Source: a virus | DNA length: 37,043 nucleotides | Virus record (IMG/VR): IMGVR_UViG_3300042305_000537 | Location: 1 to 37,043 of that record | Strand: one strand, 5' to 3' | In this document: in pieces, positions 1 through 37,043 of the stretch | How positions within the stretch are numbered: the first letter of the stretch is position 1 | How the letters are laid out: every line of letters starts with the position of its first letter | Notes under the pieces: model-generated | Told to the model about the DNA's origin: nothing | What the model saw: the letters and a program-made list of their open reading frames with translations, nothing else | Database searches by the model: none | Made by a program: the position numbers and the translations under genes

Positions 1-127
1 CGGATTCGGTGCGCTTATCGGTTTCGGTTTGGGTAGGGTGCAAAATTAGGCGCGTTAATTATCAGCGTTTTATAAAATAATTTGCATTTATTTTTGTTTT
101 CGTATTGCAGATTTAAAAAAGTGTTGT
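1..127. repeat. Terminal direct repeat, left copy (contig overlap)
   Basis: These 127 bases are repeated exactly at 36917-37043. They contain the last 15 codons and stop of the spanin-like gene and the first part of the promoter at 105-134. A repeat of exactly 127 bases that cuts a gene and a promoter looks like the k-mer overlap left when an assembler closes a circle, so the genome is probably circular or circularly permuted with 36,916 unique bases. A true short terminal repeat is possible but less likely. Confidence 0.9.
2..49 (+). CDS. 3' end of spanin-like membrane protein (duplicate of 36918-36965)
   Basis: This is the last 15 codons plus TAG stop of the gene annotated in full at 36321-36965, present here only because the contig ends overlap. 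On the circular genome it is not a separate gene. It encodes the Gly-rich C-terminal hydrophobic stretch GFGALIGFGLGRVQN. Confidence 0.9.
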   Translation, partial: GFGALIGFGLGRVQN

Positions 128-134
128 ATGTTTG
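105..134 (+). promoter_or_regulatory. Bacteroidota-type promoter P1
   Basis: TTG at 105-107 and TATGTTTG at 127-134 are separated by 19 bases, matching the Bacteroidota -33/-7 consensus (TTTG ... TAnnTTTG). The element TTGCAGATT around the -33 box recurs in the promoters at 5263 and 24891. It drives the small gene starting at 163. The leader 138-162 is identical over 25 bases to 24925-24949 and carries a 5-bp inverted repeat GTGTT/AACAC that could be an operator. Confidence 0.85.
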
Positions 135-162
135 CAGTGTTAAACAATTAAACACTTACACA

Positions 163-369
163 ATGACAACTTCAATCACAACAACAAAACTTCGCAACGG
201 TGTAACAGTATTAGCTAAAGCTGATAAGTTTGGTATAAACGCCGTAGGTTACACAAACCTAAAACAAGCCAACGCCCGCCAAATTAAACTTACTTTAGAG
301 GGTATTGATTGCTCAGTTTACCGCACGCCAACTAACCTATCGGTAACCTACATTAAAATAAATTCCTAA
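163..369 (+). CDS. Small phage protein of unknown function (68 aa)
   Basis: The start is ATG 163, which lies 29 bases after the TATGTTTG element and follows an A/C-rich leader typical of Bacteroidota. An in-frame upstream start would place the promoter inside the coding region. The product is small and polar, with no membrane segment or recognisable catalytic motif; the segment YTNLKQANA resembles short Bacteroidota phage proteins seen near early promoters, but I cannot name a function. It has its own promoter and its own terminator (377-404), making it a single-gene transcription unit, one of four in this genome. Its position at the start of the gene-dense early block suggests early expression, which is inference. 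Confidence 0.75.
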   Translation: MTTSITTTKLRNGVTVLAKADKFGINAVGYTNLKQANARQIKLTLEGIDCSVYRTPTNLSVTYIKINS

Positions 370-376
370 CCCCCAC

Positions 377-404
377 GGGCGGCTAATAACCGCCCTTTCT
401 TTTT
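377..404 (+). terminator. Rho-independent terminator
   Basis: GGGCGG (377-382) pairs with CCGCCC (390-395) around the loop CTAATAA, followed by a T-rich tail (396-404). It closes the single-gene unit at 163-369. The same GGGCGG-CTAA type of hairpin occurs at 5516-5536. Confidence 0.85.
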
Positions 405-426
405 AAACCTTTAAACACTTATAAAC

Positions 427-726
427 GTGGACACAGTAACCATTTTCCGCAACTACGAAAACACCGAATTTTATTTTTACGACCACCTTAGCGGCGTTAT
501 GACGATGCTCGTTAACGACGGCTGCATGAAAGGAATTTACACCCGATGCGATTCAGGCGCGGCTAACTTAGCGCGTAAATTTCACCGCGAACAGGTCGAA
601 GGCGTACCAAATGAGCACCGACTATTTGAGCCTTTAGAGCGCGCAAAATTTAGCGACCTTTTCATCGAGGTTATCGACGGCATTAACCGCAACCTCGTAC
701 ACGCGATTCAATCCGAGAACCTTTAA
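427..726 (+). CDS. Hypothetical protein (99 aa)
   Basis: The reading frame opens with GTG 427, 22 bases after the terminator T-tract, preceded by an A-rich leader; I see no better in-frame ATG near the 5' end. The N-terminal third is aromatic (FRNYENTEFYFYDHLSG) and the rest is charged, without membrane segments or known catalytic motifs. It is followed after 25 bases by the putative ssDNA-binding protein gene and is probably co-transcribed with it. Base composition matches its downstream neighbours. Function is unknown; the location suggests an accessory role in replication or early takeover, which is inference only. Confidence 0.7.
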   Translation: MDTVTIFRNYENTEFYFYDHLSGVMTMLVNDGCMKGIYTRCDSGAANLARKFHREQVEGVPNEHRLFEPLERAKFSDLFIEVIDGINRNLVHAIQSENL

Positions 727-751
727 TTTTTAACCCTTAATACTTTTTAAA

Positions 752-1426
752 ATGGCTTTAACAGCTCCAACAGGCGGCAACGCCGCACGACAAATTGCGC
801 CCGAAGGTTTATACCCAGCGCGCTGCTATCAAATTATTGACCTCGGAACGTCCGAGCAGGGCGGTAACTTTCCCGGTAAAAAGCGCAAAGTTCAATTCCT
901 ATTTGAACTGCCAACCGAGAAAGCGGTATTTAACGACGACAAAGGCGAACAGCCGTACTACGTTCGCAGCATCTACACGTTAAGCATGAATGAAAAGGCG
1001 TTATTACGCCGCGATGTTTCGGCGTGGTTAGGTAAGAAAATGACCGACGGCGAGGCGGCTAAGTTCGATATTTTTACACTACTGGGTAAAACGTGCATGG
1101 TAAACGTTACGCACGTAACCAAAGGCGAGAATACCTATGCAAACATTATGAGCATAACGCCGATGCCAAAGGGCTTAACGTGTCCCGAACCGATTAACGA
1201 GGCTTATGTTTATTCGCCCACCGAACATAATCAAGAAACATTCGCAAAGCTACCCGAGTTCATTCAGGATAAAATCAAAGAATCGGACGAATACATTAAA
1301 ATGACGGCGGCGAATTTTAAAAACGATTTCACCCCTAAAACACAACCGCCCGCGAACTTTGAGCAGTTACCAGACATCGACGATATATTCGGACAAAAAG
1401 CGGCTAACGACTTACCGTGGGATTAA
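752..1426 (+). CDS. Putative phage ssDNA-binding protein (OB-fold-like, DUF669-like)
   Basis: The 224-residue product begins with a disordered, Ala/Gly-rich stretch, then has a beta-rich core (residues about 18-130) with the pattern LYPARCYQIIDLG, KRKVQFLFELP and LLGKTCMVNVTH. These alternating beta-strands, followed by a C-terminal tail ending in acidic residues (LPDIDDIF, NDLPWD), are the hallmarks of phage ssDNA-binding or annealing-associated proteins. The acidic, Trp-containing C-terminus is like the protein-interaction tip of SSBs. It lies directly upstream of a DUF1351-like protein and near two nucleases and a helicase, so a role in replication or recombination is reasonable. I infer the function from pattern and context; the exact family was not verified. 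Confidence 0.6.
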   Translation: MALTAPTGGNAARQIAPEGLYPARCYQIIDLGTSEQGGNFPGKKRKVQFLFELPTEKAVFNDDKGEQPYYVRSIYTLSMNEKALLRRDVSAWLGKKMTDGEAAKFDIFTLLGKTCMVNVTHVTKGENTYANIMSITPMPKGLTCPEPINEAYVYSPTEHNQETFAKLPEFIQDKIKESDEYIKMTAANFKNDFTPKTQPPANFEQLPDIDDIFGQKAANDLPWD

Positions 1427-1434
1427 ATAATTAA

Positions 1435-1455
1435 GGGGCGGTAAAATGCCGCCCC
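1435..1455 (+). other. GC-rich intergenic hairpin
   Basis: GGGGCGG (1435-1441) pairs perfectly with CCGCCCC (1449-1455) around TAAAATG. There is no T-tract afterwards, so it is not a standard terminator; it may stabilise mRNA 3' ends or act as an attenuator between the 752 and 1481 genes. Confidence 0.6.
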
Positions 1456-1480
1456 TCACACATCAGTAAAACAGAACTAC

Positions 1481-2143
1481 ATGAACTCACTTGCAAAGGT
1501 ACAAATACCAATCGAAAAAATCTACTTAGCGATAAATTCGCCTCAAGTATTAAACGCACAAGCAATAATTAAACGCAATGCCGAAGCGTTAACCATTAAC
1601 AGCGCAACCGATTACAGCGCATTGAACACAGCCGTAAAAAATGTTAACGACGCGGTTAAGGCAATCGAAGCCGCACGTAAGGAAGTAACCACGCCGCTCG
1701 AGCATTTCAAAAAGGAACTTATCAAACTCGAAAAGGATGCCACCGCGCCGCTAATCGAATTTATCGAAGATGCTAAAAAACGCATGGTACAATATTACGA
1801 ACGTTTAGAAGCCGAACAGGAAGCCGCCGAGGCAAAGTTAAAAGCCGAAGCCGCTGCGAGCTTGAAGCAAGCCGAATCGGTTAACGATATTATGGCAGCG
1901 TTTACCGATAAGCTATTTGCCACCACCGTAGAAAACAACCAAACGAAAAACATACGCACCACATTAAAGGCGCGAATCGTTGGCGAGGTTGACTGGATTA
2001 AAGTTTTATCCGTTCAGTTTGCGCATAACAACCTAACGCCTGAGGATTTAATCGTAGGGCTGCCAAAGGCAATGAAAGAACTCGGCGTGGATAGTATAGC
2101 AGGGGTTGAATTATACGAACACAAAACGCAAGTAATCCGATGA
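1481..2143 (+). CDS. DUF1351-like coiled-coil protein, recombination-associated
   Basis: The 220-residue product has a helical N-terminal half (VNDAVKAIEAARKEVTTPLE, residues 54-73) that matches the general layout of DUF1351-type phage proteins. It continues into a strong Glu/Lys/Ala coiled coil (residues about 75-140) and ends in a small C-terminal domain resembling the DUF1351 tail (LKARIVGEVDWIKVL). In other phages this family lies beside single-strand annealing proteins, SSBs and exonucleases. Here it sits between the SSB-like gene and a PD-(D/E)XK exonuclease gene cluster, so it is probably part of the recombination module. No recognisable RecT/ERF annealing protein is present. The start is ATG 1481; its stop overlaps the next start by four bases (ATGA). 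Confidence 0.6.
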   Translation: MNSLAKVQIPIEKIYLAINSPQVLNAQAIIKRNAEALTINSATDYSALNTAVKNVNDAVKAIEAARKEVTTPLEHFKKELIKLEKDATAPLIEFIEDAKKRMVQYYERLEAEQEAAEAKLKAEAAASLKQAESVNDIMAAFTDKLFATTVENNQTKNIRTTLKARIVGEVDWIKVLSVQFAHNNLTPEDLIVGLPKAMKELGVDSIAGVELYEHKTQVIR

Positions 2144-2562
2144 GAATAGACGATAACACCGCTTTAGTCGAAGATAGTTTCGGTAATGCTATAATCGTAC
2201 GCCGTGGGGGTAACACCCTGCGGCTATCGATACGGCTTTCAAAAAGCCCTAAAGAGCGCAAAATCGGCGAAATAGATATGCCAACGCGAACGCTAACTGT
2301 AACGCGCAACCGGGCAAAGCATCTTTTACAAAAGGGTAACGCCTACGGCTTAAACCATAAGTTAATAGCTGAAGCAACGCGCTTCGATACGGTGCGAATA
2401 GTTGACGATTTCGGGCGCTGGGATATACCGCGTGAGTACATACTCGAAAACGGCAAATTTCTTTTATTTGCAAAGCAGGGTTTCGAACTACAAATCTTTA
2501 TTTCACTTGAACAAATACAACAATTTAAACATGAAACAGACGGCAACGGATTACCTATATGA
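2140..2562 (+). CDS. Hypothetical protein (140 aa)
   Basis: It starts at an ATGA overlap with the preceding gene, a typical translational-coupling junction. The product looks beta-rich, with two similar segments: DDNTALVEDSFGNAIIVRRG near the N-terminus and FDTVRIVDDFGRWDIPREYI near residues 80-100. The middle is basic. No catalytic motif or membrane segment is visible. The 3' end overlaps the next gene (start 2531) by 32 bases. It lies within the recombination/replication block and is likely co-expressed, but I do not recognise the family. Confidence 0.65.
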   Translation: MRIDDNTALVEDSFGNAIIVRRGGNTLRLSIRLSKSPKERKIGEIDMPTRTLTVTRNRAKHLLQKGNAYGLNHKLIAEATRFDTVRIVDDFGRWDIPREYILENGKFLLFAKQGFELQIFISLEQIQQFKHETDGNGLPI

Positions 2563-2785
2563 CCAATTTTTGAAAGCCTTTATCGAATACGTCGAGGAAA
2601 AAATCGACGGGGCTAAGTTCAGCGAGTTAATGATTGAGGCGCGGGTTAAATCTCAAATAATGGAAAGAGAACAAATAATGCTTGCTCATGAATTTGGGGC
2701 AATCAATTATCAAGGTGGTGAAGATAATTTTAAATTCTTTCAAGAAAATGACCACTATTATAATGAACAATACCCCAAATTATGA
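2531..2785 (+). CDS. Hypothetical acidic small protein (84 aa)
   Basis: I chose ATG 2531 because it is preceded by the A-rich stretch AACAATTTAAAC usual for this genome; starting further upstream would bury it in the previous gene. The product is helical and acidic (FIEYVEEKIDGAKFSELMIE near the N-terminus), ending in a Asn/Tyr/Gln-rich tail. The last 45 codons are more AT-rich than their surroundings, suggesting a recently acquired or fast-evolving 3' half. It overlaps the exonuclease start at 2782 by four bases. Function unknown. Confidence 0.6.
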   Translation: MKQTATDYLYDQFLKAFIEYVEEKIDGAKFSELMIEARVKSQIMEREQIMLAHEFGAINYQGGEDNFKFFQENDHYYNEQYPKL

Positions 2786-3363
2786 CACGCGACCAATACA
2801 TTAAACACCCAGCAATTAGCGCAAGCCGTATTAAACGATTCTACACGGGCGACATAAGCTACGCACAAAAGGCGCTAACCGAGGGCGCGGCATTTCATTT
2901 CGATTTACTTGAGCAGCCGTTCGACGATATGCCGCCCGGTACGCAAAACGTTTATAATGCGATTCACGAGGTTGCGATGTTAGGCGAACTATTCGACAAA
3001 GCGCAGCATGAATACATCGCGTTAAATAACGTAACGATAGGCGGTATAACGGTCGAGGGTAAGGGCATGATGGATTTGTGTTGGTTAGAGCGTGGTATTA
3101 TTGCCGATGTTAAAACAACGAGCGCTAAAAATATTCAGGCTTTCGCCTCCGATATGGTTAAACATTGTAACCACGTTCAGGCGGTTTGGTATTCGCTCCT
3201 TATGGGTTTCGACCCACGGCAATTTTACTACATAGGCGTACCGCCAAAGGTTAAAAAGTCGGGCAATTTTAAAGACCTGTATTTATACCGCCATAACGAT
3301 TTAGAAATCGAAAGCGCAACGCAGTTAATCATTAACTATTTACACAATGGCACAAACGGGTAA
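2782..3363 (+). CDS. PD-(D/E)XK exonuclease (DUF3799/RecE-lambda exo-like)
   Basis: The 193-residue protein shows the ordered motifs of the PD-(D/E)XK nuclease fold. GAAFH (35-39) matches the helix with the G..xH signature, VEGKGMMD (91-98) supplies the first acidic residue D98, IADVKTT (107-113) is the D-x-K core with D109 and K111, and HVQAVWYSLLMGF (131-143) is the Gln-helix. The start AISASRIKRF resembles the N-terminal SxSxL/I motif of RecE-type and DUF3799 nucleases. It is expected to degrade dsDNA ends 5'-3' to give single strands for annealing recombination or genome processing. It sits between the SSB/DUF1351 genes and a VRR-NUC nuclease. At 193 residues it is short but complete, lacking extra N-terminal domains. 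Confidence 0.8.
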   Translation: MTRDQYIKHPAISASRIKRFYTGDISYAQKALTEGAAFHFDLLEQPFDDMPPGTQNVYNAIHEVAMLGELFDKAQHEYIALNNVTIGGITVEGKGMMDLCWLERGIIADVKTTSAKNIQAFASDMVKHCNHVQAVWYSLLMGFDPRQFYYIGVPPKVKKSGNFKDLYLYRHNDLEIESATQLIINYLHNGTNG

Positions 3364-3598
3364 GTATGGCACGTATGAGTTTATGCAGCTCATTTCAGAG
3401 GCTAATAAGCACATTAAGTATATGCCGCATAGTGGCATAGGCTATAAAAAAAGATTACTAAAATGCGCCGAGTTTTGGTGGACGCATAAAGGTACAATAC
3501 CAGCCGCAACGGTGGCAATCCTTTTACAAGTTGAACGAACTGATTTAATACGTTTAATCGATGGACAAATCAAAGAAAGAGGCGCTAACATACGCTGA
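3347..3598 (+). CDS. Small helical protein, possible DNA-binding (83 aa)
   Basis: It begins at ATG 3347, overlapping the exonuclease 3' end by 17 bases. The protein is basic and mostly helical; the C-terminal half (IPAATVAILLQVERTDLIRL) has the spacing of a helix-turn-helix, suggesting DNA binding, but no clear family match comes to mind. It overlaps the following gene by 38 bases in another frame. The compact arrangement with nuclease genes on both sides suggests a replication or recombination accessory role, which is inference. Confidence 0.6.
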   Translation: MAQTGKYGTYEFMQLISEANKHIKYMPHSGIGYKKRLLKCAEFWWTHKGTIPAATVAILLQVERTDLIRLIDGQIKERGANIR

Positions 3599-3824
3599 AG
3601 ACCTCGGCGACCTTACCGAGTTTATCGGACACACTTATAAGAACGTCGCCTCTTACATACTTTCGTGCGGGTTTGAATATTTAGAATGTAATTTTAAGTA
3701 CCGTAAGGTGTTTAATGATTATGATGGCAACCGCTGTATTTTAATCGATTTGTACGACGAAACCACAGCCGAAAAGGGGCGCGTCGAGTTTATGATAGTA
3801 TGCAACAATATTTATAAGCGATGA
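3561..3824 (+). CDS. Hypothetical protein (87 aa)
   Basis: The start ATG 3561 lies inside the previous gene and is followed by a Lys-rich N-terminus. The C-terminal part is beta-rich (RCILIDLYDETT, GRVEFMIVCNNIY) and contains several Cys and Tyr residues, but no known motif. Its stop overlaps the next start with ATGA (3821-3824), so expression is probably coupled to the VRR-NUC gene. I do not recognise the family. Confidence 0.6.
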   Translation: MDKSKKEALTYAEDLGDLTEFIGHTYKNVASYILSCGFEYLECNFKYRKVFNDYDGNRCILIDLYDETTAEKGRVEFMIVCNNIYKR

Positions 3825-4210
3825 AACGCCCACCACGCGAAAGCGATATTTACACCGCGATTTCAAAGTATATGCAATACAAACACCCCGAAATACTATT
3901 TCGGTTTGATTTCAGCGCGGGTACGAAAATGAGCGTAGGGCAAGCAAGGGTACACAAATCGATGAATCCGCATCGAGGTTACCCCGACTTATTTATAGCC
4001 GCCCCGCGTGGTAAATTTTGCGGTTTGTTTATCGAAATCAAAAAGGGCGATTTTAAGCCGTTTAAACGCGATGGAACGTTAAAACAAGATGAACACCTAA
4101 CCGAACAATTCGAAGTCCTTACGCGGCTTAAAAACGCGGGTTTTGAGGCATTGTTTTGCTCGGGGTTAGATGAATGCCTAAACACAATTGAAAACTATTT
4201 GAATCAATAA
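3821..4210 (+). CDS. VRR-NUC domain nuclease
   Basis: The 129-residue protein fits the minimal stand-alone VRR-NUC family. It has an N-terminal Glu (E7, in RESDI), the GYPDLFI motif (53-59, D56), IEIKKG (71-76, E72 and K74) and a downstream Gln (Q96) followed by the helix-strand pair NAGFEALFCSGLDECL. These residues form the PD-(D/E)XK metal site. Phage VRR-NUC proteins are structure-specific nucleases, some acting as Holliday-junction resolvases, so it may resolve branched replication or recombination intermediates before packaging. It is the second PD-(D/E)XK nuclease in the block; length and motifs indicate an intact gene. Confidence 0.85.
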   Translation: MKRPPRESDIYTAISKYMQYKHPEILFRFDFSAGTKMSVGQARVHKSMNPHRGYPDLFIAAPRGKFCGLFIEIKKGDFKPFKRDGTLKQDEHLTEQFEVLTRLKNAGFEALFCSGLDECLNTIENYLNQ

Positions 4211-4211
4211 C

Positions 4212-4469
4212 ATGAAAACACTTTACACCTTATGCGCTTCGGCGCTATTGTTTACCAGTTGCGAGCGTTGTTTTGAATGTCGAATAATGCAGAAAGGAAC
4301 TAACCAATACGGGCAAATGCAATCGCAGCCGCCTATTATTACAGAGCAATGCGGATTAACTCGGCGCGAAATTCGTAAGTATGTTGAGCAAACCAGTACG
4401 ACTACAACCGTTATAATCGGAAATAAAGCCTACAAAACCGAAACAACGGTTATATGTAACGAGCAATAA
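4212..4469 (+). CDS. Phage-encoded lipoprotein
   Basis: The 85-residue product has a classic type II signal peptide: positive start (MK), a hydrophobic stretch and the lipobox LFTSC with the acylated Cys at residue 17. The mature part is about 68 residues with two further Cys near the N-terminus (ERCFEC), another at CGL and a Thr-rich segment. It starts one base after the VRR-NUC stop. Small lipoproteins in phage early regions are known in some systems to block superinfection or injection; that role here is an inference from location and localisation. The sequence family is not recognised. Confidence 0.75.
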   Translation: MKTLYTLCASALLFTSCERCFECRIMQKGTNQYGQMQSQPPIITEQCGLTRREIRKYVEQTSTTTTVIIGNKAYKTETTVICNEQ

Positions 4470-4474
4470 TTTTG

Positions 4475-4482
4475 TATATTTG
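4475..4482 (+). promoter_or_regulatory. Probable -7 promoter element upstream of a structured leader
   Basis: TATATTTG (4475-4482) is a perfect TAnnTTTG element just after the lipoprotein stop. A clear -33 TTTG is not visible at the usual spacing. It would start transcription about 110 bases before ATG 4599, giving an unusually long, structured 5' leader. Confidence 0.5.
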
Positions 4483-4485
4483 AAA

Positions 4486-4598
4486 CGTTTAGACGTCGAA
4501 ACCTAAACGAAACGAAATTAACTTACCGCCCTTTGGGTTTACGAGGCAAGGTGTATCCGAGCCGTTTCGACCGTAAATTTCAAAGGGCTTTCTTTATT
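4486..4598 (+). promoter_or_regulatory. Structured 5' leader with terminator-like stem
   Basis: CGTTTAG (4486-4492) can pair with CTAAACG (4503-4509). GCCCTTTG (4529-4536) pairs perfectly with CAAAGGGC (4581-4588), followed by TTTCTTT, which resembles an intrinsic terminator with a 44-base loop. CGAAACG (4508-4514) can instead pair with CGTTTCG (4563-4569), which interleaves with the terminator stem. The mutually incompatible pairings suggest attenuation control of the replication gene at 4599. Confidence 0.45.
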
Positions 4599-5231
4599 AT
4601 GAAAGATTCAATGGTAATTTACCGCTCGTTTTATGAAGCCTTAAACGGCTTACCTGAGCAAAACCGTTTAGAGGTTTGGGCGGCAATATGTGAACTCGGT
4701 TTTAATGGAGTTGAGGTTGAGTTAATCGGATTAAGTAAAACGATTTTTATGCTTATAAAGCCTCAAATCGAAGCAAATAACCGAAAGGCAATCGCAGGTA
4801 AAAACAACGGTTATTTAGGCGCTGAACATGGTAAAAAGGGAGGGCGACCACGAAGCGAAAAACCCCCAACGAAACCCACTAAAAACCCCCAACAAAACCC
4901 TCAAGAAACCCCCAACAAACCCACTAATGTAAATGTAAATGCTAATGTAAATGAGAATGATAATGTAAATGCTAATGCTAACTTTAAAAAGTGGGGCAAA
5001 GACGATTTGATTAAATCAATGACACCTTACGCTGAACGCTACCCTAAAAATATGCTGAACGAGTTTTTTAACTATTGGGCAGAACCTTTAGCAAATGGCA
5101 AACTAAGGCTAACGGCTCAAGATGCTTGGGATACTGGGCGAAGGTTAGTAACATGGAGCAAACGCGATAAAGAAAACAAACCACAAAACGCCGTAGTAAC
5201 ACGCGCCTCGATGGGGGTTAAGATGCAGTAA
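4599..5231 (+). CDS. DUF6291-like phage replication protein
   Basis: I place the start at ATG 4599, directly after the leader hairpin; the TTG further upstream would translate through the hairpin. Residues 1-75 (MVIYRSFYEALNGLPEQNRL and IFMLIKPQIEANNRKA) match the DUF6291 pattern seen in phage and Bacteroidota replication-region proteins. A Pro/Asn-rich linker follows (about residues 86-128, with NVNANVNEND-type repeats coded by hexamers), then a C-terminal globular domain with the Trp-rich stretch AQDAWDTGRRLVTWSK. This N-domain, linker, C-domain plan is that of phage replication initiator/helicase-loader proteins, and DnaB is encoded shortly after. The function is inferred. Confidence 0.65.
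   Translation: MKDSMVIYRSFYEALNGLPEQNRLEVWAAICELGFNGVEVELIGLSKTIFMLIKPQIEANNRKAIAGKNNGYLGAEHGKKGGRPRSEKPPTKPTKNPQQNPQETPNKPTNVNVNANVNENDNVNANANFKKWGKDDLIKSMTPYAERYPKNMLNEFFNYWAEPLANGKLRLTAQDAWDTGRRLVTWSKRDKENKPQNAVVTRASMGVKMQ
4922..4981 (+). repeat. Intragenic AATGTA/AATGCT hexamer repeats
   Basis: About ten imperfect tandem hexamers (AATGTA, AATGCT, AATGAG, AATGAT) code for the Val-Asn/Ala-Asn linker of the replication protein. In lambdoid phages the origin iterons lie inside the initiator gene, so this AT-rich direct-repeat tract is a plausible origin; it may equally be only a flexible linker. Confidence 0.6.
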
Positions 5232-5262
5232 GAAAAATATTTTTAAAATAATTTAGAAAACG

Positions 5263-5293
5263 TTTGCAGATTCAAAATATAGTTGTATGTTTG
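5263..5293 (+). promoter_or_regulatory. Bacteroidota-type promoter P2
   Basis: TTTG (5263-5266) and TATGTTTG (5286-5293) are separated by 19 bases. The -33 region TTTGCAGATTCAAAA is the same as in the promoter at 24891. It serves the small gene at 5315 and possibly the DnaB operon. Confidence 0.85.
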
Positions 5294-5314
5294 CTGAACC
5301 AAAACACACACACC

Positions 5315-5509
5315 ATGACACTCGAACAATTCACAGCAACAGCAACAGCAAAAATGGAAACCTTACCAACTAACGATTTAATGGTTGAGGTTAAAAAATT
5401 AGCAAACGATTTTTCAAATGCGGCTTCAATAGTTATGGATGTAGCCCTCGATATTTTAATGGAGCGTTTACCTGAAAGCGAATTTGTAAATTTCTGCGAT
5501 AGCTTATAA
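5315..5509 (+). CDS. Small acidic protein of unknown function (64 aa)
   Basis: ATG 5315 follows an A/C-rich leader 21 bases after the -7 element; the upstream in-frame start would lie inside the promoter. The product is a short, acidic, probably all-helical protein (VEVKKLANDFSNAASIVMDV) with no known motif. It forms a single-gene unit with its own promoter and the hairpin at 5516-5536, like those at 163, 24951 and 26785. A regulatory or host-takeover role is possible from the layout only. Confidence 0.7.
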   Translation: MTLEQFTATATAKMETLPTNDLMVEVKKLANDFSNAASIVMDVALDILMERLPESEFVNFCDSL

Positions 5510-5515
5510 AAACAA

Positions 5516-5536
5516 AGGGCGGCTAACCACCGCCCT
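5516..5536 (+). terminator. Hairpin / weak terminator
   Basis: AGGGCGG (5516-5522) pairs with CCGCCCT (5530-5536) around CTAACCA, nearly the same stem and loop as 377-395. It lacks a strong T-tract (CTAATTCC follows), so read-through to the genes at 5568 and 5721 is likely. Confidence 0.6.
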
Positions 5537-5567
5537 CTAATTCCAAACCCTTAAAACTAAAAAAATC

Positions 5568-5711
5568 ATGCTTTACGTTAGAACCCCTTTACATGGTAAC
5601 GAGTTCAAAGTTTGCGACGAACTAACCGACGAAATAGTAGCAATATTCTTTACTCAACAGGATGCAATCGATTTTGTAAACTGGAAAACAAAAAAAGAAA
5701 TTGTTTTTTGA
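5568..5711 (+). CDS. Small ORF (47 aa), hypothetical
   Basis: ATG 5568 is preceded by an A-rich stretch (ACTAAAAAAATC), the usual start context here, and the frame runs to TGA 5709-5711, nine bases before the helicase start. The product (starting MLYVRTPLHGNEFKVCDE) ends with FFTQQDAIDFVNWKTKKE, similar in style to the C-terminus of the small protein at 24951 (SEKNAIKWANKVLG). It is too short to classify. The good start context and the snug fit between hairpin and helicase gene support it being real. Confidence 0.6.
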   Translation: MLYVRTPLHGNEFKVCDELTDEIVAIFFTQQDAIDFVNWKTKKEIVF

Positions 5712-5720
5712 TAGCCTAAA

Positions 5721-7121
5721 ATGAAACCCCTACCAAAAATCGAACAGGCTTTAATTTTCATAATGCTGCACGAACCCGATGCAGCGCGCGAAATAGTGCC
5801 GCAGCTATCTGAACATCACTTTAACGACGAACTCGCGTTAAAATGCTTTAAAATCATTAAATCGATACAATCTGATAACAAGCAACCGACGCTCGTTACA
5901 CTTGGCAGCTATGCACTAAGCACAAAAGCAATCGAGCCGCGAGACCTTGCGAACGTTTCGGGGTGGGGTAACGACCTATCGTACACTGAACCCGTTAACC
6001 AGTACATCGCGATTCTAAAGGACGAACACATTAAGCGTTCAATAACGACGATATTAACCGAGGAAACGTTAGGAATAAATAACAACAAAGGCGGCGTTAA
6101 TACAGCCGTTGAAATCGTTAAGCGCCTCAACTCGTTAATCGAGGATGGTAGCCCTATCGATAACATCATAACCACGATTCAACTCGCAGACGAAGAACGG
6201 CAAGCATATTACCGCCGCGCTGCGATGTATCAAAACGGGCAAACGAGCGGGTTAAGTACGGGTATCGCTTCCGTTAACCGTTTTACGGGCGGCTTTCACC
6301 CTGAGTTGATAATCTTAGCGGGTCGCCCGTCGATGGGTAAAACGGCGTTAGCCCTTTACCACGCTTGCAACTTTAACGAACTGGGTATTTACTTTAACCT
6401 CGAAATGAATAACAGCCAACTATGCCAGCGCCTAATTTTGCAGCATAGTAACGAGCAAGTAAACGCCGCACGCCTTCGCGATGGAAACCTTAACCAACCC
6501 GAATTACATACCTTCGAGCAGTCAATCGGGCAAATCGAAAAGCTACCGATTTTAATTTACGATAAGCCGCGATGCGGGGTACATGAAGCAATACGCATAA
6601 TGCGACGCGAGGCGCGTAAGGGGCGTTGTAAATGGGCGATAATTGACTATCTGCAATTGATGACGATAGAGGGGTTTAAAGGTGGTAATCGTGAAATGGA
6701 AGTAGCAGAGATAAGCCGAACGTTAAAAGCCGCGCAAAAGGAATTAAACATACCGATTATAGCCCTTGCCCAGTTAAGTAGGCAAGTAGAACAGCGAAGC
6801 GATAAACGCCCTATCCTATCCGACCTTCGCGAAAGCGGCTCAATTGAACAAGATGCCGACACGGTTATATTTATTTACCGCCCGAAGTATTACGGCATTG
6901 ATGAGGTCGACGGCGAACAAACCGATAAGCACGTTTTCTACTTATTCGAAAAGCATAGGCAAGGCGCGACTGGTGAGGTACGCTTTCAGCATAACAACAC
7001 GATAACAGCCTTTAGCGATTTGGGTGGTAATACTGGCAGCTCGTTTTTACCGATGCCTGAAACCGAGAAACTAATAAGCGCAATAGCGCCGAATAATGAA
7101 TTTGACAAAGAGCCATTTTGA
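5721..7121 (+). CDS. dnaB: DnaB-type replicative helicase
   Basis: The 466-residue product has an N-terminal DnaB-like helical domain (residues 1-110), a linker and a RecA-fold C-terminal ATPase. Visible motifs are Walker A GRPSMGKT (201-208), the NLEM segment (226-229) with the catalytic Glu E228, Walker B WAIIDYLQL (305-313, D309), ALAQLSRQVEQR (348-359) and LRESGSIEQDADTVIFIYR-type motif 4 near 369-387. It is expected to unwind DNA at the phage replication fork as a hexamer and load with the DUF6291-like protein encoded upstream. No primase domain is fused, so priming probably relies on host DnaG. Length matches bacterial DnaB. An integron-cassette-like element begins five bases after its stop. 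Confidence 0.92.
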   Translation: MKPLPKIEQALIFIMLHEPDAAREIVPQLSEHHFNDELALKCFKIIKSIQSDNKQPTLVTLGSYALSTKAIEPRDLANVSGWGNDLSYTEPVNQYIAILKDEHIKRSITTILTEETLGINNNKGGVNTAVEIVKRLNSLIEDGSPIDNIITTIQLADEERQAYYRRAAMYQNGQTSGLSTGIASVNRFTGGFHPELIILAGRPSMGKTALALYHACNFNELGIYFNLEMNNSQLCQRLILQHSNEQVNAARLRDGNLNQPELHTFEQSIGQIEKLPILIYDKPRCGVHEAIRIMRREARKGRCKWAIIDYLQLMTIEGFKGGNREMEVAEISRTLKAAQKELNIPIIALAQLSRQVEQRSDKRPILSDLRESGSIEQDADTVIFIYRPKYYGIDEVDGEQTDKHVFYLFEKHRQGATGEVRFQHNNTITAFSDLGGNTGSSFLPMPETEKLISAIAPNNEFDKEPF

Positions 7122-7125
7122 TAAA

Positions 7126-7262
7126 TTGCACATAACGTTCCCACGCTTGGCGAAGGTGGCGTTTTAACCACAAATGCTGATGCGGAGAACGAAATTTGAA
7201 TATAGCAGTAATTGTCAAGCGGAGTACTGCACCGCCACTTTTGCCAAACTGCTGTTATGTGC
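7126..7262 (+). mobile_element. attC-like imperfect inverted repeat
   Basis: GCACATAAC (7128-7136) pairs with GTTATGTGC (7254-7262). Inside this, TTGGCGAAGGTGGCG (7147-7161) pairs with CGCCACTTTTGCCAA (7233-7247) with two mismatches, and GCAGTA (7205-7210) pairs with TACTGC (7225-7230). A two-box outer/inner stem with a long variable loop is the architecture of integron attC sites, and the ends resemble their AAC/GTT core sites. An 11-base copy of the left end, TTGCACATAAC, recurs at 7603-7613 after the next ORF. A MITE-like origin is the alternative. Confidence 0.6.
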
Positions 7263-7300
7263 TGGGCGGTTTATCAGCACTAAATTTAATTTGAAACGAA

Positions 7301-7612
7301 ATGGAAAAGGTAATAATTGACAAAATGAGAGATACTATCATTGTAGAAAAATCAAATGGAAACGATGTAGTAAGAGGTAGCAAGTTTTATTGTGGATGTT
7401 GCGGAAATGTTTTAGGTGAAGCAAAAAAGAAAATGACATTTCCGTTTTCAGTTGAAACCTTTAAAACTTCATTAAAGAATAAAACATTTGATACGATGCT
7501 TTTTGGATTACATCATAAAACTTGTGGACATACAATGTTTAGTTTCAAAAAAGGATATGGATTTACAAAGCTGGAAACTTATATTGAAAACGTTCCGCAG
7601 CCTTGCACATAA
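7301..7612 (+). CDS. Cassette-borne protein with Cys cluster (103 aa), probably acquired
   Basis: The product has a Cys-rich patch YCGCCG (residues 30-35) and a later KTCGHTMF, together suggesting a small zinc-binding fold; otherwise it is unknown. Codon use is unlike the neighbours: AGA for Arg, AAA/GAA and AT-rich third positions, where flanking genes use CGC/CGA. It is flanked upstream by an attC-like inverted repeat and its stop codon lies inside a TTGCACATAAC copy of the end sequence, as in a mobile gene cassette. It has a normal ATG preceded by an A-rich leader. I infer recent horizontal insertion between the helicase and the 7646 gene. Confidence 0.7.
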   Translation: MEKVIIDKMRDTIIVEKSNGNDVVRGSKFYCGCCGNVLGEAKKKMTFPFSVETFKTSLKNKTFDTMLFGLHHKTCGHTMFSFKKGYGFTKLETYIENVPQPCT

Positions 7613-7613
7613 C
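7603..7613 (+). repeat. Direct repeat TTGCACATAAC bounding the cassette
   Basis: This 11-mer is identical to 7126-7136, the left end of the attC-like structure, and encloses the ORF at 7301-7612. It is consistent with a recombination or insertion boundary. Confidence 0.7.
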
Positions 7614-7645
7614 TATCCGATAGCCGCTATAAAATTTCGCATTAC

Positions 7646-7882
7646 ATGAGTACCGAAGAACGCATAATTGATTACATGACTAACCACGAACCCGAGCAAA
7701 GCGAGTTTAAAGAGGGCGCGGTATATTACACCGACACGCTTAAAACACATCACAGCTATGCAGCGCAATTAATGAACGCCCCGCGCACCTCGATAGCCTA
7801 CCGAATGTATTTAAACCGTTGCCTCGATTGGCTTAAGCTACTTAAAAAACACCGTGTAAATTTGCAAAACGTAATCAAATAA
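7646..7882 (+). CDS. Hypothetical protein (78 aa)
   Basis: The gene starts at ATG 7646 just after the cassette boundary and returns to the GC-richer codon use typical of this phage (CGC, GCG, GCC). The product is polar and helical, ending with a basic Leu-rich segment (NRCLDWLKLLKKHRVNLQ) that could bind nucleic acid or another protein. No family is recognised. In the presumed ancestral genome it probably followed the helicase gene directly. Confidence 0.65.
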   Translation: MSTEERIIDYMTNHEPEQSEFKEGAVYYTDTLKTHHSYAAQLMNAPRTSIAYRMYLNRCLDWLKLLKKHRVNLQNVIK

Positions 7883-7894
7883 TACTTATATTTG
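7861..7894 (+). promoter_or_regulatory. Promoter with start-proximal -7 element
   Basis: TTTG (7861-7864) and TATATTTG (7887-7894) are separated by 22 bases. ATG 7899 begins four bases after the -7 element, so the transcript would be leaderless or nearly so. Confidence 0.55.
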
Positions 7895-7898
7895 TGGC

Positions 7899-8108
7899 AT
7901 GAAGTCCGAAGCAAAGGCAAAAGATAATCGAGGCGGTCGCCGTGAGGGTGCTGGTAGGTTGCCCAAATATGGCGAACCAACCGCGACGCTATGCTTTCGC
8001 GTACCGCAAACGAGCCGCGAAAAAATTACAGCAATGGTACGCGATTACCTCGAAACGCTAAAACTTGAATATAAATCAACTAAACGAGAACCCGAATATG
8101 GATGCTAA
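7899..8108 (+). CDS. Small ribbon-helix-helix-like DNA-binding protein
   Basis: The 69-residue product starts with a basic, Gly-rich arm (GGRREGAGRLPKYGEPT, residues 11-27), followed by a beta-strand plus two-helix pattern (TATLCFRVPQTSREKITAMV). This arm-strand-helix-helix order is common in small phage and plasmid ribbon-helix-helix proteins. It may be a transcriptional regulator or a nucleoid/terminase accessory factor. It starts beside its own promoter and overlaps the next gene's start by 11 bases. Binding sites are unknown. Confidence 0.6.
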   Translation: MKSEAKAKDNRGGRREGAGRLPKYGEPTATLCFRVPQTSREKITAMVRDYLETLKLEYKSTKREPEYGC

Positions 8109-8352
8109 AAACAAAATAGAAATAGAAATTTCGCAAAGCGCATACGAATCATTAATTCAATTAGCGCAAATAAATAAAACAACTCAAAGCGATATAATCG
8201 AAAGGGCTATAAAAACTTTTGGAAACCCGTTAACAATAGACGGCGAATACAGAGAGTTTTTAACGGCGCTTAATAACGGGCGCGACTATGTTTTAGAAGC
8301 TATGGAAGTTGAAAAGGAACTTCAAGCCGAAGCTGAAAAGCATGGATGCTAA
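8098..8352 (+). CDS. Ribbon-helix-helix-like protein (84 aa)
   Basis: I use ATG 8098, giving the N-terminus MDAKNKIEIEISQSAYESLI, because the preceding gene's stop lies inside it at the overlap ATGGATGCTAA. The pattern of an alternating strand (KIEIEIS) followed by helices (YESLIQLAQINK, SDIIERAIKTF) is that of a ribbon-helix-helix DNA-binding domain, with an acidic helical tail (EVEKELQAEAEKHG). It may form heteromers with, or be regulated along with, the 7899 product. No operator was identified. Confidence 0.6.
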   Translation: MDAKNKIEIEISQSAYESLIQLAQINKTTQSDIIERAIKTFGNPLTIDGEYREFLTALNNGRDYVLEAMEVEKELQAEAEKHGC

Positions 8353-8725
8353 ACTCTTAACCATACCATGCGCGATTGAATCGGTAGCCACGCGCCGCGA
8401 TAAAACGATTAAGGTAACAATCGGAACGCAGGAGCTAACGCCCGAACAAACGAGCGCCCTATTTAATCAATGGATGGGCGGCGTTGGTGTTATGGCATTT
8501 AAGGGCGAACAGTTCAATTATAACGATGAACAGCTTTTAAACAACCTTAAACTCGATGCCGCCGAACTTGGCAGCAAAACACCGAGCCAGCGCCTACGTT
8601 CTACGCTTTACGTGCTATTCGAACATGCGCCCGAGGGGCATAAGGATTTTAACGGCTTCTATGCTGCCATGATGGAGCGTTTTATCGAAATGGTAAAAAA
8701 ACGAATCGACACTTATAATTTGTAA
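8342..8725 (+). CDS. Hypothetical protein (127 aa)
   Basis: The start at ATG 8342 uses the same overlapping sequence, ATGGATGCTAA, as the 7899/8098 junction and gives another MDAK N-terminus. The product has a short beta-rich N-terminal segment (KTIKVTIGTQELTPEQ) and a helical C-terminal half ending in a basic helix (FIEMVKKRIDTY). It resembles small proteins found upstream of ParB-like genes in Bacteroidota phages, but I cannot assign a function. Confidence 0.65.
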   Translation: MDAKLLTIPCAIESVATRRDKTIKVTIGTQELTPEQTSALFNQWMGGVGVMAFKGEQFNYNDEQLLNNLKLDAAELGSKTPSQRLRSTLYVLFEHAPEGHKDFNGFYAAMMERFIEMVKKRIDTYNL

Positions 8726-8730
8726 ATTTG
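8723..8730 (+). promoter_or_regulatory. Start-proximal -7 element
   Basis: TAAATTTG (8723-8730) lies four bases before ATG 8735. No -33 TTTG is visible at the usual distance, so the promoter call is tentative; the spacing to the start is the same as at 7887-7899. Confidence 0.35.
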
Positions 8731-8734
8731 TAAT

Positions 8735-8875
8735 ATGCCACTATTTCAAGGCGATTCGCCACAAATAATACAAATGAACATTCGCAAGTTAGTAGAAGAG
8801 GGGTATTCGAACGAACAAGCCGTAGCCATAGCATACGCCGAAGCCGAAAAATACCGCAAAGCACGTAAGCGATGA
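8735..8875 (+). CDS. Small ORF (46 aa), hypothetical
   Basis: ATG 8735 opens a 46-codon frame ending in TGA 8873-8875, which overlaps the ParB-like start as ATGA. The product (MPLFQGDSPQIIQMNIRKLV...) continues with EEGYSNEQAVAIAYAEAEKY, a helix-turn pattern common to small conserved phage proteins of this length encoded near ParB or head genes. The tight overlap and coding-like composition support it. Function unknown. Confidence 0.65.
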   Translation: MPLFQGDSPQIIQMNIRKLVEEGYSNEQAVAIAYAEAEKYRKARKR

Positions 8876-9576
8876 AGACAACAATAGTTAAAATTTCAGA
8901 GGTTAAGCAAAACCCGAACAACCCGCGAACGATACGCGACGATAAATTCGAGCGGCTCGTTGCCTCGATTAAAGCGTTCCCCGAAATGCTTAACATACGC
9001 CCTATCGTAGTGAATAACGATATGGTAGTTTTAGGTGGTAATATGCGCCTGAAAGCGTGCCGCGAAGCTGGGCTTAAACAAGTTCCTATAATCGTTGCCG
9101 GCGAACTAACCGAGGCACAACAGCGCGAGTTTATAATCAAAGACAACGTAAGCGGAGGCGATTGGGATTGGAGCGCGTTAACGAGCGAATGGGATACCGA
9201 ACAGCTCGAAGAGTGGGGGTTGGATATACCAAAAATAAAAGAATTGAACGAAGAAGATTTATTCGATATTCAACTACCTTTTTACATACCAGCAGAAACA
9301 GAGCCAACAATAAATCAGTTAGCAAATTTAGATAAAACAAACGAATTGATTGATAAGATTAATTCGTTAGATATTAATGAAGATTTAAAAGATGTATTAA
9401 AAATAAGAGCATCATTTTTTACGGATTTTAACTTCCAAAAAATAGCAGATTTTTACGCAAAACAACCTAAAGAAATTCAAGATATTTTTAAGGATTTAGG
9501 CATGATAATATTAGCACCAAAAGAGGCTTTAGAAAAAGGTTTTATCGAACTTTCAGATTACTTAATAGAAGAATGA
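8872..9576 (+). CDS. ParB-like nuclease/NTPase-fold domain protein
   Basis: Residues 1-100 form a ParB/sulfiredoxin-like domain: NPNNPRTIRDDKFERL, then PIVVNNDMVVLGGNMRLKAC with the GGNMR box and the following VPIIVAGELTEAQQ. Phage ParB-like proteins often lie next to terminase or DNA-modification genes. From about residue 120 the sequence becomes AT-rich (AAA, GAA, AGA codons) and encodes an all-helical tail (FNFQKIADFYAKQPKEIQDI). From memory, this tail resembles C-terminal domains of ParB proteins linked to base-modification genes. There is no fused methyltransferase. Its stop overlaps the glycosyltransferase-like gene by four bases. The composition change inside the gene suggests a chimera. 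Confidence 0.75.
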   Translation: MKTTIVKISEVKQNPNNPRTIRDDKFERLVASIKAFPEMLNIRPIVVNNDMVVLGGNMRLKACREAGLKQVPIIVAGELTEAQQREFIIKDNVSGGDWDWSALTSEWDTEQLEEWGLDIPKIKELNEEDLFDIQLPFYIPAETEPTINQLANLDKTNELIDKINSLDINEDLKDVLKIRASFFTDFNFQKIADFYAKQPKEIQDIFKDLGMIILAPKEALEKGFIELSDYLIEE

Positions 9577-10361
9577 TATTTTACGTGTTAAGTATACAAA
9601 AAAAGAAATACAACAAAACCGTAAGGTATTTGGAAAAGAGAGGATTTGAATATAGGGTACTCATACCCGATTGTTTAGAAAATGGAATCGCTGAAAGTTA
9701 CAAAGAAAAAGCAGTCGTTTACGATACTGAATTATGTAAGTCTTATGTGGATTTTTGCGGAACAAATATTGAAAATGGAGCGGCGGTTGGACGTGTTGCA
9801 AGTTTATTAGAAGCTCAAAAAAGTAGAGGCATTACAATTTGCTTAGACGATGATTACGGAGGAATAGTAGGTAATAAACCGATTAATACATACAAAAAAG
9901 ATAAACTAACATACGTTATCGAAAAACTTCATAAGTTAACTAAAGGAAGCGGAATAGTATTTGGCGGGTATAGCGGTGGGGCAATGCCAAATACAAAGAA
10001 AAATATAATGCAAATTTGGATTATGGATAAAGACTGGTCATTAACCGATTTAAACATGATTTTAAACGAAGACGTTAATTATTCAATAAAGAAATGGCAT
10101 ACAGGCATTGCAAATTTTGGACTTAGCACAATTTTAAGAAGCGGGGCGCAAACGGCGGAAATGGATAAAATTGACGGGAACACAAAGCATATTTACGCAA
10201 CTGACAGAAGCTACAGAAAGTCTTACGGAAGTATTTTACAAGACCCTAACAACGTTAAGTTGGTTATAAATCGACATAACACAAAAAGGGGCGCTTTGTG
10301 GCATCATAGAGTATCTTGGAATAATATAGCGCCAAAAATATTAGATAGCGCATTATATTAA
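9573..10361 (+). CDS. GT-A-like glycosyltransferase candidate (TAGT-like)
   Basis: The 262-residue product begins MIFYVLSIQKKKYNKTVRYL, a beta-alpha nucleotide-sugar-binding start. It has NGAAVGRVASLLEAQ (68-82), then ICLDDDYGG with D92-D93-D94, the position of the metal-binding DxD motif in GT-A enzymes. The C-terminal half has Trp/His-rich stretches (KKWHTGIANFGL, GALWHHRVSW). The layout resembles glycosyltransferases reported in phages with modified DNA bases (TET/JBP-associated group), and the ParB-like partner gene overlaps it. No TET/JBP or thymidylate hydroxymethylase gene is in the genome, so the acceptor is unknown. Codon use is AT-rich and foreign-looking. Confidence in a glycosyltransferase is moderate, in DNA as substrate low. 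Confidence 0.5.
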   Translation: MIFYVLSIQKKKYNKTVRYLEKRGFEYRVLIPDCLENGIAESYKEKAVVYDTELCKSYVDFCGTNIENGAAVGRVASLLEAQKSRGITICLDDDYGGIVGNKPINTYKKDKLTYVIEKLHKLTKGSGIVFGGYSGGAMPNTKKNIMQIWIMDKDWSLTDLNMILNEDVNYSIKKWHTGIANFGLSTILRSGAQTAEMDKIDGNTKHIYATDRSYRKSYGSILQDPNNVKLVINRHNTKRGALWHHRVSWNNIAPKILDSALY

Positions 10362-10386
10362 CGGAAACAGCCGAAAAACAGCCGAA

Positions 10387-10707
10387 ATGGGTAAAAATAA
10401 CAATCCAATACCAAACAATAAGCCGTTTGAAAAAGGCAAAAGTGGAAACCCGAACGGGCGACCGCGCAAGCTGCCCGAGCTTCACGTATTGCTTGCCGAT
10501 GTATTGGGCGAGGAAAAGGACGGTATTAGCGCAGCCGAGGCAATACTTAAATCGATACGAGCAAAGGCGGCTAAAGGAGATGTACGTGCCGCTGAGTTAC
10601 TATTAGACCGCGCATACGGTAAGCCAAAGCAAAGCATCGATAATAACATCACCACAACCGAGCCGCTCGTTATTGTGCGAACCGAATCGAGTAAACCGAA
10701 TGAATGA
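10387..10707 (+). CDS. Putative small terminase subunit (DUF5681-like)
   Basis: The 106-residue protein opens with a Lys/Asn-rich segment leading into KGKSGNPNGRPRKLPEL (residues 17-33), the KGxSGNPxGRP motif of DUF5681, and then a helical region (AAEAILKSIRAKAAKGDVRA, LLLDRAYGKPKQ). Proteins with this motif usually lie directly upstream of TerL, as here (ATGA overlap at 10704), and are considered small terminase or packaging DNA-recognition subunits. Codon use returns to the phage norm after the AT-rich block 9230-10361. Role inferred from motif and position. Confidence 0.65.
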   Translation: MGKNNNPIPNNKPFEKGKSGNPNGRPRKLPELHVLLADVLGEEKDGISAAEAILKSIRAKAAKGDVRAAELLLDRAYGKPKQSIDNNITTTEPLVIVRTESSKPNE

Positions 10708-11981
10708 AGTTTACATTAACCGAAACACAAACGACCGCGTACGATTACGCCGTAGACGGTACTAAGCGCGTTATTGTTTTTGGGGGCGCGATACGTGGCG
10801 GTAAAACGTATTGGCTATTATTAACCCTAACATCGCTTTGTTTAAGTTACCCGCGTTCGCGGTGGGCGGTTATTCGTAAAAGCCTACCCGACCTTAAACG
10901 TACCACGTTCCCGAGCTTTGCCTCGATAATGATGGACGGCGTAAGTAACTACGTTAAGAACTGGAATAGGGAAACGAACGTTATAACGTTTACTAACGGT
11001 TCGGAGTTAATGTTCATGGCTGAATCATTCGACGATGACAAAGACCTCAACCGCTTTAGGGGTTTAGAGATTAACGGCGCTGGATTGGATGAGGTAAATG
11101 AACTGCAAGAGGTAACGTTCTACAAGGTTCAGGAACGTATCGGAAGTTGGAACAAATCGCAAGGTAAGCCGCCTATCGTTTGCCTCGCAACTTGCAACCC
11201 TGCGCAAAATTGGGTTAAGTCAATAATCTATAATCGCTACAGGGAAAACACCCTACCCGAACGCTGGGCGTACATACCGAGCCGCATAACAGATAATCCA
11301 CACATCGCACCCGAATACCTCGAAGCCTTAAAGGAATTACCGCCTATTCAATACGCTCGATTTGTTGAGGGCGATTGGGATGTACTCGACGACGTTGCAA
11401 ACCCGTTCCTATACGCTTGGGATGACGATAAGCACATTGACGATAGCGCTAACCACAACCCGCACCTACCGACATTTATAAGCGTCGATTTCAATATTAA
11501 CCCGCTTTGTGCTTTAGTAATTCAAAACGTTGGCAGCGCGGCGCGGGTAGTGGACGAAATAAAGATAGAGCGAGGTTCGATAGATGCTTTTTGCGATGCG
11601 GTCGATGCCTTAAACATACCGACGGGGCTTATACGAATAACGGGCGACGCGATGGGTAAGGGCGGTACGATACAGGAACGGGATAACTCGAGCGCGTACA
11701 TTCAGATTAAACGCCGCCTCAAGTTAGCCGACAATCAAATAATAATACCAGCGAACCCGCGCCACGTTAACAGCCGTATCGATTGCAACACCGCGTTAAA
11801 GAAGCTCGATATTAAGGTAAACTCAAAGAAATGCAAGGGGTTTGTATTTGATGCTAAACAGGTACAATGCAACGCAGAGGGGCAGATAATAAAGAGCAAT
11901 CGTAAAAACCTAACCGAGCGCGCCGATTATTTAGATTGTTTTCGTTACTTTGTAAACGCAATTTTAAAACGATACCTATGA
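10704..11981 (+). CDS. terL: Terminase large subunit
   Basis: The 425-residue protein carries both TerL domains. The ATPase has Walker A GGAIRGGKT (27-35), Walker B-like GAGLDE (125-130, D129/E130) and the coupling motif CLATCNP (160-166). The RNase H-like nuclease has acidic residues in VDFN (D262), TGDAMG (D315) and the helix ERADYLDCF (D408, D411). It drives DNA into the prohead through the portal and cuts the concatemer. It overlaps the small subunit candidate (ATGA) and the next gene (ATG 11978). Unusually, the genes that follow are tail genes; the portal is 10 kb downstream. Confidence 0.95.
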   Translation: MKFTLTETQTTAYDYAVDGTKRVIVFGGAIRGGKTYWLLLTLTSLCLSYPRSRWAVIRKSLPDLKRTTFPSFASIMMDGVSNYVKNWNRETNVITFTNGSELMFMAESFDDDKDLNRFRGLEINGAGLDEVNELQEVTFYKVQERIGSWNKSQGKPPIVCLATCNPAQNWVKSIIYNRYRENTLPERWAYIPSRITDNPHIAPEYLEALKELPPIQYARFVEGDWDVLDDVANPFLYAWDDDKHIDDSANHNPHLPTFISVDFNINPLCALVIQNVGSAARVVDEIKIERGSIDAFCDAVDALNIPTGLIRITGDAMGKGGTIQERDNSSAYIQIKRRLKLADNQIIIPANPRHVNSRIDCNTALKKLDIKVNSKKCKGFVFDAKQVQCNAEGQIIKSNRKNLTERADYLDCFRYFVNAILKRYL

Positions 11982-12331
11982 GCGTTTGTTCACCTTGTTT
12001 CGATTCAGGCATTCAGGTAGCCTATTGTAACGGCGGTATTCAGTTCGGTTACGTAGAACCCGAAACCGAGTATGTAGTGGTATTAAAGCACAATGCTACT
12101 AACCGCATTCAAACGTTTAGCGTTACGTCCGATGTTGATGGGCTGTTAACTATAAACAATGCAAAGATAGATAACGGGCAGGGCTACACTATTAAGCTCG
12201 GTTCATGTGGTGAGTTTACAATATGCGAAACGGCTTACGATTGTATTAGCTTTAGCGTGGCTAATATTGAAACCGATGCTGAAGAGTTGCCCGTAATTAA
12301 CTTAATGGAGTGTATCGAATGCGCAGGCTAA
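11978..12331 (+). CDS. Cys-rich beta protein, probable structural (117 aa)
   Basis: I start at ATG 11978, overlapping the TerL stop (ATGA), which gives the N-terminus MSVCSPCFDSGIQVAYC. The protein has about ten Cys residues, including CSPC near the start and CIEC at the end, and a beta-rich middle (TEYVVVLKHNATNRIQTFSV). The Cys-pair style recurs in the 18137, 28807 and 30335 products, all structural by position, so this may be a minor virion protein. No specific family is recognised. Confidence 0.6.
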   Translation: MSVCSPCFDSGIQVAYCNGGIQFGYVEPETEYVVVLKHNATNRIQTFSVTSDVDGLLTINNAKIDNGQGYTIKLGSCGEFTICETAYDCISFSVANIETDAEELPVINLMECIECAG

Positions 12332-12528
12332 AAACAATTATTCGCGGCTGGTGGTTTTGGATAACAGCCAACAAAGAGGCAAACGAACTAAGCGAAACGC
12401 GAACGCCTATTTGTAACTTATGTCAGCATAAAAACAAAACGTTAAACGTTTGTACGGCATGCGGTTGTTTCCTACCTGCAAAGACGCGGGTTAAAGATGC
12501 TGAATGCCCACACGATTATTGGAGTTAG
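12319..12528 (+). CDS. Zinc-ribbon protein (69 aa, DUF6171-like)
   Basis: ATG 12319 gives a basic, Trp-rich N-terminus (MRRLKTIIRGWWFWI) followed by the paired motifs CNLC, CTAC-GC and CP near the C-terminus (residues about 33-65). The C-x2-C ... C-x2-C-x-C ... CP-W ending is a pattern seen in small phage zinc-ribbon proteins close to the tail module. The four first Cys probably bind one zinc. It overlaps the preceding gene by 13 bases. Role unknown. Confidence 0.65.
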   Translation: MRRLKTIIRGWWFWITANKEANELSETRTPICNLCQHKNKTLNVCTACGCFLPAKTRVKDAECPHDYWS

Positions 12529-12530
12529 AT

Positions 12531-12794
12531 ATGACTGGGTTCATTCTCTGTAAGGCGTTCCTGACCGAATCGCTCGATACCGAGGATGAAACCCTGCGCG
12601 AATTAAGTGAGCGAGATATTGGGTTTGTTGAGGTACTTATAAACGTTAATGATATAAGCCACGTATTTAGCGGCGAAAATGATGAGTGCATAATTCAGCT
12701 ACGTAGTGGCAACTTAATAAAAGTAAACAATGACATTGATTACCTCATTCAACAAATTAGGCGGGCGACTGCGCTCAATATTTTCGCGCAATAA
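12531..12794 (+). CDS. Hypothetical tail-region protein (87 aa)
   Basis: ATG 12531 starts two bases after the preceding stop, supporting this start over the upstream in-frame codon. The product is acidic in the first half (TESLDTEDETLRELSERDIG) and beta-rich in the second (FVEVLINVNDISHVF, CIIQLRSGNLIKV). It overlaps the next gene by 65 bases in a different frame. Located three genes before the tape measure, it may be a small tail or adaptor protein; no motif confirms this. Confidence 0.6.
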   Translation: MTGFILCKAFLTESLDTEDETLRELSERDIGFVEVLINVNDISHVFSGENDECIIQLRSGNLIKVNNDIDYLIQQIRRATALNIFAQ

Positions 12795-13392
12795 ACAAAA
12801 CGCCGAACTACCGAAATACAATTTAGTTCAGCTATTCACTAAGGACGGGTATACCTATTACCGCTTCCCAAAGGAAACCGCCCTACCTCTCGAACGCTTT
12901 GCTATGAGCATGAGTTTACTTGAGCGCCTTAGTAGTGGTTTATCGGGTAGCGAAATGGAAGCCATACTAACTGAAATGGAAAAGGCATTAGGCGCGGGGC
13001 TAACGAACCCACGCAACGCGGCGTTAGTTGCTACCTACATTCACGTTATTCGCGAACGGCAAAACACGGTAATACATCGCGACCTATTGCTTAACATTGC
13101 TGCGACGTGGGTAGTACGTTCGGACGAAAACCCTGCAATCATTAACCCCGACGTACACCAAGCGAAACTAAAAGTATTTGAAGCGATGGCAGAGGAGGGG
13201 TCGCACGATTTTTTTACAGGTTTGGATATAGAGCCGCTGAAGCCCTTACTGCGTATGTCGCCCGACGAATTAACGACATTATGGGAGTACAATCGGGTTC
13301 AGCTCCAAAAGCTGCACGAAACGTTAGCGGCGTTGAGTTCTCACCGGGACGACGGGCAAAGCAAGCGCAAGATAAATTCAGGGAACAAGTGA
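12730..13392 (+). CDS. Probable tail assembly chaperone (220 aa)
   Basis: The gene begins at ATG 12730 inside the previous gene. The product is mostly helical (LERFAMSMSLLERLSSGLSG, EMEAILTEMEKALGAG), of a length and position (immediately before the tape-measure gene, with a short overlapping ORF after it) typical for siphovirus tail assembly chaperones such as gpG-like proteins. Its stop overlaps the start of the 13392 ORF as TGATG. I saw no convincing X-XXY-YYZ slippery heptamer, so the second product may be made by reinitiation rather than frameshifting. The chaperone role is inferred from context. Confidence 0.55.
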   Translation: MTLITSFNKLGGRLRSIFSRNKQNAELPKYNLVQLFTKDGYTYYRFPKETALPLERFAMSMSLLERLSSGLSGSEMEAILTEMEKALGAGLTNPRNAALVATYIHVIRERQNTVIHRDLLLNIAATWVVRSDENPAIINPDVHQAKLKVFEAMAEEGSHDFFTGLDIEPLKPLLRMSPDELTTLWEYNRVQLQKLHETLAALSSHRDDGQSKRKINSGNK

Positions 13393-13505
13393 TGCACATC
13401 GCGGGCGGTAACGTTCTCGAGTTTAAAGAATTAATGCAGTCCGATATTGACGTTTTTTTGATTAAATTTGGGGTGTTCTATAAGCAACACCACAAAGATG
13501 GCTGA
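13392..13505 (+). CDS. Small ORF overlapping the tail chaperone stop (37 aa)
   Basis: ATG 13392 overlaps the preceding stop as TGATG and the frame ends at 13505, seven bases into the tape-measure gene. The product (starting MHIAGGNVLEFKELM) is short, with the segment SDIDVFLIKFGVFYKQ. The frame is open upstream to at least 13281, so an extended or frameshifted form joined to the 220-residue protein is conceivable, as in gpG/gpGT pairs. Reinitiation at TGATG is the simpler reading. Confidence 0.55.
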   Translation: MHIAGGNVLEFKELMQSDIDVFLIKFGVFYKQHHKDG

Positions 13506-16182
13506 AGTTCTCATAAAGTATAAAGCCGATGCGGGCGACCTCGAAGCCACGGTTAATAAGATTAACGAAGTAAATAACGAGGCTGTTAAGTCGGCGCAAA
13601 AGGCTTCAGATAAGATAGCAACCGATTTTAAAAATGTAGGCAAAAGCATTGCAGCAGCGTTCTCAGGCAACGAGGTTAAGAAAGCGCTTGCAGAACAAAA
13701 CAAAGCTTTTGATGATTTAAATAAGAAAGGAGTGCCTCTTACTCGCGTATTGCGCGGGTTAAAAAATGAGCTTAACCAGTTAGAGGAATCAGGGCAAGGT
13801 GGCACAGAGGCATTTAGAAAACTAACAGCAGAAGCCGCAAGGTTAGAAGACCAAATCGGAGACACGCGGGCGCGAGTTTCTAACTTAGCATCTGATACGT
13901 TTAAGTTCGATGCAGCAGTTCAAGCCACGCAAGGACTTGCGGCAGGTTTTGAAATTGCACAAGGTGCGGCTGCATTATTTGGAACTGAAAACGAAGATTT
14001 GCAACAAACCATTGCTAAAACAACTGCAGCCATTGCAATCGCAAATGGATTGCAGCAGATAAGTGCATTGTTATTAGAAGAAAGTAAAATAAAGACTTTC
14101 GCACTTGCAGCAGCGCAAACTGCATATAATGGAGTAATTGCATTAACAACTGGAGCGCTAAAAGGGTTAAGATTAGCGTTGGCTGCAACAGGAGTAGGTA
14201 CATTGATTGTAGCATTGGGCGCGCTTGTAGCATATTGGGATGATATAAAGACAGCGATTACTGGTGTAAGTGAAGCACAAAGAGACCTTAATGCAACAAG
14301 TGAAAAGGTATTAAAAGTTGAGCAAGATAAACTTGCAGCAATAGGCGACCAAGATGAAGTCCTTAAATTGCAAGGCAAGACTGAGCGTGAGATATTGAAT
14401 TTAAAAGTTAAGCAATCAGAACAAACTCTTATTGCTCAACAAACTGCAATTAAAAACGCGCAAACAACATTAAAGCTTCAGATTGAGGCAGAAACAAAAT
14501 CCTTTCAAACCTTGCGCAACATTGCTCGATTTGCCATTGAAGTCAACCTTGCTGTGCTTCGTGTTATTGCAGCGCCGTTAGATTTATTGATTTCAACAGC
14601 AAACGAGATTTCGGAAGCATTAGGATTTGAAAAGATTAGTTCAACCATAAACGAGCAATTAAGCAAGCTTGCTGCTACTGGAGCTGAAACAATATCTAAG
14701 TTAGTATTTGACCCACAAGAGACCAAGGCATCAGGTGAAGCGGCGTTACAAGAAAGTGAAAAGGCTCTAAAGGATTTACAAAATCAAAGAGCAGGTTTCT
14801 TAAATTCAATAAAAGACCTTGACCAAAAAGCTGCGGATGATGCAGCTGCAAAAGCAAAAGAAGCTGCCGATAAAGCAGACGCACTTGCAAAGAAATCAGC
14901 TGAAGACCAAAAAGCAGCACGTCTTGCTTTATTAGCTTCTGAACGTGAGGCATTCATTAGCTCGTTAGACCAACGAGAAAAGATATTAAACGATAGCAAT
15001 GATAAGATAGCAGAACTTGAAAAGAACTTTAGAGCTGCTAACTTTAAGGAGGGAAGCGATGAACAGATTCAGGCTCAAAACGCACTCAATGATACAATTG
15101 CACAAATTAAAACAACTGCAAATAATCAAATAGCTGAGATTGATAAAAAGGCACTTGAAGATAGATTAGCAAAAGAAGCAGAATTAAGAAGAGCTGCCGC
15201 CGAATCGTCTTTAAATACGCAAATAAATTTAACTAAGCAATTAGAGATTGAACAAGGTAGCTCATTAGAACGGCGCATTCAATTAATTAATTTAGAAGCT
15301 GAAGGGCGTAAGTTAGCGGCTACTAATAGCATTAAAGACGAAAAGGAGCGAGCCAGCGCCATTGAGTTAATCAATGCTGAATCGCAAAAGGCCATCCGCG
15401 AAGAGCAAAAGAAAACACGCGACGAACAGATTAATAATGCTTTAGAGATTGCAGAGCAAACGGCTGAACTATTCAGCGGTTTGTTAGACCTTTCAAAAGA
15501 ACAGTCACAGGCGCGAATCGAAGAGATTAACCAACAAACCGAGGCTGAAATAGAGGCTATAAATCAATCGAGCCAAAGCGAAGTAGATAAGCAGCGCCAA
15601 CGCGAGGCGGCACAATTAAGGTCAAGCCGTAAGATAGCCACTGAAAAGTTGAAACAGGCTAAGTTAGACCGAGCCGCTGCATTATTCGAAATAGGTATTA
15701 ATACAGCGATAGCCGTTAGTAAATCTATTGCCGAAAGCCCTACAACATTCGGTTTACCTTTTAGCGCCTTTGCTGTTGCACAAGGTTTAATCCAAGCTGG
15801 TTTAGTTTTATCGAAACCCTTACCTAAGTACAAGCGAGGCGGTATTGTAGGCGGTCGAAGCCACGAGGCTGGCGGTACAATTATCGAAGCCGAGCGCGGT
15901 GAGTTTGTTGTTAATCGCAATGCAGTAAGCCGCCACCGTAGCGAACTCGATGCATTGAACACCTCGAGCGCGGCGTTTAAGCGTTTAATCGATGAACGTT
16001 ACGTTCGACCTGCATTAAATTACTACATGGGTAAAAAGGAGCGGGCTATTAACGTGAATGCTTCGCTCAATAGTAAATCTATGGAGCGCGAAATAAAAGG
16101 CATGAGGCGCGACCTAAAGCGCAATAAAACGATAGTTAATTTTAACGGCAACGATTCGCGTTACGCATGGCATCTGAATTAA
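13498..16182 (+). CDS. Tail tape measure protein
   Basis: I use ATG 13498 rather than the upstream TTG because it gives MAEVLIKYKADAGDLE, the typical short strand-helix N-terminus of tape measures. The 894-residue product is largely Ala/Lys/Glu coiled coil, with hydrophobic segments at about 232-250 (ATGVGTLIVALGALVAYW) and 342-363 that could insert in the membrane at injection. Near the C-terminus (from about residue 781) it has GGIVGGRSHEAGG and AERGEFVVNR, the glycine-rich motif shared by many phage tape measures. It sets tail length; 894 residues predict roughly 130 nm by the usual 1.5 A per residue. The central part (about 13600-15200) is AT-richer than its ends, suggesting module exchange. 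Confidence 0.9.
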   Translation: MAEVLIKYKADAGDLEATVNKINEVNNEAVKSAQKASDKIATDFKNVGKSIAAAFSGNEVKKALAEQNKAFDDLNKKGVPLTRVLRGLKNELNQLEESGQGGTEAFRKLTAEAARLEDQIGDTRARVSNLASDTFKFDAAVQATQGLAAGFEIAQGAAALFGTENEDLQQTIAKTTAAIAIANGLQQISALLLEESKIKTFALAAAQTAYNGVIALTTGALKGLRLALAATGVGTLIVALGALVAYWDDIKTAITGVSEAQRDLNATSEKVLKVEQDKLAAIGDQDEVLKLQGKTEREILNLKVKQSEQTLIAQQTAIKNAQTTLKLQIEAETKSFQTLRNIARFAIEVNLAVLRVIAAPLDLLISTANEISEALGFEKISSTINEQLSKLAATGAETISKLVFDPQETKASGEAALQESEKALKDLQNQRAGFLNSIKDLDQKAADDAAAKAKEAADKADALAKKSAEDQKAARLALLASEREAFISSLDQREKILNDSNDKIAELEKNFRAANFKEGSDEQIQAQNALNDTIAQIKTTANNQIAEIDKKALEDRLAKEAELRRAAAESSLNTQINLTKQLEIEQGSSLERRIQLINLEAEGRKLAATNSIKDEKERASAIELINAESQKAIREEQKKTRDEQINNALEIAEQTAELFSGLLDLSKEQSQARIEEINQQTEAEIEAINQSSQSEVDKQRQREAAQLRSSRKIATEKLKQAKLDRAAALFEIGINTAIAVSKSIAESPTTFGLPFSAFAVAQGLIQAGLVLSKPLPKYKRGGIVGGRSHEAGGTIIEAERGEFVVNRNAVSRHRSELDALNTSSAAFKRLIDERYVRPALNYYMGKKERAINVNASLNSKSMEREIKGMRRDLKRNKTIVNFNGNDSRYAWHLN

Positions 16183-18140
16183 AGTTTTTAATCGATAGCC
16201 TCGATAGGGGGCAACCATTAAACCCCGAAGATTTCGGGATTAATATAACCGAGGATGATGCCATAGGGGCGCGCATTGTGTCATTCGATAATGAGTTAAT
16301 CTTTGGCGGCGATGTATTCGGCTATTTGTACGATAAGTTAGCAACGTCGGGTTATTGTGAGTTAGTTCGCCTATCCGTTCAATACTTATGTAGTTCGGGT
16401 ACGTGGGAGCGTTTAGTCGACGGGTATATAATCGTTACCGAATGCAACTTTATTTTAGACCGTTGTCAGGTTAAAATGAAAATGTATGATGAAACGTTTA
16501 GCACGAAGATTAATAATAATAAGTCGATACCGTTTTCGCTACGCCTAACAACCTCAAAGAATGGCACAGCGATAACCCCGCCTACACTAAGGCGCTTAGA
16601 TATTTACGACCCGTCGACTGGTAACTGGTATCCGAACCCGTCTTTGTGCTATGCAGTTTATGACGTTTTTACTCATTTAATAAATTGTATGAGCGACGGT
16701 TTAATCGATTTCGGTTCTAACTTATTCGCTTATTCAACTGGTACATTTAATGTACCTATTTATACGCAGGGTAACGTTTTGCGCACCCGTACTGATATTG
16801 AAATGTTTGCGACTTTCGAGCAAGTTTATTTGTCGCTTAAACAGAAATTAAACTTAGGTATAGGTTTTGAAAGGCAACCGAATGGTCGCCCTTTATTGCG
16901 CATAGAACCGATTAGCTACTTTCAGCAATCGACCGCCTCGGTTAGTTTATATGACCAGCCCGAAATTGAAATGAAGTTCGATGTATCGCGGCTGTATGCT
17001 TCGGTAAACTTTGGCTCAGAGCCTTTCTTATTTCCGAACGAATGTAATGGAGGTCAGGGGTATTGTACATTTCCACAGCCATCGTTTTTGGGTTTCCGAA
17101 ATGAAACATTCGGCTTTATTGGAGAGTGCAATACATCCAATGTACTTAACCTAAGAACAAGTGAAGTAATTTTTGACCATAATGTAATCGAAGATTTGTT
17201 AAGGTTTAACTCTCAGGAATACGAATTAAACCCTGTAATAATTCAATGCGATTATAATAACACCTTTGCTCCTAATTCATTTAATGCTCGCGTTTATAGC
17301 TTACCGGGACTTACTATTCCTTTCTATAATTTAAACTTTTCAAATCAAGGCGTATCGGCTAATTGGTTAGATGGATTTCCTAATTCCTTGCAAGGTTTTT
17401 TTGATGCTTTTGATGAAACACTAACACCCTTTAATGCAAGTGTTTTAGTAACGCCTGTACAAGATTGGGAAATTATAAATACAACCGCAACTTCATTTAG
17501 TGAATATAACGGCGTTTTCCCAAACTGGAATAATGAATTTGTAGATGCAGGTAATAATTTAAATGGAGAATATTATTTAATTCCATTTAGTGGCATATAC
17601 ACTTTTAGTGTTAATTTTTATTGCGACCAAATTACTGGCGTAGCTGGCGATAGAACTTTAATAGCAATATTAAGACGATATAACGCTGATGGCTCAACAA
17701 TAATTCAAGAGGTATTAGGCACGCCAGTAACAAGTGATGTAAATATATTAGTTAGCGTAAATGTTACGCTATACTGCAACCAAGGCGAAAGGATTTATAC
17801 CGATGTTACTGGTGCTTCAACGGTTGGCAATATGTTTATGCGTATCCTTTCAGGGTTTGCAAATTTAACTTCATTTAGCGGTTTTGGGCAAAACTTTCAA
17901 AGCCCCGATTTACAGCCCGTAGATATTAACGATGTACAAGCCTATTTATACAAGTTTAAACGCCCGTTAAGTATGGCAGAGATTAACGCCATTACAAGCG
18001 AAACCTCGAAGCCTATTTTACTCGGGCGCAAAGATGATGCGTTAGCGGTTGCGCCGACGTATATTAAAAGCATACAAATAGAATCCGTAATGCGCAAGGG
18101 CGCACAATTCGAACTACGTTCTAACAAACTTTTACCATGA
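16167..18140 (+). CDS. Tail hub/baseplate protein with C1q-like insertion
   Basis: The 657-residue protein follows the tape measure with a 16-base overlap, the position of distal tail/tail-hub proteins. Its N-terminal 350 residues are beta-rich with an INITEDDAIGARIVSFDN start and a hub-like YDETFSTKINNN region. Residues about 455-560 carry a C1q/TNF-like jelly-roll pattern: YLIPFSGIYTFSVNFYC, LIAILRRYNADG and VNVTLYCNQGERI. The DNA between about 17040 and 17900 is AT-richer than both flanks, supporting insertion of a receptor-binding module into the hub. The C-terminus (VDINDVQAYLYKFKRPLS) returns to phage-typical composition. Function inferred from position and fold pattern. Confidence 0.6.
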   Translation: MASELKFLIDSLDRGQPLNPEDFGINITEDDAIGARIVSFDNELIFGGDVFGYLYDKLATSGYCELVRLSVQYLCSSGTWERLVDGYIIVTECNFILDRCQVKMKMYDETFSTKINNNKSIPFSLRLTTSKNGTAITPPTLRRLDIYDPSTGNWYPNPSLCYAVYDVFTHLINCMSDGLIDFGSNLFAYSTGTFNVPIYTQGNVLRTRTDIEMFATFEQVYLSLKQKLNLGIGFERQPNGRPLLRIEPISYFQQSTASVSLYDQPEIEMKFDVSRLYASVNFGSEPFLFPNECNGGQGYCTFPQPSFLGFRNETFGFIGECNTSNVLNLRTSEVIFDHNVIEDLLRFNSQEYELNPVIIQCDYNNTFAPNSFNARVYSLPGLTIPFYNLNFSNQGVSANWLDGFPNSLQGFFDAFDETLTPFNASVLVTPVQDWEIINTTATSFSEYNGVFPNWNNEFVDAGNNLNGEYYLIPFSGIYTFSVNFYCDQITGVAGDRTLIAILRRYNADGSTIIQEVLGTPVTSDVNILVSVNVTLYCNQGERIYTDVTGASTVGNMFMRILSGFANLTSFSGFGQNFQSPDLQPVDINDVQAYLYKFKRPLSMAEINAITSETSKPILLGRKDDALAVAPTYIKSIQIESVMRKGAQFELRSNKLLP

Positions 18141-19789
18141 GTTACACCTCGATTCCAAACCAACCGATAATCTTTAACAGCGTATTGCCTGAAGCGTGCG
18201 AGGGTTGTAATAATCAATTCGCACAATTAGCCGACTTTAACGACCAGTTATTTTGGCAACTTGAAACGGGTATTTGTGGCGAGCTTCAATTCGTTAGCGA
18301 TACGCTTTCAGGCGATTGGACACAAGCAGGCAGCGAGATAACTGCAACGGGTAATGCGGGTGGCTATATTCAAGGCTATGAGCGTTTCGATGTGGTGTTA
18401 AATTATAAAGTAACGGTAACGATTAGCACGTACAACAGCGGCACGTTAGTAGTTGGTATTTTCCCGAGCGGCTCGTTTCTTTATTTAAACGCACCGGGTA
18501 CACATACCATTTACCTCAACACGCCCGACACAACCTCGGCTGGCTTGCTGTTTTATTTTAATGGTTTAGCAGGCGATGAGTTCGATGGGGTGTTTAATGT
18601 AGATAGCGTTGAGCCTATACCATCGGGAGCATTATTCGCTGGCTTGGTCAATTCAGAAACATTAAGCGTGGTTGAGGTACTCGACCCTGTGCTTACGGTT
18701 AAAGACCAATATTTAACGGCGGGCATTGACCTTTCAGATTATACAATCGATGCGGGCTGTTATCGGTTAGCCATTGCAGACTATTGTACCAATACGTGCG
18801 GGCAATATTTTATTTATAATCCTTATTTTAACGGCGACCCTTTTTGTATTGATTGCCCACCAATAGGCTGGACATCGAACCCGATAACTGGTAGCGACGA
18901 TTGGAACTTTGGAGGCGGTGAGGCGCAAATCGATTTAACGGTTTTAGGCAACGCAACTGAATTAATAAGCGTTACCGAATTGTGCGCTGATAAAGATTAT
19001 AACGTTACGATAGTTGTAGATTCAATCGTTAACGCACGTTTACGCTTACAAGTGGACGGTCTTAATTATGGCACTGGAATTAATGCGGCGGGTACTTATA
19101 ACTTTTTAATTACGCCAACCACTACGGGCAACGTTAGTTTGTTAGCTAACCAGTTCGGGGCTTCACTGGATGGAGAAGTAACCGTTAAACGAATAACGAT
19201 ACGAGCCGATAAGAACTCGGCTACTTACGATAAGTACAGCGAGCTTATTCAAATAGGCGATTATTCCGACGATTGCCGATTTTTTAAGATTGAGGGTTGC
19301 AATGGCGAGAATCAATTCGGTTTAGCTTTTTATGGTACATCCTTTTTACCGGGCATACGTTTAGAGGGGCGTAGGTTTCAACCGCAATACGATACCGATA
19401 CCGATTTGTTTAGGTATGCTTCGGGGCGTTGGCAGGCTTCATTCGTAGACCGCAAAAAGAAACTAAGCTATTATTTCGGGCGATTGCCTGAGTACGTGCT
19501 GGACTTTCTTTCGATTGTATTTTATTTCGATAATTGCTACATAAACGGCGACACGGTATTTCCAGCGGATAATGAATTTCCGACTATTGAATACGATAAC
19601 GCTGACGATTTAGGCGGCTTAACAATCGACCTTTATAACAAGCGCGATAAGGTACGTAAGACGGTATGCGTTGGCGTGGATGCCGACTGCTTGCCGTCGA
19701 TTCTCGATAACGATTCTGAGCCGTTTATATTGACACAAGATAACGAAAGGATTACCACGCAAAACCTTGTTAATTTATATCAAGAATAA
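18137..19789 (+). CDS. Tail protein with tandem carbohydrate-binding-like domains
   Basis: The 550-residue product starts at an ATGA overlap with the hub gene. After a Cys-containing N-terminus (CEGC), it shows two similar beta-sandwich units, about residues 50-155 (SDTLSGDWTQAGSEI; TISTYNSGTLVVGIF; APGTHTIYLNTPDT) and 240-350 (SNPITGSDDWNFGGG; NARLRLQVDGLNYG; AAGTYNFLITPTTTG). This order resembles CBM-type sugar-binding domains. The C-terminal 190 residues form a separate domain (RRFQPQYDTDTDLFRY). A role in recognising surface polysaccharide is inferred from the tandem domains and the location at the tail tip genes. Confidence 0.6.
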   Translation: MSYTSIPNQPIIFNSVLPEACEGCNNQFAQLADFNDQLFWQLETGICGELQFVSDTLSGDWTQAGSEITATGNAGGYIQGYERFDVVLNYKVTVTISTYNSGTLVVGIFPSGSFLYLNAPGTHTIYLNTPDTTSAGLLFYFNGLAGDEFDGVFNVDSVEPIPSGALFAGLVNSETLSVVEVLDPVLTVKDQYLTAGIDLSDYTIDAGCYRLAIADYCTNTCGQYFIYNPYFNGDPFCIDCPPIGWTSNPITGSDDWNFGGGEAQIDLTVLGNATELISVTELCADKDYNVTIVVDSIVNARLRLQVDGLNYGTGINAAGTYNFLITPTTTGNVSLLANQFGASLDGEVTVKRITIRADKNSATYDKYSELIQIGDYSDDCRFFKIEGCNGENQFGLAFYGTSFLPGIRLEGRRFQPQYDTDTDLFRYASGRWQASFVDRKKKLSYYFGRLPEYVLDFLSIVFYFDNCYINGDTVFPADNEFPTIEYDNADDLGGLTIDLYNKRDKVRKTVCVGVDADCLPSILDNDSEPFILTQDNERITTQNLVNLYQE

Positions 19790-19793
19790 TTTG

Positions 19794-19883
19794 TAAATTT
19801 GGGGAACATTTGAGCAATCCTTTTTAGGTGTACGGCTTACGACCTATCAAACCGAAGTCAAAACAATAAACACCTTTTAAATT
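19794..19883 (+). promoter_or_regulatory. Structured leader and TAAATTTG element of probable tail tube gene
   Basis: TAAATTTG (19794-19801) is followed by TTTTTAGG (19821-19828) and CCTAT (19843-19847), 41 bases before ATG 19884. The capsid leader at 27548-27640 has the same blocks at almost the same spacing. Outer helix AGGTGT/ACACCT (19826-19831/19870-19875) and inner helix GGCTT/AAGTC (19834-19838/19855-19859) place CCTATCAA in the loop, as in the capsid leader, with different paired bases. Confidence 0.6.
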
Positions 19884-20423
19884 ATGGGATGCGTTTCCTA
19901 TTGCGATTCGTCGTTACTCGAACATAATTTGGTGGACTGCAACGAGTATAAGCTCGGCGGTGTTTCTGCGATTATCGTAGGCGCTTGTAATGTAACCGTA
20001 GCCGACCCGTCGGACGCGGTAGAAATTGCTGCGCTATTAGCGAGCGGTGAAGCCCGTATAATTGAGGATATTCGTTTTGCATTACCAGCAGGTTCGCCCG
20101 TAACGGTAGATAGCCCGATTGGATGTGGTACACCTATCCGCATTAATGAAGACCGTACCGCCACGTTATACGATGCAAATGTAACCGACGAAAATAACCT
20201 TTTTTGGAACGACGTTAATAACCGTCGCGTTGGTTGGATTATGGCGTATATGTGCGATAGCGGTAAGATTATTTTTATCGACCCGCCCGTAGGTATTACA
20301 ACTAGCGCTAACTTTATTTTGCCGGAGCAGAATAATGAATTACAGCGCTACGAGGTAACCTTTTCATGGCGCGATAAAGATATCCCAACTCAGTACAATG
20401 CACCAGCGGGAATCTTTAGCTAA
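19884..20423 (+). CDS. Probable major tail tube protein
   Basis: The 179-residue product is a single beta-rich domain with a Cys-rich start (MGCVSYCDSSLLEHNLVDCN), a middle segment with FALPAGSPVTVDSPIGCGTPI and a strand-rich end (NELQRYEVTFSWRDKDIP). Its size and composition suit a tail tube subunit. It also has its own promoter element and a leader matching that of the major capsid gene, consistent with a protein needed in high copy. I did not recognise it by sequence alone; another virion protein is the alternative. Confidence 0.5.
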   Translation: MGCVSYCDSSLLEHNLVDCNEYKLGGVSAIIVGACNVTVADPSDAVEIAALLASGEARIIEDIRFALPAGSPVTVDSPIGCGTPIRINEDRTATLYDANVTDENNLFWNDVNNRRVGWIMAYMCDSGKIIFIDPPVGITTSANFILPEQNNELQRYEVTFSWRDKDIPTQYNAPAGIFS

Positions 20424-21366
20424 TTTGACTAACGAACAAAAGCACGCCTCGAATAATATCGGGGTTGTGCTTTTTGCGTTTGGTAAACCGCATTACTATG
20501 GCGCGGCTTATAACTTAGCGTTTAGTATTAAGCGATTCAATAGCGGGCTTAAAATTGCCCTTTACGTAGATGATAGAAGTAAGTGCTATGGGTACGCTCA
20601 CGGGCTTGCGGATTTCGTCGATTCAATTAATGAGATTAAACCTGAACACCTAACAACGGGCGGTAAGTTAGACCCCGGTAAGCTAAAGGTTAATCTATAC
20701 GAATACCTACCATTTGAACATAACATTTACCTCGATGTCGATGCCGTAGCGCTCAAGGATTTAGAGCCTATGATTAACGAATTGATTAACGCGGGTAAAG
20801 ATTACATAAGCCATACGGTCGGCTACCATACCATTCAGCAAGGGCGTGCAATACCCTCTATGCAGTGGGCGTGGGCTGACGATATATGGCAGCATTTTGG
20901 GTTAAGCGAATCGGCGGTTTTACCAGCCATCAATAGCTCGATTCAATACATTCGTAAAGGAATTGAAGCCGAAAAGATTTACATAATAGCTAAAGACTAT
21001 TACGAAAACAATCCGCTATCAGTTCAAAAGCTGCGCATGAAATGGGGTGGCGGGCAACCTGACGAACTATATATGAACGTTGCTTTAGCTAAATTAGGTT
21101 TAGACCCTGCGATTATTGCAGTAGGTCAAACCGATGGCAGCGAAAACGGATATATTCATTTCGCGATGCAGCGCCGCTTAAGCTTTGAACAAATAACCGA
21201 GCGCTTCTATTTACAATCGTATTACGGCGGGCAAGGTTTTACCCCGTTGTTTTATGTTGAGTGGCTCGATAGACTTTTGAAAAAATGGTTTGCCGAAGCG
21301 GGTAAACAGCACATCCATTTTATAAACCGAATAACCTCGAACAAATATGCCGGGAACAAAAAGTAA
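20398..21366 (+). CDS. Glycosyltransferase (GT8-like)
   Basis: The 322-residue protein has a GT-A nucleotide-sugar fold: IGVVLFAFGKPHYYGAAYNL near the N-terminus, LKIALYVDD at 51-59, and the metal-binding DxD in NIYLDVDAVALK (D113, D115), followed by a long acceptor domain with the GGGQPDELYMN segment. This arrangement is like GT8-type retaining transferases. ATG 20398 overlaps the tail tube gene by 26 bases; an in-frame TTG at 20425 is an alternative start. With the methyltransferase that follows it forms a two-gene insert between tail and head genes. Target unknown: virion protein, host surface glycan or DNA are all possible. Confidence 0.7.
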   Translation: MHQRESLANLTNEQKHASNNIGVVLFAFGKPHYYGAAYNLAFSIKRFNSGLKIALYVDDRSKCYGYAHGLADFVDSINEIKPEHLTTGGKLDPGKLKVNLYEYLPFEHNIYLDVDAVALKDLEPMINELINAGKDYISHTVGYHTIQQGRAIPSMQWAWADDIWQHFGLSESAVLPAINSSIQYIRKGIEAEKIYIIAKDYYENNPLSVQKLRMKWGGGQPDELYMNVALAKLGLDPAIIAVGQTDGSENGYIHFAMQRRLSFEQITERFYLQSYYGGQGFTPLFYVEWLDRLLKKWFAEAGKQHIHFINRITSNKYAGNKK

Positions 21367-21973
21367 AAAAGTAACAGAACCAAAAGCTAAAAAAGAAAAG
21401 GCGGTTAAAACTGATTACGTTTACGCACTTGAGCCGCTACCCGAAAAGGAATTAGTAACGACCGAAACGTTTAGCGAAACCACGCGCCACGGTTGGAATA
21501 GTGAACCCGATGTATGCGAGTTTATTGGTGCGTTAATTAAGATGCAAGGTGCTAAAGCTGTTTTAGAGATTGGAGTATTCGAGGGCGAAACCTCGCTTAA
21601 AATGATTGAGGCTTTGCCGCAAGGCGGTTACTATGCTGGCATCGATATTAACGACCATCGCAAACATAATTTAGAACGTTCGGGCGTTGCTGTGGATTTC
21701 ATTTTAGGCGAATCGATTAAGGTTATTAAAGGTATGCCGCGTGAGCATTTCGATTTTATCTTTGTTGACGGCGACCATAGTTGGGCGAATATTTTACCCG
21801 AGTTTAAAGAGATTGAGCGCGTAATCGCAAAGGGTGGTATTATAGCCTATCATGACACGCTACATATACCCGACGTTGCCGAATTAATGCGCTACGTTAA
21901 TCATTATAAATACAACGTTGTTACGCTCAACACTTCCGAGGGGCGTGGCTTATCAATATTGCAGAAATTATGA
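21347..21973 (+). CDS. Class I SAM-dependent methyltransferase (Methyltransf_24-like)
   Basis: After a Lys-rich N-terminus (residues 5-22) the 208-residue protein shows the Rossmann methyltransferase motifs: VLEIGVFEGETS (72-83, SAM-binding motif I), YAGIDIND (96-103, acidic D100), HFDFIFVDGDHSW (134-146) and KGGIIAYHDT (162-171). The DGDH and YHD motifs resemble small-molecule/sugar methyltransferases (Methyltransf_24 and cephalosporin hydroxylase groups) rather than DNA methyltransferases. It overlaps the glycosyltransferase by 20 bases, so the two probably act on the same glycan or modified substrate. Confidence 0.75.
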   Translation: MPGTKSKKVTEPKAKKEKAVKTDYVYALEPLPEKELVTTETFSETTRHGWNSEPDVCEFIGALIKMQGAKAVLEIGVFEGETSLKMIEALPQGGYYAGIDINDHRKHNLERSGVAVDFILGESIKVIKGMPREHFDFIFVDGDHSWANILPEFKEIERVIAKGGIIAYHDTLHIPDVAELMRYVNHYKYNVVTLNTSEGRGLSILQKL

Positions 21974-22047
21974 AACTAACTTTTTGCCGTTCTAAATCGT
22001 GCGGGTCGCACGTAATTGTTAACCCTACAACTAAAGCCGTCGCATAA
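21970..22047 (+). CDS. Micro-ORF (25 aa) between methyltransferase and portal
   Basis: ATG 21970 overlaps the methyltransferase stop (ATGA) and the TAA stop overlaps the portal start (TAATG, 22045-22049). The product starts MKLTFCRSKSCGSHVIVNPT, with two Cys and basic residues. Exact stop-start junctions on both sides argue for translation, perhaps as a coupling bridge into the portal gene. No function can be assigned. Confidence 0.5.
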   Translation: MKLTFCRSKSCGSHVIVNPTTKAVA

Positions 22048-23957
22048 TGGCACTATCTACCGAGGAAATAAACAAGGTCGTTAATCGCTTTGCCGTTAAG
22101 TTTAAGGGCTGGGCAGAGGCGAATAGAAGTACACCGCTTAACCCTATCAGTAAGCAGCGAACGGGCGTAACGCAGTACCCCGAATACTGGGACGGGTATA
22201 ACTACGCGGCGAAGATGTACGATTCTATTTTACCGCACACGCGCCCCGACGTTTACCCCGAACATTTGTTAAGCGTTCGCGCCCCAAACCAAACCGACGT
22301 GCAAGCGCAATACATTAAGGCGAATTATAAGCCTACGACGTTAAGCGTATTCGAAGATTTTAAATCTACGGTTAGCCGTGCGTTCGCAGACCAAAATTGG
22401 AGTATTAAATATTTTCCTGAAGCGGACGAAAGGTTTGGCGATGATACTTTTCAAAGGTTCGTTAACGAGGAAATAGAAAAGTTCGGAAGCGTTGAGGCAT
22501 TCGTTAAAACGATGTTACCGACTTTAAAGCTGGTAGACCCTAACGGTATTATTGCAATCGAACCCGAGGACGTAGAAACGGTTTTAAGCGACGACGACGA
22601 TAGCGAGGTTATTAGTAACGAACTATTGAAACCGATGCCGCATTATTATTCGTGTAAATCGATTGTAGGGCAAAAGTTCGGCGAATACTACTTAGTTATT
22701 ACCGACGATTATAGCAGCGTTAAAAACGGCTCTAAAATGGAGAAAAGCGGTATCGTGTTAGAGCTATACGATACTATGAACATTTGGAAAATTTACCAAA
22801 CGGGTAAAAAATCCGAAATGGAATTTAGCGAACCCGTGCTATACTTTGCGCATAACCTCGGGTACGTTCCCTGCCATAAGTTACAAGGAATGCCGCAACT
22901 GATTAACGGCGAAATATGTTTTCAGTCGCCCTTTATTACCGCCGTACCTTTTCTCGACCAAGTTGTTTTAGACGAAAGCTACTTACAAATAAGCAAAGCA
23001 ACGAGCGCGTTTCCTTTTATGGTGGCGTTAGGTGAGGTTTGCGACTTTCACGACCGCGAGGGTAATAAGTGTGTAGACGGTCAAATATTCGACCCTATAA
23101 ACGGCGGCTATCGGACGTGTCCATCGTGTAGCGGCGGCGGTTTGAAATCGCGCTTTAGCCCGACTGGTATGCTATTGATTAAGCCTAAGACCTCGGTAAG
23201 CGAGGGCGATAGCGGTATAAGTGGCGAATACTTAAAATTCGTTTCGCCGCCTATGGACACGCTTAATTTTTTGCGTGTGGAAATAGATGCACAAATGAAA
23301 AAAGCCCGTTCAATTTTGCACCTACCGAGTAGCGATAGTTCGGTAGGCGTTGGCGAAGCTGTAACGGCTACGGGTAGCCTAAATAAGATGCGTAGCCTAT
23401 ACGCGTTTTTAAAGCCTATTTCAGACCAGCTATTCAGCTTGTATGAGTTTATATTGGTAACGACTGGTAAGATGCGCTACGGCGACTTATTCGGGGGCGT
23501 TACGTTGGTTTACCCTACGACGTTCGATATAAGTACACCGAGCGATTATTTAGCTGTAATCGGTGAGGGTATCACAGCGGGCGTACCTCCGTCGGTAACG
23601 TTTAGCAACGTGTACAATTACATTAAAGCTATTCACTACACCGACGAGGAAACGAGCGCTATTTACGATTTGATTATTCATTCGGACGAACTGTTACTTA
23701 TGAGCAGCGCCGATATAGCTGCAAGGGTAGCGAACGGAACAGTTGAAAAATGGCAAGATGTGTTACACTTTAGCGCACCACAGTTAGTAATGGAGTTAAT
23801 CCGTAACTACATACCAACCGAGGAAGCGCCACGCTTTACCGACTTACCTTTACAGGAGCAAGTAGTAGCGCTGCGTAACATCGCAGCCGAAAAGGTGCGC
23901 GTACAATTAGACCCTATCCAACAAGCGCAACGCGACTTATTAAATGGCATCGCTTGA
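22047..23957 (+). CDS. Portal protein
   Basis: The 636-residue protein has the size and order of a siphovirus portal: an N-terminal wing region (YWDGYNYAAKMYDSILPHTR), a central crown/stem region and a long C-terminal helical part (EAVTATGSLNKMRSLYAFLK). It lies directly before the Mu F-like head protein and scaffold genes, the normal portal neighbourhood. It forms the dodecameric gate at the capsid vertex that TerL docks on. An unusual insertion has C332, C342, C358 and C361 (CDF, KCVDGQIF, CPSCSGGG), suggesting a zinc-binding knuckle inside the portal. Identification rests on size and context plus fold pattern. Confidence 0.75.
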   Translation: MALSTEEINKVVNRFAVKFKGWAEANRSTPLNPISKQRTGVTQYPEYWDGYNYAAKMYDSILPHTRPDVYPEHLLSVRAPNQTDVQAQYIKANYKPTTLSVFEDFKSTVSRAFADQNWSIKYFPEADERFGDDTFQRFVNEEIEKFGSVEAFVKTMLPTLKLVDPNGIIAIEPEDVETVLSDDDDSEVISNELLKPMPHYYSCKSIVGQKFGEYYLVITDDYSSVKNGSKMEKSGIVLELYDTMNIWKIYQTGKKSEMEFSEPVLYFAHNLGYVPCHKLQGMPQLINGEICFQSPFITAVPFLDQVVLDESYLQISKATSAFPFMVALGEVCDFHDREGNKCVDGQIFDPINGGYRTCPSCSGGGLKSRFSPTGMLLIKPKTSVSEGDSGISGEYLKFVSPPMDTLNFLRVEIDAQMKKARSILHLPSSDSSVGVGEAVTATGSLNKMRSLYAFLKPISDQLFSLYEFILVTTGKMRYGDLFGGVTLVYPTTFDISTPSDYLAVIGEGITAGVPPSVTFSNVYNYIKAIHYTDEETSAIYDLIIHSDELLLMSSADIAARVANGTVEKWQDVLHFSAPQLVMELIRNYIPTEEAPRFTDLPLQEQVVALRNIAAEKVRVQLDPIQQAQRDLLNGIA

Positions 23958-24855
23958 CGAACTGATTAAAAAGAAAATTCGGTTATTTGAACAGATACCG
24001 AAAGACATGGCAACGAGCGCCGAACGCGCTCAGCTCGATGCGTGGCGTACCGTTGAGCCGTTGTTACGCGATATGGACGTAGATAGTACCGGGAATATAA
24101 TTCAGAGCGATGCGAACATTAACCGAATCGGATTAATAGCCGACGAACTCAATAAGGTTTTAGCGGGCGGCGAATACAAAGAGGCGGTTAGTAAATTCCT
24201 TTCTCAAATCGAAGCGGGTGTAAACCTATCTACCGAAATAGCGCAAAAATTCGAGGCGGGTTTTGAGCCTACCGAAGCACAGCGGCGATTAGTTCAAATA
24301 AGTAAACAGAACGCAATAAATAGTTTTTTCGGTAGTGGATTAAGGGAACGCGTAACGCAACCGTTTTTAGAACAGCTAACGGCTAACATCGCAGCACGCG
24401 CCCCACTACGCGAAGCCGTAAAAGCATTAAGCGCTACGATAATAGGCGATAGTAAACTGGATGGTAATTTACTCGGGCATATTAAAACAACAGCCACAAC
24501 CGCGCAAGCCGTCGCAGACCGTAGCTTTTCAGCGGCTGTTAATGAGGAAATAGGCATACAATGGTTTCAATATTTAGGTGGTGAAATACCAACTACGCGC
24601 CCTTTCTGCGAGCATAGGCAAGGTGAAATATTCCACCGAAAAGAAATAGAGGCGTGGGGGCGTGGGCAAAACAGCGCGGATATAAACGACATTAAAAACG
24701 GAACGTGGGCGGGGCGAATTGATGGAACGGATAGCAGAACTATATTTACCTTTGTTGGCGGTTGGAATTGTCGCCATGATTTAGTACCCGTGCCAGCGTC
24801 AAAAGTTCCCGAAACCGTTAAGGCTCGCGCAAGGGCGGAGGGGTATATCGATTAG
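23944..24855 (+). CDS. Phage Mu F-like head morphogenesis protein
   Basis: The 303-residue protein overlaps the portal by 14 bases. Its N-terminal 200 residues are helical; the C-terminal domain has TTRPFCEHRQGEIFHRKEIE (from residue 217) and GGWNCRHDLVPV (272-283), the C-x-H ... NCRH pattern of the Mu F/SPP1 gp7 C-terminal domain, with C222, H224, C276 and H278 as likely metal ligands. Members are minor capsid proteins bound to the portal that help head assembly or DNA entry. The gene is followed by an independent promoter and small-gene unit. Confidence 0.8.
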   Translation: MASLDELIKKKIRLFEQIPKDMATSAERAQLDAWRTVEPLLRDMDVDSTGNIIQSDANINRIGLIADELNKVLAGGEYKEAVSKFLSQIEAGVNLSTEIAQKFEAGFEPTEAQRRLVQISKQNAINSFFGSGLRERVTQPFLEQLTANIAARAPLREAVKALSATIIGDSKLDGNLLGHIKTTATTAQAVADRSFSAAVNEEIGIQWFQYLGGEIPTTRPFCEHRQGEIFHRKEIEAWGRGQNSADINDIKNGTWAGRIDGTDSRTIFTFVGGWNCRHDLVPVPASKVPETVKARARAEGYID

Positions 24856-24890
24856 CTAAAAAAATATTTTTACTTTTTTTGCTGAAATAG

Positions 24891-24921
24891 TTTGCAGATT
24901 CAAAAAGTGTTTCTATATTTG
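24891..24921 (+). promoter_or_regulatory. Bacteroidota-type promoter P3
   Basis: TTTG (24891-24894) and TATATTTG (24914-24921) are separated by 19 bases. The following 25 bases (24925-24949) are identical to the leader at 138-162. Confidence 0.88.
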
Positions 24922-24950
24922 TGCTGTTAAACAATTAAACACTTACACAC

Positions 24951-25136
24951 ATGACAATGATTCACAACACAACAGGAAGCAAAGCGGTAAACATCAGAAA
25001 AAACGGCGCTAACTCAACTACATTCATTGCGTCTTACGTTCAAATTTATAACGGTACGCAGCAAGTTTTAGATGCTAAAGATTTTGCCTCTGAAAAAAAC
25101 GCTATCAAATGGGCTAACAAAGTTTTAGGAAACTAA
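24951..25136 (+). CDS. Small protein of unknown function (61 aa)
   Basis: ATG 24951 follows the conserved leader. The product starts MTMIHNTTGSKAVNIRKNG and ends DFASEKNAIKWANKVLGN; the alternating strand and final helix suggest a small alpha/beta fold. The terminal FxSEKNAIKWAN pattern is similar in style to FFTQQDAIDFVN in the 5568 ORF. It forms a single-gene unit (promoter 24891, terminator 25163) inserted between head genes, like a moron. Function unknown. Confidence 0.7.
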   Translation: MTMIHNTTGSKAVNIRKNGANSTTFIASYVQIYNGTQQVLDAKDFASEKNAIKWANKVLGN

Positions 25137-25162
25137 AACCCATTTTAAAATATAGATATGCA

Positions 25163-25187
25163 GCCGCCCTAAAAAGCGGCTTTTTTG
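25163..25187 (+). terminator. Rho-independent terminator
   Basis: GCCGC (25163-25167) pairs with GCGGC (25176-25180) around CCTAAAAA, followed by TTTTTTG. The T-tract end also supplies the -33-like TTTTTG for the promoter element at 25207. Confidence 0.85.
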
Positions 25188-25214
25188 TTTTGCAATTTCA
25201 ATTAACTATCTTTG
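25182..25214 (+). promoter_or_regulatory. Promoter with start-proximal -7 element
   Basis: TTTTTG (25182-25187) and TATCTTTG (25207-25214) are 19 bases apart; ATG 25221 lies six bases after the -7 element, so the mRNA is probably leaderless. It directly abuts the preceding terminator. Confidence 0.6.
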
Positions 25215-25220
25215 TGCTGC

Positions 25221-25478
25221 ATGAAATATTTACTGCTATCAGATGGCAAAATAATACACGCGTCCGACGTTGTAGCCTCAAACCTATTAGCACGGGGCGC
25301 TCGTGAATTGAAACTAAAACAAATTGAAACCCCTATAATTTATGGCAATGAAACCCGAGGAGGCGCTGGAGTTAGTGAAATTCCTAAACCTCGACGAAGC
25401 CGAAAACCTCGAAACAGCGAAGGAGAAATTTCAACAGAATTGGATAGACCAAAAAGAACACGCCGCAACGCTGGGTAA
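25221..25478 (+). CDS. Small head-region protein overlapping the scaffold gene (85 aa)
   Basis: ATG 25221 is six bases from the TATCTTTG element. Residues 1-45 (MKYLLLSDGKIIHASDVVAS; LLARGARELKL) look like a small alpha/beta domain; the rest is a basic Arg/Lys/Pro tail (PKPRRSRKPRNSEGE). The last 137 bases overlap the scaffold gene in another frame, so the basic tail is encoded by DNA under a second coding constraint. The globular N-terminus and its promoter support a real gene; the tail may be a recent overprinting. Function unknown. Confidence 0.6.
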   Translation: MKYLLLSDGKIIHASDVVASNLLARGARELKLKQIETPIIYGNETRGGAGVSEIPKPRRSRKPRNSEGEISTELDRPKRTRRNAG

Positions 25479-26166
25479 ACTTAATGGCTCTATCGCTAAC
25501 GTAGTTAAACGCGCCTTCGAACCGTTTGGTGTTACACTAACCGAAGACGATTTTAAAGAACAAAAGAGTTTAGACGTAATTCGCAATGCAGCCGAACGAG
25601 CTAAAACAGAATACGAAAAGCAGCGCGATGAATGGGAGAAAAAAGCAACTGGTAACGGCGCAGCCGAGCTTGTAGCCGAATGGGAGAAAAAACACAAACA
25701 GCTCGAACGTAAATATTCGGAAGTTGAGCAGGCAAGGCAAGAGGCGTTAACGCAATTCGAAAGCTACAAAACGCAAGCCGCAGAAGAACAAAAAGCGATT
25801 AAGGTTAGCAGCGTATTCGAGCGCGAACTGGGTGCATTGAAGTTAGACCCGACCGTAAACGAATACACGATTAAAGGCTTTAAGTCGGCGATTAACGAAA
25901 AGTTTGTAATCGATTTAGAGGACGATGGCAGCGCAATAGTCAAAGACCGTAAGACGGGCGAACGCTTAAAATCTAAAGACAAAGCGGGCGCGTTCTTAGG
26001 TGTTAATGATGTATTGATAGCCGAAGCAACGGCGGCAGGTATCATTCAAAAGAACCCGCACGCGGGCAAGCCTATGAGCCGAGCAGGTCAACCGTTAATC
26101 CCTGCAATCGAAACGCAAGCCGATAAACGTGTTAAAGGTGTTAACCCTCGTTTCTTTGTGAAATGA
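25342..26166 (+). CDS. Capsid scaffolding protein
   Basis: The 274-residue protein begins MAMKPEEALELVKFLNLD (a second ATG at 25348 is an alternative start). Residues about 80-155 form a long charged coiled coil (KTEYEKQRDEWEKKATGNGA; EQARQEALTQFESYKTQ), followed by LDPTVNEYTIKGFKSAINEK and a C-terminus ending RVKGVNPRFFVK. Coiled-coil core plus small basic C-terminal domain is the plan of siphovirus scaffolds, and it lies between the portal/Mu F genes and the capsid gene. It is expected to template prohead assembly and leave before packaging. No protease gene was recognised in the genome. Confidence 0.75.
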   Translation: MAMKPEEALELVKFLNLDEAENLETAKEKFQQNWIDQKEHAATLGKLNGSIANVVKRAFEPFGVTLTEDDFKEQKSLDVIRNAAERAKTEYEKQRDEWEKKATGNGAAELVAEWEKKHKQLERKYSEVEQARQEALTQFESYKTQAAEEQKAIKVSSVFERELGALKLDPTVNEYTIKGFKSAINEKFVIDLEDDGSAIVKDRKTGERLKSKDKAGAFLGVNDVLIAEATAAGIIQKNPHAGKPMSRAGQPLIPAIETQADKRVKGVNPRFFVK

Positions 26167-26324
26167 CATTATACCAAGCATACGTAATTTTGAAGCATCA
26201 CGCCGAATGGCGGCAAGGCGAACATTCAGAAATGGTGAAACCTGAAAAATTAACTCAGGCGCTTAACGTAATCCTTAATGATTTACAAACCAAGCTAACA
26301 AAAGAAAGCTATGCCACAGTATGA
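26163..26324 (+). CDS. Small ORF (53 aa), hypothetical
   Basis: ATG 26163 overlaps the scaffold stop (ATGA) and the frame ends at TGA 26322-26324, overlapping the next gene by 14 bases. The product (MTLYQAYVILKHHAEWRQGE...) is helical and charged, ending LNDLQTKLTKESYATV. The tight junctions on both sides support translation. No function is recognised. Confidence 0.6.
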   Translation: MTLYQAYVILKHHAEWRQGEHSEMVKPEKLTQALNVILNDLQTKLTKESYATV

Positions 26325-26583
26325 AGGTTATAACGTTACCGCTTCGCAGCGCGAAGGCAAGAAATACAAAGCCGTAGATAATGAAGGTAACGAGATTCAT
26401 TTTGGCGCTTCGGGCTATCGGATTAACCCCGGCACGGATGCAGGTAATTCTTACTGCGCTCGTAGTAACGGCATCCCTTCGCCGAAAGGCTCTGCGAATT
26501 GGTGGGCGCGTCAACTTTGGAGCTGCGAGGGGCGACGTTCAGTAAGCGACAAACCTTTTTTTGGTAAAATCGAATTACCTTAG
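26311..26583 (+). CDS. Conserved small phage protein (90 aa, DUF5872-like)
   Basis: The product has YKAVDNEGNEIHFGASGYRI (19-38), then PGTDAGNSYCARSNGI and an Arg/Trp/Cys-rich end (ANWWARQLWSCEGRRS). The HFG-x-GY ... YCARS ... WSC pattern is one I associate with DUF5872-like proteins found in many phages and some large viruses; biochemical role not established. It starts at ATG 26311 and is followed by a terminator. Placement in the head region suggests a virion or packaging accessory role. Confidence 0.65.
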   Translation: MPQYEGYNVTASQREGKKYKAVDNEGNEIHFGASGYRINPGTDAGNSYCARSNGIPSPKGSANWWARQLWSCEGRRSVSDKPFFGKIELP

Positions 26584-26627
26584 TATCTTAGCTGAGTTCA
26601 TAGAGAATAAGTTTAGGCAACTTAGAG

Positions 26628-26659
26628 AGAGGGTAGCGTCGCTTCTGCCCTCTTTTTTT
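26628..26659 (+). terminator. Rho-independent terminator
   Basis: AGAGGG (26628-26633) pairs with CCCTCT (26648-26653), with an inner AGCG/CGCT stem, followed by TTTTTTT. The hairpin is itself bracketed by GAGAATAA (26613-26620) and TTATTCTC (26665-26672), which can form an outer stem. Confidence 0.85.
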
Positions 26660-26722
26660 ATGCTTTATTCTCAGCGAGTTAGATAAGCAAATAAAAATAT
26701 TTTAAATTATTTTCTGAATAAG

Positions 26723-26753
26723 TTTGCATAATCAAATAATGGTTGTATATTTG
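26723..26753 (+). promoter_or_regulatory. Bacteroidota-type promoter P4
   Basis: TTTG (26723-26726) and TATATTTG (26746-26753) are separated by 19 bases, matching P1-P3. It drives the single gene at 26785. Confidence 0.87.
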
Positions 26754-26784
26754 TCAAACAAAACAACAACAAAAACACACAGCC

Positions 26785-27036
26785 ATGAAAACTACAATCA
26801 AAAAAGAAAACCTTGACCTTACTCAAAAAAACCAAGGACTTGAATACACAATAGGCTATTATTTATGTGAGCATTATGGTTGTTATGTTGGTGTATGTTC
26901 ATATGAAGTAGATGAAAATGGAGTATTTACAGGAAGGTCTATTGGTACTTATTTTTTTTGCAAAAAAACTATGGACGCGGCTGGTATACCGTTTATAGGT
27001 GTAAAAAAAGAAAACCCAAATATTGCATATCTATAA
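26785..27036 (+). CDS. Small protein of unknown function (83 aa)
   Basis: ATG 26785 follows an A/C-rich leader and lies 31 bases after the -7 element. The product starts MKTTIKKENLDLTQKNQGLE and has an aromatic/Cys middle (YYLCEHYGCYVGVCSYEV) and the segment GTYFFCKKTMDAAG. Codon use is AT-rich compared with the head genes on either side. It is the fourth single-gene unit with a P1-type promoter and its own terminator (27044). It may be a laterally gained accessory gene; function unknown. Confidence 0.7.
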   Translation: MKTTIKKENLDLTQKNQGLEYTIGYYLCEHYGCYVGVCSYEVDENGVFTGRSIGTYFFCKKTMDAAGIPFIGVKKENPNIAYL

Positions 27037-27043
27037 AGTACCG

Positions 27044-27069
27044 AGCCGCCTAACACGCGGCTTTTTTTT
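27044..27069 (+). terminator. Rho-independent terminator
   Basis: AGCCGC (27044-27049) pairs with GCGGCT (27057-27062) around CTAACAC and is followed by a run of eight T. It ends the 26785 unit and lies just before promoter P5. Confidence 0.88.
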
Positions 27070-27079
27070 ATTTAATCGT

Positions 27080-27108
27080 TTTGCATATTCAAATAATTAC
27101 TATATTTG
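27080..27108 (+). promoter_or_regulatory. Promoter P5 of a small RNA
   Basis: TTTG (27080-27083) and TATATTTG (27101-27108) are separated by 17 bases. No coding frame follows; the transcript would run into the structured segment 27114-27202. Confidence 0.75.
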
Positions 27109-27113
27109 CAAAA

Positions 27114-27202
27114 GATAGTTAGGGGCTATCTAACTAAGCTCAGATATTCATTCTCGATATATCGCCCTTAAATAGACCCCCTACCTATTTAGGGGCTTTT
27201 TT
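27114..27202 (+). ncRNA. Candidate phage small RNA ending in an intrinsic terminator
   Basis: Downstream of P5, TAGTTAG (27116-27122) pairs with CTAACTA (27130-27136), with GATAG/CTATC (27114-27118/27126-27130) as an alternative. GATAT (27143-27147) pairs with ATATC (27159-27163). A 12-bp stem (27164-27175 with 27185-27196, one GU) followed by TTTTTT forms the terminator. There is no ORF. A transcript of about 90 nt with three hairpins is predicted; it could be a trans-acting sRNA or an attenuated leader for the RNA and capsid gene downstream. The two competing 5' pairings leave room for a switch. Confidence 0.6.
27164..27202 (+). terminator. Strong terminator of the small RNA
   Basis: GCCCTTAAATAG (27164-27175) pairs over 12 positions, including one G-U, with CTATTTAGGGGC (27185-27196); loop ACCCCCTAC; T-tract 27197-27202. 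Confidence 0.88.
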
Positions 27203-27215
27203 ATTGTCCCTAACA

Positions 27216-27524
27216 GGCTGATGAACCGACCAGTTCAGCCGTGAGCATAGGCGAGGAATCGCAATCAAAAGCAGTCGTTAAAGAACTTATAAACTTTGGT
27301 ATGCGTAGGTGCAATGCAAACGAGGGGGGCAACACCGACCAAGTGCAAGGGGCTAATAGCTCAAGTATACCGAAGGGATTTGTTGAAAATAGTTAACGTG
27401 AAAGAAAAGAGGAGACGAACGGTTAACAGCCTGATATATCGAAAACAGGAACACGGGCAATAAATCTTTTAAGTACGATTAAATTCGTTTAACTGCCTTG
27501 CACGGGAGAACCCCCTCGCTATGC
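27216..27524 (+). ncRNA. Large structured RNA upstream of the capsid gene
   Basis: No ORF of note lies in this segment, yet distant parts pair well. Helices: GGCT/AGCC with GAAC/GTTC (27216-27240); outer GCATAG/CTATGC (27245-27250/27519-27524); GCGA-GGAA-TCGC with a GNRA loop (27251-27262); CGAGGGGG/CCCCCTCG (27321-27328/27511-27518); nested GTGCAAGG/CCTTGCAC (27343-27350/27496-27503); GGCT/AGCT (27351-27354/27358-27361); GTTAAC/GTTAAC (27392-27397/27422-27427); CCTG/CAGG (27430-27433/27446-27449); TTAA..ACGA/TCGT..TTAA (27469-27492). The two 8-bp long-range helices are perfect. No own promoter is visible, so it would be expressed by read-through. It does not show tmRNA, RNase P or group I/II intron signatures that I know. 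Confidence 0.6.
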
Positions 27525-27547
27525 TTTGAAATTAAAATAACATTTCG

Positions 27548-27640
27548 TAAATTTACGGCGCTCAAATGACAAATTATTTTTAGGCTTGAATCTTTGCCGC
27601 CTATTAAGTGCAAAGACCAATTTTAAAACCTAAAAACAAA
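27548..27640 (+). promoter_or_regulatory. Structured capsid-gene leader
   Basis: TAAATTT (27548-27554), TTTTTAGG (27577-27584) and CCTAT (27600-27604, 41 bases before ATG) match the leader at 19794-19883 in order and spacing. TTTTTAGG pairs with CCTAAAAA (27629-27636) just before the start codon; CTTTGC (27592-27597) pairs with GCAAAG (27610-27615), leaving CCTATTAA in the loop. Probable translational control element of late genes. Confidence 0.6.
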
Positions 27641-28687
27641 ATGTCAATTTCTCGCATTTTATCCGAATGCCCGAACGTGCAAATGTCACTATCGGAGCTT
27701 TTCATTGAGGTAGGTCAGCGCGAACAGCTACCTTTTCTCGAGTTTCTTAATTCACCTGAAAACGTAAAATTAATCCGTCAAGAAGTTGCACCCGGTCGCG
27801 GTAAGCTGAAGACGGTTGAGGCGCGTTGGATTCAGCGCCTACCCGAAACGGAAGTTGAAGAGGGCGGAGATATCCTTACGTGTACTTCGACTAACACTTA
27901 CGGCGATTCGACCACTACCTACACGCTTGAAACAACCGACACGTACATAGCTTCACAGTTGATTAACGCTGCTGATATTGCTCGCCATTGTCAGGAAAAC
28001 AGCCGTTACGTATTGGAAAGTGTTATGCGTTTAATGGATGTTATCGACCGTAAGGTAGCAAGCGCCGCCGCTACTCAAGCCGTTTCGTCAATCGGTGCAT
28101 GGGGTACTGAGGTTTCAGGATACTACACCGTATCGGGCGATTGTTTACGCGTTGCAACCCGTCAATCGGGCGGTCAAGCATTGAACGAATTTGCTTTGGC
28201 TGACATCTTGCAAGCTACACGCATGGCTAATTACCCGGGCGCGCCTGTGGTATTCGGCGGTGCTGAGATGCAGCGTTATGCTAATGCTGTGCAAGCTGGT
28301 TGCTGCACGCAATTCGGTATCGACTTGTTAGCGATTTCGCAACAAAACGGTTTCGGATTCGCTTACGATGCACGTTTGGCAGCGGCTCAAGGTTCACAGC
28401 TAAAGAACTTAGCTACGACTGCGGGCGCGATGCAATGGTTATCGTTTAACATGGCAGAATGGAACGCGGGTATTACACCAGTAGCGGGTAGCAATTATTC
28501 TAAGACTATTGCTTTCACACCAGCTGGAGTTCCTGTTGACCTAACCATGAAGGACGATTGCGGTAACTTATCTATCGTTTTGACGCACACTGGTAAACTC
28601 GTAACATTGCCGACCGACATTTACGAGGCTGGCGATAAATACGCAGGCGTTAACTATGTTAACTGCATTGAAATCGTAAACCCGTAG
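27641..28687 (+). CDS. Major capsid protein
   Basis: I start at ATG 27641, preceded by AACCTAAAAACAAA; the in-frame GTG at 27608 would include the leader helix. The 348-residue protein is of capsid size, starts MSISRILSECPNVQMSLSEL, and has a central domain with Ala-rich helices (DRKVASAAATQAVSSIG, LADILQATRMANYPG) and a C-terminal TKIAFTP-like strand region ending IVNP. Position after scaffold and portal supports an HK97-type coat protein; I infer rather than recognise the family. It ends on AAACCCG directly before TAG, see the frameshift feature. Its dedicated leader suggests strong, controlled expression. Confidence 0.75.
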   Translation: MSISRILSECPNVQMSLSELFIEVGQREQLPFLEFLNSPENVKLIRQEVAPGRGKLKTVEARWIQRLPETEVEEGGDILTCTSTNTYGDSTTTYTLETTDTYIASQLINAADIARHCQENSRYVLESVMRLMDVIDRKVASAAATQAVSSIGAWGTEVSGYYTVSGDCLRVATRQSGGQALNEFALADILQATRMANYPGAPVVFGGAEMQRYANAVQAGCCTQFGIDLLAISQQNGFGFAYDARLAAAQGSQLKNLATTAGAMQWLSFNMAEWNAGITPVAGSNYSKTIAFTPAGVPVDLTMKDDCGNLSIVLTHTGKLVTLPTDIYEAGDKYAGVNYVNCIEIVNP

Positions 28688-28767
28688 CAGCGTCCGTAAG
28701 TTTATTATCGCAAGCCGATGAGGACTTATTGACGCAAACTGGCTTAGATAATTTAGTAACCGAATAG
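28678..28767 (+). other. Candidate -1 frameshift site and capsid C-terminal extension
   Basis: AAACCCG (28678-28684) is a perfect X-XXY-YYZ heptamer in the capsid frame (GTA AAC CCG TAG). After a -1 shift, translation would continue for 27 codons from GTA 28684 to the TAG at 28765-28767, encoding VAASVSLLSQADEDLLTQTG and a further seven residues. The extension has no start codon of its own apart from a TTG near its end. A terminator follows at once. This would give a minor, longer coat protein, as in T7 gp10B. Confidence 0.45.
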
Positions 28768-28794
28768 AGGGGTGTAACAACCCCTCTTTTTTTT
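28766..28794 (+). terminator. Rho-independent terminator after capsid gene
   Basis: AGAGGGGT (28766-28773) pairs with ACCCCTCT (28780-28787) around GTAACA, followed by a run of T to 28794. The -7 element of the next promoter overlaps the end of the T-tract. Confidence 0.9.
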
Positions 28795-28801
28795 ATCTTT
28801 G
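28794..28801 (+). promoter_or_regulatory. Start-proximal -7 element
   Basis: TATCTTTG (28794-28801) ends five bases before ATG 28807. No clear -33 box is visible because the terminator stem occupies that place. A leaderless transcript is likely if active. Confidence 0.5.
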
Positions 28802-28806
28802 TGCTT

Positions 28807-29835
28807 ATGTGCTACGAATCACTTTTAGGCTTACGCGATTGCAACCTCGCAGAACCTACGACGGGCTTATATATCGACGAACTCGGTATAAATAACACCT
28901 TTTTAGGGCAATTAATAACCGACCAGTATAACAACGGTGTAGAATTGTTCGAAGATAAACGGGCTTTCGCTTGGAAAAAATTAAGCAGCGACGTATTAAC
29001 GCGCCTTAGTCCAATGATGAAAGCCGACACGATTATCGAATCGAAACGGGTGGGGCAAGTCGTAACCGATTACAGCAACATTCAAACGGCGTTAGGCGCG
29101 GGTAATTACGGCGGCATACGTGTTAAGATAAGCCCGAACACCTTAAGCTATCTAAACTTATTTATAAGCGATTTAACGTTAGCAATTGATTCGAGTAATA
29201 CGAACGTACCGATACTTGTTTTCGATATGACTACGTTGCAGCTAATCGATACAATAACATACACGGCGGGCGGCATCGAGTATTATATCGGTAAGGAGTT
29301 CGCAGCAAAGCGCCGCAAATTAGATTTGGCTTTTGTTTATGAATCGACTATGAACACGGTTAAATTTATCCCGAAAAAAGGTAGCTGCTACGATTGCGGC
29401 GGTTCGGTACGCGAGGCTCATATTTGCCCATTCGTAGATGCAATAGGTATTAACCTAACAACCGACGGCGTAAGCGTGTTAAGTAGTTCAAATAATAAGT
29501 ACACAACGGGTATGAGTTTAAATTACTCGGTTAGCTGCGACCGTAGAGGTTGGCTATGTTCAATCGGTAATCAAATGAGTTTAGCTTTAGCCTATGCCAC
29601 AGCCGTAGAAATATACAACTACGCGTTAACGGTAAGCCCTAACCAACGGGCGAACACCTCGGTAATCGTAAACAAGGGCGCAAAGGATTTAGGCGGTATA
29701 ACAAACGCCCGCGATATAGCAGCCGACCAATACAATACTGAATTAACGGCGATGCTTCAAAATATGCGATTGCCTGACGATAACCATTGCTTCGATTGCC
29801 GTAAAAACATTAAATACGTAACGGCGTTACCATGA
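28807..29835 (+). CDS. Cys-rich structural protein, possible connector (342 aa)
   Basis: ATG 28807 is chosen over the GTG two codons upstream because it sits at the usual spacing from TATCTTTG. The product starts MCYESLLGLRDCN, has a beta-rich centre (NVPILVFDMTTLQLIDTITY) and paired Cys motifs (CYDCGG near residue 196, CFDCRK near the C-terminus). Its location between capsid and small connector genes suggests a head-tail connector or accessory head protein. No family is recognised. Confidence 0.6.
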   Translation: MCYESLLGLRDCNLAEPTTGLYIDELGINNTFLGQLITDQYNNGVELFEDKRAFAWKKLSSDVLTRLSPMMKADTIIESKRVGQVVTDYSNIQTALGAGNYGGIRVKISPNTLSYLNLFISDLTLAIDSSNTNVPILVFDMTTLQLIDTITYTAGGIEYYIGKEFAAKRRKLDLAFVYESTMNTVKFIPKKGSCYDCGGSVREAHICPFVDAIGINLTTDGVSVLSSSNNKYTTGMSLNYSVSCDRRGWLCSIGNQMSLALAYATAVEIYNYALTVSPNQRANTSVIVNKGAKDLGGITNARDIAADQYNTELTAMLQNMRLPDDNHCFDCRKNIKYVTALP

Positions 29836-30338
29836 GTCCACAGGAAGTCGATAAAAGGCTTAATGCGCTTTATGATGGTTGGCTTTCAAACTTTGACCCA
29901 CTATATGAAGCGGTTGACGAATTAAGGCGGTTAATGCGTATTCGGATTTTCGATTCAACTGGCAAACACCAAAACACGGCGGGGCAAACTATACCACTAC
30001 CCGCAAGGCGAGGCGGCGATTATACTACGCCTTATTCACCGGGCTACACACCTAAAAAAAAGATACGCAAAAACCCTTTAGAGCTAACTGGCTTTTTAGC
30101 GCGTAACTTTTCAAACGAACCAATACTCCAACAAGGGTTAACAGCCGCGTTAATGTTAGAAGACCGCGAATATTTAAAGGCGCAGGGCTTACAATTCGGC
30201 AAAGCGGTTAACCCCGTTTATGAATCGTTTGGCGGTTACGGGGTAATCTTTATACCTAACGAAGAAGAAGAAGCGGAATTTTTGCGCTTACATACCGAAC
30301 TAATAATTGCAGCAATTAATAAACAATTGGGAGCATGA
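29832..30338 (+). CDS. Probable head-tail connector or tail completion protein (168 aa)
   Basis: The gene starts at an ATGA overlap. The product has a helical N-terminus (DPLYEAVDELRRLMRIRIFD), a Pro-rich middle and a C-terminal part FGGYGVIFIPNEEEEAEFL. Its size and its order between the capsid-region gene and a protein with a terminator-like N-terminal domain are those of phage virion morphogenesis (tail completion) proteins, some of which share the RRLM-x-x-I-F-D...F...G-pattern. Assignment is from context and overall pattern. Confidence 0.5.
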   Translation: MSPQEVDKRLNALYDGWLSNFDPLYEAVDELRRLMRIRIFDSTGKHQNTAGQTIPLPARRGGDYTTPYSPGYTPKKKIRKNPLELTGFLARNFSNEPILQQGLTAALMLEDREYLKAQGLQFGKAVNPVYESFGGYGVIFIPNEEEEAEFLRLHTELIIAAINKQLGA

Positions 30339-32641
30339 TTTTAAAAAGCATTATCGACCGCTTAAACCAACGCGTAGAAGTAAGTAATATATTCGACCGC
30401 ATTTATGGTCTATGCGAGCTTACGGGCGATAAAGGATGGATTTACTACATAGGCGACGGGCAAGCAATACCCGTAACGGATTACGATTCAAAACAAGGTA
30501 CTTTATTTTGGGCGAAGCGCGGTAAGGTAAACATTTCGAAAATCGATAGCCTACGGGTTAGCGGATGCAAGCAAATGTATTCGACGAAATTTAACCTTTC
30601 GGCTTACGCGATAGTTCGCAAATCGCACCTACCCTGCGACGGCGAAGATGCGGGCGATTGGGTAGCATCACGGGTTTATAAGTTAGTAAGCGGTCGCGAT
30701 TATGGATTTAAAGACGTTATCGACGTTGTTAGCTACGAAGTAATCCCGAACGGCTACACGGTGGGCGATAAAACGTTACCGCCTAATTTTGAGTTTGCCA
30801 CGGTTGTAATCGAGTTAGAAGTTGAGATTGTTAGCGGCTCAGAGGATACGTGCTACGATATTTGCAACACGGGCGACATACCATTACCGCCCGACTTTTT
30901 ACCGTGTACGCCTTGCTTAACCGAGGTCGCGGTTGACGGGGTTACGATTACTGGAAATGGTACACCTAGCGACCCTTTAATAGCCGTAGGCGGTGGGGGC
31001 GGTACACCTTTAACCGTTAAAGACGAAGGAACGAACGTAAGCACCAACACCACGACGTTAAATTTCACGGGCGCGGGCGTAACGGCTTCGCTTACTTCGC
31101 CGGGCGTGGTTGAGGTAAACATACCCAGCGGGGGCGGTGGCGGCGGCACGTTGTTAGCTTTGCCTTTTACAACCGACCATTTAAGCGCTACGGGTAACGC
31201 ATACGCGATTAATGACGTAGTATATTATTTAGGTAACGTATATCGGTGCATTGCAAATAATGATAGCATACTACCAACAAACGCTACCTATTGGACTAAC
31301 CTCGGGGCGGGTTTTCCACTTGTAGAACAGCCCTCCGATTGGAGCGCTACAAGCGGAAATAATCAAATATTAAATAAGCCTACTATACCCGTTACTATTG
31401 TTGAAGACGTAACAGCAAGCGCGCCGTTAAGCTCCAGCGGTGGGGCTACACCCGATATAAGTATAACGCAGGCTACAACGGTAAGCGACGGTTATTTAAG
31501 CGCAACCGATTTTAATACGTTCGACGGTAAGCAAGACGCTTTAACGGCAGGTACAGGTATTGACTTAACAGGTAACATAGTAACCAATACAGCGCCCGAC
31601 CAAACCGTAACGCTAACCGCTGGAACAGGCATAAGCACAAGCGGTACTTACCCCAATTTCACCATTGACAACACCGCACCCGACCAAATAGTAAGCATCA
31701 CAGGCGGAACGGATATAACCGTAAGCGGTACATATCCGAGCTTCACGATTGATAGCACCGCAGCGACAGGAATGCAAGGCGGTCAGGCAACGGGGACTGA
31801 TACCTACGCGGTAACTATTCCGGGCGTTACGGGTTACAACCTCAACGATGCTTACGCGATAGGATTCACCAACGCGAATACAGGCGCATCCACGTTAAAC
31901 ATTAACGGGCTTGGAGCGGTTAACATTGCAAAGAATAACACCGTGCCAATCATAGGCGGAGACATTGCAGCCAACCAACAATTCGTTGCAATCTATGACG
32001 GCACGAACTTTCAAATACTTGGCGTTGCACCGAATCAAATGTTCGCATACATCACAAATGCGGACAGCGTAACGATTAACCGAGGGCAGCCTGTCTATGC
32101 CTTTGGCGCAACAGGCGACCGAATGACGGTGAAGCTCGCTAATAACACATCTGAGGCGACCAGCTCCAAAACGGTGGGGCTTGTATTTAGCAGTTCGATT
32201 GGGCCAAATCAAAAGGGCTACATCATTACTCAGGGCGTAGTTGATGGCCTCAATACTGGGATGTTTACCGCAGGCGATACGCTTTATGTAGGCAATACCG
32301 CAGGCTCACTAACCAACACGCTGCCGTTAGCGCCAAACCACTTGACACGCATCGGAATTGTTGAGCGTGCGAATGCAGGCAACGGGCAAATTTACGTCTT
32401 TGTACAAAACGGCTTCCAGCTTGACGAGCTTTCAGATGTGGACATCACAACCGTTACGCCCGTGAATAATGACTTTTTAGTTTACACTACTGGCGTTAAC
32501 AACCTTTGGAAGAATCGAAGTTTGGGCAATGTGTTAGGCGGCACAACCTCGCAGTACGTGCGCGGAGACGGCAGCCTTGCGACATTGCCAAGCTCACCAA
32601 CTGAAGACCAAATAATTTTACTCACTCAAATATTCTCATAA
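30335..32641 (+). CDS. Chimeric connector/tail-fibre protein (768 aa)
   Basis: Residues 1-180 form a compact alpha/beta domain (MILKSIIDRLNQRVEVSNIF; FATVVIELEVEIV) resembling neck or tail-terminator proteins. After a Cys pair (CTPC) and Gly-rich linkers (GGGGG), the protein becomes a fibre. Two tandem 28-residue repeats start with TAPDQTVTLTAGTGISTSG and TAPDQIVSITGGTDITVSG (about residues 422-477), and a shaft with EDVTASAPLSSSGGATPDIS-type segments comes before them. The C-terminal 300 residues look like a beta-rich head. Codon use changes around 31600, suggesting a module join. Fusion of a neck-like domain to a fibre is unusual; a role at the neck (whisker) or tail side fibre is possible. 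Confidence 0.6.
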   Translation: MILKSIIDRLNQRVEVSNIFDRIYGLCELTGDKGWIYYIGDGQAIPVTDYDSKQGTLFWAKRGKVNISKIDSLRVSGCKQMYSTKFNLSAYAIVRKSHLPCDGEDAGDWVASRVYKLVSGRDYGFKDVIDVVSYEVIPNGYTVGDKTLPPNFEFATVVIELEVEIVSGSEDTCYDICNTGDIPLPPDFLPCTPCLTEVAVDGVTITGNGTPSDPLIAVGGGGGTPLTVKDEGTNVSTNTTTLNFTGAGVTASLTSPGVVEVNIPSGGGGGGTLLALPFTTDHLSATGNAYAINDVVYYLGNVYRCIANNDSILPTNATYWTNLGAGFPLVEQPSDWSATSGNNQILNKPTIPVTIVEDVTASAPLSSSGGATPDISITQATTVSDGYLSATDFNTFDGKQDALTAGTGIDLTGNIVTNTAPDQTVTLTAGTGISTSGTYPNFTIDNTAPDQIVSITGGTDITVSGTYPSFTIDSTAATGMQGGQATGTDTYAVTIPGVTGYNLNDAYAIGFTNANTGASTLNINGLGAVNIAKNNTVPIIGGDIAANQQFVAIYDGTNFQILGVAPNQMFAYITNADSVTINRGQPVYAFGATGDRMTVKLANNTSEATSSKTVGLVFSSSIGPNQKGYIITQGVVDGLNTGMFTAGDTLYVGNTAGSLTNTLPLAPNHLTRIGIVERANAGNGQIYVFVQNGFQLDELSDVDITTVTPVNNDFLVYTTGVNNLWKNRSLGNVLGGTTSQYVRGDGSLATLPSSPTEDQIILLTQIFS

Positions 32642-32642
32642 A

Positions 32643-32999
32643 ATGCCAACATATTCAAAAGTAAAACTAAGCGCAAGCACAAGCGGCAGACCAGTCAAGG
32701 TTGTTGCAACAGCATCGAGCGGAACTACTATCCACGCAACAAGTGGCAGCGCATCGATTGACGAAGTGTATCTCTATGCCAACAACACCGACAGCGTTAC
32801 GCGCACATTAACGATTCAATGGGGCGGAACAACAGCCCCGGATGATAGCATCGTTGTTGGCATTGCTCCGCAGGCTGGTATCTTTTTGGTAGTTCCGGGC
32901 TTGATATTAGTGGACACAGGCGCAGCGGTAACAGTACGCGCCTTCGCAAGTGCTGCCAATGTCATCAACATAACTGGCTATGTAAACCGTATCGTATGA
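32643..32999 (+). CDS. Small beta-sandwich virion protein (118 aa)
   Basis: The product starts MPTYSKVKLSASTSGRPVKV and has DEVYLYANNTDSVTRTLTIQ, WGGTTAPDD and VVPGLILVDTGAAVTVRAFA, all predicted strands. This pattern is common in small phage proteins encoded among fibre genes. It lies one base after the fibre gene and overlaps the next gene by four. It is likely a minor tail/fibre-associated protein; exact function unknown. Confidence 0.65.
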   Translation: MPTYSKVKLSASTSGRPVKVVATASSGTTIHATSGSASIDEVYLYANNTDSVTRTLTIQWGGTTAPDDSIVVGIAPQAGIFLVVPGLILVDTGAAVTVRAFASAANVINITGYVNRIV

Positions 33000-33805
33000 G
33001 AATTATTACGAGGCGAGACACTGGGCTACTTACGCAATGGACTTTTGGCGGTTCAGCAATCGATGCGGATGCTGTTGCGTTTAATAATGCGGCAGGCATT
33101 ACAAATACCACTGAAGCCAATGCCATAATAACGCTTGTATCAGGGTTGAAATCCAACAACCTTTGGACTAAGTTCAATGCGATTTATCCATTTGTTGGTG
33201 GCAGCGCATCAAGCCATAAGTTCAATCTTATCAATTCAGCCGATACAGATGCAGCATTCAGGCTGTCATTCGTTGGAGGCTGGACACATAGCGCAAACGG
33301 CGCACAGCCGAACGGAACAAACGGCTATGCAAATACGTTTCTGAATCCGAATGCAATTTTATCCTTGACATCTACACACGTTTCGGTTTATTCTCGAACG
33401 CTTACGGTAGGTGTAGCGGTTGAATTAGGCTCATGGGATGGCAACAATGGATTTACTCAGCTAAGAGCAGCCGCCAACGCTGTGTTAGGCTCTACTAACA
33501 GTATATTAAACTTTACAACTACGGCAGATGCGAGAGGCTTTTGGATAGCCTCTAAACGAGCGAACAACGATAGAGAGGCATACCTTAATGGCGTAACTCA
33601 AACAACTGTAACGGCAATTGATACAACAGCCTATCCGAATTTGAATATCTTTTTGGGTGCGCGTAATGATAACGGAACTGCGAATGTATTTTCCAATAAG
33701 CAGTTAGCCTTTGCATCAGTAGGCTCGGGATTGACGGATGCAGAGGTGACAACATTTAACACACTTGTAACAACCTTTCAAACATCCCTAAGCCGCAACG
33801 TATGA
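32996..33805 (+). CDS. Receptor-binding protein candidate with lectin-like domain
   Basis: The 269-residue product begins MRIITRRDTGLLTQWTFGGS and has, from about residue 95, a concanavalin/LamG-like beta-sandwich pattern: LSFVGGWTHSANGAQPNGTN, VELGSWDGNNGFTQL, FWIASKRANNDREAYLNG and IFLGARNDNGTAN. Such domains bind glycans. With ATGA overlaps on both sides it belongs to the fibre operon, so it probably contacts the host surface. Codon use differs from the head genes, as in the adjoining fibre region. Confidence 0.65.
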   Translation: MRIITRRDTGLLTQWTFGGSAIDADAVAFNNAAGITNTTEANAIITLVSGLKSNNLWTKFNAIYPFVGGSASSHKFNLINSADTDAAFRLSFVGGWTHSANGAQPNGTNGYANTFLNPNAILSLTSTHVSVYSRTLTVGVAVELGSWDGNNGFTQLRAAANAVLGSTNSILNFTTTADARGFWIASKRANNDREAYLNGVTQTTVTAIDTTAYPNLNIFLGARNDNGTANVFSNKQLAFASVGSGLTDAEVTTFNTLVTTFQTSLSRNV

Positions 33806-34005
33806 TAACCGTTTATATGCTCACACAAGACCAAGCCAACCAGCTCAAAGGTATTGAATACACTACCGACATGACCTTTAACCCTATCCAAGATGCAGAT
33901 GGCAACTGGATAATAAGCCGCGAAGAGGTAAGCACTACCACGATTGACTGGGTTAAAGAATTGCCAACGATTGAATACAATCCGAAAGTCATTGATTTTT
34001 TTTAA
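33802..34005 (+). CDS. Small fibre-region protein (67 aa)
   Basis: ATG 33802 overlaps the preceding stop. The product (MITVYMLTQDQANQLKGIEY...) continues FNPIQDADGNWIISREEV and TIDWVKELPTIEYNPK. The short strand-plus-NWIIS pattern resembles small proteins beside tail fibre genes, possibly fibre chaperones or caps, but this is a guess from location. Confidence 0.6.
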   Translation: MITVYMLTQDQANQLKGIEYTTDMTFNPIQDADGNWIISREEVSTTTIDWVKELPTIEYNPKVIDFF

Positions 34006-34010
34006 CTTTG
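34003..34010 (+). promoter_or_regulatory. Possible -7 element
   Basis: TAACTTTG (34003-34010) overlaps the end of the preceding gene and lies 15 bases before ATG 34026. A TTG occurs at 33992 but at too short a spacing, so the promoter is uncertain. Confidence 0.35.
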
Positions 34011-34025
34011 TAAAAAATAACTACT

Positions 34026-34523
34026 ATGGCAGGCGTAAAAGTTACCGATTTAACCACGTTAGCAACGGCAGACCCTACTGACATCATGTACATCGTGGAT
34101 ACAACTGCGAACCAATCGAAGCAGATTGAAGTTCAAGACATTTATTCAGGGATGCCGCAGTTTGCGAGTGGCAGCTATACTCCGACCGTATCTAATGAGA
34201 CATATAGCGAGGTTGTAACGCCTTACGTAAGCTTTTACACAAAGGTCGGCAATGTTGTTAATGTATCAATCCGCTTAGATGTTCAGCTCGATGCAGCCCA
34301 AACAGATGCGGCATTTGAATTAAGCCTGCCAGTTGCCACTACTTTTTCAGGTCCAAGACAAGTGAATGGTTCAATCACGTTCGATACAAATATTGGTAAC
34401 GTAACTAGTTTGGGGTTAAACTCAATTCCATCTGGCAGCACAATTCAAATCAATATTACATCTAACACAGCTGGCGATTTGTTTTCGTATGTGTTTGTGA
34501 CTGCACAATATTTAGTAATCTAA
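34026..34523 (+). CDS. Fibre-like protein (165 aa)
   Basis: The product starts MAGVKVTDLTTLATADPTDI, a motif (VTDLT.L...DP.D..YIVD) typical of the N-termini of phage fibre or spike attachment proteins, and continues beta-rich (SGSYTPTVSNETYSEVV; YTKVGNVVNVSIRLDVQLD). It is probably a short tail fibre or spike. Its stop overlaps the endolysin start by one base, linking the fibre and lysis genes. Confidence 0.65.
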   Translation: MAGVKVTDLTTLATADPTDIMYIVDTTANQSKQIEVQDIYSGMPQFASGSYTPTVSNETYSEVVTPYVSFYTKVGNVVNVSIRLDVQLDAAQTDAAFELSLPVATTFSGPRQVNGSITFDTNIGNVTSLGLNSIPSGSTIQINITSNTAGDLFSYVFVTAQYLVI

Positions 34524-34981
34524 TGCGCTCCACCTCGCTGCTTGGTCTGAATCTGATTAAGAAGTACGAGGGCTTGCGACTTAGCGCGTACCTTTGCCCT
34601 GCTGGAGTACCGACCATAGGTTACGGCTCGACACGCCACCCGAACGGCAAGAAGGTGCTGCTCGGCGAAAAGCTCAACAGCGAAAAGGAAGCAACGCAAT
34701 TACTACTCGCCACGCTTTCGCCCTATGAGGATGCAGTCAATAAGCACCTACCTAACCTCAACCAGTGCCAGTTCGATGCGCTTGTGGCATTCAGCTACAA
34801 CGTGGGCACAGGGGCGTTGGTGAAGTCAACGCTCATGCGCAAGGCAAAAGCCAACGCAGCCGACCCGAGCATACTCGATGAGTTCCTACGCTGGAACAAA
34901 GCAGGGGGCAAAGTGCTTACAGGGCTTACCAATCGCCGCAGGGATGAGGCGAATTTGTATTTCTCACTTTGTAACTTTTAG
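34523..34981 (+). CDS. Endolysin, GH24 lysozyme (T4-type muramidase)
   Basis: The 152-residue protein is a minimal GH24 domain. IKKYEGLRLSAYLCPAG (12-28) contains the catalytic Glu E16; C25 stands where T4 lysozyme has Asp20, and PTIGYGS supplies T31, giving the E-8x-C-5x-T form known in other phages. VAFSYNVGTGAL and GLTNRRRDEANLY are the other conserved segments. There is no signal peptide or SAR segment at the N-terminus, so release needs the holin encoded downstream. It cleaves the MurNAc-GlcNAc bonds of the host wall. Confidence 0.93.
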   Translation: MRSTSLLGLNLIKKYEGLRLSAYLCPAGVPTIGYGSTRHPNGKKVLLGEKLNSEKEATQLLLATLSPYEDAVNKHLPNLNQCQFDALVAFSYNVGTGALVKSTLMRKAKANAADPSILDEFLRWNKAGGKVLTGLTNRRRDEANLYFSLCNF

Positions 34982-35027
34982 CCCTACGTTGCCCAAACGT
35001 GGGTAAGGTTTTGGCGTATATTCACAT

Positions 35028-35234
35028 ATGCCGAAAAGAACTACTAAACCAAGGCGAATACTCGATGTGATTGTGAAGCACTGGCGTTCGACAATCGGGT
35101 CGCTGATGATTTTGGTATCAATCTTTTTGCTCATATTCAAAGTGATTACAGCCGAGACATTAACAGCCATTATTGCAGCACTAATAGCCGCAGGATATAT
35201 CCCCAAAGCCAAGAGCGATGCAGCAGATTCGTAG
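35028..35234 (+). CDS. Holin candidate
   Basis: The 68-residue protein has a basic N-terminus (MPKRTTKPRR), a transmembrane segment (TIGSLMILVSIFLLIFKVI, about 22-40) and a second hydrophobic stretch (TLTAIIAALIAAGYI, 44-58), ending in a charged tail. Size, topology and position straight after the endolysin fit a class II holin. A hairpin (CCC-ACGTT/AACGT-GGG, about 34982-35002) lies between the two genes. No sequence family is claimed. Confidence 0.65.
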   Translation: MPKRTTKPRRILDVIVKHWRSTIGSLMILVSIFLLIFKVITAETLTAIIAALIAAGYIPKAKSDAADS

Positions 35235-35610
35235 AGACACCGTGAAAATTGCGAGGCATAACAAGATAAACCTCGACACAATGAGCTGGGAGGCGGCTCA
35301 TGCAGATACCTCATTCGCGCAATCCAACCGCGAAAGCTTTCAGGCTGTCATGGCTCAACCGCCAAAGCCGAAAGTACTCACGGCATTCGACACAATTCAG
35401 CCGTGTGATGTATCTTTGTACCCAGCCGCCACGTATTACATCCCCAAAAGTCAGATTGTAAGAAATGAGCCGCAAAGTAAAATGCCTATGAATTACGATA
35501 TACTCGCCAGCGGAATAGTTTTAACGTTTACGATGTTGCTATCTGTTAAATATGCGCTCGGTTGCGTACCTGCATGGACGGCGTTATTTAAGGATTTAAG
35601 AAACGTTTAG
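35218..35610 (+). CDS. Membrane protein in lysis cassette (130 aa)
   Basis: ATG 35218 overlaps the holin by 17 bases. The first 90 residues are hydrophilic, and the C-terminal part has one transmembrane segment (ILASGIVLTFTMLLSVKYAL, about 95-114) near the end. It may be a lysis accessory protein (antiholin or spanin partner), judged from the position between holin and spanin-like genes; nothing in the sequence proves it. Confidence 0.6.
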   Translation: MQQIRRDTVKIARHNKINLDTMSWEAAHADTSFAQSNRESFQAVMAQPPKPKVLTAFDTIQPCDVSLYPAATYYIPKSQIVRNEPQSKMPMNYDILASGIVLTFTMLLSVKYALGCVPAWTALFKDLRNV

Positions 35611-35630
35611 TAAAATTTAACACTATTGCT

Positions 35631-35638
35631 TAAATTTG
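35631..35638 (+). promoter_or_regulatory. Start-proximal -7 element
   Basis: TAAATTTG (35631-35638) lies four bases before the GTG start at 35643. GTTTAG about 20 bases upstream is a weak -33 candidate. It suggests separate, leaderless expression of the PAS-HisKA gene. Confidence 0.45.
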
Positions 35639-35642
35639 CAAT

Positions 35643-36209
35643 GTGTCAACGGTATTCATACTCGAAAACTCATTAGATTTGTTTTACGTGGTAACCGATA
35701 CCGACGGCACAATCGTAAGCACTAACGAATTATTTAAGCATTACGCGAGCCATATTAAGCCAAAAAACATCGTCGACATAGTTAGCAGCCCCGAGGATAA
35801 AGAAACGCTGATACAAGCCGTTAAAAAGGCAAAAGATAAGCAACCCGAACCCGCCCGAGTTTACGCCCGCACGAAACAAAAAAACTTATCTGAGCGCTTT
35901 AACGTTTGGAATATTTATAGCATAATGGGCGCTGTGCATTTTATCGGGTTTCAACTGGTAGACGTTACGAGCATAAGCGCACACGAACACGAACGCCAAC
36001 GAGTATTACTCGAGGAGTTTAGATTTATGCTTTCGCATGAATTACGCCAGCCGTTAACGTCGGTTAGTGGTTTAGTTCGGTTATTAATTACAAACCGTGC
36101 GCTATCCGATACCGAGCGCGGCGAACTTTTGCAAATGTTAGAGCAATCGGTCGTAAATTTGGACGAAGCCGTTAAGGTTTTAGTCAAAAAAGCAACGCGC
36201 CAAATATGA
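35643..36209 (+). CDS. PAS-HisKA protein (sensor-kinase fragment without ATPase domain)
   Basis: The 188-residue product starts at GTG 35643. Residues about 9-108 form a PAS domain (FYVVTDTDGTIVSTNELFKH; IYSIMGAVHFIGFQLVDVTS), followed by a HisKA dimerisation helix-pair with the H-box LSHELRQPLTSVSGL (130-144), phosphoacceptor H132. It then ends after the second helix (ELLQMLEQSVVNLDEAVKVL), with no HATPase_c domain and no transmembrane segment. Its layout matches the front part of Bacteroidota hybrid sensor kinases. It could dimerise with, or take phosphate from, host kinases and redirect signalling. Its stop overlaps the next start as ATGA. The domain call is clear; the function is inferred. 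Confidence 0.8.
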   Translation: MSTVFILENSLDLFYVVTDTDGTIVSTNELFKHYASHIKPKNIVDIVSSPEDKETLIQAVKKAKDKQPEPARVYARTKQKNLSERFNVWNIYSIMGAVHFIGFQLVDVTSISAHEHERQRVLLEEFRFMLSHELRQPLTSVSGLVRLLITNRALSDTERGELLQMLEQSVVNLDEAVKVLVKKATRQI

Positions 36210-36364
36210 CCGACGAGCAAATCGATAAGCGGCTTATAAAAGTGCTTCGGATTTATCTAACCGAACGCGAAATGCCGCCAAACGTAGCCAAAGCAATACT
36301 AACCGAAAACGTAAAATGCCGTGAAAGAATCGAAAAGTACATCGCTCAGTTACGTTTGGCTTGA
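36206..36364 (+). CDS. Small ORF (52 aa), hypothetical
   Basis: ATG 36206 overlaps the PAS-HisKA stop and the frame ends at TGA 36362-36364, inside the next gene. The product starts MTDEQIDKRLIKVLRIYLTE and continues REMPPNVAKAILTENVKCRE, a compact helical, basic protein. The stop-start overlap and coding-like codons support it. It might be a partner of the PAS-HisKA protein or a lysis regulator; no family is recognised. Confidence 0.6.
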   Translation: MTDEQIDKRLIKVLRIYLTEREMPPNVAKAILTENVKCRERIEKYIAQLRLA

Positions 36365-36965
36365 AAGATTGCTATTTTTAGCGATTTTAAGCCTGTTTTT
36401 AGTGCGTTCGTGCCACCAACAAGCGCAAACCACACTAACAGAGCAAAAGTTCGTTAAAACGCACGTAAACGATTCATTAACGATATACACGCAAGGGCAA
36501 CAAATCGCAGAATTAAAAGACTTAACCGAAAAACTGCGAATCGATAAGCCGAAAGCAGCGGTTGAGGTCATTACGCGCACCGTTTACAAGACTAAAATAC
36601 AATTAGGCGACCCGATTTACATACGCGACAGCGTGCCAGCGCTTGTTTTACCCCGTAACTTTGAAAAGTTCGAGCGCTGGTTTGCGATTACGGGCAAAAT
36701 TAACCGCTTGGGCTACTTGCAAATCGATTCATTAAGCATACCAGCGACGATTTCGGTAGGAATAGGCGATACTTTACGCGGTGTTTTCCCATTTCGTAAG
36801 CGTGAAAGCGTGGTTAGACTGGCAATCGATAACCCAAATATGAGCGTTCAAGGGTTGCGGAGCTTCGTTATACCCGAACCGCCCAAAAAATGGTACGAAA
36901 CAACGGCGGCAAAGGTCGGATTCGGTGCGCTTATCGGTTTCGGTTTGGGTAGGGTGCAAAATTAG
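36321..36965 (+). CDS. Membrane-anchored spanin-like protein
   Basis: The 214-residue protein starts at GTG 36321, overlapping the previous ORF by 44 bases. It has one N-terminal transmembrane segment (LERLLFLAILSLFLVRSC, about 14-31) followed by a charged helical stretch (AELKDLTEKLRIDKPKAAVE), a middle beta region (VYKTKIQLGDPIYIRDSVPA) and a C-terminal Trp/Gly-rich hydrophobic end (KKWYETTAAKVGFGALIGFG). This resembles DUF6549/6808-type proteins in lysis regions of Bacteroidota phages, and a spanin role is plausible because endolysin and holin genes lie just upstream. A single-molecule spanin is an inference. Its last 48 bases are repeated at the left end of the contig. Confidence 0.65.
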   Translation: MKESKSTSLSYVWLERLLFLAILSLFLVRSCHQQAQTTLTEQKFVKTHVNDSLTIYTQGQQIAELKDLTEKLRIDKPKAAVEVITRTVYKTKIQLGDPIYIRDSVPALVLPRNFEKFERWFAITGKINRLGYLQIDSLSIPATISVGIGDTLRGVFPFRKRESVVRLAIDNPNMSVQGLRSFVIPEPPKKWYETTAAKVGFGALIGFGLGRVQN

Positions 36966-37043
36966 GCGCGTTAATTATCAGCGTTTTATAAAATAATTTG
37001 CATTTATTTTTGTTTTCGTATTGCAGATTTAAAAAAGTGTTGT
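36917..37043. repeat. Terminal direct repeat, right copy (contig overlap)
   Basis: Exact copy of 1-127. Joining the two copies restores an uninterrupted spanin-like gene, the P1 promoter and the 163 gene. Confidence 0.9.

Follow-up and report, generated by a model that had tools for sequence, protein, structure and literature searches.

An RNA gene with a terminator-bearing leader and exchangeable alleles beside the putative capsid gene of Bacteroidota-type phages

The stretch of DNA analysed here (the window) comprises 37,043 nt of the IMG/VR record IMGVR_UViG_3300042305_000537, the genome of a Bacteroidota-type phage, and the element under study occupies positions 27216-27524. Judged by its sequence and that of its relatives, this element is a genuine, conserved RNA gene with a predicted promoter of its own and an intricate fold. 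The predicted unit reaches upstream to about 27080, some 100 nt beyond the start given in a preliminary description of this DNA, which had recognised the body of the unit but overlooked both its leader and the existence of three alleles at the locus. The conserved fold is accompanied by promoter and terminator motifs, by complementary loops in the leader and, in close relatives, by alternative cassettes that take its place on the opposite strand. The locus is probably an independently transcribed, terminator-gated and trans-acting phage RNA gene with exchangeable alleles.

The RNA unit and its surroundings

The slot that holds the element lies between a gene for a 90-amino-acid protein (26311-26583) and a gene that is called a capsid gene solely from gene order (Table 1); the product of the latter has no PHROG or Pfam hit, and its AlphaFold model (pLDDT 32) is uninformative on identity. 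The RNA body found in the window, termed type I, measures 319 nt, or about 410 nt with its leader. The predicted promoter of the putative capsid gene, whose -7 element reads TAAATTTG in the relatives L072, L061 and L082, directly follows the body, a placement that speaks against the capsid mRNA necessarily including the RNA. The 5′ untranslated region of the capsid gene (27556-27640) is itself conserved and structured-looking, as it is in many of the relatives L002-L081. A match to the DUF2815 RNA (RF03084) at 27582-27643 (26.3 bits, E 0.018) was rejected, being below the cut-off of 41.2 and outside the element. No tRNA genes were found in the window. Elsewhere in the window, a HisKA (histidine kinase phospho-acceptor) match with an E value of 1.9e-7 occurs in a phage protein encoded at 35643-36206, an odd setting for this domain.

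Table 1. Features of the RNA locus; positions refer to the window, those in the last row to the records named there.
Feature	Position	Strand	Remarks
Predicted Bacteroidota-type promoter, TTTG-N17-TATATTTG	27080-27108	+	Conserved upstream of carriers' leaders
Leader hairpin A, GATAG-TTAGGGG-CTATC	27114-27130	+	Alignment A3; stem kept in 12/12
Leader hairpin B, GATAT...ATATC	27143-27163	+	Alignment A3 and leader fold
Intrinsic-terminator-like hairpin C (11 bp) and T6	27165-27202	+	Predicted
Structured RNA body, type I	27206-27524	+	Conserved across the 12 records; two-sided changes at 16 pairs
P1 hairpin, GGCTGA/TCAGCC	27216-27240	+	Directly 3′ of terminator; invariant in 12/12
Outer 6-bp helix, GCATAG/CTATGC	27245-27250 / 27519-27524		Read from sequence
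GNRA hairpin, GCGA-GGAA-TCGC	27251-27262	+	GCGA 27251-27254, TCGC 27259-27262; 3/4 pairs covary
Pseudoknot, GGTG 27308-27311 with CACC 27333-27336	27308-27336	+	Paired in 12/12
First 8-bp helix, CGAGGGGG/CCCCCTCG	27321-27328 / 27511-27518	+	98.9% of cells paired
Second 8-bp helix, GTGCAAGG/CCTTGCAC	27343-27350 / 27496-27503	+	Closes multibranch domain
Predicted capsid-gene promoter, TTTG-N19-TAAATTTA	27525-27555	+	Read from sequence; starts right after RNA body
Downstream gene, major capsid by gene order	27641-28687	+	Follows portal and minor head genes
Type II/III RNAs with direct repeat	L002 2437-2766, L066 1963-2292, L055 2435-2764, L008 1732-2061	-	

Fold of the type I body

Homologues were gathered with the neighbouring capsid protein as query, which yielded 80 IMG/VR loci, in some of which blastn located the RNA; pattern scans of viral contigs added two type I records, giving 12 distinct sequences, namely the window and 11 IMG/VR relatives. 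In the resulting alignment (A2) of these few and closely related homologues, with 12 rows and 69 named pairs in 12 helices, standard pairs occupy 98.2% of the pair cells. At sixteen pairs both partners change with pairing preserved, compared with a mean of 4.2 after shuffling (0/500 shuffles as high), whereas slid controls give one or two two-sided pairs with 34-46% of cells paired. Because these 16 covarying pairs far exceed both shuffles and slid controls, the alignment shows that the type I fold is under selection, in support of the structure put forward in the preliminary description. Folding energy alone is weak support: a 336-nt stretch has a folding energy of -84.1 kcal/mol (z = -1.51), and 7/100 shuffles are equally stable. 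The lack of a convincing open reading frame, noted earlier, is borne out by the finding that no frame of at least 60 amino acids overlaps 27216-27524. A coding role of the body is rejected, since shorter frames are not conserved across the alignment and gaps of 1, 2 and 13 nt disrupt the frame.

All helices originally described can be read from the sequence at the positions first given for them, and they differ in what the homologues say about them. The GNRA-capped hairpin is the clearest case, its stem and loop being rewritten as GGCT-GAAA-AGCC in L072 and GCGG-GAAA-CCGC in L082. In every type I sequence its loop is GGAA or GAAA when read on the + strand, and the RNA is assigned to this strand because the GNRA loop is kept on it only. 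The proposed pseudoknot, which spans the 5′ strand of the first 8-bp helix, gains one covarying pair from the change of GGTG/CACC to GATG/CATC in L061, and the first 8-bp helix likewise has one compensatory pair (CAAGGGGG/CCCCCTTG in L025). The second 8-bp helix, present and conserved, is invariant and hence yields no covariation. Most compensatory changes fall in the helices that it encloses, which include GATTTGTTG/CAATAAATC, GTTAACGT/ACGgTTAAC, CCTG/CAGG and ACGA/TCGT. The invariance of P1 marks it as conserved, yet covariation cannot speak to this hairpin. The outer helix, also present in the window, lacks covariation, contains mismatches in L025 and L061, and is the weakest part of the predicted fold. 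No terminator is found at the 3′ end of the body, and transcription may therefore continue into the capsid gene.

Leader of the type I unit

The predicted promoter of the unit belongs to a motif with eight matches in the window against 2.1 expected, a number reached in 0/100 shuffles. The leader that follows has a folding z-score of -3.49 (0/200 shuffles as stable). In L061 the stem of hairpin A has become GATAG/TTGTC. For the leader of the window, the fold of lowest energy uses an alternative stem, TAGTTAG/CTAACTA, but this stem is not conserved. The loop of hairpin C, CCCCTA (27178-27183), is complementary to TAGGGG (27120-27125) in the loop of hairpin A, the two being separated by about 50 nt within the same molecule. 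Complementarity of 5-6 bp between these loops occurs in every type I record and is kept despite sequence change, as TGAGGG/CCCTCA in L005 and L082 and as GGGGGG/CCCCCC in L061. The type I loops are all G-rich, and swapping loop partners within type I alone gives a weak result (p 0.076). In nearly all leaders of types I-III, the 3′ strand of the terminator hairpin has a complement in the bases just after the T-run (27196-27215 in the window, and at the same place in the cassettes described below), which could permit refolding into an alternative form once read-through has occurred.

Alternative cassettes in the same slot

The slot between the 90-amino-acid gene and the capsid gene was read in each capsid relative, most of which lack type I. 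Two further cassettes, types II (nine records) and III (seven records), occupy it on the opposite strand. They follow the same plan as type I, with promoter, hairpins A and B, terminator, T-run and folded RNA, and in their leaders, too, the terminator loop matches loop A. Across these two types, nine distinct loop pairs each fit their own partner over 6-7 bp, whereas swapped partners average 3.7 bp and 0/20,000 permutations reach the observed total. Among the few and related sequences available for each type, 14/88 predicted pairs of the type II alignment and 12/125 of the type III alignment are compensatory, leader included. The predicted fold of one leader (L002) uses the loop pairing in place of the terminator stem. 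The loop CGAGCGG precedes a type II body in L054 and a type III body in L062 and L066, which suggests that leaders and bodies can recombine.

The bodies of the other types bear no detectable sequence relation to the type I core, and a covariance model of that core matched neither types II and III nor 46 records of relatives; equal function of the three RNAs is thus an assumption. Types II and III carry a direct repeat of 10-12 nt, with one copy within the RNA and the other immediately following it; both copies change jointly between relatives (in type III, GCTATAC versus GCTATTAG). Type I has neither such a repeat nor an endonuclease gene. Apart from the known members, the T-run motif of types II and III picked out only unrelated terminators when used in a scan.

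Distribution and exchange

In a nucleotide tree of the capsid gene with 76 rows, the clade of the window comprises 25 members and its sister group 51. Exactly one cassette is carried by 24/25 members of the window's clade (10 type I, 7 type II and 7 type III); the sole exception, L012, has none, which makes the RNA dispensable in that phage at least. No cassette was found in the slot of any of the 51 members of the sister clade. Cassette types switch repeatedly within the clade, with at least four to five label changes per type on well-supported branches, and the nearest neighbours of the window by capsid carry type III. No second copy and no cassette outside the slot was found when whole records were searched for types II and III and with the type I covariance model, some of the records being fragments. 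A leader scan of nine records of 34-38 kb found one leader per carrier genome and none in six sister-clade genomes or in that of L012. For most carriers, RNA identity is 0.86-0.93 and third-codon identity of the capsid gene in the same pairs 0.52-0.66, a difference that is consistent with selection on the RNA or its recent exchange. Neither blastn of type I against phages and plasmids nor blastn of types II and III or tblastn of the capsid protein against phages returned a match; a pattern scan of genome contigs gave two matches, both judged to be chance.

Other occupants of the slot across the relatives include genes for DNA methylases (N6/N4), a GNAT acetyltransferase, Mom and GIY-YIG proteins, such accessory genes being seen in L066, L002/L011, L037 and L050. 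These occupants fit an accessory slot.

Relation to known RNA classes

The preliminary description had called the element a large structured RNA of unknown class, an assessment that agrees with the covariation and with the absence of any Rfam match of type I at gathering or permissive thresholds; among types I-III, the same searches produced a credible relation for type III only. A 15-bit match to isrK (RF01394) over the terminator of the upstream gene is due to chance and reflects no sequence relation. The likeness to GOLLD and ROOL that was first suggested is not supported, as their covariance models found no match in a search of the whole window at gathering threshold or among the permissive matches, and type I is smaller. 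GOLLD and ROOL are likewise ornate phage RNAs with loop-loop contacts and no assigned function. In contrast to type I, they are larger, many GOLLD members exceeding 800 nt, and often lie near tRNA islands (PMC12286853), whereas the window is free of tRNA genes. On the best reading, type I is not a member of GOLLD or ROOL, a capsid 5′ untranslated region or an intron.

Type III matches the Betaproteobacteria-1 RNA (RF02932) end to end with 38.3 bits (E 2e-4; cut-off 49.4) and the HOLDH RNA (RF02997) with 22.6 bits over positions 7-61 of 391 (E 0.0013; cut-off 319.4), both classed in Rfam as 'Gene; sRNA'. At a loosened threshold, the RF02932-type model also matches many control genomes. A relation of type III to the Betaproteobacteria-1 RNA is likely but unproven, and is favoured because of motifs shared in the alignment, GGUCGGG..ACGGCAGC and CUGUGGG. 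Type I does not share this resemblance: five of its records (G000, G046, G047, G048 and G017) gave no match to the Betaproteobacteria-1 and HOLDH models at E<=10.

Proposed mechanism and alternatives

In the proposed mechanism, transcription would start near 27110 from the predicted promoter of the unit, and most transcripts would probably stop at the terminator near 27202 to give an RNA of about 90 nt, the first loop of which would pair with the terminator loop. Read-through would add the 319-nt folded body to yield a non-coding RNA of roughly 410 nt that would act in trans. A comparable arrangement is known for IsrK of prophage Gifsy-1, which occurs in a short terminated form and in a longer form produced by read-through of the same terminator (PMC4825925). 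The long form of IsrK is an anti-repressor mRNA, whereas the read-through product proposed for type I is a folded non-coding RNA. Type I is one of three alleles that alternate as cassettes in one accessory slot beside the putative capsid gene; the alleles are swapped among close relatives, can lie on either strand, and occur once per phage in nearly all clade members. This swapping may reflect competition between phages or with host defences. As to the biological role, RNA-based exclusion or counter-defence is a guess. Compatibility between phages or counter-defence against the host would fit such swapping. A more specific idea, of rather low probability, is that exchangeable, strand-independent cassettes, each joining a self-complementary, terminator-bearing leader with diversifying loops to one of several unrelated ornate RNAs, make up a new kind of phage locus that serves compatibility or counter-defence by RNA alone.

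Small phage RNAs with sequence-specific pairing, such as the CI RNA of satellite P4, invite comparison with immunity systems. Precedent for immunity or exclusion is given by c4 RNA, which underlies the heteroimmunity of P1 and P7 through loop-based, sequence-specific pairing (PMC12197685). By analogy, the short RNA would recognise a matching loop on transcripts of related phages, and the alleles would be compatibility groups. The single-copy nature of the locus, the horizontal exchange of its alternative alleles, a pairing specificity that diversifies yet stays self-matched, and the leader terminator would all suit such a function. However, c4 and CI RNAs target a coding transcript, whereas the complementary loop of type I sits in the same leader, so that both pairing partners are in one RNA; the CGAGCGG loop pair, moreover, is shared by type II and type III bodies, and the locus adjoins late genes. 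No lysogeny genes were found in the window, and no integrase or repressor Pfam match among the window proteins scanned, many of which have no match at all. The missing integrase further weakens the immunity reading, which is considered unlikely.

A cis-acting 5′ leader, in which the RNA would be part of the capsid mRNA and regulate how that mRNA is transcribed or translated, attenuation being one example, would account for the location of type I, which immediately precedes the capsid gene in the same orientation, for its lack of a 3′ terminator and for the attenuator-like terminator that precedes the body. The strand change of types II and III, which are transcribed away from the capsid gene, argues strongly against this function; with a separate predicted capsid promoter right after the body, and 51 relatives and L012 that manage with no cassette in the slot, it is quite unlikely.

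Conserved loop contacts of GOLLD, ROOL and OLE proved to be intermolecular (PMC12286853), and the loops described here could by analogy join RNA molecules into an RNA-only ring or cage. The large, ornate type I RNA with its GNRA loop, pseudoknot and conserved loop-loop complementarity is in keeping with such a multimer, as is the resemblance of type III to the catalogued Betaproteobacteria-1 and, weakly, HOLDH RNAs. Nevertheless, intramolecular pairing is simpler for loops so close together, a terminator separates leader from body, and type I is smaller than these RNAs and matches none of their models, so that multimer formation appears improbable.

A mobile ribozyme or intron-like element, which the GIY-YIG genes following type III in L002 and L011 and the jointly changing direct repeats of types II and III might bring to mind, is very improbable given that the models for group I, group II and HEARO found nothing under either gathering or permissive thresholds, that the cassettes interrupt no gene and are intergenic in all carriers, that they occur once per genome in one slot only, and that type I has no endonuclease gene or repeat.

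Significance

We know of no function for large phage RNAs such as GOLLD and ROOL, conserved as they are. At the present locus, three folds, one of which resembles a catalogued class, replace each other under a common leader, and the covarying loop-loop contact across the terminator suggests a regulated switch that is testable. This allele set in otherwise very similar phages provides a natural comparison for testing the function of such RNAs.
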